Positions 1-37,556 of a stretch of 37,556 bases of DNA are shown in pieces. Below the pieces are notes generated by a model that had not been told where the DNA came from, searched no databases, and worked only from the letters and a program-made list of their open reading frames with translations. Origin of the DNA: a virus; the IMG/VR virus record IMGVR_UViG_3300046010_003077, positions 1-37,556 of that record. One strand, given 5' to 3'. The first letter of the stretch is position 1. Each line of letters opens with the position of its first letter. The translations under genes and the position numbers were made by a program.

Positions 1-127
1 TGGACCGCGCCGCAGTCGGTGCAGGTCGAGGTCAACCAGACCATATCTATTACGGCGGCGCTGGAAGAGGCCAAGCAGCGCGTCATCGAAGGGCTTATCA
101 TAGATGCAAACCCCGATCTTCTCGGCG
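1..127. repeat. Terminal direct repeat, left copy (contig closure)
   Basis: Bases 1-127 are identical to 37430-37556. The reading frame of the small terminase continues without a break when the two ends are joined. The length, 127, is the usual largest k-mer of de Bruijn assemblers. An assembly overlap of a circular or circularly permuted genome is therefore more likely than a biological terminal repeat. Confidence 0.95.
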
Positions 128-219
128 ACGGACGAGCAGAAGCTGATGGCGACGCTATGGGCGTCGCAGGTGAAGGACGATCCGCTGACGTTCGTGAGGC
201 TGGCCTTCCCGTGGGGTAA
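1..219 (+). CDS. Small terminase subunit, C-terminal part (continues from 37142)
   Basis: This is the last 72 codons of a 168-residue protein that starts at 37142 and crosses the contig ends. The frame at base 1 is the same one that leaves the right end. The small terminase recognises phage DNA and recruits the large subunit for packaging. The call rests on position directly before the large terminase and on the helical N-terminal part at the other end. The final 116 bases overlap the large terminase out of frame. The last ~38 residues (Gly/Ala/Arg-rich) lie only in this overlap, so they look like a run-through tail. Confidence 0.7.
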   Translation, partial: WTAPQSVQVEVNQTISITAALEEAKQRVIEGLIIDANPDLLGDGRAEADGDAMGVAGEGRSADVREAGLPVG

Positions 220-1630
220 GCCCGGCACGCCGCTGGAGGGCCACAGCGGCCCGCGCAAATGGCAGCGCGAGGTGCTGATCGAGCTGCGGGACCATATCAA
301 AGCCAACAGCGGCAAACTGGATTTCTCCACGTTCAGGATGGCGACCAGCTCAGGGCGCGGTATTGGCAAGTCGGCTCTCGTGAGCTGGCTGGTGATCTGG
401 ATGCTGACGACCCGGATCGGGTCGACGACCATCGTGTCGGCCAACTCGGAGGCGCAGCTCCGCAGCGTCACATGGGCCGAGATTACGAAGTGGCTCAGTA
501 TGTCCCTGCACAGCCACTGGTTCGAGGTAAGCGCGACCCGCGTCCTCCCTGCCAAGTGGATCGCAGAACTCGTGGAGCGCGATCTGAAGCTCGGCACGCG
601 CTATTGGGGCGTCGAGGGGCGGCTGTGGTCGGCGGAGAACCCGGACGCCTACGCGGGCGTGCATAACTTCGCGGGCGTCATGCTCGTGTTCGATGAGGCG
701 AGTGGTATCGATGACGCGATCTGGTCAGTGGCGGCGGGCTTCTTTACTGAAAATACTCCTAACAGGTTCTGGCTTGCTTTCAGCAACCCCCGCCGTAACT
801 CAGGATACTTCTACGAGTGCTTCAACTCCAAGCGGGAGTTCTGGCGAACCAAGACTGTTGACGCCCGAAGCGTGGAGGGAACTGACAAGGCCGTTTATCA
901 ACAGATTATCGACGAATACGGCCCTGACAGCAGCGCAGCCCACGTCGAGGTCTACGGAGAGTTCCCCAACGCCTCAGACGATCAGTTCATCGGAACCATG
1001 CTCGCTGAAGAAGCCATGGCGCGAACGCCATCAAAGGATCCGTCCGCGCCGATCATCGTGGGCGTGGACCCGGCGCGGTTCGGGGCGGATGCGACGGTCA
1101 TCGCGGTAAGGCAGGGCCGGGACATCATCGCAATCCGGCGCTACCGGGGCGACGACACCATGGAGGTGGTGGGGCGCGTCATCGACGCTATCGAGGAGTT
1201 CAGGCCGGCGCTGGTGGTCATCGACGAGGGCGGGCTAGGGGCAGGCGTCGTCGACCGGCTGAAGGAGCAGCGCTACAAGGTGCGCGGGGTGAACTTCGGT
1301 CAGAAGTCCGTCAAACCGCTGATGTATGGCAACAAACGGGCCGAGATGTGGGGCGCAATGAAGGAGTGGCTGAAGACGGCCAGCATCCCGAAGGACCGTT
1401 TCCTGAAGTCTGACCTGACCGGGCCGATGATGAAACCCGACAGCAAGGGAACTATCTTTCTGGAAAGCAAGAAGGACATGAAGGCCAGAGGGCTGGCCTC
1501 CCCCGACGCGGCCGACGCTATCGCCATCACCTTTGCCTACCCCGTGGCGCACCGCGAGGCGAGGCCGATGGACAACAGACCGCGTATGTCTTATGGTGGG
1601 GCGATTTCATCTGGATGGATGGCAAGCTGA
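104..1630 (+). CDS. terL: Terminase large subunit (packaging ATPase-nuclease)
   Basis: A 508-residue DNA-packaging motor and headful nuclease acting at the portal of the prohead. Walker A is SGRGIGKS at residues 83-90 and Walker B is LVFDE at 194-198. The RNase H-like nuclease half begins with GVDPARFGADA near 320, with the likely metal-binding Asp at 322. Further acidic positions are in VVIDEGG and in SPDAADA near the C terminus. The ATG at 104 is preceded by GAAGGG at a workable distance. A later ATG at 146 would also keep all motifs but has poorer upstream sequence. Length is normal for the family. Confidence 0.95.
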   Translation: MQTPIFSATDEQKLMATLWASQVKDDPLTFVRLAFPWGKPGTPLEGHSGPRKWQREVLIELRDHIKANSGKLDFSTFRMATSSGRGIGKSALVSWLVIWMLTTRIGSTTIVSANSEAQLRSVTWAEITKWLSMSLHSHWFEVSATRVLPAKWIAELVERDLKLGTRYWGVEGRLWSAENPDAYAGVHNFAGVMLVFDEASGIDDAIWSVAAGFFTENTPNRFWLAFSNPRRNSGYFYECFNSKREFWRTKTVDARSVEGTDKAVYQQIIDEYGPDSSAAHVEVYGEFPNASDDQFIGTMLAEEAMARTPSKDPSAPIIVGVDPARFGADATVIAVRQGRDIIAIRRYRGDDTMEVVGRVIDAIEEFRPALVVIDEGGLGAGVVDRLKEQRYKVRGVNFGQKSVKPLMYGNKRAEMWGAMKEWLKTASIPKDRFLKSDLTGPMMKPDSKGTIFLESKKDMKARGLASPDAADAIAITFAYPVAHREARPMDNRPRMSYGGAISSGWMAS

Positions 1631-2148
1631 TGGCCGGCGAAACCCCCAAAACAAGATCTTATGCGCAGCCCCGAACAACAATGACCGATAAAATCGTGCG
1701 GGATGACGACGCCGCCATAGGTATTGGAGACAGAAACCTTTTTTTAGGGCCTCTGGATCAAGGGTTTATGGGGCGATCGCCGCGCGAATATGGCCTATAT
1801 GTTCCGAATCCCGATGTCACGCCGCAGGCCAATCCCGCCGCTGTGCGGGCCTATACGCGCAACGCGCCGTATATGGAAGAGTTTATGTCCGACCCGCAAG
1901 CTATGTATAAAGAAATACATAGATTAAGGGTAAATTTGGTTGAAAACCCTGACGATGTCGTGAGCCAATATAGGCTACGGGTTATGCAAAACGCTTTGGG
2001 CGACGTATTTGGCATGCAAATTCCCGGCGGCTATACTGACTTATATGGCCGCGCGCAGGCTCCTGTGACGCCAAGCGATACTTGGGAAGGCGGCCGCACG
2101 CCTACATCCCGCCCGATGGTTGAAAACATGGCCAAGAGAGGCCGCTGA
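1630..2148 (+). CDS. Hypothetical phage protein downstream of terminase
   Basis: The 172-residue product has no family I recognise. It is hydrophilic, rich in Pro, Arg and Tyr, with no membrane segment. The ATG at 1630 overlaps the terminase stop as TGATG, which suggests translational coupling; an in-frame ATG at 1615 is the alternative. Codon use in the middle (ATA, TTA, TTT) is more AT-rich than in terminase. Its position between terminase and portal suggests a role in packaging or the virion, but nothing in the sequence proves that. Confidence 0.75.
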   Translation: MAGETPKTRSYAQPRTTMTDKIVRDDDAAIGIGDRNLFLGPLDQGFMGRSPREYGLYVPNPDVTPQANPAAVRAYTRNAPYMEEFMSDPQAMYKEIHRLRVNLVENPDDVVSQYRLRVMQNALGDVFGMQIPGGYTDLYGRAQAPVTPSDTWEGGRTPTSRPMVENMAKRGR

Positions 2149-2399
2149 TGGTATCCCTGTCTGTTGGCCGTGGTGAGAAGCTGTCCACCAAGGCGGGCGC
2201 TGGCCTCACAGCCAAGGGCCGGGCCAAATATAATGCCGCCACTGGCAGCAAGCTGAAGGCTCCTGCGCCCAACCCCAAGACGAAGGCGGACGAGGGGCGC
2301 AAGAAGTCATTTTGCGCCCGCATGGGCGGCGTTGTCGCCAAATCAAAAAACGCGGATCGGGCCAAGGCCAGCATGAAGAGGTGGAATTGTGGCAAGTAA
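2148..2399 (+). CDS. DUF6321-like small basic phage protein
   Basis: An 83-residue, Lys-rich protein whose start overlaps the previous stop (TGATG). The segments LSTKAGAGLTAKGRAKYN and KSFCARMGGVV are the hallmark of a small protein family often found between terminase and portal in podovirus-like phages; I place it in DUF6321 from memory. The function is unknown. The strong positive charge would suit nucleic acid binding, but that is inference. Confidence 0.85.
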   Translation: MVSLSVGRGEKLSTKAGAGLTAKGRAKYNAATGSKLKAPAPNPKTKADEGRKKSFCARMGGVVAKSKNADRAKASMKRWNCGK

Positions 2400-2538
2400 G
2401 CCGGGGCTCTACGCCAATATCGCCGCCAAACGGGCGCGCATCAAGGCCGGGTCAGGCGAGAAGATGCGCAAGCCGGGCGCAGAGGGCGCACCAACCGCCA
2501 AAGCGTTCAAACAGTCAGCCAAAACGAGGAAGAAATAA
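2389..2538 (+). CDS. Small basic phage protein (KPGLYANI family)
   Basis: A 49-residue protein starting at GTG 2389, which overlaps the end of the previous gene by 11 bases. It contains KPGLYANIAAKRARIKAGSG and EKMRKPGAEGAPTAKAFKQS. I recognise this from many phage genomes, where it travels with the genes on either side. Almost every third residue is basic or Ala. Function is unknown. The reading frame and its conservation pattern, rather than length, make it real. Confidence 0.8.
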   Translation: MASKPGLYANIAAKRARIKAGSGEKMRKPGAEGAPTAKAFKQSAKTRKK

Positions 2539-2690
2539 TGCCTCTCGTGAAATCAGCCTCAAAGAACGCCTTCCGCAAGAACGTAAAGACGGAAATGGCC
2601 GCCGGAAAGCCGCAAAAACAAAGCGTTGCAATAGCGTATGCTACCAAGCGCGCTGCGGCGAAGAAGGGCAAATCTAGTGGCTGCAAATGA
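2538..2690 (+). CDS. Small basic phage protein (KPQKQ.VAIAY family, DUF6496-like)
   Basis: A 50-residue protein with the start overlapping the previous stop (TAATG). The segment MAAGKPQKQSVAIAYATKRA matches a widespread short phage family (DUF6496-like, from memory). It forms a run of three tiny Lys-rich genes between terminase and portal. It ends inside the portal gene, so all of these genes are coupled in one message. The role is unknown. Confidence 0.8.
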   Translation: MPLVKSASKNAFRKNVKTEMAAGKPQKQSVAIAYATKRAAAKKGKSSGCK

Positions 2691-4800
2691 CGTAGTAGCT
2701 GCCGGCAAGGTATCCGACAACCCGGACGACGACCGTCTGGCGACCATGCGTCATCGCTTCACGGTGGCGCAGTCGGCCTATTCTGACTCAAGAGAAGACG
2801 AGCTGGACGATCTCCGGTTCATGGCCGGAAGCCCTGATAATGCCTGGCAATGGCCGGCAGACGTGCTGGCGACCCGAGGCGCGGTGCAGGGCCAGACGAT
2901 CAACGCGCGGCCGTGCCTGACGATCAACAAGCTGCCGCAGCACGTCCGGCTCGTGACCAACGAGCAGCGCCAGAACCGCCCGACCGCGCGGGTCATCCCC
3001 GCTGACGAGAACGCCGACCCGGAGGTCGCGGAGATCTTCGACGGCATCGTGCGGCACATCGAGTATATGTCCGACGCCGACGTGGCCTATGACACCGCCT
3101 GCGATAATCAGGTGGTCTATGGCGAGGGCTACATCCGCATCCTGACGGAATATTGCAAGGAAGACTCCTTCGATCAGGACATCCGCATCGGCCGCGTCCG
3201 TAGCAGCTTCAGCGTCTATATGGACCCGATGATTCAGGACCCCTGCGGGCAGGACGCGGAGTGGTGTTTCATTACGGAAGACATTCCTAAAGCTGAATAT
3301 GAACGTATGTATCCTGACGCTACGCCTGTCACTGGCATGATGTCTCAGGGTGTGGGCGACCAGACGCTCAGCATGTGGGTCAGTCAGGAGACTGTCCGCA
3401 TCGCCGAGTATTTCTACGTCGAGCATAAAAAGGCGACGCTGAACCTTTACCCGGATAACATCACGGCGTTCAAAGGCACGCCGGAGGACAAGCGGCTCAT
3501 GTCAGCTTATGGCAAGCCGCTGCGCTCGCGCGAGAGTGATCGCCGTCGGGTCATGTGGATCAAGACCAACGGCTATGAGGTGCTGGAGGAGCGTGAGTGG
3601 GCGGGCAAATATATCCCCGTCATCCGCGTCGTCGGCAACGAGTTCGAGGTCGACGGGCAGCTTTACATCTCCGGGCTGGTCCGCAACGCCAAAGACGCCC
3701 AGCGCATGTATAACTACTGGGTTAGCCAGGAAGCTGAAATGCTGGCTCTGGCCCCCAAAGCGCCTTTCATTGGCTATGGTGGCCAGTTTGAAGGCTATGA
3801 AATGCAATGGAAAACGGCCAATACGAACAACTGGCCGTATCTGGAGGTCAACCCGGATGTTACTGACGGAGCTGGAAGCCCTCTGCCGCTGCCCGAGCGC
3901 GCTCAGCCGCCTCTGGCGCAAACCGGCCTCATACAGGCGAAAATGGGTGCTGGCGAAGACATTAAATCAACCACGGGTCAATACGACAGTTCAATTGGTG
4001 CGACCAGTAACGAAAGAACGGGTCGCGCTATATTGGCACGGGAACGGCAGGGCGACACGTCAACGTATCATTACGTAGACAACCTTGCGCGGGCGATCAA
4101 ATACGTCGCTCGGCAATTGGTCGATTTGATCCCGAAGATCTACGACACGCAGCGTGTCGCCCGTATCATCAATGTCGAGGGCGAAGTCGGCATGGCGCGC
4201 ATCAACCCGGCTCAGCCGGAGGCGGTGCGTAGGGTTGTAGACGAGCAGGGCATTGAAATTATGAAGATCTATAACCCGAATGTCGGCACCTACGACGTTC
4301 AGGTTGCTTCCGGCCCCAGCTACATGACCCGTAAGCAGGAGGCCATGGACACCATGGGCCAGATCCTCCAGACCAACCCGGCGCTCTGGAGCGTTGCGGG
4401 CGATCTGTTCGTCAAGAACATGGACTGGCCGGGCTCCGAGACGATGGCCAAACGGTTCGAGAAGATGCTCGACCCGAAAGTGCTTGAAAACACAGACGAT
4501 TCGCCGGAAGCGCAAGTCATGCGTCAGCAGATGGAGCAGATGGCGCAGGCTATGGAGCAGACAACAGCCCAGATTCAGGCGCTTATGAACAGCTATGAGA
4601 TGCAAAAGCTGGCTATTGACGAGCAGAACAGCCAGATCAAGGCTTTTGAGGCCGAAACGAAGCGTATGCAGGCGTTTGCCAACAGTATGCAACCTGAGCA
4701 GATACAGGATATTATCCAGGGGACCATCGCGGCGGCTATCGACACCGGCGATCTGGTCGCTGGCAACGCGCCTATTCGTGAAATTGGAGAGATGATGTGA
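2677..4800 (+). CDS. Portal protein, P22 gp1-like
   Basis: This encodes a 707-residue portal, the ring at the capsid vertex through which DNA is packaged and ejected. Length is close to P22 gp1 (725). The N-terminal DDLRFMAGSPDNAWQWP and the following block on strain with DNA-channel residues match the P22-type portal family. The C-terminal 100 residues are a Gln/Met-rich helix with coiled-coil character, as in the P22 barrel. I place the start at GTG 2677, which has AAGAAGG just upstream. The open frame extends further up to ATG 2638, but that part overlaps the previous gene and does not look conserved. Confidence 0.92.
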   Translation: MAANDVVAAGKVSDNPDDDRLATMRHRFTVAQSAYSDSREDELDDLRFMAGSPDNAWQWPADVLATRGAVQGQTINARPCLTINKLPQHVRLVTNEQRQNRPTARVIPADENADPEVAEIFDGIVRHIEYMSDADVAYDTACDNQVVYGEGYIRILTEYCKEDSFDQDIRIGRVRSSFSVYMDPMIQDPCGQDAEWCFITEDIPKAEYERMYPDATPVTGMMSQGVGDQTLSMWVSQETVRIAEYFYVEHKKATLNLYPDNITAFKGTPEDKRLMSAYGKPLRSRESDRRRVMWIKTNGYEVLEEREWAGKYIPVIRVVGNEFEVDGQLYISGLVRNAKDAQRMYNYWVSQEAEMLALAPKAPFIGYGGQFEGYEMQWKTANTNNWPYLEVNPDVTDGAGSPLPLPERAQPPLAQTGLIQAKMGAGEDIKSTTGQYDSSIGATSNERTGRAILARERQGDTSTYHYVDNLARAIKYVARQLVDLIPKIYDTQRVARIINVEGEVGMARINPAQPEAVRRVVDEQGIEIMKIYNPNVGTYDVQVASGPSYMTRKQEAMDTMGQILQTNPALWSVAGDLFVKNMDWPGSETMAKRFEKMLDPKVLENTDDSPEAQVMRQQMEQMAQAMEQTTAQIQALMNSYEMQKLAIDEQNSQIKAFEAETKRMQAFANSMQPEQIQDIIQGTIAAAIDTGDLVAGNAPIREIGEMM

Positions 4801-5159
4801 CTTGCGAAGTCTTTATAGGGCATCTCTTTCTTGCACGGGACGTGGCTCATTCCACGCACCTTAACACGCGCTCGTATGCCAAACATAAGGCGTTGGGGAA
4901 GTTCTATACAGGTGTTATAGACCTCACCGATACATTTGCAGAGACCTATATGGGCCGGCACGGCATGATCGGCGCTATAGCCCTGCAATCCGCCAAGAAA
5001 ACCAACAACATACTTGATTTTTTGGAAGATTCGCTGAAAGATGTCGAGGAAATGCGCTATAAAGTCTGTGACAAGGACGACACGGCGATCCAGAACATCA
5101 TAGACGAAATCGTAGGGCTGTATCTTTCAACGCTCTACAAGCTCAAATTCCTGGGGTGA
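4797..5159 (+). CDS. Helical phage protein, DUF5856-like
   Basis: A 120-residue, mostly helical protein; the ATG overlaps the portal stop (ATGA). The pattern LARDVAHSTHLNTRSYAKHK followed by FYTGVIDLTDTFAETYMGRHG resembles DUF5856, a phage family with a ferritin/Dps-like four-helix look. His and Glu/Asp residues are spaced as if for a metal site (H24, H27, H35), but whether metal binds is unproven. Its function in phages is unknown. Confidence 0.8.
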   Translation: MTCEVFIGHLFLARDVAHSTHLNTRSYAKHKALGKFYTGVIDLTDTFAETYMGRHGMIGAIALQSAKKTNNILDFLEDSLKDVEEMRYKVCDKDDTAIQNIIDEIVGLYLSTLYKLKFLG

Positions 5160-5163
5160 TATC

Positions 5164-5466
5164 ATGGAACTTCTGAATCCTCTGGCTGACGCCAACTTCC
5201 CGTCCCGAACAGTCAGTTATACGGGTACGGCAGGCTCTACTTCGACATGGGACGCGGGGCCGCAGGGCGTCGTTGTATGGTCTACGTCGCCATGTTATGT
5301 GGCTATTGGCGAAAGCGCGACAGCTACGACCAATTCTACGCCCATTCCGTCAAACACGCCTATTCCGTTCGTTGTTCCTCCGGGGACAGGCGCTCCGTGG
5401 CGCGTAAGCGCCATTCAGGTGTCTGCGGGCGGTTCGATTTACTGCAAACCTATTAACATCCGATGA
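5164..5466 (+). CDS. Small beta-rich virion-type protein
   Basis: A 100-residue protein rich in Ser, Thr, Pro and Gly with alternating beta-strand pattern and no helix or membrane segment. It begins after a GGGGTG ribosome site. The look (VSYTGTAGSTSTWDAG, then a Pro-rich turn PIPSNTPIPFVVPPG) fits a small capsid-decoration or tail accessory protein. I cannot name a family. It overlaps the next small gene by four bases. Confidence 0.7.
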   Translation: MELLNPLADANFPSRTVSYTGTAGSTSTWDAGPQGVVVWSTSPCYVAIGESATATTNSTPIPSNTPIPFVVPPGTGAPWRVSAIQVSAGGSIYCKPINIR

Positions 5467-5642
5467 GTTTCGGCGTCGCGCTCCGAAACGCCGTCTCTCT
5501 GGGGTTGGGCGGCATTATCAGCTTTGTAACCGGCGGCGCTGACGCAGGCGTCATAACTGTCACTGGCAGCCTGCTGCTGGAAGACAATGTATCGTTCCTC
5601 CTCATGGAGGACAATACCAGCCAGATTCTTGGAGAAGGCTAA
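5463..5642 (+). CDS. Short hypothetical phage protein (59 aa)
   Basis: The start ATGA overlaps the previous stop, and the stop overlaps the next ATG (TAATG). The product begins MSFGVALRNAVSLGLGGIIS, a sequence type I have seen in other phage structural regions. The end of the gene carries GGAGAAGG, the ribosome site of the following fibre gene. The double overlap and perfect fit into the gap support it. Function is unknown. Confidence 0.7.
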   Translation: MSFGVALRNAVSLGLGGIISFVTGGADAGVITVTGSLLLEDNVSFLLMEDNTSQILGEG

Positions 5643-6691
5643 TGCCTAATACGCGAATTTCCGATCTTAGCCCCGCCGTTTCAGTCGCCGGAACCGACGT
5701 TTACCCGAGTGTTCAAACCCCGGGCGTCGGGCCGGTAAAGACGAGCCTTACCCAGATCACCAATTATGCACTTGCAAACGCTGCGGCTGGCGCTGTTGGC
5801 GCACCGTCTATTGCACCGACTGGCGACACCAACACCGGCTTCTGGTTCCCGGCCGCCGATACGATTGCGGCGTCTACTGCTGGCTCTGAGCGGTTGCGTA
5901 TCTCCAGCGCGGGCAATGTCGGCATCGGGACGACGAGCCCTTCGTACACATTAGATGTTGTTGGCAGCACAACTGCTGCCCGAATTGGCAAAGGAATCAT
6001 TGTTAATGACGCCCCGTTCGTAACGGGATTTAATATAAGTTCTGGAGCTAATGCATGCGCAATAGGTTCTACAGGAGCGTCTGTTTTTTATATCTTTACA
6101 AACAACTCCGAACGCATGCGCATTGACAGCGCAGGCAATGTCGGTATTGGGACGACAACAATAAGTGGCCGACTTACGGTTGATACCGCTCTCGCCGGAA
6201 CACCGGGGTTACTAGTAAATTCCAGCGTTGCGGCTAGCTACGCCTCAACACTTTTATACGGCACAACAACCACAGCGGCAGGCACAGGTTTTGATATGAT
6301 TGGCGTCTATGCCAACACAGTCGCGCAATTTAGAGTTCGCGGGGATGGTACAATCTACGCTCAGAACACGACTGTTCAGGCGATTTCCGATGTACGCTTG
6401 AAAGACAATATCAGGAGCGCGCTGGACGGCCTTTCGACAATTATGAGCCTTCGACCTGTGCGATTTGACTGGAAGGAAGGCTACGGAAATGGACGTAAAA
6501 ACCAACTTGGTTTTGTTGCGCAAGAAGTCGAGACTGTTTTTCCCGATGCTGTTGATGAAATGAAAATATCAAACGCCAGCGACGAGGCGTTCAAAACTGT
6601 AGGCCCGTCTGCGTTTATCCCCGTTCTCGTCAAAGCTATTCAAGAGCTTGCTGCGGAGCTTAACGAACTGAAAGGTAAGGTCAATGCCTAA
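5642..6691 (+). CDS. Tail fibre/appendage protein with S74 self-cleaving chaperone
   Basis: This 349-residue protein ends in an intramolecular chaperone (peptidase S74) that helps the fibre trimerise and then cuts itself off. The signature is SDVRLKDNI, giving the catalytic pair Ser249 and Lys254 with the family's five-residue spacing. The later GFVAQEVETVFPDAV segment is also typical. The first ~240 residues hold beta-strand repeats such as SERLRISSAGNVGIGTTSPS and SERMRIDSAGNVGIGTTTIS. After cleavage the mature part would be about 248 residues. It is likely a host-recognition or capsid fibre. Its position before scaffold and coat is unusual for a tail fibre. Confidence 0.9.
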   Translation: MPNTRISDLSPAVSVAGTDVYPSVQTPGVGPVKTSLTQITNYALANAAAGAVGAPSIAPTGDTNTGFWFPAADTIAASTAGSERLRISSAGNVGIGTTSPSYTLDVVGSTTAARIGKGIIVNDAPFVTGFNISSGANACAIGSTGASVFYIFTNNSERMRIDSAGNVGIGTTTISGRLTVDTALAGTPGLLVNSSVAASYASTLLYGTTTTAAGTGFDMIGVYANTVAQFRVRGDGTIYAQNTTVQAISDVRLKDNIRSALDGLSTIMSLRPVRFDWKEGYGNGRKNQLGFVAQEVETVFPDAVDEMKISNASDEAFKTVGPSAFIPVLVKAIQELAAELNELKGKVNA

Positions 6692-7016
6692 CATCTACAC
6701 TTGGGTTATTTCGGCCCTCGAATGCTACCCAGAGAAGGACAACCATCAGGACGTTGTCTTCAACATCCACTGGCGTCGTCAGGCGACTGACGGCACGCAC
6801 ACTGTCGATGTTTACGGCTCGCAGGGCGTTACGCTTGAGGCTGACGCGCCGTTCACGCCTTATGCCGACCTGACGTTTGTTCAGATCTGCGGCTGGCTTG
6901 ACGACGCGATGGGCGCTGAGCGGGTGGCGGCTATGGACGCCTCTCTCGACCAGCAGATTGAGAACATCATCAACCCGCCGGTCGTGACGCTCCCGCTTCC
7001 GTGGGCTGCGCAATAA
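6684..7016 (+). CDS. DUF7936-like small phage protein
   Basis: The 110-residue product begins MPNIYTWVISALECYPEKDN and continues with DVVFNIHWRRQATDG, the pattern of a short phage family (DUF7936, from memory) usually next to fibre genes. It overlaps the fibre gene by eight bases. The first two-thirds looks like a beta-sandwich and the end is a short helix. A structural or fibre-assembly role is inferred from the neighbour only. Confidence 0.8.
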   Translation: MPNIYTWVISALECYPEKDNHQDVVFNIHWRRQATDGTHTVDVYGSQGVTLEADAPFTPYADLTFVQICGWLDDAMGAERVAAMDASLDQQIENIINPPVVTLPLPWAAQ

Positions 7017-7022
7017 CCAGCT

Positions 7023-7072
7023 TGACGCGGGGGGTCGTCTGCCCGGCCCGCGTCATTCTCCACCGGGCAGAC
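7023..7072 (+). other. Putative H-type pseudoknot in the intercistronic RNA
   Basis: Two perfect inverted repeats interlock. TGACGCGGG at 7023-7031 pairs with CCCGCGTCA at 7047-7055, and GTCTGCCCGG at 7037-7046 pairs with CCGGGCAGAC at 7063-7072. The left arm of each lies in the loop of the other. This is the order of an H-type pseudoknot (stems of 9 and 10 bp, loops of 5, 0 and 7 bases). The alternative is two mutually exclusive hairpins. It lies seven bases after the stop of the 6684 gene and ends 19 bases before the start of the 7092 gene. Neither stem has a U tract. Confidence 0.55.
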
Positions 7073-7091
7073 ACAACCTTGGAGAAGGTTA

Positions 7092-7250
7092 ATGGAAAAG
7101 ATTGCTATCGAACTCCCGGTCAATGCGTGGAACGTCGTCATGAACGCGCTGGGCCAGCGTCCTTTTGCTGAAGTCGCGGAACTGATCGCGGAGATCAAGC
7201 GTCAGGGCGAGGCGAAGGTCAATACTGTTGACCCCACACCCGCCGAATAG
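7092..7250 (+). CDS. Short hypothetical protein upstream of scaffold (52 aa)
   Basis: This short ORF has a strong ribosome site (CTTGGAGAAGGTTAATG) nearly identical to the one before the fibre gene at 5642. It encodes a 52-residue protein beginning MEKIAIELPVNAWNVVMNAL. One amphipathic strand is followed by a helix. This style of short protein is common beside phage scaffold genes, but no function is known to me. Confidence 0.75.
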   Translation: MEKIAIELPVNAWNVVMNALGQRPFAEVAELIAEIKRQGEAKVNTVDPTPAE

Positions 7251-7290
7251 TATTGTAAACTCAACCGACTGGCCGGAAAGCTAGGTGAGA

Positions 7291-8067
7291 ATGGAAAACG
7301 AACAGGCTGTAGCGGAGATCAGCCCCGCGCCGGAACCGGAAGCTACGGCAGCGCCGGAATCTGTTGAAACAACGCCGGAGGAACAGCAGCCTACAAAATC
7401 GTTCTCTCAGGATGAGCTGGACGCGATTGTAAGCAAGCGCCTTGCAAGAGAACAGCGTAAATGGGAACGTGAGCAGGCCCAGCGGCTTGCGGAGCAACAG
7501 GCCAAACAGCCTGTCGCACCTCCTGCGGACCCCAACGATTTCGAGTCGGCTCAGCAATATGCGGAAGCATTGGCTGAGCAGAAGGCTCGGGAGATGTTGG
7601 CCCAGCGCGAGGCCGCAAGACAACAGGCCGAGTTCGTCGAGGCCTATAGAGACCGTGAGGAAGAGGCAAGGGACAAATACGAGGACTTCGAGCAAGTCGC
7701 GTATAACCCCAGTCTTCCCGTCACGGACTATATGGCGCAGGCGATTCAGGCTTCGGATATTGGCCCCGAGGTAATCTACTTCCTCGGATCCAACCCGAAA
7801 GAAGCCGCGCGCATTTCCCGGTTGCAGCCCGTCTTGCAGGCAAAAGAGATCGGTAAGATCGAGGCCAATCTGGCTTCAAACCCGCCGGTCAAGAAGACAT
7901 CAACCGCGCCAGCGCCTCTTGCGCCTGTCACGGCAACCCGGTCGAACTCCGGTCCGAGACGCGACACAACGGACCCTCGGTCCATCAAGGAAATGTCAAC
8001 GTCGGAATGGATTGAAGCGGAACGTCAGAGACAGATCAAGAAGTGGGAAGCGCAGAATCGGAGATAA
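7291..8067 (+). CDS. Capsid scaffolding protein
   Basis: The 258-residue product is highly charged: an acidic Glu/Pro-rich N terminus, a long Glu/Gln/Arg helix at about residues 40-125, and a basic tail ending WIEAERQRQIKKWEAQNRR. Scaffolds of P22-type phages have this composition and a basic helical end that binds coat protein. It sits directly before the coat gene, as in P22. I chose ATG 7291 with TAGGTGA upstream; GTG 7285 is two codons earlier. Confidence 0.85.
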   Translation: MENEQAVAEISPAPEPEATAAPESVETTPEEQQPTKSFSQDELDAIVSKRLAREQRKWEREQAQRLAEQQAKQPVAPPADPNDFESAQQYAEALAEQKAREMLAQREAARQQAEFVEAYRDREEEARDKYEDFEQVAYNPSLPVTDYMAQAIQASDIGPEVIYFLGSNPKEAARISRLQPVLQAKEIGKIEANLASNPPVKKTSTAPAPLAPVTATRSNSGPRRDTTDPRSIKEMSTSEWIEAERQRQIKKWEAQNRR

Positions 8068-8070
8068 GGT

Positions 8071-9279
8071 ATGTCTAATTCGCTTCTTACCATTGACATG
8101 ATTACTCGCAAGGCTTTGGAAATCCTTGAGAATAATCTTGTCCTGACCCGCACGGTCAACCGTCAGTATGACGATTCTTTCGCCGTTGAAGGCGCAAAGA
8201 TCGGCTCGACCCTTCGCATCCGTCTGCCCGACCGCGCTCTGGTCACGGACGGCGCGGCGCTTCAGGTTCAGGACGACAACGAGCAGTACACCACGCTCGC
8301 GGTCTCCAGCCAGAAGCACATCGGCGTTAACTTTACGACCGCCGAGCTTACCATGCAGCTCGACGATTTCGCTGAACGTGTTCTGAAGCCTCGTATTTCG
8401 CAGCTCGCGTCCTCCATCGACGCGGACGTTGCGAACAGCTTCAAATATATCGGCAACTCGGTCGGCACGCCCGGCACGACTCCGGCTACCTCGCTGGTCC
8501 TGCTTCAGGCTCAGCAGAAGCTGAACGAGAACGCTGCGGTCATGTCGCCGCGCTACGCGACGGTCAACCCGGCTGCGAACGCCGCGCTGATCGAAGGCAT
8601 GAAGGGTCTCTTCAACCCGGTGTCGGCGATCTCGAAGCAGTTCAAGAACGGCATGTTTGGCGAAGGCATTCTCGGCTATGACGAGCTGAATATGTCGCAG
8701 TCGATCAAGCAGTTTACGACTGGTTCGCGCACTGCTTCCGGGGCGTCTACGGTCACGGTCAGCACTTCGGTCACGACCGAAGGCGCGACGACCATCGTCC
8801 TGACGGGCCTTGGCTCTACGATCATCAAGGCCGGTGACGTGTTCACCATCGCGGACTGTTTCGCCGTCAATCCGCAGACCCGTGAGTCGACCGGCTCGCT
8901 GTATCAGTTCGTTGCTCTGGCTGACGTTACGGCGTCGACCACGGCTTCGGTTACTGTCCCGGCGATGTATTCGGCTTCGCAGGCTCTGGCCACGGTCGAT
9001 GCGTTGCCGCAAGCTACCAAGTTGGTCACCTTCCTTGGTTCGCCGTCGACGCAGTATCCGCAGAACCTGATCTATCATCGCGACGCGATTGCGTTTGCGA
9101 CGGCCGATCTTCTGCTTCCGCAGGGTGTCGACATGGCTTCGCGTCAGGTCCACAACGGCATCTCGCTCCGCGTTGTTCGTCAGTATGACATCAACAACGA
9201 CCGACTGCCCTGCCGTATTGACGTTCTGTATGGCTACAGCGTCATTCGTCCGCAGATGGCTGTCCGTCTTTGGGGCTAA
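8071..9279 (+). CDS. Major capsid protein, P22 coat-like
   Basis: A 402-residue coat protein (P22 gp5 is 430). It begins MSNSLLTIDMITRKALEILE and has the conserved FAVEGAKIGSTLRIRLP and HIGVNFTTAELTMQLDDFAER segments of the P22 coat family (HK97 fold). An inserted Thr/Ser-rich beta region at about residues 215-320 corresponds to the place of the extra I-domain. The gene starts three bases after the scaffold stop. Codon use is strongly biased to C/G third positions, as expected for a highly expressed gene. Confidence 0.93.
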   Translation: MSNSLLTIDMITRKALEILENNLVLTRTVNRQYDDSFAVEGAKIGSTLRIRLPDRALVTDGAALQVQDDNEQYTTLAVSSQKHIGVNFTTAELTMQLDDFAERVLKPRISQLASSIDADVANSFKYIGNSVGTPGTTPATSLVLLQAQQKLNENAAVMSPRYATVNPAANAALIEGMKGLFNPVSAISKQFKNGMFGEGILGYDELNMSQSIKQFTTGSRTASGASTVTVSTSVTTEGATTIVLTGLGSTIIKAGDVFTIADCFAVNPQTRESTGSLYQFVALADVTASTTASVTVPAMYSASQALATVDALPQATKLVTFLGSPSTQYPQNLIYHRDAIAFATADLLLPQGVDMASRQVHNGISLRVVRQYDINNDRLPCRIDVLYGYSVIRPQMAVRLWG

Positions 9280-9283
9280 CAGG

Positions 9284-9305
9284 AGGGGCGTAAGCCCCTT
9301 CTTCT
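9284..9305 (+). terminator. Probable weak terminator after the coat gene
   Basis: AGGGGC at 9284-9289, a GTAA tetraloop, then GCCCCT at 9294-9299, followed by TCTTCT. The stem starts five bases after the coat stop. The T tract is interrupted, so partial termination or 3'-end protection of the coat message is likelier than a full stop. Confidence 0.5.
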
Positions 9306-9329
9306 CACCTTATCAAGGAGTTCTAAATC

Positions 9330-9797
9330 ATGGCTATCACTACGCAGGGCGCTTCATACCCGCTCGAATCCTTTGGCCCGACGCCTGCGCTTCCGCAAGG
9401 CACGGGCGGATATCAGGTTGGCGCTGGTAATGGCGGCGACGCGCTGTTCTGCGTCACGCCGGCCCCGGCTACGCTGACGACCGGCGCGACGCTGACCGGC
9501 GATCAGGTTCTTACGGGCCTGATCCTTGGCTCACCGACTGGCACGGCTTCGGCTTACCAGCTTCCGACCGTGGCGGCGCTGGAAACGGCGCTCCCGTCGT
9601 CCGCCAAGGTCGGCGCGACGATTGACTTTGCGGTCATCAACGTCGATGGGACCGGGTCGGGCGTCATCACTCTGACGACCAACACCGGCTGGACGCTGGT
9701 CGGACTTATGACGGTCGCAGCTACGGCTGGCACCGCGCAGGCGTTTCGCGCTCGCAAGACCGGCGCTACCACGTGGGCGCTGTATCGCGTCGGCTAA
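9330..9797 (+). CDS. Head decoration-type structural protein
   Basis: A 155-residue protein rich in Thr, Ala and Gly with beta-strand patterns and a C-terminal RARKTGATTWALYRVG typical of small phage decoration or head-fibre proteins. An AAGGAG ribosome site lies upstream. It directly follows the coat gene, where decoration proteins are usually encoded. I do not recognise a named family, so the role is by context. Confidence 0.7.
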   Translation: MAITTQGASYPLESFGPTPALPQGTGGYQVGAGNGGDALFCVTPAPATLTTGATLTGDQVLTGLILGSPTGTASAYQLPTVAALETALPSSAKVGATIDFAVINVDGTGSGVITLTTNTGWTLVGLMTVAATAGTAQAFRARKTGATTWALYRVG

Positions 9798-9809
9798 CAG
9801 GAGAAAACA

Positions 9810-10334
9810 ATGCCTAATACCAAATCAGTAGGCGTTGCTTTTTCTGACCCTGAGTTGACTTCTGGCACCACGCTTACCGGGGCCACAATCGACTCAACAT
9901 CGAAGGTTCTGTCCAATATTGGCAGCGGCCTTTCCATGGGTCAGCAGGGCGCGACTATCGCTGTCACTACCGGCGGCACCAACGATGTCTTTATGATCGC
10001 GCCTGCTGCCGGCGTTCTGTCGTCCGCGTTGTTCTCCGGCGTCGATGTGCTGGCGGCGAACGATACGAACTACATCACGTTCGGCATCACCAACCTCGGT
10101 CAGGCTGGTGCGGGAACGGCAGCTATGCTGGCCGCGACCGACGCTAACACGACCAAGGCGACGGGCGGAACGGCGCTTGCCGCGAACACCTTGCGCACGC
10201 TTACGCTCAACGGCACGGCCGCCAATCTGGTGGTTGCGGCTGGCGATCGTATCCGTATCCGCGCAACGGTTTCCGGCACGCTCGCCAACACGGTGACGTT
10301 CCCGGTCTACAGGCTGACGTTTACCGTCGCCTGA
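9810..10334 (+). CDS. Structural protein, beta-rich (decoration or head fibre)
   Basis: The 174-residue product begins MPNTKSVGVAFSDPELTSG. It is rich in Ala, Thr and Gly with a long beta-sandwich-like pattern and no charged helices. It follows the 9330 gene after a 12-base gap containing AGGAGAAAAC. The two proteins share composition but not an obvious alignment. A virion role is inferred from location and fold type. Confidence 0.7.
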   Translation: MPNTKSVGVAFSDPELTSGTTLTGATIDSTSKVLSNIGSGLSMGQQGATIAVTTGGTNDVFMIAPAAGVLSSALFSGVDVLAANDTNYITFGITNLGQAGAGTAAMLAATDANTTKATGGTALAANTLRTLTLNGTAANLVVAAGDRIRIRATVSGTLANTVTFPVYRLTFTVA

Positions 10335-10345
10335 TCTTAACTTTA

Positions 10346-10380
10346 CGACCGGCCTATGGGCCGGTCGGCCCTTACCATAG
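10346..10380 (+). other. Competing hairpins between structural genes
   Basis: CGACCGGCC (10346-10354), loop TATG, and GGCCGGTCG (10359-10367) form a perfect 9-bp stem. An alternative fold uses CTATGG (10354-10359) with CCATAG (10375-10380) plus GGGCC/GGCCC inside it. The second fold would reach to within seven bases of the next start codon. No U tract follows, so this is not a classic terminator. Attenuation or message stabilisation is possible. Confidence 0.5.
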
Positions 10381-10387
10381 GTGAAAA

Positions 10388-10672
10388 ATGGCTGTAATTT
10401 ATCTTCGTCACCCCCAGCACGGGGTGAAGGTTGCTATGATGGATCTCGAAGCCGATTATGACGAACAGAACGGTTGGGAAAGGTTTGAACTAGATGACGA
10501 CGACAGCGGGCGATCAGATCAACGGAGCGTTGAGACTTCTGGGCGTCCTCGCAGAAGGCGAAACGCCCTCGTCGGAAACGTCGCAAGACGCGCTGATGGC
10601 TCTCAACCAGATGATCGACTCGTGGAACACCGAACGTCTGGCAGTATTTTCGACTCAGGACCAGATTTTTAA
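10388..10672 (+). CDS. Small phage protein with out-of-frame tail over gp4 gene
   Basis: The first ~38 residues (MAVIYLRHPQHGVKVAMMDL, then EADYDEQNGWERF) resemble a short conserved phage protein that usually ends soon after this point. Here the frame stays open for 59 codons inside the following gene (10494-10672), adding an Arg/Ser/Asp-rich tail without family resemblance. The ribosome site AGGTGA is well placed. The N-terminal part is well supported; whether the overlapping tail matters is unknown. Confidence 0.7.
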   Translation: MAVIYLRHPQHGVKVAMMDLEADYDEQNGWERFELDDDDSGRSDQRSVETSGRPRRRRNALVGNVARRADGSQPDDRLVEHRTSGSIFDSGPDF

Positions 10673-11207
10673 CTGGCCGTCGGGCGTTCTTAGCCGAACG
10701 CTTGGCCCGACCGGAGATTTCGTAGGTAACCGTCCAGTTCTGCTGGACGACGCCACCTATTTCCGCGATCCGCAGACCAACGTCTCCTACGGTATTAAGT
10801 TCATCAACCAGCAGCAGTATGACGGCATCGCCGTCAAGACTGTGACCAGCACCTATCCACAGGTCATCTGGGTCAACAATACATTTCCCGATATCGAAAT
10901 GTATGTTTACCCCAAACCGCTTCGGGAGCTGGAATGGCATTTCATCTCGGTCGAGGAACTGACCAATCCGGCCACTTTGGCGACTTCGCTCACGTTCCCG
11001 CCCGGCTATCTGCGGGCGTTCCGATACAATCTGGCTTGCGAGATCGCGCCTGAGTTTGGCGTTGAGCCATCGGCGCAGGTGCAGCGCATCGCCATGTATA
11101 GCAAGCGCAATCTGAAGCGCATCAACAACCCTGACGACATTATGGCGCTGCCTTACAGCATCGTGGGAACCAGGCAAAGGTTCAATATCTACGCAGGGAA
11201 CTACTAG
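10494..11207 (+). CDS. Tail accessory factor / head completion, P22 gp4-like
   Basis: A 237-residue connector protein that binds under the portal and helps close the filled head. The N terminus (TTTAGDQINGALRLLGVLAEG, helix and Asp/Asn turn) and the later ALNQMIDSWNTERLAVF are typical of the P22 tail-accessory gp4 family. P22 gp4 is 166 residues, so this member has a longer C-terminal part. In P22, gp4 and gp10 genes are adjacent; here they are parted by an antisense homing endonuclease gene. The stop codon at 11205-11207 overlaps that gene's stop. Confidence 0.88.
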   Translation: MTTTAGDQINGALRLLGVLAEGETPSSETSQDALMALNQMIDSWNTERLAVFSTQDQIFNWPSGVLSRTLGPTGDFVGNRPVLLDDATYFRDPQTNVSYGIKFINQQQYDGIAVKTVTSTYPQVIWVNNTFPDIEMYVYPKPLRELEWHFISVEELTNPATLATSLTFPPGYLRAFRYNLACEIAPEFGVEPSAQVQRIAMYSKRNLKRINNPDDIMALPYSIVGTRQRFNIYAGNY

Positions 11208-11743
11208 GTATGTTGCATTTTAGCATATCTGCTTCGAGGCCCGCGCCGCTGACCTTTCGGCAAATGCTGACGCTCTTCGTTGTAAATCTCATGCGCGTGA
11301 AGGATATTGTCGCGATGCGTAACAAGTTCCAGATTTTCCAACCTATTATCAGATCGGTTTAAATTCTTATGGTTTATCTCCAACCGACCAGGTATAGGCC
11401 CAACAAATGCTTCCCAAAGCAGACGATGTATAGACAGGCATCTATACTCGCCGTTTTTGCACAATCTAACGACTACATAGTGTTTCAGCAGCCCTGTTTT
11501 TACCGGCCTGTAATTTGCGTCGCCAGCCCAAGTTTTTCCATGCTTAATAGACATAACCGTAGTAACGCTTGTGTTCAAAAACGCCGCAACATCTTTAAGT
11601 TTAGCGCCGTTAGCCAATCGTTGTTTGGCTTCGGCGACTTGTCCTGCGGTAAACAATTTGCCGCGCGCTACTCGACGCACGTTGCCAAGATTGCTAATTT
11701 CGTAAAGTCCTTCATAGTTAAGAACCGGTCGCCATTCTTCCAT
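11204..11743 (-). CDS. Free-standing homing endonuclease, NUMOD4 + HNH (copy 1)
   Basis: The 179-residue site-specific DNase spreads its own gene. It starts with a NUMOD4 DNA-binding motif (EEWRPVLNYEGLYEISNLGN). A helix-turn-helix (about residues 31-70, with VAAFLNTSVTTVMSIKHGKTW) is inserted after it. The HNH nuclease follows, with IHRLLWEAF, then EINHKNLNRSDNRLENLEL and THRDN. It lies antisense in the late operon, and its own stop overlaps the gp4-like stop. Ribosome site GAAGGAG precedes the ATG, and a sigma70 promoter lies 26-54 bases upstream. Codon use is AT-richer than the neighbours, which fits recent transfer. Confidence 0.93.
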   Translation of the reverse strand: MEEWRPVLNYEGLYEISNLGNVRRVARGKLFTAGQVAEAKQRLANGAKLKDVAAFLNTSVTTVMSIKHGKTWAGDANYRPVKTGLLKHYVVVRLCKNGEYRCLSIHRLLWEAFVGPIPGRLEINHKNLNRSDNRLENLELVTHRDNILHAHEIYNEERQHLPKGQRRGPRSRYAKMQHT

Positions 11744-11768
11744 ATGATGTCTCCTTCAATGAACATGC

Positions 11769-11797
11769 AGTATATCTACATGAATATTGGAGGTCAA
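11769..11797 (-). promoter_or_regulatory. Sigma70-type promoter of homing endonuclease 1
   Basis: Read on the minus strand: TTGACC (-35, 11797-11792), a 17-base spacer, TATACT (-10, 11774-11769). Both boxes match five of six consensus bases. Transcription would start near 11762 and leave a short leader before the ATG at 11743. The -35 box overlaps the plus-strand ribosome site of the next tail gene (GGAGG at 11788-11792 region). Confidence 0.75.
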
Positions 11798-11802
11798 GTC
11801 TG

Positions 11803-13233
11803 ATGCAGACGCCTATTCTTGGCTCCAGCTACGTCGCCCGCAGCGTCAACGCTGCGGACAACAGAATGGTGAACCTTTTTCCAGAAATCGTAGCCGACGG
11901 CGGCAAGCAGCCGGCCTTCCTCCAGCGCGCGCCGGGCCTTCGTCAGCTCGTGCAGTTGCCGACAGGGCCGGTGCGTGGACTCTGGACGTTTGGGGATTAT
12001 GCCTACGCGGTGTCGGGTAATCGGCTTTACAAGATAGACACGGACTTTATGTATGTGGACAAAGGTGTTGTAGCCGGCACCGATCCGGTCAATATGGTCG
12101 ATAATGGCACGCAGCTATTTATTGCGGCGGGCGCGAACGGTTACATCTACAACGCCGGCACGGATGTCTTCGCCCAGATCACCGACCCGGACTTCTATGG
12201 CGCTGTTGGTGTCGGATTTATCGACGGCTATTTTGTCTATAACGAGCCGAACAGCCAGAAGTTTTGGGTGACCACGCTTTACGACGGCACGTCCGTAGAT
12301 CCGCTGGACTTCGCCAGCGCCGAAGGTTCGCCCGACAATCTGGTCACGCTGATCGTCGATCACCGCGAGGTTTGGCTATTCGGCACCAACTCGGTCGAGG
12401 TCTGGTATAACGCCGGTCTGCCGGACTTTCCGCTTGCCCGTATTCAGGGCGCGTTTAACGAGATCGGCTGTCAGGCCCCCTATTCCGTCGCCAAACTGGA
12501 CAACGGCCTGTTCTGGCTCGGTAAGGACGCGCGCGGTAACGGTATCGTCTATCGCTCCAAAGGCTATTCCGGCGAGCGCATCTCAACCCACGCCGTCGAG
12601 TGGCAGATCCAGCAATATACGACGCTGGCCGACGCTGTGGCCTACACCTACCAGCAGGACGGCCATGCCTTCTACGTCCTTAACTTCCCAACCGCCAACA
12701 CGACATGGGTTTATGATGTCTCGACCGGCGCATGGCATGAGCGGGCGGGATGGGAGAACAACGCTTTCACCCGCCATCGCGGCCAGTGCCAGATGAACTT
12801 CGCGGATGAAATCGTCATTGGCGACTACGTTGCGGGCGTCCTCTATGCCTACGATATGTCGGTCTATTCAGAGGCCGACACGATCCAGAAATGGCTCCGC
12901 TCGTGGCGGGCGCTGCCTACGGGTCAAAACGACCTAAAACGCACAACGCAACATAGTCTTCAACTGGATTGCGAGTCAGGCGTCGGGCTTGCGACCGGGC
13001 AGGGTTCTGATCCGCAGGTTATGCTCCGATGGTCGGACGACGGCGGGCATACGTGGTCGAACGAACACTGGAAGTCGATGGGCCGGATTGGCGAATATGG
13101 AAACCGGGTCATTTGGCGGCGGCTTGGCATGACGATGAAGATCCGCGACCGTGTTTATGAGGTGTCAGGGACTGACCCGGTCAAGATCGCTATCATGGGC
13201 GCTGAATTGATTTTGGACCCGACCAATGCCTGA
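11803..13233 (+). CDS. Tail hub / DNA stabilisation protein, P22 gp10-like
   Basis: A 476-residue protein (P22 gp10 is 472). In P22 it binds below gp4 and plugs the filled head, keeping DNA inside. The N terminus MQTPILGSSYVARSVNAADN and RMVNLFPE, followed by QRAPGLRQLVQLPTGPVRGL, is the standard opening of the packaged-DNA-stabilisation family. The rest is beta-propeller-like with repeated GNxLY and WxG motifs. The ribosome site TGGAGG lies upstream of ATG 11803. The homing endonuclease separates it from its partner gp4. Confidence 0.93.
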   Translation: MQTPILGSSYVARSVNAADNRMVNLFPEIVADGGKQPAFLQRAPGLRQLVQLPTGPVRGLWTFGDYAYAVSGNRLYKIDTDFMYVDKGVVAGTDPVNMVDNGTQLFIAAGANGYIYNAGTDVFAQITDPDFYGAVGVGFIDGYFVYNEPNSQKFWVTTLYDGTSVDPLDFASAEGSPDNLVTLIVDHREVWLFGTNSVEVWYNAGLPDFPLARIQGAFNEIGCQAPYSVAKLDNGLFWLGKDARGNGIVYRSKGYSGERISTHAVEWQIQQYTTLADAVAYTYQQDGHAFYVLNFPTANTTWVYDVSTGAWHERAGWENNAFTRHRGQCQMNFADEIVIGDYVAGVLYAYDMSVYSEADTIQKWLRSWRALPTGQNDLKRTTQHSLQLDCESGVGLATGQGSDPQVMLRWSDDGGHTWSNEHWKSMGRIGEYGNRVIWRRLGMTMKIRDRVYEVSGTDPVKIAIMGAELILDPTNA

Positions 13234-13831
13234 CGTAGCCAATAACACCCTCATACCGGCGGCCCGTGTCCAGCTCTGGGATACGCTGTCGAACTTCGTC
13301 TCGCGGCCCTGGTATCGATGGTTCTACAATCTGTATATCGCCGTCGAGGCCGGCCGGCGTTACGGATCGTTCTACAGCACGACGACTTTCACCGTCGCGG
13401 TCATCAATACGGCCTATACGTTTACGTTCAACAACACGTTTACCCGCGCCGACGGCTCGGATCTGGTCTATGGCGTTTACGTCGGCACGCCAACGTCCCG
13501 CATATATGTAGACAATACTGCGACATATAACTTTCAGTTTTCGGCACAGATCGCGCAGACGGGCGGCGGCAAACACGATGTATATATCTGGCCCCGCGTG
13601 AATGGCGTCAATGTGGACGACTCGGCAACTCAGGTGTCGTTGAATGGCGGGTCGGGATACGCCGCTGTCGCCGCGTGGAATTTCGTGCTAAACCTTCAGG
13701 CGGGTGACTATTTTGAGCTGGTGTATTCGGCCAACAGCACAAACGTCCAGATTCCGTATGTGGCGGCGTCGGCTCCGGTTCCAGCTATTCCTTCGGTCAT
13801 ACTGACCGTAACCAGTTGTGTAGGTGGATAA
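13226..13831 (+). CDS. Tail/virion protein with a jelly-roll-like end
   Basis: The 201-residue product starts eight bases inside the gp10-like gene. After a helical start (PWYRWFYNLYIAVEAG, about 28-43) it is all beta. A block of aromatic and Thr residues with VYIWPRVNGVNVDDSA and LNLQAGDYFELVYSAN resembles the C1q/TNF-like trimeric folds used in phage fibres. In P22 this position holds the tail needle gene (gp26), but I see no needle-like coiled coil. A tip or fibre-attachment role is possible. Confidence 0.7.
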   Translation: MPDVANNTLIPAARVQLWDTLSNFVSRPWYRWFYNLYIAVEAGRRYGSFYSTTTFTVAVINTAYTFTFNNTFTRADGSDLVYGVYVGTPTSRIYVDNTATYNFQFSAQIAQTGGGKHDVYIWPRVNGVNVDDSATQVSLNGGSGYAAVAAWNFVLNLQAGDYFELVYSANSTNVQIPYVAASAPVPAIPSVILTVTSCVGG

Positions 13832-15433
13832 ATGGCAGCTCTTACTCCTACCGCCAAGATGCAGTTCTTTAAGGCCGACGGCACGCCGTTGGTCGGCGGC
13901 AAGCTCTACACCTACACGGCTGGAACGACCACGCCGCAGACGACCTACACGGACAGTTCGGGCGGCACGGCGAATACCAATCCGGTCATTCTGGACAGCC
14001 GGGGCGAGGCCAACATCTGGCTCGGCGGCGCGACCTATAAGTTCAAGCTGGCCGACGCCAACGATGTTGAGATCTGGACCGTAGATAACATCTCCGCGCC
14101 GACTTCCGGCGTGTCTCCGGCGCTGTCCGGCAACGTGACGATTGATACTGATTCGGCAAGCCCTGCGCTGAAGATCACACAGACCGGCACAGGTTATGCG
14201 CTCCGCGTGCAGGACAGCGCCGATCCTGATTCGACACCGCTTGTCATCGACAACACTGGCAAACTAGGTCTCGGCACAACGTCGCCGTCCGAAGCGCTGG
14301 ATATTGATAACAGCGGAAAAATTCAGTTTTCCGCCAGCGGCGCGTCGAGAATGGTCATCTCCTGCGACGCCAGCGATTCTATTTTTGATATCAGCGGCGC
14401 GCGGAACTATGTCGTCAAGACAAACTCTACAACCATTCTGACCGGAAATACGACAGACATCACAACGACCGTCCCTGTAGTGTTACCGGGGTCGCCTACG
14501 ACCAGTCTTCAGGCGACAACCAAAACCTATGTCGACACGAATATCTCTGCGGCCAGCGCTTTAGCCGCCCCGCCCGGCGCTATTATTTCGTTCGGCGCGT
14601 CCAGCGCGCCTTCCGGCTGGCTTATCTGTGACGGCACGGCCGTATCCCGAACAACCTATGCTGCGTTGTTCGCCGTTCTTGGGTCTACGTGGGGAGCGGG
14701 CGACGGCTCTACGACATTCAACGTGCCTGATCTGCGCGGTCAGTTTTTGCGTGGTTTTGACAGCCGCGCTACGGCGACCAGTCAAGATACGACGTTTGTC
14801 AGTGGTATTACCACCAACACAAGCACGACAATTAGCGGCATAAATTCAACTACTTACCTTTACGCCGGTATGCCGATCAGCGGCACTGGTATTCCTTCCG
14901 GCGCAACGATTTCGTCTGTAGCTACAAACTCGATTGTCATATCGGCGGCGGCTACGGCGTCATCCAGCACTATTGGCACTGGCGCGACTACAAATACAAG
15001 CACAACCGTTACTATGTCGAGTACAACGGGGCTTTCTGTCGGTCAGGCAATCAGCGGCACGGGCATCCCGACTGGTGCATACATCACCAATATCTTCAAC
15101 AGCACGACAGTCATTATTTCGTCCGCAGCTACGGCCACGAACACCGGTCTGACTTTTACGCTCGGCACGTCGCTAACGGTGGGCCGCACTTTTGCAAGCG
15201 CGCAGGCCGACGCATACAGAAACCATGACCATGGTGTCAGAGATCCTACGCACACACACACCTATAACCAAGTTATTAGCGGCGGAGCTACTTACTACGC
15301 TGGGCCTGGGTATCAAGCCAACACCCCCACTACTGGCGCTTCAGCAACTGGCGTCACGGTGAACAACTCATATACCGGCAACACTGAAACGAGGCCGAAG
15401 AACTACGCGGTCCTTTACATCATCAAGACTTGA
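13832..15433 (+). CDS. Tail fibre with phage collar domain (receptor binding)
   Basis: A 533-residue fibre. The N-terminal ~100 residues (ALTPTAKMQFFKADGTPLVG, then AGTTTPQTTYTDSSG) are a common attachment domain. A collar domain spans about residues 246-310 (PPGAIISFGASSAPSGWLIC through FNVPDLRGQFLRG). Between 315 and 455 come Ser/Thr-rich repeats with two similar TSTT... GMPISGTGIPSGA and GQAISGTGIPTGA blocks. The end has a His cluster (NHDHGVRDPTHTHTY) resembling the HxH metal sites of fibre tips, and the family's closing RPKNYAVLYIIKT. It probably binds the host surface. Confidence 0.9.
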   Translation: MAALTPTAKMQFFKADGTPLVGGKLYTYTAGTTTPQTTYTDSSGGTANTNPVILDSRGEANIWLGGATYKFKLADANDVEIWTVDNISAPTSGVSPALSGNVTIDTDSASPALKITQTGTGYALRVQDSADPDSTPLVIDNTGKLGLGTTSPSEALDIDNSGKIQFSASGASRMVISCDASDSIFDISGARNYVVKTNSTTILTGNTTDITTTVPVVLPGSPTTSLQATTKTYVDTNISAASALAAPPGAIISFGASSAPSGWLICDGTAVSRTTYAALFAVLGSTWGAGDGSTTFNVPDLRGQFLRGFDSRATATSQDTTFVSGITTNTSTTISGINSTTYLYAGMPISGTGIPSGATISSVATNSIVISAAATASSSTIGTGATTNTSTTVTMSSTTGLSVGQAISGTGIPTGAYITNIFNSTTVIISSAATATNTGLTFTLGTSLTVGRTFASAQADAYRNHDHGVRDPTHTHTYNQVISGGATYYAGPGYQANTPTTGASATGVTVNNSYTGNTETRPKNYAVLYIIKT

Positions 15434-15441
15434 GGCAGCTT

Positions 15442-16422
15442 ATGGACCCCTTCACACTAGCCCTTATCGGCGGCGGCAGCAGTCTGGTTTCTGGCGGCCT
15501 TGGCTATCTCGGCTCGCAAGCTGCCGGCCGCGCTCAGCAGCAGGCGGCACAGACATCCGGACTGTTTGGCCTGATCGCGCAGCAGCAAGCGCAGCAGCAA
15601 GCGCGTGAGATGTCCGAAAAAGGCGCTGCGGCCGGCCGTGAGTTCTACGGCAAAGGCCGCGAGGATCTGCTGGAGCAGGGACGGCTAGGCGAGTCGGCCG
15701 GCCGTGAGTTCTATGGTCAGGGCGTAGGATTCCAGCAGCCTTATATGCAGGCGGGAGCGGGCGCGGCTAACCAACTGGCGAGCCTGTTTGCGCCCGGTGG
15801 CGAGTATATGCGTCAGCCGACGCTCGAAGAACTTCAGATGGACCCCGGCTATGCCTTTCGGCTTCAGCAGGGGCAACAGGCCATTGACCGCTCGGCAGCA
15901 GCGCAGGCGGGGCTTCAGTCTGGCGCAGCTTTGAAAGCGGCGACGCGGTTTGGTCAGGAAGCCGGTAGCCAGGAATATGGGAACGCTTACGCCCGGTTTA
16001 TGGCCAACCGCGCTGCGGCGACGCAGGGCCTCCAGAATCTGATGGGCACAGGCGCGAGCGCGGCCGGCACGGCCACAGGGCTTGCCGGTCAGATCGGGTC
16101 TAATCTCATGGCTCAGCGGTTCGGACTGGGCAGCAATCTTGGCACGATGGCTGGCAATGCCGGAAGCACAGTGGCCGGAGCCTACACAGGAGCTGTCCCG
16201 ACTATCGCCAATCTTGCGTCCGCTAACCCTTACGGTCAGGCCGTGGAGAACATGGGGCAGGCGCGGGCGTCTAGCTATATGGGCGGCGCGTCGGCGCTTC
16301 AGGGCGCGCTTCAGGGCGTCGGACAGAACGCGATGCTGTATGGTATGCTGGACCGATATGGTCAGGGCGGCGCACAGCCATTCAACAGAAATTATGGTAT
16401 GGGTTACGGCCCGCAGCTTTGA
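15442..16422 (+). CDS. DNA transfer / ejection protein (P22 gp7-like role)
   Basis: A 326-residue protein, very rich in Ala, Gly and Gln. It has a hydrophobic start (LALIGGGSSLVSGGLGYLG) and a conserved core around residues 129-185 (ELQMDPGYAFRLQQGQQAID, then GAALKAATRFGQEAGSQEYG, NAYARF) that marks phage DNA-injection proteins. Such proteins are ejected ahead of the genome and form the channel through the envelope. The ATG at 15442 has GAGG six bases upstream; an upstream TTG at 15430 is less likely. Confidence 0.85.
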   Translation: MDPFTLALIGGGSSLVSGGLGYLGSQAAGRAQQQAAQTSGLFGLIAQQQAQQQAREMSEKGAAAGREFYGKGREDLLEQGRLGESAGREFYGQGVGFQQPYMQAGAGAANQLASLFAPGGEYMRQPTLEELQMDPGYAFRLQQGQQAIDRSAAAQAGLQSGAALKAATRFGQEAGSQEYGNAYARFMANRAAATQGLQNLMGTGASAAGTATGLAGQIGSNLMAQRFGLGSNLGTMAGNAGSTVAGAYTGAVPTIANLASANPYGQAVENMGQARASSYMGGASALQGALQGVGQNAMLYGMLDRYGQGGAQPFNRNYGMGYGPQL

Positions 16423-16432
16423 GGTCTGACTA

Positions 16433-17860
16433 ATGCCCGTCGATTACACAATAGCTTCCCGGGTTGCGCCTGCGGCTGGCGGCGGCTTTGACCCTCTGAA
16501 CGCTTTCGCGCAGATGCAGGCGATGGACTATCGCCAGCGTCAGAACGCGCTGGCGCAGATGCAGATGGCTGAGTATCAGCGGAAACTTCAGGCTGAACAG
16601 GCGCTTCGTGGCATGACGCCAAATTTTGCGGACCCTCGGTTTGCGCAGCAAGTATTTCAGTACGACCCAGAATTTGCCCGGCAATTATATGGGAGCCAAC
16701 TAGCAGGAGCCCGTGAACAAGCGTCTACCGAAAACGTGCGCGCTGAACAGCGGTTGCGCGAACGCAAATATAGCGAAATTGACTTGCCTCGCGCTAGCCG
16801 CGAACAACAAAAACTTGCCCTCGAAACAGAAGAAATAGCGCTGCGCGGTAAAAAATTAGGTTTTGAAATCAACAAAGATGCTCTGGACCGCGACGCCAAA
16901 ACACTTGAAAGAATGGAAAATGCCGCGGCCAAGGTTTTTAATACCAACGGTCGAGGGTATGAAGATTTTCGTCAAATGGCGGTCAAAGAGCATCCCGAGT
17001 TTGAAAAGATGCTCCCGGCCGCCTATGACCCCGATATTCTTTCTGGATTTATAGATAACGCAGCAAGCACGCGAGAGAAACTTAAGTCGGCGGCTGACTA
17101 TGAATATCGCGAGATAACGGATCCTACCGGTGCAACACGTATTGTCGCCATCCCTAAACGTTCACCACAAGCGGGCGCTATACCGGTTCCGGGCGCGGCA
17201 GGCGCAAAGCCAGCAGACTATGGCTTTATGCCAGGGCCGCCGGATACGGGCCTTGTAACGCGGACAAATCCGCGCACGGGAGAGGCGGAACTGGTAACGC
17301 CTCGCCAGCCTGTTATGACGCCTGCGGAAGGAAAATTTGGCGAGCGCGTGAGCGGCGCGCCGGTCCCAAACAGAATAATTCCATCTGAAATACGCCCGAC
17401 GACGGAAGCGCCGGTTGGTAGCGCCGCGTATAACAACAAGCGGTTTGCCACTGAAGTTCTAGATGCTTCTGGGTTTAACGCCGAGACCGGCGAAGACCGT
17501 GTAAGCCAACTTATCAAAGGTTCTACTAGCGGCGGCTTACAGGCTAAAGCTGCTGGTGTGCGGGGGTTTTTCGGCGGCGCAACGCCGGGCATGGAAAACA
17601 TTGCCAAACTAGAAACCATCAAAAATGATGTTGTCCTCAAAAAATTGGCGGGTAAACTTGGTGCGGGCATTTCTGAAGGCGACCGTCAGTTTATTGAAAA
17701 ATTGATGGGTGATATAGCCAACCCGGAAGTGCCAGCTAACCAGCGGCTTGCGGCGTGGAATCAGGTTAAAGGCATGATGGTCAAATACGCCAATACGGGG
17801 AATTCTCCGACGCCAGCCGCTAGCGCGAACCGCCCATCTTTGGATGAGATATTTAAATAA
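16433..17860 (+). CDS. Large internal virion protein, ejection-type (gp20-like place)
   Basis: The 475-residue product is Gln/Ala/Arg-rich with a helical first half (coiled coil about residues 20-185) and a Pro-rich linker near 235-330. The last 100 residues resemble the shared C-terminal domain of phage internal proteins (MENIAKLETIKNDVVLKKLA, then DRQFIEKLMGDIANP). Its position between the gp7-like and the third large protein matches P22 gp20. It overlaps the next gene by one base (TAATG). Exact role unproven. Confidence 0.75.
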   Translation: MPVDYTIASRVAPAAGGGFDPLNAFAQMQAMDYRQRQNALAQMQMAEYQRKLQAEQALRGMTPNFADPRFAQQVFQYDPEFARQLYGSQLAGAREQASTENVRAEQRLRERKYSEIDLPRASREQQKLALETEEIALRGKKLGFEINKDALDRDAKTLERMENAAAKVFNTNGRGYEDFRQMAVKEHPEFEKMLPAAYDPDILSGFIDNAASTREKLKSAADYEYREITDPTGATRIVAIPKRSPQAGAIPVPGAAGAKPADYGFMPGPPDTGLVTRTNPRTGEAELVTPRQPVMTPAEGKFGERVSGAPVPNRIIPSEIRPTTEAPVGSAAYNNKRFATEVLDASGFNAETGEDRVSQLIKGSTSGGLQAKAAGVRGFFGGATPGMENIAKLETIKNDVVLKKLAGKLGAGISEGDRQFIEKLMGDIANPEVPANQRLAAWNQVKGMMVKYANTGNSPTPAASANRPSLDEIFK

Positions 17861-19788
17861 TGGCCAACATCAAAGCCAAAATTCAGACCGCTCGCGAAGC
17901 AGGATACTCCAATGAGGAGATCCGTCAGTTTCTGTTCTCGCGTCCAGAGGCTCAAAAAGCCAAAGAGGCAGGATACACAGATGCTGAGATCGCGTCTCAT
18001 TTTGGCTTGGTGGACGGCGAAGGTATTCCGGGCAAGCGCGAGATTGTCACGCCGCCGCAGCAGGCCGTTGGGTATGTCGAAGAGCTTTTGGGTAACATCC
18101 CCGAAAGCACGCTGAAGTTTGCGCAGGGCGTTTACGAGACGGCGACGAGCCCGATAGAAACCGCCAAGGCGTTAGGCGCGGCGGCGCTCAGCCCAGTCCA
18201 GACAGCCAAAGCTATCGGGGGTTACGCGGCAGAGCGGTATGGCTCGCCGGGCGCTATCGCTGAAACCATTAAAACAGATCCCGTAGGATTTCTTGCTGAC
18301 ATCTCCACTGTTGCTGGCGGCGCTGGCGCGGCATTGCGACGCCCTAGGCTTCGAGCGTTGTCGGAGGCAACATCGCCGATAAATGTGATGGCCGGTGCGG
18401 TGCAGGCTCCCTTTTCAGCAGGGGGCTATGGCTACGAGTTTGCGCGGAACGCTATGGCTCCGCGATACGCTACATATCTGGAAGCCGTCGAAGGACGAGG
18501 CCCACAAATTGCACAAGCGCTTCGCAGCCCGCAAGCGCAGCTCGTGCCTGGCTCTGTCCCCACGGCCGCCCAGGCTGCGGCTCCTGTGGGGTCGGCGCGG
18601 TTTGCACAACTTGGCGCGAGTGCAGCCGAAACGCTCCCGACGGAGTTTATGGAACGCGCCAAGCAACAGGCGGCGGCTCGATTAGCAGAGATGCGTACAG
18701 TTGGAAAAACTGAAGCGCAGCTTGAAACAGCCAAAGCTGCGCGAGCTAAAGAGGCTACAGGTTTATATACAGCCGCCGAACGCGGCAAACCTATAACCGA
18801 GACGCCCGAGTTTACGGAACTTATGTCGCGCCCATCTATGGATAGGGCGTTGTCACGCGCTGCCGAGCTGTCGGCTGAGCGCGGTCAAGTGTTTCAAATC
18901 GGCAAAACGACGCCCGAAACGCAAGTTCCGTCGCCTATCCTTGGGCCGTCAGGCGAAACATTGATGCAGACCATTCCGGCTACGCAAGCCAAGTATCCAA
19001 TCTCTAGCCTGCATAATCTTAAACTGGCGATGGATGATCTTATCCGTAATCCAGAACGGTTTGGAATTGGCGCGTCCGAAGCATCGGCCATAGCCCGAAC
19101 ACGCGGCGAACTTATAGGCTTCATTAAACAAAAATCACCGTTGTATGAAAAGGCGCGCGCGACGTTTGCGGAAAAGAGCGGGCCGATCAACCGCATGGAG
19201 ATCGGTCAATATCTCGAATCCAAGCTCTTGTCGCCGTTGGCCGAAGAAGCGCCGCAGCGTGCAGGCGTCTTTGCGACGGCTGTAGAGCAGGCCCCACAGA
19301 CCATCAAACGTGCGCTGGAGGGCGCGCCTCGTTTTGAAAAGCTGTCTGATGTTTTGACTTCGGACGAAGTTCGTAAGGTCGAGGCCATCCGGGCGGATCT
19401 GGCGCGTGAAGCCGAGGCGGCGCGTATGGCTCGCGCGGCTGCGCAGGCTGGCCCGGAAGCGGCGCGTAATCTTCAGATACCGCGCGCCAATCTTATGGAT
19501 CGGGTATTTAACGTGGCCAATAAGGTTATTAGCTCATTGGAGCGTAAGATCGACAAACGACTGGCCATACAGATAGCTACCGAAATGTTGGACCCCCAAC
19601 AAGCGGCGCAGGTTATTGAAGACGCGGTTAAATACGCCGAAGAAACCGCCACACGCAGTAAGAGAATCCGCGAAACCGGAAAGAAAGTGCGTGCTGACGT
19701 GCGTAAATACTCGCCAGAGATTACGGCGGCGGTAACAATTCAGAACGCACTGGGCGAACGTAAAAACCAAAACGCGATGGCACGGTGA
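17860..19788 (+). CDS. Large internal virion protein, ejection-type (gp16-like place)
   Basis: A 642-residue helical protein. It starts with two tandem short repeats (REAGYSNEEIRQFLFSR and KEAGYTDAEIASHFGL) that look like peptide modules also seen in ejected phage proteins. After a hydrophobic Ala/Gly stretch (about 90-170) it becomes a long Arg/Glu/Ala-rich helix. It is the third of three large proteins after the fibre gene, in P22 gp7-gp20-gp16 order. Enzyme motifs such as a lytic transglycosylase are not visible. Confidence 0.75.
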   Translation: MANIKAKIQTAREAGYSNEEIRQFLFSRPEAQKAKEAGYTDAEIASHFGLVDGEGIPGKREIVTPPQQAVGYVEELLGNIPESTLKFAQGVYETATSPIETAKALGAAALSPVQTAKAIGGYAAERYGSPGAIAETIKTDPVGFLADISTVAGGAGAALRRPRLRALSEATSPINVMAGAVQAPFSAGGYGYEFARNAMAPRYATYLEAVEGRGPQIAQALRSPQAQLVPGSVPTAAQAAAPVGSARFAQLGASAAETLPTEFMERAKQQAAARLAEMRTVGKTEAQLETAKAARAKEATGLYTAAERGKPITETPEFTELMSRPSMDRALSRAAELSAERGQVFQIGKTTPETQVPSPILGPSGETLMQTIPATQAKYPISSLHNLKLAMDDLIRNPERFGIGASEASAIARTRGELIGFIKQKSPLYEKARATFAEKSGPINRMEIGQYLESKLLSPLAEEAPQRAGVFATAVEQAPQTIKRALEGAPRFEKLSDVLTSDEVRKVEAIRADLAREAEAARMARAAAQAGPEAARNLQIPRANLMDRVFNVANKVISSLERKIDKRLAIQIATEMLDPQQAAQVIEDAVKYAEETATRSKRIRETGKKVRADVRKYSPEITAAVTIQNALGERKNQNAMAR

Positions 19789-20048
19789 TGACGAGCGAAA
19801 CACAGATCTTCTTCGACGTGGCCGTCGCCGTCATCGGCGCGCTGGGCGGCTGGATCCTCAACACCGTCTGGACGGCTGTTAAAGAGCTACAGAAAGCCGA
19901 TAAGGAGCTGGCCGAGAAAGTCGGCGAGATCGAGGTGCTGGTCGCCGGGCGCTACGTCACCCGCGACGAGTTCAACCACACGCTCAGCCAGGTATTCGCC
20001 AAGCTGGACACGATCCGCGATATGCTGGCCAGAAAGGTCGACCGATGA
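19788..20048 (+). CDS. Small membrane protein at lysis locus (holin candidate)
   Basis: This 86-residue protein has one hydrophobic segment (residues 8-27, FFDVAVAVIGALGGWILNTV). It is followed by a charged coiled coil (KELQKADKELAEKVGEIEVL) and a basic end. The start overlaps the previous stop (TGATG) and the stop overlaps the endolysin start (ATGA). One membrane segment with a cytoplasmic coil directly before an endolysin suits a holin or a holin regulator, but this is position-based. Confidence 0.7.
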   Translation: MTSETQIFFDVAVAVIGALGGWILNTVWTAVKELQKADKELAEKVGEIEVLVAGRYVTRDEFNHTLSQVFAKLDTIRDMLARKVDR

Positions 20049-20422
20049 CAAAACTCAACGCAACATCCATCGCCCGTATGCGCGGCGTGGACCCGAACCT
20101 GATTGCGCTGGCAAAGAAAGCCCGCGAGATCTCTCCGATCCCCTTCGAGATCACCGAAGGTATGCGGACCAAGGAACGGCAGCGCTATCTGGTCAAGACC
20201 GGCAAAAGCCGCACGCTGAACAGCTACCATCTGCGCGGCAAGGCAATCGACTTCGTCGCCATGCCAGGCAACAAGGTGTCGTGGGACCTGAAGGATTACA
20301 AAACCATCGTCGAGAAAGCCTTCAAGCCGGCGGCCAAAGCGCTCGGATTGTCTGACCGAATTGTGTATGGCATTTATTGGAAATCAATCGTGGATGGTCC
20401 TCACGTGGAAATTCACGACTGA
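20045..20422 (+). CDS. Endolysin, M15-type peptidase
   Basis: A 125-residue zinc peptidase that cuts peptidoglycan cross-peptides (L-alanyl-D-glutamate type). Zinc ligands by family pattern are His62 and Asp69 in SYHLRGKAIDF and His120 in DGPHVEI. Asp117, three residues before His120, fits the catalytic Asp. There is no signal peptide, so a holin is needed for release. It starts four bases inside the holin-like gene. The last ten bases overlap the antisense homing endonuclease. Confidence 0.92.
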   Translation: MTKLNATSIARMRGVDPNLIALAKKAREISPIPFEITEGMRTKERQRYLVKTGKSRTLNSYHLRGKAIDFVAMPGNKVSWDLKDYKTIVEKAFKPAAKALGLSDRIVYGIYWKSIVDGPHVEIHD

Positions 20423-20934
20423 TTCTTCCATGTTCTGTTGTTCCGTATTCTGCGCACGCAGTTTACGGAACAGCCATAAATAAGGGAGAGTTCTTTGGCT
20501 GTCTTATCTGACGCTCTTATTTGCCAAACTGTCTCAGCGGTTACTTTTGTAAACCGTTCTCTTTTGTCTGATTCGGTCCCCGCGCCGCGCTTCAAAACAT
20601 ACCGCGCGTGCGCCAAGTTTTCCCGCCTGTTGACCCATTCAAGATTATCAACATGATTGTTTTTTCTATTACCGTCTTTGTGGTTTACTTCCGGCAAACC
20701 GTTAAGGTTTGGAATGAAAACCCGCGCTATAAGTCGGTGAACGTATTTATTTGTTTTCTTTCTGTCCTTAGCCAATTTTACGCAGAGATAACCGGCGCTA
20801 TGGTTGAATGGCCGTATTTCTTGCGACGGCACCGTTCGAATTTGTTTTCCAAATTGCCGTTCGCGGCTTTTGGAGCGTACGCGCCCATCTTTGGACGCTT
20901 CGTAATCAGGGAATATGTCTATTGTCTGCCACAT
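20413..20934 (-). CDS. Free-standing homing endonuclease, NUMOD4 + HNH (copy 2)
   Basis: A 173-residue DNase. NUMOD4 comes first (MWQTIDIFPDYEASKDGRVR). The HNH core follows (VHRLIARVFIPNLNGLPEVN, HKDGNRKNNHVDNLEWV). A C-terminal helix-turn-helix closes it (residues ~125-168, KELSLIYGCSVNCVRRIRNN). In copy 1 the helix-turn-helix lies inside NUMOD4, so the two genes are not simple duplicates. I chose ATG 20934, with AGAAGG six bases upstream; an in-frame ATG at 20970 gives 185 residues. It sits antisense between the endolysin and the lipoprotein genes. Confidence 0.92.
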   Translation of the reverse strand: MWQTIDIFPDYEASKDGRVRSKSRERQFGKQIRTVPSQEIRPFNHSAGYLCVKLAKDRKKTNKYVHRLIARVFIPNLNGLPEVNHKDGNRKNNHVDNLEWVNRRENLAHARYVLKRGAGTESDKRERFTKVTAETVWQIRASDKTAKELSLIYGCSVNCVRRIRNNRTWKNQS

Positions 20935-20937
20935 AGG

Positions 20938-20956
20938 GAACCTTCTAGCAAGGTTC
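20938..20956 (-). promoter_or_regulatory. Hairpin covering the ribosome site of homing endonuclease 2
   Basis: A perfect 7-bp inverted repeat: GAACCTT (20956-20950, minus strand), loop GCTAG, then AAGGTTC (20944-20938). In the endonuclease message the right arm contains most of the ribosome site AGAAGG, and the start codon follows four bases after the stem. If the stem forms, it would block translation from ATG 20934. Confidence 0.6.
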
Positions 20957-20960
20957 TTTC

Positions 20961-20986
20961 CATGATACAAGTGTAAACATGATACA
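20961..20986. repeat. Two CATGATACA direct repeats next to the homing gene
   Basis: CATGATACA occurs at 20961-20969 and 20978-20986, a period of 17. The second copy contains the start codon of the lipoprotein gene (ATG 20979). Possible meanings are a duplicated junction from endonuclease insertion or a small binding site; the sequence does not decide. Confidence 0.5.
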
Positions 20987-21164
20987 GGAAACGCTGCGCT
21001 TTCTGGTCTGGTCTACCGTGTTCTCGCTGCTGCTCTGGGGCGCGGCGCTGCTGACGGGTTGTTCGGTTGAAGGCGCGGGGTTTACGAATACCGGACAACC
21101 CGCAAAATCTGTCGTATGTAAAGAAGTCCGTCCCGGCTACACGAGGTGCAAAAATGTTGACTAA
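20979..21164 (+). CDS. Small lipoprotein-like membrane protein, lysis region
   Basis: A 61-residue protein with a hydrophobic segment from about 8 to 27 that ends in LLTGC, a good lipobox with Cys28 as the lipid-bearing residue. After cleavage about 34 residues remain, including a Cys pair (CKEVRPGYTRC). An outer-membrane spanin part or another lysis lipoprotein is possible. It overlaps the next gene by 11 bases. Confidence 0.65.
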   Translation: MIQETLRFLVWSTVFSLLLWGAALLTGCSVEGAGFTNTGQPAKSVVCKEVRPGYTRCKNVD

Positions 21165-21330
21165 CTGGATGACAACGGTTCCCGGCGTTCTCTTGCTGCT
21201 GCGCACGCTCTGGGACGCCTGGACGACCAAGACCGTCAACTGGAACGAGCTTCAGGACGCTTTAATCGCGCTCGGTCTGATCGCCGCCAAGGACTGGAAC
21301 GTCACGGGCGGATCCAAGATTCAGGATTGA
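21154..21330 (+). CDS. Small hydrophobic phage protein (58 aa)
   Basis: The product begins MLTNWMTTVPGVLLLLRTLW and ends ALGLIAAKDWNVTGGSK. I recognise this type as a common small protein in phage lysis regions. One short hydrophobic stretch (10-17) makes membrane contact possible. The ribosome site lies in the end of the preceding gene (GAGG). The function is not known to me; holin has been suggested for similar proteins only by location. Confidence 0.7.
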   Translation: MLTNWMTTVPGVLLLLRTLWDAWTTKTVNWNELQDALIALGLIAAKDWNVTGGSKIQD

Positions 21331-21367
21331 AAGCGACAGGCCGAAGTCGCCAAACCCAAGACGGTCG

Positions 21368-21568
21368 ATGAAACGATTGATGATCTTGATGCTGGCCGTT
21401 TCTAGCGCGGCCTGTCAGACGACGAGCGGGGGTTGCCCTCCGCTCGTAAACTATTCCGCCGAGCAACAGGCGTTAGCCGCGCGCGAACTCCGACGACTCC
21501 CGAAGGGAAGTCAGCTCGCTCAGTTTGTCACTGATTACGGGAAGTTTCGCGCCGCGTGCCGGCTTTGA
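21368..21568 (+). CDS. Rz1-like outer-membrane spanin lipoprotein
   Basis: A 66-residue lipoprotein: basic start MKRL, hydrophobic segment, and lipobox SSAAC with Cys16. The mature part (CPPLVNYSAEQQALAARELR, then LPKGSQLAQFVTDYGKFRAAC) matches small Rz1-like proteins of Gram-negative phages that help fuse the inner and outer membranes during lysis. A matching inner-membrane partner is not obvious. An inverted repeat lies just after the lipobox (ACGAGCGG 21422-21429 / CCGCTCGT 21440-21447). Its 3' third overlaps the antisense gene at 21473-21898. Confidence 0.75.
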   Translation: MKRLMILMLAVSSAACQTTSGGCPPLVNYSAEQQALAARELRRLPKGSQLAQFVTDYGKFRAACRL

Positions 21569-21898
21569 CGCCCGCGCTACCTTCCGGTCAGCCTTCTTCT
21601 GATATTCGATAGTCTCGACGCCCTGCTTGGACGCGATGTAGTCCTCGGCAAACGTAGCCGCGAACATCTCATAATTCATCGCGTCAACGTGGCTGTCAAG
21701 ATGGGCAGGCGACGCAAACGCTCTGGCGTTCTTGACGCAGGCCAGAATGATAGCGATCTCGTAAGGGTGGAAGTCCCGGCCAAGCCGCAGGCTGGCAAGG
21801 TCAGAGATCAACTGGAAATTGTCTTCGATACCGCCGTAGTTAACGCCGCGTTCGGCGATTACGTCCCCGGCCAGTTTCAGAAGTTCTTGCGGTGTCAT
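21473..21898 (-). CDS. DUF6378-like phage protein
   Basis: A 141-residue helical protein. LLKLAGDVIAERGVNYGGIE and EDNFQLISDLASLRLG, then the DSHVDAMNYEMFAATF block, match a phage family I place in DUF6378 (from memory). Its role is unknown; members often lie near nucleotide-metabolism and recombination genes. The start has GAGGG seven bases upstream. The basic last 35 residues lie in the part that overlaps the spanin gene on the other strand. Confidence 0.8.
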   Translation of the reverse strand: MTPQELLKLAGDVIAERGVNYGGIEDNFQLISDLASLRLGRDFHPYEIAIILACVKNARAFASPAHLDSHVDAMNYEMFAATFAEDYIASKQGVETIEYQKKADRKVARASKPARGAKLPVISDKLSELTSLRESSEFARG

Positions 21899-22073
21899 CT
21901 ATTTCCCTCATCAATTCGGCCCGTTCACGCAACATCCGCAGCGTCGTAAAACGCTGGTGCAGACGTATAATGAAGGTGGACCGCCGAGCGGTGCGGCGCT
22001 CGTCCTCCAGGAGGTCTAATACCTCCCGTTCCGTCAGGCTGGTCAGCACGTTCTGGAGTTCCGGCCAATTCAC
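21840..22073 (-). CDS. Small helical phage protein (77 aa)
   Basis: The GTG start at 22073 has an excellent GGAGG seven bases upstream and overlaps the helicase stop (GTGA). The product (LTSLTEREVLDLLEDERRTA, RRSTFIIRLHQRFTTLRML) is an Arg/Glu-rich helix of a type I have seen in other phages next to such genes. It overlaps the DUF6378-like gene by 59 bases. No function is known to me. Confidence 0.75.
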   Translation of the reverse strand: MNWPELQNVLTSLTEREVLDLLEDERRTARRSTFIIRLHQRFTTLRMLRERAELMREIDDTARTSETGRGRNRRTRR

Positions 22074-23347
22074 TTCAGTTCCTCCAAGGCAATCTCAGCC
22101 AATGTTCGTTTGTCATGTAGCGCGGCAAATATCCGCTCGTCAATAGTTTTGTTACAGATTATGACGTAGCACCACACGTCGCGGATCTGGCCGCTGCGGT
22201 GCAGCCGGCCGATGGTCTGCTCGTAAAGCTCCAGCGACCACGGCAGCGACAGGAAGACGATCTTGTTACCCCCAAGCTGAAGGTTCAGTCCGTGCCCGGC
22301 GCTTTTGGGATGGATTGCCAAAAGCTGGATCTTGCCTTCGTTCCACCGGTCGATGGCGTTCGGTTCGTCTATTGTAGCTACATTAAATCGGCGCTTTAGT
22401 TCGGCTAACTCTTCCTTGTAATTGTAGACGACGATGGTGTTGTCGTGCTGGTTTTCTTCGAGGATGTCGTCGAGCATGTCGAACTTGTGGTCCGACAGCC
22501 ACTCAGGCCCAGCCTCGCCGTAGACAAACCCACCCGCGAGCTGTTGCAGTTTCTGCGTTACGACGGCCGCCGTTGGCGCGGTGATCGTCTGGCCCAGCTC
22601 CAGCACGAAGTCTTTTTTTAGTGTTTCATAAGGTGTCAGATCCATATCGCAGCGCATCTCGACGACATGGAGCGGCGGTAGCTTGTCCTTGTATTCGCCC
22701 GGCTCCAGCACATAGGTCGCCGGCTTGATGGCCTCCATGATCTTTGGCAGCGCGTCGGGCAGCGGCTCCCACTGGCCATACTCGCGGTTTATGCAGTAGA
22801 AATACTGTTGCAGGAACGCGCCCTTGCTGCGCCCGAGCAGCGACTGATCGACAACCTTGCACTGGCCGAACACGTCTTCGAGCCCGTTTGATGTGAAGGA
22901 TCCGGTTAACCCCCAGCGGATCTGGAACTTATCAAGGATCTTCAGCAAATATTTGAACCGCTTGCCGGACGGGTTTTTTAGTCGTGTCAGCTCGTCAAAG
23001 ACAATACCGTCGAAGTTCTTTGGGTCTATAGACGGGATGTTGTCGTAGTTGGTGACGACGATATCGGCGTCTGATTCAAACGCAGCCTTGCGCTGCGCTG
23101 GCGTGCCGACAGCGACGGCCAGCTTCATATGCTCGGCCCACTTGTTGACCTCGACCGGCCAGACCGACAGGCAAACGCGTTTCGGCGCAAGCACAAGCCA
23201 GCGATCACAGTGCCCGCGCGCCAACATGTCCGACATGGCCGTGAGCGTGATTGCTGTCTTGCCCGCGCCAACCGGCGCAAGGATCATGGCTCGGTCGCGG
23301 GCGAAAAGGAAGTCGCTTGCGTCATGCTGATACGGTCGTAGGTCCAT
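22070..23347 (-). CDS. SNF2-type DEAD/DEAH helicase
   Basis: A 425-residue ATP-dependent DNA translocase. It starts with the Q-like motif LRPYQHDA. Walker A is APVGAGKT (residues 24-31), motif II is VFDELTRLKNP (DELT in place of DEAH), motif III is GLTGSFTSNG, and motif VI is QTIGRLHRSGQ near residue 380. Phage members of this family work with a VRR-NUC nuclease gene next to them, as here, probably in DNA recombination or fork processing. Its start lies 64 bases inside the nuclease gene. Confidence 0.92.
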   Translation of the reverse strand: MDLRPYQHDASDFLFARDRAMILAPVGAGKTAITLTAMSDMLARGHCDRWLVLAPKRVCLSVWPVEVNKWAEHMKLAVAVGTPAQRKAAFESDADIVVTNYDNIPSIDPKNFDGIVFDELTRLKNPSGKRFKYLLKILDKFQIRWGLTGSFTSNGLEDVFGQCKVVDQSLLGRSKGAFLQQYFYCINREYGQWEPLPDALPKIMEAIKPATYVLEPGEYKDKLPPLHVVEMRCDMDLTPYETLKKDFVLELGQTITAPTAAVVTQKLQQLAGGFVYGEAGPEWLSDHKFDMLDDILEENQHDNTIVVYNYKEELAELKRRFNVATIDEPNAIDRWNEGKIQLLAIHPKSAGHGLNLQLGGNKIVFLSLPWSLELYEQTIGRLHRSGQIRDVWCYVIICNKTIDERIFAALHDKRTLAEIALEELK

Positions 23348-23601
23348 CTGTCAACGGCCTCGATAGAATTAAGACATGCGTAGTTCTGGTTGAGCCTGCG
23401 CATGTCGTTTGCGAATATTTTCTGCAACGCGGACAAACGCCCGCGCTCCGTCTTCAGTTCGATGAACCACGCCTCGCCGTTTGGCAACACGACAATGCGG
23501 TCGCTGACGCCCCGGTTCGACAGGCTGTTGAATTTATACGCCAATCCGCCCATGGCTTTCACGGACTTGACGAAGTAGGACTCTATCTCTTTCTCCAGCA
23601 T
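23284..23601 (-). CDS. VRR-NUC domain nuclease
   Basis: A 105-residue nuclease of the PD-(D/E)XK class (Holliday-junction or flap-type). With the start MLEKEIESYFVK, catalytic residues would be Asp34 (GVSDRIV), Glu48 and Lys50 (FIELK), followed by Arg/Gln of RGRLSALQ. An in-frame ATG at 23625 would add eight residues; neither start has a clear ribosome site, and I prefer 23601 because the family starts there. It overlaps the helicase gene, which suggests the two work together. Confidence 0.85.
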   Translation of the reverse strand: MLEKEIESYFVKSVKAMGGLAYKFNSLSNRGVSDRIVVLPNGEAWFIELKTERGRLSALQKIFANDMRRLNQNYACLNSIEAVDRWTYDRISMTQATSFSPATEP

Positions 23602-23671
23602 AAAAATATTTGTTGCACGAATCATAAAATTTGTCTAGGCTGCTCTTCATCAAACAGTGAGGTAAAGTCAG
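23602..23671. promoter_or_regulatory. Divergent control region between nuclease and methylase operons
   Basis: The only gap between the minus-strand helicase set and the plus-strand replication set, so it must hold both promoters if they are not read from elsewhere. A plus-strand candidate is TTGCAC, 17 bases, TAGGCT (about 23601-23640), which is weak in the -10 box. GAGG at 23660 is the ribosome site of the methylase; the run GAGGTAAAGT recurs before two later genes. Confidence 0.4.
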
Positions 23672-24190
23672 ATGAGCCAGAGAGACAGCGGTTACGCCCG
23701 CGTTGCGTTCGATCAGTATGAAACCCCCGAGTGGGTTACGCAGGCACTGCTTCCGCACATACCTAAACACTCGACTATATGGGAGCCTGCTTGCGGCTCC
23801 GGTAGAATGTCTAAAGTTCTTAAGGCGTATCACTCCACAGATATTCAGCATGGCGAGGATTTCTTTACCCAAGACTGTCCATACAGAGTAAACGCCATCA
23901 TAACCAACCCTCCATATTCTGTAGCCACTGAATTTATTGAACGGGCGTTAAAATTAACGCGCGAGAACGGCGGTTTTGTCGCCATGCTGCTTCGCACCGA
24001 CTTTGACCATGCAAAGTCGCGGCGGCACATATTTGCAGATCATCGCGCGTTTACGCGTAAAGTGATTTTGACCAAGCGTATTCAATGGTTTGAAGACAGC
24101 AAATCATCGCCGTCGTTCAACCACGCATGGTTCATGTGGAACTGGTTTAACATGACGCCGCCTACCATAGCCTATCACTTCGAGGACTAA
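23672..24190 (+). CDS. DNA adenine methyltransferase
   Basis: A 172-residue class I methyltransferase. Motif I (SAM binding) is WEPACGSGRM at residues 37-46. The catalytic motif is NPPY at 79-82, which points to N6-adenine or N4-cytosine. FDQYETPEWVTQALL at the start is typical of small phage adenine methylases. No endonuclease partner is next to it, so protection against host restriction is more likely than a restriction system. Confidence 0.9.
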   Translation: MSQRDSGYARVAFDQYETPEWVTQALLPHIPKHSTIWEPACGSGRMSKVLKAYHSTDIQHGEDFFTQDCPYRVNAIITNPPYSVATEFIERALKLTRENGGFVAMLLRTDFDHAKSRRHIFADHRAFTRKVILTKRIQWFEDSKSSPSFNHAWFMWNWFNMTPPTIAYHFED

Positions 24191-24192
24191 TC

Positions 24193-25269
24193 GTGTCACA
24201 CAGCAACATCGTTGGCGGCTCGACCGCCAAGCGGCTTATCAACTGTCCCGGTTCGCGGGCGCTTGTGGATAAAGCCCCGCCCCGTCCATCAACATCATAC
24301 GCCGAAGAAGGAACGCGGCTGCATAACGCCATGCACGCGATCCTGTCATTGGACGCAAAAGTCGAAGACTTTGACAACCACGAGAAATTGCAGTTTGCTC
24401 TCGGCGCTTTGAACGAAATAGATCCTAACCGTGAACTGGAGTTTCAGACCGAGTTGACGGTGCATTATGGAGGGTTTCTTGCAGGTGTATTTGGATCAGT
24501 CGATCTCATTGGCCGAATCGGCCGCCGTGCAGTGGTTCTTGATTGGAAGTTTGGTGATGGGGTGGCGGTGGACGCTGAAGAAAACCATCAGCTTCTGTTT
24601 TACACCGCTGCTGCTATGCGCACACCCGAAGCACGTTGGGCGCTGGAAGGCGTGGATGAAGTAGAGCTTATCATCGTCCAGCCGCCGCGCGTCAGCCGGT
24701 GGCTTACGACGCCCGGTCGCGTAAAGGCTTTTGAGCGCACGCTGTATGACGCCGTGCAAACGTCGTTCAGACCTGACGCACCCCTTAACCATGGCGATCA
24801 TTGCCGTTGGTGTCCTGCGAAGCCGACGTGCCCTGCAATCACGGGGCAGTTGGAGCGCGCGATCTCGACGAAGGTGAAAGCTATTGATCCGGAGAAGATG
24901 AACTATGCTTTGGCGATGGCGCTCCTTGCGGAAGAATGGGCGAAAAGCGTGCGCGAACTTGCGCAAACGATGCTTGAAAATAAAGCGCCAATCGACGGAT
25001 GGAAGCTCGTGCCCAAGCGCGCTACACGACATTGGGCCGACGAGGGAAAGGCAAGAGCAGCTATTGCAGAAATGGGATTTGATCCCGAGAGTTTGATGGT
25101 TATGAAGAGCCCGGCGCAGGCCGAGAAGATCTGCGGCAAGCTGCCGAAGGAACTCTTTGTTTCCATCTCCACAGGTAACACCATCGCGCCGGAGAGCGAT
25201 CCACGGCCGGCGGTGTCTACGCTGGGCTCCGACATTCGTCGGGCCTTCTCTAAACTAGAGGTAAAGTAG
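24193..25269 (+). CDS. DUF2800 protein: Cas4/AddB-like nuclease
   Basis: A 358-residue PD-(D/E)XK nuclease. Active-site residues visible are Asp104 (GSVDLI) and Asp117-Trp-Lys119 (LDWKFGDG), with Gln133 in NHQLLFY. Cys18 (INCPGS) together with Cys204, Cys207 and Cys213 (HCRWCPAKPTCPA) has the one-plus-three spacing of the 4Fe-4S cluster in AddB and Cas4. The start is GTG 24193 with GAGG eight bases upstream. It probably acts in phage recombination together with the 25484 protein. Confidence 0.9.
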   Translation: MSHSNIVGGSTAKRLINCPGSRALVDKAPPRPSTSYAEEGTRLHNAMHAILSLDAKVEDFDNHEKLQFALGALNEIDPNRELEFQTELTVHYGGFLAGVFGSVDLIGRIGRRAVVLDWKFGDGVAVDAEENHQLLFYTAAAMRTPEARWALEGVDEVELIIVQPPRVSRWLTTPGRVKAFERTLYDAVQTSFRPDAPLNHGDHCRWCPAKPTCPAITGQLERAISTKVKAIDPEKMNYALAMALLAEEWAKSVRELAQTMLENKAPIDGWKLVPKRATRHWADEGKARAAIAEMGFDPESLMVMKSPAQAEKICGKLPKELFVSISTGNTIAPESDPRPAVSTLGSDIRRAFSKLEVK

Positions 25270-25486
25270 AATGGACGATGAACTTATAAAACTAGAGGAT
25301 ATAATAGGATCCAAGAAGAAAGGCGTAAAAGGGCTGTTCCCTATGTCTCGTTCAGCGTGGTTCGACGGGGTAAAAAAAGGGCGGTTTCCAAGACCTGTTC
25401 ATCTAAGCGCGCGAAATACAATGTATTTCAAATCCGATATGGCAGCGCTTATTCAAAAACTTAAATCCGAAAGGTAAAGTAGAATG
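25260..25486 (+). repeat. Gene cassette bounded by 14-bp direct repeats
   Basis: GGTAAAGTAGAATG occurs at 25260-25273 and 25473-25486, exactly 213 bases apart. Each copy contains the end of one gene, the ribosome site and the ATG of the next. The unit between them is the AlpA-like gene. Recombination between the copies would insert or remove it without damage to either neighbour. Confidence 0.8.
25271..25477 (+). CDS. AlpA-like helix-turn-helix regulator
   Basis: A 68-residue protein. FPMSRSAWFDGVKKGRFPRP and then VHLSARNTMYFKSDMAALIQ is the winged-helix layout of AlpA/excisionase-type DNA-binding proteins (DNA-recognition helix SRSAWFDGVKKG). Roles in this family include transcription control and directing recombination; with no integrase in the genome, transcription control is more likely. 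Codon use is AT-rich compared with both neighbours. Confidence 0.82.
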   Translation: MDDELIKLEDIIGSKKKGVKGLFPMSRSAWFDGVKKGRFPRPVHLSARNTMYFKSDMAALIQKLKSER

Positions 25487-26101
25487 ACTAATATCGTAAA
25501 GTTCGGTAACGCTAACCTTCCCACCGCTGCGTCACTCGCGGCTGCGTTGCGTAAGACAGCCGAAGAGGCCGCGTCGGGTCCGGGCGTCATCCTGAAAATG
25601 GATAAGACCGGGCACTGGGTCTACGGCGCTGACCAGACCGAGGTTGACCGTAGCGGAATCTGGGCGGTTAATCCGCTCTCATTCATCCATGGTTACATCG
25701 CGTGGGGCGAAGGTGAGGTTCTTGGCGAGCATATGGTCCCGATCACTGATGAGTTGCCGGAGCTGGATGCAGCGCCGCCGAACGCCAAGCGTGGTTGGGA
25801 GCCGCAGGTCGGCATGAGCCTGAAGTGCATCAGCGGTGAAGACAAGAACGTGGAGGCGCGCTTCACGACGACTGCGGTCGGCGGGAAGAAGGCGATGCAC
25901 GCGCTTGCGATGAAGGTGGCCGAGCAGGTCGAGAAAGATCAGGAAAAGCCTGTGGCGCTGGTAAAACTTGGTTCCGATCATTACCAGCACAAGAGCTATG
26001 GCCGGGTCTTTACGCCTGTGTTTGAAGTCACTGACTGGATCGGCCTTAACGGTCCGGAAGAGGTGGCTGACACGGACACGGGCCGTCGTCGTCGTAGCTG
26101 A
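25484..26101 (+). CDS. Hypothetical, possible ssDNA-binding partner of DUF2800
   Basis: The 205-residue product has a mixed fold with conserved-looking WGEGEVLGEHMVPI, PQVGMSLKCISG and QHKSYGRVFTPVFEVTDW blocks, and an Arg-rich acidic-then-basic end (DTDTGRRRRS). Phage DUF2800 nucleases are usually encoded next to a ssDNA-binding or annealing protein. This one takes that place, but I cannot match it to a known binding fold, so the function is inference. Confidence 0.8.
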   Translation: MTNIVKFGNANLPTAASLAAALRKTAEEAASGPGVILKMDKTGHWVYGADQTEVDRSGIWAVNPLSFIHGYIAWGEGEVLGEHMVPITDELPELDAAPPNAKRGWEPQVGMSLKCISGEDKNVEARFTTTAVGGKKAMHALAMKVAEQVEKDQEKPVALVKLGSDHYQHKSYGRVFTPVFEVTDWIGLNGPEEVADTDTGRRRRS

Positions 26102-26108
26102 TACAGAG

Positions 26109-26134
26109 CGGGGGCCTAGCGCCCCCGTTTTCTT
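26109..26134 (+). terminator. Rho-independent terminator
   Basis: CGGGGGC (26109-26115), loop CTAGC, GCCCCCG (26121-26127), then TTTTCTT. This is the clearest terminator in the genome. It ends the methylase to 25484 transcript eight bases after the stop, so the genes from 26147 on need read-through or an own promoter, which I do not see. Confidence 0.88.
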
Positions 26135-26146
26135 CGAGAGGGTAGG

Positions 26147-26503
26147 ATGGAAAAGGTTAGCTACTACAAATACGACGCCAAAGATCAAAGGCACATGCTG
26201 ATATCGCTGCCGCGCGTTAAATGGCTGGAGCGCGATCCTGACTACAAATTGCCAGTCCCGCCCAAAGAGATCAAGGAAGACCGTCGCAAGGACGCGCGGA
26301 TTGGCAATAAGGCTGGCGTCAAATACGACCGGCCAGCGCAGAGAAGCGACGCACTGTCACCAGCGCAGAAGCAGGCGTGGGCGCTATATAGCGGCGGCAT
26401 GTCATTTGTCAACATTGGCGTAGAGATGAACCGTTCGACCAACGCGGCCAGTAAACTGGTCGCACAGGCAAAAGAGAAACTGGGGATAGGACTTGAGAAA
26501 TGA
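26147..26503 (+). CDS. Helix-turn-helix protein (sigma region 4-like end)
   Basis: A 118-residue basic protein. The last 50 residues (LSPAQKQAWALYSGGMSFVN, IGVEMNRSTNAASKLVAQAK) form a helix-turn-helix like sigma-factor region 4 or LuxR-type binding domains. The first half (Lys/Pro-rich) has no recognisable domain. A GAGAGGGTAGG ribosome site precedes it. A role in transcription of the replication genes is a guess from location just after the terminator. Confidence 0.75.
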   Translation: MEKVSYYKYDAKDQRHMLISLPRVKWLERDPDYKLPVPPKEIKEDRRKDARIGNKAGVKYDRPAQRSDALSPAQKQAWALYSGGMSFVNIGVEMNRSTNAASKLVAQAKEKLGIGLEK

Positions 26504-26631
26504 AGACCATTCTCATGTTTGTCGGCGTCTACACGCTCGGCATGTGCGTCGTGCGTATCGTGCTGGCCCTTATGGGCGACAGGACGGGGAATAGCGGAAG
26601 ATATAAGCATTGGGAGGACGAGGATGATTGA
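26500..26631 (+). CDS. Small single-span membrane protein (43 aa)
   Basis: The ATGA overlaps the previous stop. One hydrophobic helix (residues 3-25, with TILMFVGVYTLGMCVVRIVL) is followed by a short charged tail ending HWEDEDD. Its last bases (GGGAGGACGAGG) are the ribosome site of the next gene. The tight fit supports it. Function unknown. Confidence 0.6.
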   Translation: MKTILMFVGVYTLGMCVVRIVLALMGDRTGNSGRYKHWEDEDD

Positions 26632-27037
26632 CATCGAGGAACTATTGGCGCGGCTGCGCGACAGAGACGCTCCTGACGGAACGGTAGGTTGGGCGCATGC
26701 AACATATCCGCCGCAAAAAGTGAAGGATGCATTATGCAATCAAGCCGCCGCCGCGCTCGAAGCGCAGGCGAAGGAGATTGCGGAACTGGAGGCGGCTCTG
26801 AAGCCACTTGCGAAAGCCTGGCTGTTTCCCGATGATCTTGGGGAGAAAGCAAGCGTGATTATTCGTTGCGACCCAGATTGGAATGAAGAGGAAAACGACA
26901 TGTCTAGAGAGGATGTTATTGTTTGTCGACGGGAAATTCGCAAGGCTCGCGCCGCGCTGAATGGAGAGAAAGGATGGACAAACAGTATGAGAATACAGCA
27001 GAAGCTTATACGGAAGAATTTACAAAATGGACCGTAG
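26624..27037 (+). CDS. Cassette-zone protein 1 (IAELEAAL / RAALNGEK modules)
   Basis: A 137-residue protein: variable N terminus (MIDIEELLARLRDRDAPDGT), a short coiled coil (KEIAELEAALKPLAKAW, residues ~50-66), a variable middle, then ARAALNGEKG. In the other copies a stop follows this tail; here the codon is TGG, so the frame runs 21 codons further into the next gene. The shared modules make it a paralogue of three later genes. No known domain is visible. Its pattern suggests protein-protein contact through the coil. Confidence 0.75.
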   Translation: MIDIEELLARLRDRDAPDGTVGWAHATYPPQKVKDALCNQAAAALEAQAKEIAELEAALKPLAKAWLFPDDLGEKASVIIRCDPDWNEEENDMSREDVIVCRREIRKARAALNGEKGWTNSMRIQQKLIRKNLQNGP

Positions 27038-27210
27038 AAGAGAACCTTGCGCTGCGCAAACGCATCGCGGAACTTGAAGCGGTGCTGAAGGAGTGCGTTG
27101 ACTCATTAGAAACATGGGTTGACGACCTGTATGCGAGAGGCAGCGTCCCTCCCGGATATAGAGATATATACGAAAAGGCGTTGCGGCAGTTGCTAAATGG
27201 AGAGAAGTAA
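26974..27210 (+). CDS. Cassette-zone protein 2
   Basis: The 78-residue product starts at ATG 26974, for which the previous gene's tail repeat supplies the site GAGAGAAAGG. It carries RIAELEAVLKECVDSLETW (residues ~30-48) and ends RQLLNGEK, a diverged form of the shared tail. N-terminal part is acidic (MDKQYENTAEAYTEEFTKW). It overlaps gene 1 by 64 bases. Function is unknown. Confidence 0.75.
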   Translation: MDKQYENTAEAYTEEFTKWTVEENLALRKRIAELEAVLKECVDSLETWVDDLYARGSVPPGYRDIYEKALRQLLNGEK

Positions 27211-27211
27211 A

Positions 27212-27508
27212 ATGGAAAACGTGACTATCAATGGCATTGAGTATCGTCCTGTTAAGTCGGAAGCCGGAACCCGCACTGTCGTCGTCGTGGATCGCGGATG
27301 GATTTTCGCGGGCGACGTGACGCGTGAGAATGGGCGCATTTACCTGAGAAATGCCCTGCATGTATTCAAGTGGGAAAACCTCGGGTTCTCCGGCATGGTT
27401 GCGGACCCGAAGAAAGCGAAAGCCGATCTGCGCCCGATAGCGGATGTCGATATCCCGGCGGGCGCAGAAGTGTTCTGTGTTCCAGTGCCAGACGGGTGGG
27501 GGCTATGA
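27212..27508 (+). CDS. Small beta protein (RTVVVVDRGW family)
   Basis: A 98-residue protein without the shared modules. Its pattern (RTVVVVDRGWIFAGDVTREN, then NALHVFKWENLGFSGMVADP) resembles a phage family with RIVVLQRGWVxVG that I know from other genomes, where it can be followed by a Gly/Tyr-rich gene, as here; this recollection is unverified. The fold is probably a small beta barrel. It overlaps the Gly-rich gene by ATGA, so the pair is translated together. Confidence 0.78.
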   Translation: MENVTINGIEYRPVKSEAGTRTVVVVDRGWIFAGDVTRENGRIYLRNALHVFKWENLGFSGMVADPKKAKADLRPIADVDIPAGAEVFCVPVPDGWGL

Positions 27509-27837
27509 GCCCCCGCTTCATCCCTGCTGGCGACGGCGACGGCTTCGGCAACGGCTTCGGCTACGGCTATGGCAACGGCGACGGCTTCGGCAACGGCTTC
27601 GGCAGCTACGGCAGCTACGGCTATGGCAACGGCGACGGCTTCGGCAACGGCTTCGGCAGCTACGGCAGCTTCGGCACCGGCAACGGCTTCGGCTACGGCG
27701 ACGGCGACGGCTACGGCGGCGGCAACGGCGGCTTCGGCTACGGCTACGGCGGCGGCAACGGCGGCTTCGGCTACGGCTTCGGGACCGTCTGCAATTCCCA
27801 AAAGATACGCGCCGCACTGAATGGAGAGAAGGAATGA
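27505..27837 (+). CDS. Gly/Phe/Tyr/Asn-rich low-complexity protein with RAALNGEK tail
   Basis: A 110-residue protein. Residues ~10-92 consist almost only of Gly, Phe, Tyr, Asn, Asp and Ser, in units such as GDGFGNGFG, GSYGSYGYG and GGGNGGFGYGYG. Such sequence is disordered and sticky through aromatic residues, like FG-nucleoporin or FUS-type regions. The end is VCNSQKIRAALNGEKE, the tail shared with the neighbouring small genes. At least five frames are open over the repeats, so the frame choice rests on the ATGA overlap with the 27212 gene, the tail, and the overlap with the next start. Function unknown. Confidence 0.72.
   Translation: MSPRFIPAGDGDGFGNGFGYGYGNGDGFGNGFGSYGSYGYGNGDGFGNGFGSYGSFGTGNGFGYGDGDGYGGGNGGFGYGYGGGNGGFGYGFGTVCNSQKIRAALNGEKE
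27561..27774 (+). repeat. Perfect tandem duplications in the Gly-rich gene
   Basis: Two identical 54-bp units (18 codons) at 27561-27614 and 27615-27668, and two identical 33-bp units (11 codons) at 27709-27741 and 27742-27774. Both periods are multiples of three, so copy changes leave the frame intact. Sequence identity without silent changes implies recent slippage or unequal crossing. Confidence 0.93.
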
Positions 27838-28178
27838 GTGAAGAATTAGAATTAACCCCGGTATATTTTGAAAATGACGGTCCTTACCAAGACGCACAAT
27901 CGGCAGAAGAGCTTGAATGTTATGTTATGAACAGCACTTCTCCTAAAACTCCGGCGGAGTGGTGGTCTCGCGGAGAGATTGATAGGTTGCGCGCCCGCAT
28001 CGCGGAACTGGATGCGGCGCTGGTAGATGTTACCGCCCACCTTGTCGCAGCCGTATCGCTTCTTGAACGCGGAGGCAAGAAAGCTGCGCCGAGTAATAGA
28101 ATGTTTAATCAGATGATTGTTGATTACAAAAACTGCATCGAACGCAGCCGCGCCGCGCTGAATGGAGAGAGAGGATGA
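27834..28178 (+). CDS. Cassette-zone protein 3
   Basis: A 114-residue protein starting at ATG 27834 inside the stop of the Gly-rich gene. An acidic N terminus (MSEELELTPVYFENDGPYQD) and AEEL region is followed by RARIAELDAALVDVTAHLVA (residues ~54-73), a basic linker, and SRAALNGERG. The tail repeat again forms the ribosome site of the next gene. No known domain is visible. Confidence 0.78.
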   Translation: MSEELELTPVYFENDGPYQDAQSAEELECYVMNSTSPKTPAEWWSRGEIDRLRARIAELDAALVDVTAHLVAAVSLLERGGKKAAPSNRMFNQMIVDYKNCIERSRAALNGERG

Positions 28179-28492
28179 CTGACGAAGAATTTATCGCGCG
28201 CATCAGAGCCACGCCGACGCTACTCTCCATAATGCTTCAAATAGATGATGCATTAGAGGCAAGGGATAAGGAAGTCGCAGAGCGGTCCGCCCGCATCGCG
28301 GAACTGGAGGCGGCGCTGAAACCGTTCGAAGAAAAGTCTTCTAAAAGTCTAGCCGACGCGGAGGAATTGGCCGCTAACGAAGGCTACGAACTGCCAGACG
28401 ACCAGACTGCGGAAGACATTTATGCGTGGGCGCTCGCTTTGACGTGGGGAGATTTACGAGCCGCCAGCGCCGCGCTGAATGGAGAGAAGTGA
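28175..28492 (+). CDS. Cassette-zone protein 4
   Basis: A 105-residue acidic, helical protein. It holds SARIAELEAALKPFEEKSSK (about 39-58) and ends in ASAALNGEK. KPL/KPF after the coil matches gene 1 (LKPLAKAW), so genes 1 and 4 are the closest pair. The segment YELPDDQTAEDIYAWALA between coil and tail is unique. Function unknown. It overlaps both neighbours by one to four bases. Confidence 0.78.
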   Translation: MTDEEFIARIRATPTLLSIMLQIDDALEARDKEVAERSARIAELEAALKPFEEKSSKSLADAEELAANEGYELPDDQTAEDIYAWALALTWGDLRAASAALNGEK

Positions 28493-28725
28493 TGAAACGT
28501 ATACTGACACTCATGGCGCTTATGTCGCCGGCTTACGCGCAGGAAATATCTGTCTACGATGGGCCGAACGGCCCTGTCGCAACAGAGCTGCGTTACCCAA
28601 ATCAATCGTTCTTTTACACTGAGCGCGGTATGATCTCCGCGCCGAAAGTCGGCAACTACACCGTCTACAACGGCCCGAACGGTGAGTATCTTGGCGGCAG
28701 AATAGATGGAGGCGATAATGAATGA
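28492..28725 (+). CDS. Secreted small protein with two VY[DN]GPNG repeats
   Basis: A 77-residue product. The first 16 residues (MKRILTLMALMSPAYA) are a good Sec signal peptide with AYA before the cut. The 61-residue mature part is beta-like and carries SVYDGPNGPV at its start and TVYNGPNGEY near its end. It would act in the periplasm or envelope. Export is unusual for a gene in a replication block; superinfection exclusion or envelope change during infection are possible roles, both inferred. It starts in the stop of protein 4. Confidence 0.75.
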   Translation: MKRILTLMALMSPAYAQEISVYDGPNGPVATELRYPNQSFFYTERGMISAPKVGNYTVYNGPNGEYLGGRIDGGDNE

Positions 28726-29188
28726 GAATGAAAAACTAGTGGCCGCGCACATAGAAAGACGCGGGTTTTCCATACTATCACGAGGCTGGCCTGACTTTCT
28801 CTGCGTTAAAAAAGAAGTGCCTAACAGTTATGGTATACAGCAAGTGATCGGAAAAGGCGTTATGTGCGTCGAAGTGAAAGCGGGTAAAGATGATCTTTCT
28901 AAAGAGCAAAAGTTAGTTCACACCATATTAAAAGCGGCCGGATTGCCCGTTTATACTGTGCGCGCGGAGGAAGTCGCAAAGAAACGGAGTTACAACACTC
29001 GGAAATTCCTAACGCACTCCGAACTTCAGGCGGCGCAAGGAAAGTTATGGGAGTTACATCAACGCGTAAAAGAGCTAGAGAAAATCATAGAGGATTCGTC
29101 GGCGGTGTTAGAATATTCTGACGCTAATATAGGTTCGTTGCTCGGTCCTCAAACATGCGGTCACGTCAATGATATGGCTAGATTTTGA
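28718..29188 (+). CDS. Small PD-(D/E)XK nuclease, VRR-NUC/resolvase-like
   Basis: A 156-residue protein whose ATG at 28718 has GGAGG five bases upstream. Nuclease core: RGWPDFLCV with Asp26, and MCVEVKAGKDD with Glu52 and Lys54, then SKEQKLVHTILKAAGLPVYT, which is the usual Gln-containing helix. The last 50 residues are a coiled coil (LWELHQRVKELEKIIEDS). It ends 20 bases inside the polymerase gene. It probably cuts branched DNA during replication. Confidence 0.85.
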   Translation: MNENEKLVAAHIERRGFSILSRGWPDFLCVKKEVPNSYGIQQVIGKGVMCVEVKAGKDDLSKEQKLVHTILKAAGLPVYTVRAEEVAKKRSYNTRKFLTHSELQAAQGKLWELHQRVKELEKIIEDSSAVLEYSDANIGSLLGPQTCGHVNDMARF

Positions 29189-31055
29189 GACAGCCAGCGA
29201 GTGCGATCTGCCGGAGGCGGGCGTATATAACTACGCCCGTCATCCGTCGACCCGCGTGCTGTGCATGTCCTACGCTTTCAACGACGGGCCTGTGATGACG
29301 TGGCGGCCGGGGGAGCCTATGCCCGACGTGCGCGGTCAGATCCGGGCGCATAACGCCGCGTTCGAACGGCTAATCTTCTGGCATGTGCTAGGAATGAAGA
29401 TTGATCTGACCCAGTTCTACTGCACCGCTGCGCAGGCGCGCGCGAACTGTGCGCCGGGCAGTCTCGAAGACGTTGGTCGCTTCGCCGGGCTGTCAATGCG
29501 CAAGGATCATCGCGGCGCGTATCTCGTCCGCAAGTGCTGTATGCCGCCCTATAACACTGAGCTGCTGCCCGAGCTGATAGAATATTGCGAGCAGGACGTT
29601 CGAACGATGCGCGCCGCCAGTCAGGCCATGCGCGAGCTGACGCCCGAAGAACTGGAGGACTATCATGTTAACGAGCGTATTAACGATCGTGGCGTTCTTG
29701 TCGATATCGATCTGTGCAGCGCGGCGGTCAAGTATGCGGCTGACGAGCTTCGAGAGATTCAGGATACCGTCGTCGAGATCACAGGCGGCGCGGTATCTAC
29801 GGTCCGTTCCCCCAGTATGCGACTGTGGGTGCAAGAGAGGCTTGGCCCTGAAGCGCTGAAGCTGATGCAGCGCGAAGACAAGATGTCAATCGACAAGACT
29901 GTCCGGGCCAATTTGTTGGCTATGGACAACCCGGAAGAGGTGCCCCCCGATGTCAGAGAAGTTATCCAGTGCGCCGATGACCTTTGGGCGTCGAGTGTGG
30001 CAAAGTTTGATCGTCTTCGCAGCCTGGCTTGCGCTGACGGCCGCGTTAGAGGCGCTTTTGTCTTTGCCGGAGGGTCCGCCACAGGACGCGCGTCTAGTTA
30101 CGGCGCGCAGGTTCACAACTTCACACGTAAATGCGCAGATGATCCCACCAGCGTGCGACACGCGATGGTGCGAGGCCACGCCATCGTGCCGAAATACGGC
30201 CGGCGCGTTACTGACGTATTGCGTGGTATGCTGCGGCCCGCTCTGATACCCGCCAAAGGCTCCTCTTTCGTCGTCGCTGACTGGTCGGCTATTGAAGGCC
30301 GCGTCAATCCGTGGCTGTCCGACAAAGGCCATAAGAAGCTACAGCATTTCCGCGACGGTCTGGATGTCTACAAGGTCAACGCAGCGAAGACGTTCAATGT
30401 GGGCTATGACGACGTGAACAAGGAACAGCGTCAGATCGGCAAGGTGCAGGAGCTGGCGTGCGGATTCGGTGGCGGTATCGGCGCGTTCGCTGCTATGGGC
30501 CGCGTCTACGGAATCAATCTGCCCGAGCCGCAGGCGCGCAAGATGGTCAACGCGTGGCGGCTGGCCAATGACTGGGCTCCGCCATTCTGGCGCGATCTGG
30601 AAGTTGCATACATTCGTGCGTTGCGTAACAAGGGTAAAGAGTTCACCGCAGGAAAGATAACCTACCTCGCAGACGGCAAGCATCTTTGGTATTGCTTACC
30701 CTCAGGCCGTGTGCTTTGCTACCCGTTCGCCCGATTTGAAGACGATGGCGGTATCACCTACGCCAAGGCGTCGTGGAAACCCGCTGCTGATGCGAAGGAG
30801 TGGCCCCGTGCGCGTCTATGGCCCGGCTTGGCTTGTGAGAACGTCACACAAGCGGCCGCCCATGACCTTCTTCGTGAGGCTCTTCGCCGTCTTGATGACG
30901 TGGTTCTGCATGTTCACGATGAGATCGTTATTGAGACTGACGAGCCGGAAGCCGCAAAAGCACGATTAGAAGAAGTAATGACAACGCCGCCCGCATGGGC
31001 GGAAGGATTACCGCTCGACGTAGAAGCGAGCATTATGGGGGTTTACGGAAAATGA
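29169..31055 (+). CDS. DNA polymerase, family A (with 3'-5' exonuclease)
   Basis: A 628-residue replicative polymerase. Exonuclease motif I is LDFETAS with Asp5 and Glu7 directly at the N terminus, so no 5' nuclease domain is present. Polymerase motif A is VVADWSAIEGRV (Asp371), motif B is near KVQELACGFGGGIGAF, and motif C is HVHDEIVIE (Asp584). T7-like phages carry similar enzymes, but the sequence style here is of the shorter environmental podovirus type. The stop overlaps the primase-helicase start (ATGA). Confidence 0.95.
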   Translation: MIWLDFETASECDLPEAGVYNYARHPSTRVLCMSYAFNDGPVMTWRPGEPMPDVRGQIRAHNAAFERLIFWHVLGMKIDLTQFYCTAAQARANCAPGSLEDVGRFAGLSMRKDHRGAYLVRKCCMPPYNTELLPELIEYCEQDVRTMRAASQAMRELTPEELEDYHVNERINDRGVLVDIDLCSAAVKYAADELREIQDTVVEITGGAVSTVRSPSMRLWVQERLGPEALKLMQREDKMSIDKTVRANLLAMDNPEEVPPDVREVIQCADDLWASSVAKFDRLRSLACADGRVRGAFVFAGGSATGRASSYGAQVHNFTRKCADDPTSVRHAMVRGHAIVPKYGRRVTDVLRGMLRPALIPAKGSSFVVADWSAIEGRVNPWLSDKGHKKLQHFRDGLDVYKVNAAKTFNVGYDDVNKEQRQIGKVQELACGFGGGIGAFAAMGRVYGINLPEPQARKMVNAWRLANDWAPPFWRDLEVAYIRALRNKGKEFTAGKITYLADGKHLWYCLPSGRVLCYPFARFEDDGGITYAKASWKPAADAKEWPRARLWPGLACENVTQAAAHDLLREALRRLDDVVLHVHDEIVIETDEPEAAKARLEEVMTTPPAWAEGLPLDVEASIMGVYGK

Positions 31056-33400
31056 TTGAATACTTCACAAAGCTCGCGCCGGAAGGCGAGACAGCGCTGA
31101 TCGTCAGACAGATCGACACAGGGCGCAAATGTCTTGATGGCTCGCCGCGCTACACATGGCCGGCTTACAAGCCGACGCACAAGCGCCGGGAGGGCGAGAG
31201 CTGGTTTCTCAGCACCGGCGCGTTCATCGTAGACCGATTTAAGAATGGCAAACCATCGGCGAGCAGCGCCAACTGCACGCATACGTTGTTCATCATGCTG
31301 GACGACATCGGCGAAATGAAACATTACGTCGACAAGTCATTTGTCGTAAAAACACCGCCGCTCCCGCCGACAGCTATCGTCGAGACCAGCCCCGGTAATT
31401 ATCAGTGGTGGTATGCCTACCGTGAACAGCCGACCGTCGAAGAGCATACAGCGCTGCTTAACGCGCTTATTGCGGGTGAATATTGTGATCGCGGCGCGAC
31501 CAATCCCGTGCGTAATTGTCGTCTTCCGGGTTCCGTAAATGTCAAGCCCGGACGTGAGGCGTTTGTGTGCCGTGAGGTAGAGTTTCACCCCGAGCGCGAG
31601 TATACAGTTCAGGAGATGTGCGACGCCTTTGGCGTCAGGCTCGGCGAAATATCATCGCTTCCGCAAAATATACGTCTTACGGATACCGGAACAGACGATG
31701 TGCTGACATGGCTCAATGAGCAGGGGCTTGTTACGGAAAGCGTAAATGGTTCAGGCTGGTGTGGCATTGTTTGTCCGAATCACGCCGAGCATACGAACGG
31801 AGATATTCAGGCTCGCTACATGCCGCAGTCCCGTGCGTTCTGTTGCTATCACGGCCACTGCGAGAACCTCGACAGCAATTACTTTTGCGACTGGGTCGCC
31901 GAGCAGGGTGGCCCGCGTCACAAGCCGGGCATACGTGACGAACTGATCGTCGAGGCGATGAAGCCGCTGAGCAGTCTAAAGCCGACGAAAGAATACCCGA
32001 ACGTCGCCGATGAAATCAAAGCCGAGACGGAGCGCAAACAGGCAGGGCGGGAAAACCGCGCGGGCTGGCATAGTCGCTTCGCCTATATTATCTCCGACGA
32101 CGCCTACTTTGACCGACATACCTGTTCCGAGATCAGCCGCAAGGCGTTCAATGCGCTTTTCAAGCATGTTGAATGCACGGTCGCAAACGCCGAAGGCAAG
32201 AAACGCCGGATCGAGGCGTCCTCATGGTTTGATATGTTCCGCGAAGAAATGAACGCTTACGCCCTGCACGGTCTGACCTATGCAGCCGGCGAGGACTGGA
32301 TGGTCACGAAGGACGGGCTCGTCTACGGCAATATGTGGCGCGACGCCCGGCCCGAGATCAAGAGCGCGGGCGATCCGCAGAGATGGATCGACCACTGCCG
32401 GCGGCTTGTGCCGGAGGAGCATGAGCTAGAGCATATATGGAACGTGATGGCCTATAAGGCCCAACATCCAGATGTGAAGATCAACCATGCCGTCCTGCAC
32501 GGCGGCCGGGGTGGCTGCGGCAAAGATACCATGTGGGCTCCGTTTATCTGGTCGGTCTGCGGGCCGCACGAGAAGAACAAGGGCCTGATCGACAACGACA
32601 GCCTGTCGAGCCAGTGGGGCTACCAGCTTGAATCCGAGATCACGGTTCTGAACGAGCTGAAGGAACCGGACGCCAAGGATCGGCGGGCGCTTGCGAACAA
32701 GCTGAAGCCTATTATCGCCGCGCCGCCGGAGACGCTGGTCATCAACCGCAAGGGCCTGCACCCCTATCAAATGGTCAACCGCCTGTTCATGCTGGCGTTT
32801 ACAAATGAGGATATGCCGATCACGCTCGACTCCGACGACCGGCGCTGGTTCTGCGTCTGGTCCGACGCGCCAAAAATGACGGCCGCCGAAGCGCAGGCGA
32901 TGTGGGCCTGGTATCACAACGGCGGGTTTGAGGCCGTTACGGGCTGGTTGCGCGCGCGGGACGTGTCGGCGTTCAACCCGCAGGCGATCCCACCCATGAC
33001 GGATTACAAGCAGAAACTTATCTATGTCGGCATGAGCAACGCCGAGGGTCACGTCTATCACATGATTGAAAAGGGTGAAGCGCCCTTCGATGTCGATGTT
33101 ATCAGCGGGCCGTGGCATACAATTCTGGACAAGCTAAACGAGACCGTGAACAACGCGACCCGCGTCGTGCGGCCGGCGCTATTCCATGCGTTGAAGGAAG
33201 CCGGCTGGGTTGACAAAGGCCTGTGCTACTCGTCAGATTTCCCATCTAAAAAACATTGTTTTGTAAAACCGCATATGGCGGATTGGAACCGGTCAGAGGT
33301 AAGGCGCGCGCTGGCAAGGCTGACGCGTGAAGGGGAGGATAAGGATAATGTCGTCTCAATCACTGAACGTCTACCCGGTGTTCATAAAACATCTGGGTGA
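31052..33400 (+). CDS. Primase-helicase (AEP-like primase + P4-type helicase)
   Basis: A 782-residue replication protein. The N-terminal third looks like an archaeo-eukaryotic-type primase: LFIMLDDIG (near 90, acidic metal residues), SPGNYQWWYAY, and NPVRNCRLPGSVN. A zinc-finger block follows (CGIVCPNHAEH and CCYHGHCE). The C-terminal half is an SF3/P4-type helicase with Walker A GGRGGCGKD at residues 484-492 (Lys491), and DRRWFCVWSDAP further on (DUF5906-like). ATG 31052 overlaps the polymerase stop; an upstream frame extension lacks support. Confidence 0.88.
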   Translation: MIEYFTKLAPEGETALIVRQIDTGRKCLDGSPRYTWPAYKPTHKRREGESWFLSTGAFIVDRFKNGKPSASSANCTHTLFIMLDDIGEMKHYVDKSFVVKTPPLPPTAIVETSPGNYQWWYAYREQPTVEEHTALLNALIAGEYCDRGATNPVRNCRLPGSVNVKPGREAFVCREVEFHPEREYTVQEMCDAFGVRLGEISSLPQNIRLTDTGTDDVLTWLNEQGLVTESVNGSGWCGIVCPNHAEHTNGDIQARYMPQSRAFCCYHGHCENLDSNYFCDWVAEQGGPRHKPGIRDELIVEAMKPLSSLKPTKEYPNVADEIKAETERKQAGRENRAGWHSRFAYIISDDAYFDRHTCSEISRKAFNALFKHVECTVANAEGKKRRIEASSWFDMFREEMNAYALHGLTYAAGEDWMVTKDGLVYGNMWRDARPEIKSAGDPQRWIDHCRRLVPEEHELEHIWNVMAYKAQHPDVKINHAVLHGGRGGCGKDTMWAPFIWSVCGPHEKNKGLIDNDSLSSQWGYQLESEITVLNELKEPDAKDRRALANKLKPIIAAPPETLVINRKGLHPYQMVNRLFMLAFTNEDMPITLDSDDRRWFCVWSDAPKMTAAEAQAMWAWYHNGGFEAVTGWLRARDVSAFNPQAIPPMTDYKQKLIYVGMSNAEGHVYHMIEKGEAPFDVDVISGPWHTILDKLNETVNNATRVVRPALFHALKEAGWVDKGLCYSSDFPSKKHCFVKPHMADWNRSEVRRALARLTREGEDKDNVVSITERLPGVHKTSG

Positions 33401-33551
33401 CCTGACCGAGGCTGTCGAACTTTATCTTGACTGGGCGTCGAGTCCGGGGGACGATGACTGTCCGCCCGAGCTGATCGATCAGCTCTGTGCGGCGCAGGAA
33501 GAGGCGCGGGCGCTACTGGATGGGCTTGGCTATGGTTCGGAACCTAATTGA
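33348..33551 (+). CDS. Small acidic hypothetical protein (67 aa)
   Basis: It starts 53 bases inside the primase-helicase gene, with GGGGAGGATAAGGATA before the ATG. The product (SSQSLNVYPVFIKHLGDLTE, then acidic helix LDQLCAAQEEARALL) has no family I recognise. It is the last plus-strand gene. Its last 22 bases overlap the converging gene at 33530-33775. Confidence 0.65.
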   Translation: MSSQSLNVYPVFIKHLGDLTEAVELYLDWASSPGDDDCPPELIDQLCAAQEEARALLDGLGYGSEPN

Positions 33552-33775
33552 CCTTTTGATCTGCGCCGCAGCATGGCTGACAGAATACGGGTGCGGATGG
33601 CCTCGTCATGAACCTCCGTTAGCGCCTCTTCGAGTGCGAGCCGCAGCCGTTCGGACTCGTCGAGCGCTCCGGTGATCGTCCACTGGGCTCTTTGACGCGC
33701 CTCTTCATAGCCTTTAAGATAGGCTTTCGAGACCTCTTGCTGGAGCACCTTAAGGCGTTCCTCGAATTCGTTCAT
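33530..33775 (-). CDS. Coiled-coil hypothetical protein (81 aa)
   Basis: The product is nearly all helix (NEFEERLKVLQQEVSKAYLK, then ALDESERLRLALEEALTEVH), charged, with a basic end. It is the last gene of the leftward set and lies after a minus-strand terminator, so it is read only by read-through or its own promoter. No function can be given. Confidence 0.65.
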   Translation of the reverse strand: MNEFEERLKVLQQEVSKAYLKGYEEARQRAQWTITGALDESERLRLALEEALTEVHDEAIRTRILSAMLRRRSKGQLGSEP

Positions 33776-33787
33776 GCGCGGACCCCA

Positions 33788-33818
33788 TAAGAAAACGCCC
33801 GGCTTTTGAGGGCCGGGC
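33788..33818 (-). terminator. Rho-independent terminator of the leftward operon
   Basis: On the minus strand: GCCCGGC (33818-33812), loop of eight bases, GCCGGGC (33803-33797), then GTTTTCTTA. It is placed after the 33854-34060 gene. One more leftward gene lies beyond it. Confidence 0.8.
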
Positions 33819-33853
33819 AGTCGGGGAGAAAACGCACGGGGGTGCGCTATTGG

Positions 33854-34060
33854 CTATATATTGCACGTCCCGTCTGAGCAGTAAAGTATATCCAGACGCC
33901 GAACGATTTCCTGTTCGGTCATGACGGGGTGCTCTGGCGCAGAGGGCTCTACAGTGCGCCAGAAAGCCCACAAGGGTGGGTTTACGGTGTAGGCCGGTAT
34001 ATCCCTGGGCAGGTCGGGGATAATGGCCTGTAGGGCCTCGTATTGCTCTTCGAAGGTCAT
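33854..34060 (-). CDS. Small hypothetical protein (68 aa)
   Basis: The ATG at 34060 overlaps the stop of the preceding tiny gene (TAATG). The product (MTFEEQYEALQAIIPDLPRD, TVNPPLWAFWRTVEPSA, MTEQEIVRRLDILYC) looks like a real, mixed-fold protein with a C-terminal helix. A different-frame ORF on the same stretch (33750-33971) is low quality. Function unknown. Confidence 0.65.
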   Translation of the reverse strand: MTFEEQYEALQAIIPDLPRDIPAYTVNPPLWAFWRTVEPSAPEHPVMTEQEIVRRLDILYCSDGTCNI

Positions 34061-34131
34061 TAGCGCACCCCTAACAGTATCTCTATTATTACGGCGATGA
34101 TGATAGCAGCCATCGTGTCATCTTTCTTCAT
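34060..34131 (-). CDS. Tiny membrane peptide (23 aa), tentative
   Basis: ATG at 34131 to TAA at 34062-34060; the product MKKDDTMAAIIIAVIIEILL is a single hydrophobic helix with a charged start. The stop overlaps the next ATG. It overlaps the DnaA-like gene by 14 bases. The short length makes it uncertain; the exact fit between two genes is the only support. Confidence 0.4.
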   Translation of the reverse strand: MKKDDTMAAIIIAVIIEILLGVR

Positions 34132-34348
34132 AGTTCTTCACCGCTCGCATGACCGCCGGGTGCGTCCGGCGCATGACCCGGCCGATTGTCGGGTAGGACG
34201 CCTTCAGTTCCTTGCGCGCCCGCCACATCACCCGTTGCCGGATCGCGCAGCGCCACGCCGTCCGGTCGTGCGCTATTATCATCCTGGCGGTTGTGCCGTG
34301 CGCTTTCGCCTCTTCCTCTATTATCTGCATGATCTGGTCTTCTATCAT
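34118..34348 (-). CDS. DnaA domain IV-like DNA-binding protein
   Basis: A 76-residue stand-alone protein. Residues ~36-72 (IRQRVMWRARKELKASYPTI and GRVMRRTHPAVMRAVKNYEE) follow the pattern of the C-terminal DNA-binding domain of DnaA, where the SxPxIGRxFxxxxHxxVxxA helix-turn-helix reads DnaA boxes. No ATPase part exists. It may bind host or phage DnaA-box-like sites and compete with host initiation; that is inference. It is read from the early leftward set. Confidence 0.78.
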   Translation of the reverse strand: MIEDQIMQIIEEEAKAHGTTARMIIAHDRTAWRCAIRQRVMWRARKELKASYPTIGRVMRRTHPAVMRAVKNYEER

Positions 34349-34517
34349 TGAATTTCCCTTCGATTGCGAATATCAACGCCCGCGCCGCCTTAAACAGTGC
34401 GCGATCGTCGGCCCGTGGCAGGTAGATGTGACCCCATGGCATGCCGTTTTCGTCGAAAAGCATTAGAGTTTTCTTGTCGTTCTGCCATGTTACTTTATTA
34501 GGTTGAACGCGCCTCAT
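34128..34517 (-). CDS. Small hypothetical protein with long overlap on DnaA-like gene
   Basis: It starts at ATG 34517 with a strong GGAGG seven bases upstream. The first ~57 residues (RRVQPNKVTWQNDKKTLMLF, DENGMPWGHIYLPRADDRAL, FKAARALIFAIEGKF) look like a real mixed-fold protein. After that the frame stays open for 73 further codons across the DnaA-like gene, giving an Arg/Asp/Gly/Pro-rich tail. The tail's role is doubtful. Confidence 0.65.
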   Translation of the reverse strand: MRRVQPNKVTWQNDKKTLMLFDENGMPWGHIYLPRADDRALFKAARALIFAIEGKFNDRRPDHADNRGRGESARHNRQDDNSARPDGVALRDPATGDVAGAQGTEGVLPDNRPGHAPDAPGGHASGEEL

Positions 34518-34707
34518 CTTTCTTCCTCCAGGCAATAAAAGCTTCCGCCATGAGACGCGCGCGGCGCTCCAATTCCACCTCAATTAGCTGTTTTCGGAAC
34601 GCATCCGTTTCCATGCCTAGCATGGCCTCTAGCGCGCCCGTAGAGAGGGCTTTTAGGCCCTCCCGGTAGGGTGATAGCGACTCCCATAGAATCTTCATCT
34701 GGCCCAT
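34498..34707 (-). CDS. Small helical hypothetical protein (69 aa)
   Basis: The product (MGQMKILWESLSPYREGLKA, LEAMLGMETDAFRKQLIEVE, LERRARLMAEAFIAWRKKDE) is strongly helical. The ATG at 34707 lies two bases from the preceding stop; ATG 34698 (MKILWES) is an alternative. It overlaps the next gene by 20 bases. No known domain is visible. Confidence 0.65.
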   Translation of the reverse strand: MGQMKILWESLSPYREGLKALSTGALEAMLGMETDAFRKQLIEVELERRARLMAEAFIAWRKKDEARST

Positions 34708-34708
34708 G

Positions 34709-35014
34709 TTAAAGCAAGATCCACTGGTCGTTGTCGAGATGTTCCCGCGCCGCGTCGGCGACGTGGTCGCTAGTGAGCAGGGCCTTTTCGATAAGGTCAT
34801 ACAGCGGGCCGGGCGGCAAGCGCTTGAACTCGCCGTCACAATTATGCGCGTCGATTTCGATCTCCGTCACGCGCACAAGCGCCACGCCGGGCCGGGCGCC
34901 TACGTCGCGGTCCCCGGGCTCATATTCATACTCTATCGTTGCGGTCCCATAGACATACAAAGCCTGTCCCGGTATCGGCATGAATTCGTCTAGTTCAAAG
35001 TCAAAAGTCTTCAT
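34709..35014 (-). CDS. Hypothetical early protein (101 aa)
   Basis: It starts at ATG 35014 (MKTFDFELDEFMPIPGQALY) after GGGAGACATGGG. It has the layout of a beta-rich N-terminal half (YVYGTATIEYEYEPGDRDVG, VALVRVTEIEIDAHNCDG) and a helical end. I recall similar proteins in other phages without a function. An upstream ATG at 35047 lacks support. It overlaps the previous gene by 14 bases. Confidence 0.7.
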   Translation of the reverse strand: MKTFDFELDEFMPIPGQALYVYGTATIEYEYEPGDRDVGARPGVALVRVTEIEIDAHNCDGEFKRLPPGPLYDLIEKALLTSDHVADAAREHLDNDQWILL

Positions 35015-35162
35015 CCCATGTCTCCCCGTATGATTGCAGCATTTCAAGCCGCGCGAGCTCGCGTGACAGGGCGGCGGCGCGTTCGGCGTCGCCGTCCCAG
35101 AAAGCGTCCTGTATCTCGCGCCGTAGGCGCGTGATTTCTGGCAGGATAGGGCGCGCTACCAT
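35001..35162 (-). CDS. Small helical protein (53 aa)
   Basis: ATG 35162 overlaps the end of the preceding gene, and the TGA at 35003-35001 lies inside the next. The product (VARPILPEITRLRREIQDAF, WDGDAERAAALSRELARLEM) is a charged helix pair. The chain of overlaps with both neighbours supports it despite the short length. Function unknown. Confidence 0.6.
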   Translation of the reverse strand: MVARPILPEITRLRREIQDAFWDGDAERAAALSRELARLEMLQSYGETWDEDF

Positions 35163-35458
35163 GCGCCGAGCATTTCGAGCGTATAGCGGTCGCGGTCTAA
35201 CCCTTCGGGTTTCCAGCCGGCCGCTTTCATGTCGTCAAATAGCGTCTCTACTTCGCGGTATATGGCGCGCTCTTCGTCGCGCATGAACAAAAGCGCGCCG
35301 ATTGATAGCTTGTAAGGGTTGCAGACCGATTGCGCGCCGTACCATGCCGCGCGCGACACGGGGTCTTTCGGCGCGTTCTTTAAAAGCCGGCCCTTGTGCG
35401 GCCCTTTCTTGTAGCATGCGCCGTAAAGCGCTTGCGCGGCGGTATCTGATAAGACCAT
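35156..35458 (-). CDS. Hypothetical early protein (100 aa)
   Basis: A 100-residue protein with AGGGAAAG before its ATG. The segment KKGPHKGRLLKNAPKDPVSR followed by AAWYGAQSVCNPYKLSIGAL and a helical end looks like a compact folded protein. I do not recognise a family. The adjacency to the cysteine-rich gene upstream (17-base gap) places both on the same message. Confidence 0.7.
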   Translation of the reverse strand: MVLSDTAAQALYGACYKKGPHKGRLLKNAPKDPVSRAAWYGAQSVCNPYKLSIGALLFMRDEERAIYREVETLFDDMKAAGWKPEGLDRDRYTLEMLGAW

Positions 35459-35475
35459 GATCTTTCCCTTTCCTG

Positions 35476-36243
35476 TTAGGCGGCGCGGCCGACACGGAAT
35501 CCGTGCAAGTTAATGACGATGTCCTTGGGGCTTTTGCTGCTATTGCCAGCGCACAAGCCGCATGCGGCGCAATTAGTGCGCGCGCCGTTCTCTTTCGCGG
35601 CCGGACAGCCGATTTCCGACGTAGTTTTTGTTTCGGCCGCTTTCTTGGCGCGGAACGTACGCCAACCGCATGCGCTCGCGAGTAATTGATCCGATTCCGT
35701 CTCACATGACGCCATGCATAGCAACGCAAAGGCCTGAAAAGCCGGGTTGCGCCACTGGTGGCTATATCCCGTTATTTTGCCGGCTTTGAGCGTGGCGGCG
35801 CGCCATATTTGAAACGGCGCGGCGGCCGGGTCGCCATAGGTCCCGAGGCGAAACGCCATGCCAGCGAATAGATCGGGCAGGATGGCGGGATCATAGTCTA
35901 TACCCGGCCGCGCGTATCGACCGCGCTCATACGCGCCATATACGCTCGCGACTGACTTGGCGACGTCTACATAGCATTTACCACCCTTAAACGGCCGTTG
36001 CGGACAGTCGCCGCATATGCTCTCATCCTGCCCGGATTTCAGGGCGCGGAACGGGTGAACATCGGCGCGCATGATAAATGTCTGAACCATTGCGCCCGTT
36101 TTGGCGTTGTTACTGGCCGTGTTGACGCGTGTCGCGACCACCACGATAGGCGCGCCGTCGATGGCGCTCGGCCCTTCGTACAGTATGACGCCAGCGTGGC
36201 GCTTGGCGCGTAGTGCTTTGCGGAAATCTGTCAGTGTGAGCAT
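35476..36243 (-). CDS. Cysteine-rich DUF7227-like phage protein
   Basis: A 255-residue protein with ten or more Cys. Clusters are CGDCPQRPFKGGKC (about 78-91), LLCMASC (near 183) and CPAAKENGARTNCAACGLC near the end. These and NAKTGAMVQTFIMRADVHP, LGTYGDPAAAPFQIW and GYSHQW match a family in many actinophages and proteobacterial phages that I place as DUF7227 (from memory). The Cys pattern suggests a Fe-S or zinc site. Its biochemical role is not known to me. The ATG has AAGGAA upstream. Confidence 0.82.
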   Translation of the reverse strand: MLTLTDFRKALRAKRHAGVILYEGPSAIDGAPIVVVATRVNTASNNAKTGAMVQTFIMRADVHPFRALKSGQDESICGDCPQRPFKGGKCYVDVAKSVASVYGAYERGRYARPGIDYDPAILPDLFAGMAFRLGTYGDPAAAPFQIWRAATLKAGKITGYSHQWRNPAFQAFALLCMASCETESDQLLASACGWRTFRAKKAAETKTTSEIGCPAAKENGARTNCAACGLCAGNSSKSPKDIVINLHGFRVGRAA

Positions 36244-36258
36244 GGTCGTGTTCCTTTG

Positions 36259-36339
36259 TTACGATAGCGCGGCGATGATTGCGCCAGCAATGGCGAAACA
36301 CGCGGCGAAAGTCTGGATTGCGTCGATATAGGTCAGCAT
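36259..36339 (-). CDS. Tiny membrane peptide (26 aa), tentative
   Basis: ATG 36339 to TAA 36261-36259; the product MLTYIDAIQTFAACFAIAGA and IIAALS is one hydrophobic helix. It starts two bases after the stop of the first leftward gene and ends 15 bases before the next start. Short length keeps it tentative. Confidence 0.5.
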   Translation of the reverse strand: MLTYIDAIQTFAACFAIAGAIIAALS

Positions 36340-36341
36340 TG

Positions 36342-36560
36342 TTAGCGCGCCTCGATCGCGTATTGATAGAGCGCGTCGCCCTTGGCGGTCATCATATCGA
36401 TCGCGTCATTGGCCGCGTCGACGTCACGGTCAATGATCGAATAGCCGCGCTCGCGCAACCAGTCGATTGCGAACGCTTCGGCTTGCGAGCGACGCTCGAA
36501 GCCTGACTTGATGACGCGCCAGCTCGGGCCGGCGTCGAGCTCTTTGAACGTGTAGGTCAT
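36342..36560 (-). CDS. First gene of the leftward operon (72 aa)
   Basis: The product (MTYTFKELDAGPSWRVIKSG, FERRSQAEAFAIDWLRERGY, SIIDRDVDAANDAIDMMTAK) has a strand-helix layout like small phage host-takeover proteins, but no family I know. It has ACAGGAG upstream and follows the predicted promoter closely, so it should be made first and strongly. Confidence 0.72.
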   Translation of the reverse strand: MTYTFKELDAGPSWRVIKSGFERRSQAEAFAIDWLRERGYSIIDRDVDAANDAIDMMTAKGDALYQYAIEAR

Positions 36561-36591
36561 TTTACCGTCTCCTGTTGTGTCTGATGCTTAC

Positions 36592-36619
36592 AGCATACGC
36601 CGATTCGCGACGATTGCAA
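36592..36619 (-). promoter_or_regulatory. Predicted leftward early promoter
   Basis: On the minus strand: TTGCAA (36619-36614), a 16-base spacer, TATGCT (36597-36592). Each box matches four of six consensus bases. The start would be near 36585, 25 bases before the first leftward gene. Two AAACCGCC-type repeats lie just upstream (36633-36655). Confidence 0.55.
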
Positions 36620-36632
36620 CAAGATTTTTGAT

Positions 36633-36946
36633 TAGGCGGTTTTGATTGGCGGTTTTTGGGGTTTGAGATAGTGTCTAGCTGTAAATTAGTCGGAGGAAAC
36701 GTGCGTGATTTCCGGGCGTTAGGTCGTTTATACTAAAAATAAAAAAAAAAAGATTCAAGATAGTAAGTATACATATAGGTTTACATACAGTAAAAGTTTA
36801 GAGCAACTTAAACATACTCGCCTAAATAGCATAATAGCATAAACTACCAAATCGGTAGACTAATGCGCCGGTCGCCTGGGCGCGCGTCTCTTGCCCCGCG
36901 CTGGCAGTCTCAACCCGACTTGAAATCAAACCGCCTAAACCGCCTA
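36633..36946. repeat. Iteron-like motif AAACCGCCTA, four copies in two inverted pairs
   Basis: Minus-orientation copies are at 36633-36642 and 36646-36655 (the second has one change). Plus-orientation copies are at 36928-36937 and 36937-36946, which share one base. The two pairs face each other across the AT-rich stretch. This is an arrangement for a DNA-binding protein controlling both directions, or an origin. Confidence 0.75.
36701..36736 (+). CDS. Possible 11-codon leader peptide
   Basis: GTG at 36701 follows a perfect GGAGG (36692-36696) with ideal spacing. The frame reads VRDFRALGRLY and stops at 36736, just before the A-run. No larger gene follows on this strand for 400 bases. It may be a leader peptide or a chance match; the ribosome site is the only support. 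Confidence 0.25.
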   Translation: MRDFRALGRLY

Positions 36947-36955
36947 TAACTTGCC

Positions 36956-37050
36956 CTTGGCCGTTGACAGTCAGCACACATCTGTTTACATAAACATACT
37001 GGCTCTTGGCCGTTGACATTAAGCGTTGACATTGGGCTGACTGTAAACAG
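36956..37050. repeat. CGTTGACA direct repeats with inverted arms
   Basis: CTTGGCCGTTGACA at 36956-36969 and 37005-37018, and CGTTGACATT again at 37011-37020 and 37024-37033. CTGTTTACA (36982-36990) is the complement of TGTAAACAG (37042-37050), and ACAGTCAGC (36967-36975) is the complement of GCTGACTGT (37036-37044). TTGACA equals the -35 consensus, but no good -10 box sits 16-18 bases after copies 2 and 3. Confidence 0.8.
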
Positions 37051-37107
37051 GAGGGGGGACTGGGCCTTGGGATCTCCTTTAAGAAATACGCAGCCTTTGC
37101 ACGAAAT

Positions 37108-37136
37108 TTTTTATTTTTAAAAATCCATGCTATAAC
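37108..37136 (+). promoter_or_regulatory. Possible promoter of the terminase operon
   Basis: TTTTTA (37108-37113), a 17-base spacer, TATAAC (37131-37136). The -10 box is five of six, the -35 box poor. A start near 37143 would leave the terminase ATG at or next to the 5' end of the message, and there is no ribosome site before that ATG. A leaderless message or a wrongly chosen start are both open. Confidence 0.35.
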
Positions 37137-37141
37137 AAACC

Positions 37142-37556
37142 ATGTTTCACTCTCTTCCCTATGAGCCGCGCAAGATCTCCGCGACAGAGGCTGTGCTGGA
37201 GCGCATTTACGAGGCGGCAAAGAAGGGCCTGCGCGGCGACTCCATGGCGCTGGCGGCCGGGCTGACGCCGCACGAGTATCGGGCGCTGGTGCAACTGGAC
37301 CCGATAGCGGAGTATGCCGAGACGAAGGGGCGCGCTGACGGAGAGGCTGAGCTGGCCGACGTGATGATGGCGGCGGCCCGCTCCGGCGACACCAAAGCGG
37401 CGATGGACATGCTGAAGTTCGCGCATAAATGGACCGCGCCGCAGTCGGTGCAGGTCGAGGTCAACCAGACCATATCTATTACGGCGGCGCTGGAAGAGGC
37501 CAAGCAGCGCGTCATCGAAGGGCTTATCATAGATGCAAACCCCGATCTTCTCGGCG
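37142..37556 (+). CDS. Small terminase subunit, N-terminal part (continues at base 1)
   Basis: This holds the first 138 codons as written; 96 lie before the repeated end. The full product is 168 residues. The N-terminal part (AVLERIYEAAKKGLRGDSMA, LAAGLTPHEYRALVQLDPIA) is a helix-turn-helix-like DNA-binding region. Then a helical segment follows (AELADVMMAAARSGDTKAAM, DMLKFAHKW), as in small terminases that form rings. No ribosome site precedes ATG 37142; a GTG some 16 codons later has AGAGG upstream. Confidence 0.72.
   Translation, partial: MFHSLPYEPRKISATEAVLERIYEAAKKGLRGDSMALAAGLTPHEYRALVQLDPIAEYAETKGRADGEAELADVMMAAARSGDTKAAMDMLKFAHKWTAPQSVQVEVNQTISITAALEEAKQRVIEGLIIDANPDLLG
37430..37556. 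repeat. Terminal direct repeat, right copy
   Basis: Identical to bases 1-127. Removing one copy gives a circle of 37,429 bp with an intact small terminase gene. Confidence 0.95.

Follow-up and report, generated by a model that had tools for sequence, protein, structure and literature searches.

Small phage genes in a variable array, probably built by recombination at two kinds of short conserved segment

Introduction

The interlinked ninR genes of phage lambda are a related example of boundary sequences. For the lambdoid phages, short conserved boundary (linker) sequences are attributed to Susskind & Botstein (1978) and Clark et al. (2001; HK620), both as cited in PMC3029335, and exchange at such sequences is a published idea cited there and in PMC3233612. 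In HsdS genes of Type I restriction systems, the parts are ordered as TRD1-conserved-TRD2-conserved (PMC3077401). Start-associated sequences (SAS) of cluster K mycobacteriophages, with the consensus GGGATAGGAGCCC, are mostly intergenic and were proposed to act in translation initiation (PMC3203893). Integron gene cassettes have also been reported in phages (PMC9892861).

The window, that is, the whole stretch of DNA analysed here, is a virus record from IMG/VR (IMGVR_UViG_3300046010_003077) of 37,556 bases. It carries an array of small genes with two repeats, one at gene ends (tail) and one inside genes (coil). As in the lambdoid boundaries, short conserved DNA is found at gene boundaries where mosaic homology starts or stops, and the small genes are close or overlapping, as also in ninR. 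In contrast to the lambdoid boundaries, the boundary here is the coding end of the upstream protein plus a ribosome site, and a second joint is intragenic. HsdS genes share the variable-conserved-variable-conserved order with variable parts swapped at conserved segments; however, the window holds an array of unrelated short phage proteins rather than one restriction subunit (no Pfam match to such a subunit), and its joints measure 24–30 bases, one with a ribosome site. Similar to SAS, the tail is a repeated short sequence at the ribosome-site position before different small non-structural genes, but the tail (CTGAATGGAGAGAAG) differs from the SAS consensus when compared by eye, and no intragenic partner joint like the one here is described in PMC3203893. 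The principle resembles that of lambdoid boundary sequences and of HsdS domain swapping. The sequence-only reading of this DNA had called the layout undescribed. This was too broad, as exchange at short conserved boundary sequences is published; no account that pairs an intragenic joint with a coding tail doubling as ribosome site was found in the open-access literature, a negative that is weak because only such literature was searched.

Genome context and gene content of the array

The record contained genes for terminase, portal, major head protein, head closure and DNA ejection. The replication block consisted of a DUF2800 exonuclease, a 205-aa gene (25484–26101), a VRR-NUC protein, a family-A-type DNA polymerase and a primase-helicase. 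An SNF2-type helicase gene (22070–23347) on the minus strand was flanked by plus-strand blocks. Neither an Erf nor a RecT recombinase was found in the window. Among annotated phages, the closest polymerase belonged to a podovirus from Manatee Spring (62.9% identity), and no DNA match to the array zone was found in the annotated phage collection. The genes of the array and its edges are as follows (L numbers denote related contigs or loci).

26500..26631, plus strand: orf43, small conserved 43-aa gene with homologues elsewhere, left edge marker of the array
26624..27037, plus strand: unit 1, with head, coil, middle and tail, reading through its own tail
26974..27210, plus strand: unit 2, with head, coil, middle and diverged tail
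27212..27508, plus strand: 98-aa gene with neither coil nor tail; a 90% identical homologue lies inside the L011 array
27505..27837, plus strand: Gly-rich repeat protein gene, tail present, coil absent
27834..28178, plus strand: unit 3, with head of the NDGPYQDA type, coil, middle B and tail
28175..28492, plus strand: unit 4, with head, coil, middle and tail
28492..28725, plus strand: 77-aa gene at the right edge of the array, without coil or tail

Each unit was laid out as head, coil, middle, and tail with ribosome site. Unit 1 does not stop at its tail because TGG replaces the stop found in other tails; it continues for approximately 21 further codons, which are read across the beginning of unit 2 in a different frame (26948–27037), and the two units overlap by 64 bases. 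Four genes had been claimed to share the coil and five to end in the tail; four coil genes and five tail sites could indeed be found, while unit 1 does not end in its tail. For the genes at 27212–27508 and 28492–28725, the upstream tail serves as ribosome site by position. The Gly-rich gene is built of GGCTAC-like 6-base units with a higher period of 54 bases, and a similar gene in L011 has the same SQKI-RAALNGEK end with a different unit after it. The N-terminus of the 77-aa protein appears signal-like in our reading.

No Pfam or PADLOC match above cut-off was obtained for the units, and PADLOC revealed nothing convincing overall. Middle B of unit 3 (27990–28178; LVAAVSLLERGGKKAAPSN...) has a related domain in Pseudomonas phage KPP25 and Rhizobium phage RHph_I4; in a tblastn search of annotated phages, these relatives in KPP25-type and RHph_I4 phages were without the tail, and the proteins of the other units gave no matches. 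The structure predicted for unit 3, at low confidence (pLDDT 62.7), consisted of a long helix over coil and middle and a second helix. We infer that the units encode accessory proteins that are mostly helical, are diversifying and are possibly directed at the host; the terms accessory and host-directed are used because of position and turnover only.

Tail and coil repeats

The tail comprises approximately 24–27 bases, which include the last codons RAAL(N/K)GEK, the core GGAGAG and then usually an overlapping stop/start such as TGATGA. Four copies, at 26948, 27808, 28149 and 28466, showed 1–2 mismatches to the 24-base consensus CGCGCCGCGCTGAATGGAGAGAAG, against 0.00 expected from dinucleotide shuffles (0 of 100 shuffles reached the observed count), and a fifth, partial copy was present at 27184–27207 (CGGCAGTTGCTAAATGGAGAGAAG). 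The mean pairwise identity of the window tails was 0.91. Every one of them has the Shine-Dalgarno-like GGAGAG shortly 5' of the next ATG, which confirmed the earlier claim that the tail contains the ribosome site of the next gene.

26948..26976, plus strand: tail copy 1, containing the ribosome site and the start codon for unit 2
27184..27214, plus strand: tail copy 2 (partial), ribosome site for the gene 27212–27508
27808..27836, plus strand: tail copy 3, end of the Gly-rich gene
28149..28177, plus strand: tail copy 4, end of unit 3
28466..28494, plus strand: tail copy 5, end of unit 4

The coil comprises approximately 30 bases coding for (A/T)RIAELEAALK, and near-identical copies are carried by four window genes. 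Three copies with at most 3 mismatches were observed in the window against 0.00 expected, and the mean pairwise identity of the coils was 0.89. Beyond tail and coil, identity fell to a background of 0.26–0.31 (about 28%), except that the 14 bases just 5' of the coil reached 0.50, above the other flanks.

26777..26806, plus strand: coil copy 1, unit 1 (start 26780 in the pairwise identity comparison)
27061..27090, plus strand: coil copy 2, unit 2 (start 27067 in that comparison)
27993..28025, plus strand: coil copy 3, unit 3 (start 28002 in that comparison)
28289..28321, plus strand: coil copy 4, unit 4 (start 28298 in that comparison)

The codons of the tail are constrained, not free. In RAAL[NKRS]GE[KR] tails of related contigs, CGC, CTG, GGA and GAG were each used in 36 of 36 cases, with genome frequencies of 0.36, 0.40, 0.11 and 0.57, respectively; among the codons 5' of the ribosome site, where CGC and CTG stand, GCC (35/36) and GCG (34/36) were nearly as fixed. 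Tail DNA is thus more alike than protein conservation gives, the outcome on which the sequence-only reading had depended. As many tail contigs were retrieved with tail DNA itself, the unbiased evidence is the window together with a codon-free scan, whose hits spelling RAAL mostly had the same codons (exceptions L122 and L128). The peptide need not be functional, because GEK is partly GGAGAGAAG in frame and xALKGEK ends occur at the same position in unrelated phages. Two units of one array in L107 (6723–7078) end in a different tail dialect, RAAIREGGK (GAGAGGGAGGGAAGG), which likewise contains the ribosome site.

Unit number and order in related contigs

A DNA polymerase search yielded 80 loci, further contigs were obtained from tail scans by DNA and by a codon-free pattern, and approximately 30 related IMG/VR contigs, from uncultured phages, were compared. 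A tail search in GTDB genomes for a host gave four matches only (L144–L147), which were taken as chance because the short-gene, overlapping-start layout was absent.

Among the loci closest to the window, L014 had one tail, L015 three, L016 one, L022 two and L047 two, at other distances than in the window, and most remaining polymerase loci had none; up to six tails were present per assembled array. Homologues of orf43 (72–91%) were found immediately left of tail-bearing arrays in many contigs, while the core genes to the right of the array differed between contigs. After orf43, the size of the array varied between several units and an "empty" state, the 12-codon ORF MTDARAAL(N/K)GEK. In L005, L010, L020 and L116, this ORF, ATGACTGACGCC fused to the tail, replaces the full first unit; the same empty joint was present in L026 and L129, with flanks identical to those of L020. 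It can be read as an empty acceptor or a deletion product. The 77-aa gene comes directly after the empty site in L020, L026, L116 and L129. Unit order and number in relatives were accordingly not fixed and varied after orf43.

The empty sites of L020 (tail at 2247) and L026 (tail at 5755) were flanked on either side by 60 bases identical between the two contigs, although the polymerase genes were 80.6% identical, as if the empty-site block had itself been exchanged recently. On the reverse strand of L106 (2507), an opposite-strand coil preceded a segment with 88% identity to the unit 1 middle of the window, so that units would occupy a second place in this phage. In our reading of the sequences, other backbones carry the L011 array, beside a terminase-like gene, and the L140 array, near a different polymerase and a ThyX-like gene.

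Mosaic joints at tail and coil

Direct alignments revealed clean joints. L010 and L011 were 99.5% alike exactly over tail, head and coil, with no homology outside. L010 and L009 were alike from the coil via middle B and tail into the DNA polymerase, with unrelated heads. The window resembled L007 from the coil via middle B to the tail with both outer sides unrelated, and L007 resembled L107 from the tail via the head to just beyond the coil and was unrelated after it. On the basis of these alignments, pairings could be counted: the head "MSETDLL" occurs with two middles and "NDGPYQDA" with three, while middle B was joined to at least three different heads and the middle "DTDPDDGTAWFHEVAR" to two or more. 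The common module of L009 and L010 was 95.3% identical on polymerase backgrounds of 74.8% identity, which indicates an exchange younger than the divergence of the backbones. The order head, coil, middle and tail with gain, loss and swapping, as first proposed, was borne out by these one-sided homologies and the varied unit numbers. That reading had missed that the coil, too, is a joint, at which heads and middles appear to recombine; conservation of the coil, which it had ascribed to a shared binding partner, need not mean one.

Tandem duplication of a single ancestral gene, with fast divergence of heads and middles and with coil and tail kept by protein function, would account for runs of consecutive units that share one part order and for two nearly identical middles in adjacent units of L015/L106. 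It was considered very improbable and rejected, since matching heads, with DNA identity of up to 100%, continue into unrelated middles, provided that the contigs concerned are not artefacts; the tail, moreover, also ends the Gly-rich protein, the 12-codon ORF and unrelated genes.

The contigs themselves could be chimeras in which assemblers joined unrelated reads at 24–30-base repeats. L005 and L100 end near a tail, and L009 and L100 are identical over 8.5 kb and part inside a tail (L100 14175–14306), approximately 0.1 kb before the end of L100, where either a natural alternative joint or an assembly break at the repeat may be present. A minority of joins could be assembly effects of this kind. 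As an explanation of the joints, however, chimerism is scarcely credible, as assembly ran through arrays with as many as six tails and joints recur across different metagenomes, some with sequence differences (L107/L121, L116/L129/L020/L026, L134/L135/L142, L136/L139/L141 and L009/L010).

Joint positions were also counted. In unanchored blastn comparisons of 30 contigs (≥90% identity), 39 distinct block ends were located no more than 1 kb from a tail, and 23 of these fell on tail or coil, compared with a null mean of 5.0 and a maximum of 13 in 2000 draws. Across 48 tail sites, 60 pairs were homologous on one or both flanks (16 on both, 21 on the left only, 23 on the right only), making 44 of 60 one-sided; for 26 coil sites, all 16 informative pairs were one-sided. 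An unanchored protein comparison (≥80% identity over 30 residues) found only 2 partial pairs among 275 ORF pairs, and both break at the coil. As a control, other gene starts in the same contigs gave 99 one-sided pairs of 206 (48%), many of which trace to one small gene beside DUF2800 that is present or absent. Mosaicism at gene ends is thus general in these phages; the tail statistic weighs less, with a moderate excess, and the coil provides the stronger evidence. The Fisher p-values obtained with the control (about 0.001) are only a guide, as the pairs are not independent.

This control favours illegitimate recombination followed by selection, in which joins are random, only those in frame at gene ends persist, and the tail is retained as a good ribosome site or a useful C-terminal peptide, so that the repeats are survivors and not causes. 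The partly in-frame Shine-Dalgarno character of GEK and the xALKGEK ends of unrelated phages point the same way. Nevertheless, we regard it as unlikely, because it leaves unexplained the coil joints inside genes and the fixed codons 5' of the ribosome site. The intragenic coil is the decisive joint.

Proposed mechanism

Comparison of the contigs demonstrated, at the level of assembled sequence, the joints, swaps, variable number and exchange between diverged backbones. We infer exchange from contigs of metagenome assemblies, many of them fetched by tail DNA, and with these limits it is likely that recombination at two short, conserved segments of DNA has put together the small accessory genes of this array. 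As joints, the tail would act between genes and the coil inside them. Whole genes would move by tail-tail exchange, and tail-coil exchange would transfer either a head together with its ribosome site or a middle plus the tail that follows it. As the ribosome site for each following gene comes with the tail, any insertion, deletion or swap at the array would stay translated. The exchanges may be homologous or strand-annealing recombination seeded by the repeats, whose length of 24–30 bases comes close to the minimum of 30 bp quoted for Red-beta (PMC3945230). Possible participants are the DUF2800 nuclease, the VRR-NUC protein and host enzymes.

An integron-like scheme, in which a recombinase uses the tail as attachment site for site-specific exchange of cassettes, would also suit promoterless small genes in a row with a common 3' element and an apparently empty site; the row of small genes, the common 3' element and the variable content are shared with integron cassettes. 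This reading was judged extremely improbable and was rejected: no match to a tyrosine recombinase (PF00589) was found in the window record, which is possibly incomplete, the tails fold no better than shuffles and so show no attC-like folding, and a second, different repeat, the intragenic coil, is also a joint.

Beyond recombination at the two segments, a more speculative extension, which we hold only tentatively, is that the two-joint scheme is kept for evolvability. The tail would relay translation, early host-directed proteins would be turned over by half-gene exchange across diverged backbones, and a phage population would share an open pool of heads and middles, with an empty acceptor after orf43.

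Significance

It has long been debated whether the mosaicism of phages originates at short conserved sequences or from random joins and selection. The present array would offer two defined short joints in a natural system with alternative products in related phages; as one joint is intragenic and beyond whole-gene selection, the question may become directly testable. A ribosome site placed in the coding end of one gene would let the array tolerate insertion and loss, and the swapped heads and middles would provide an inventory of small phage proteins with possible effects on the host.
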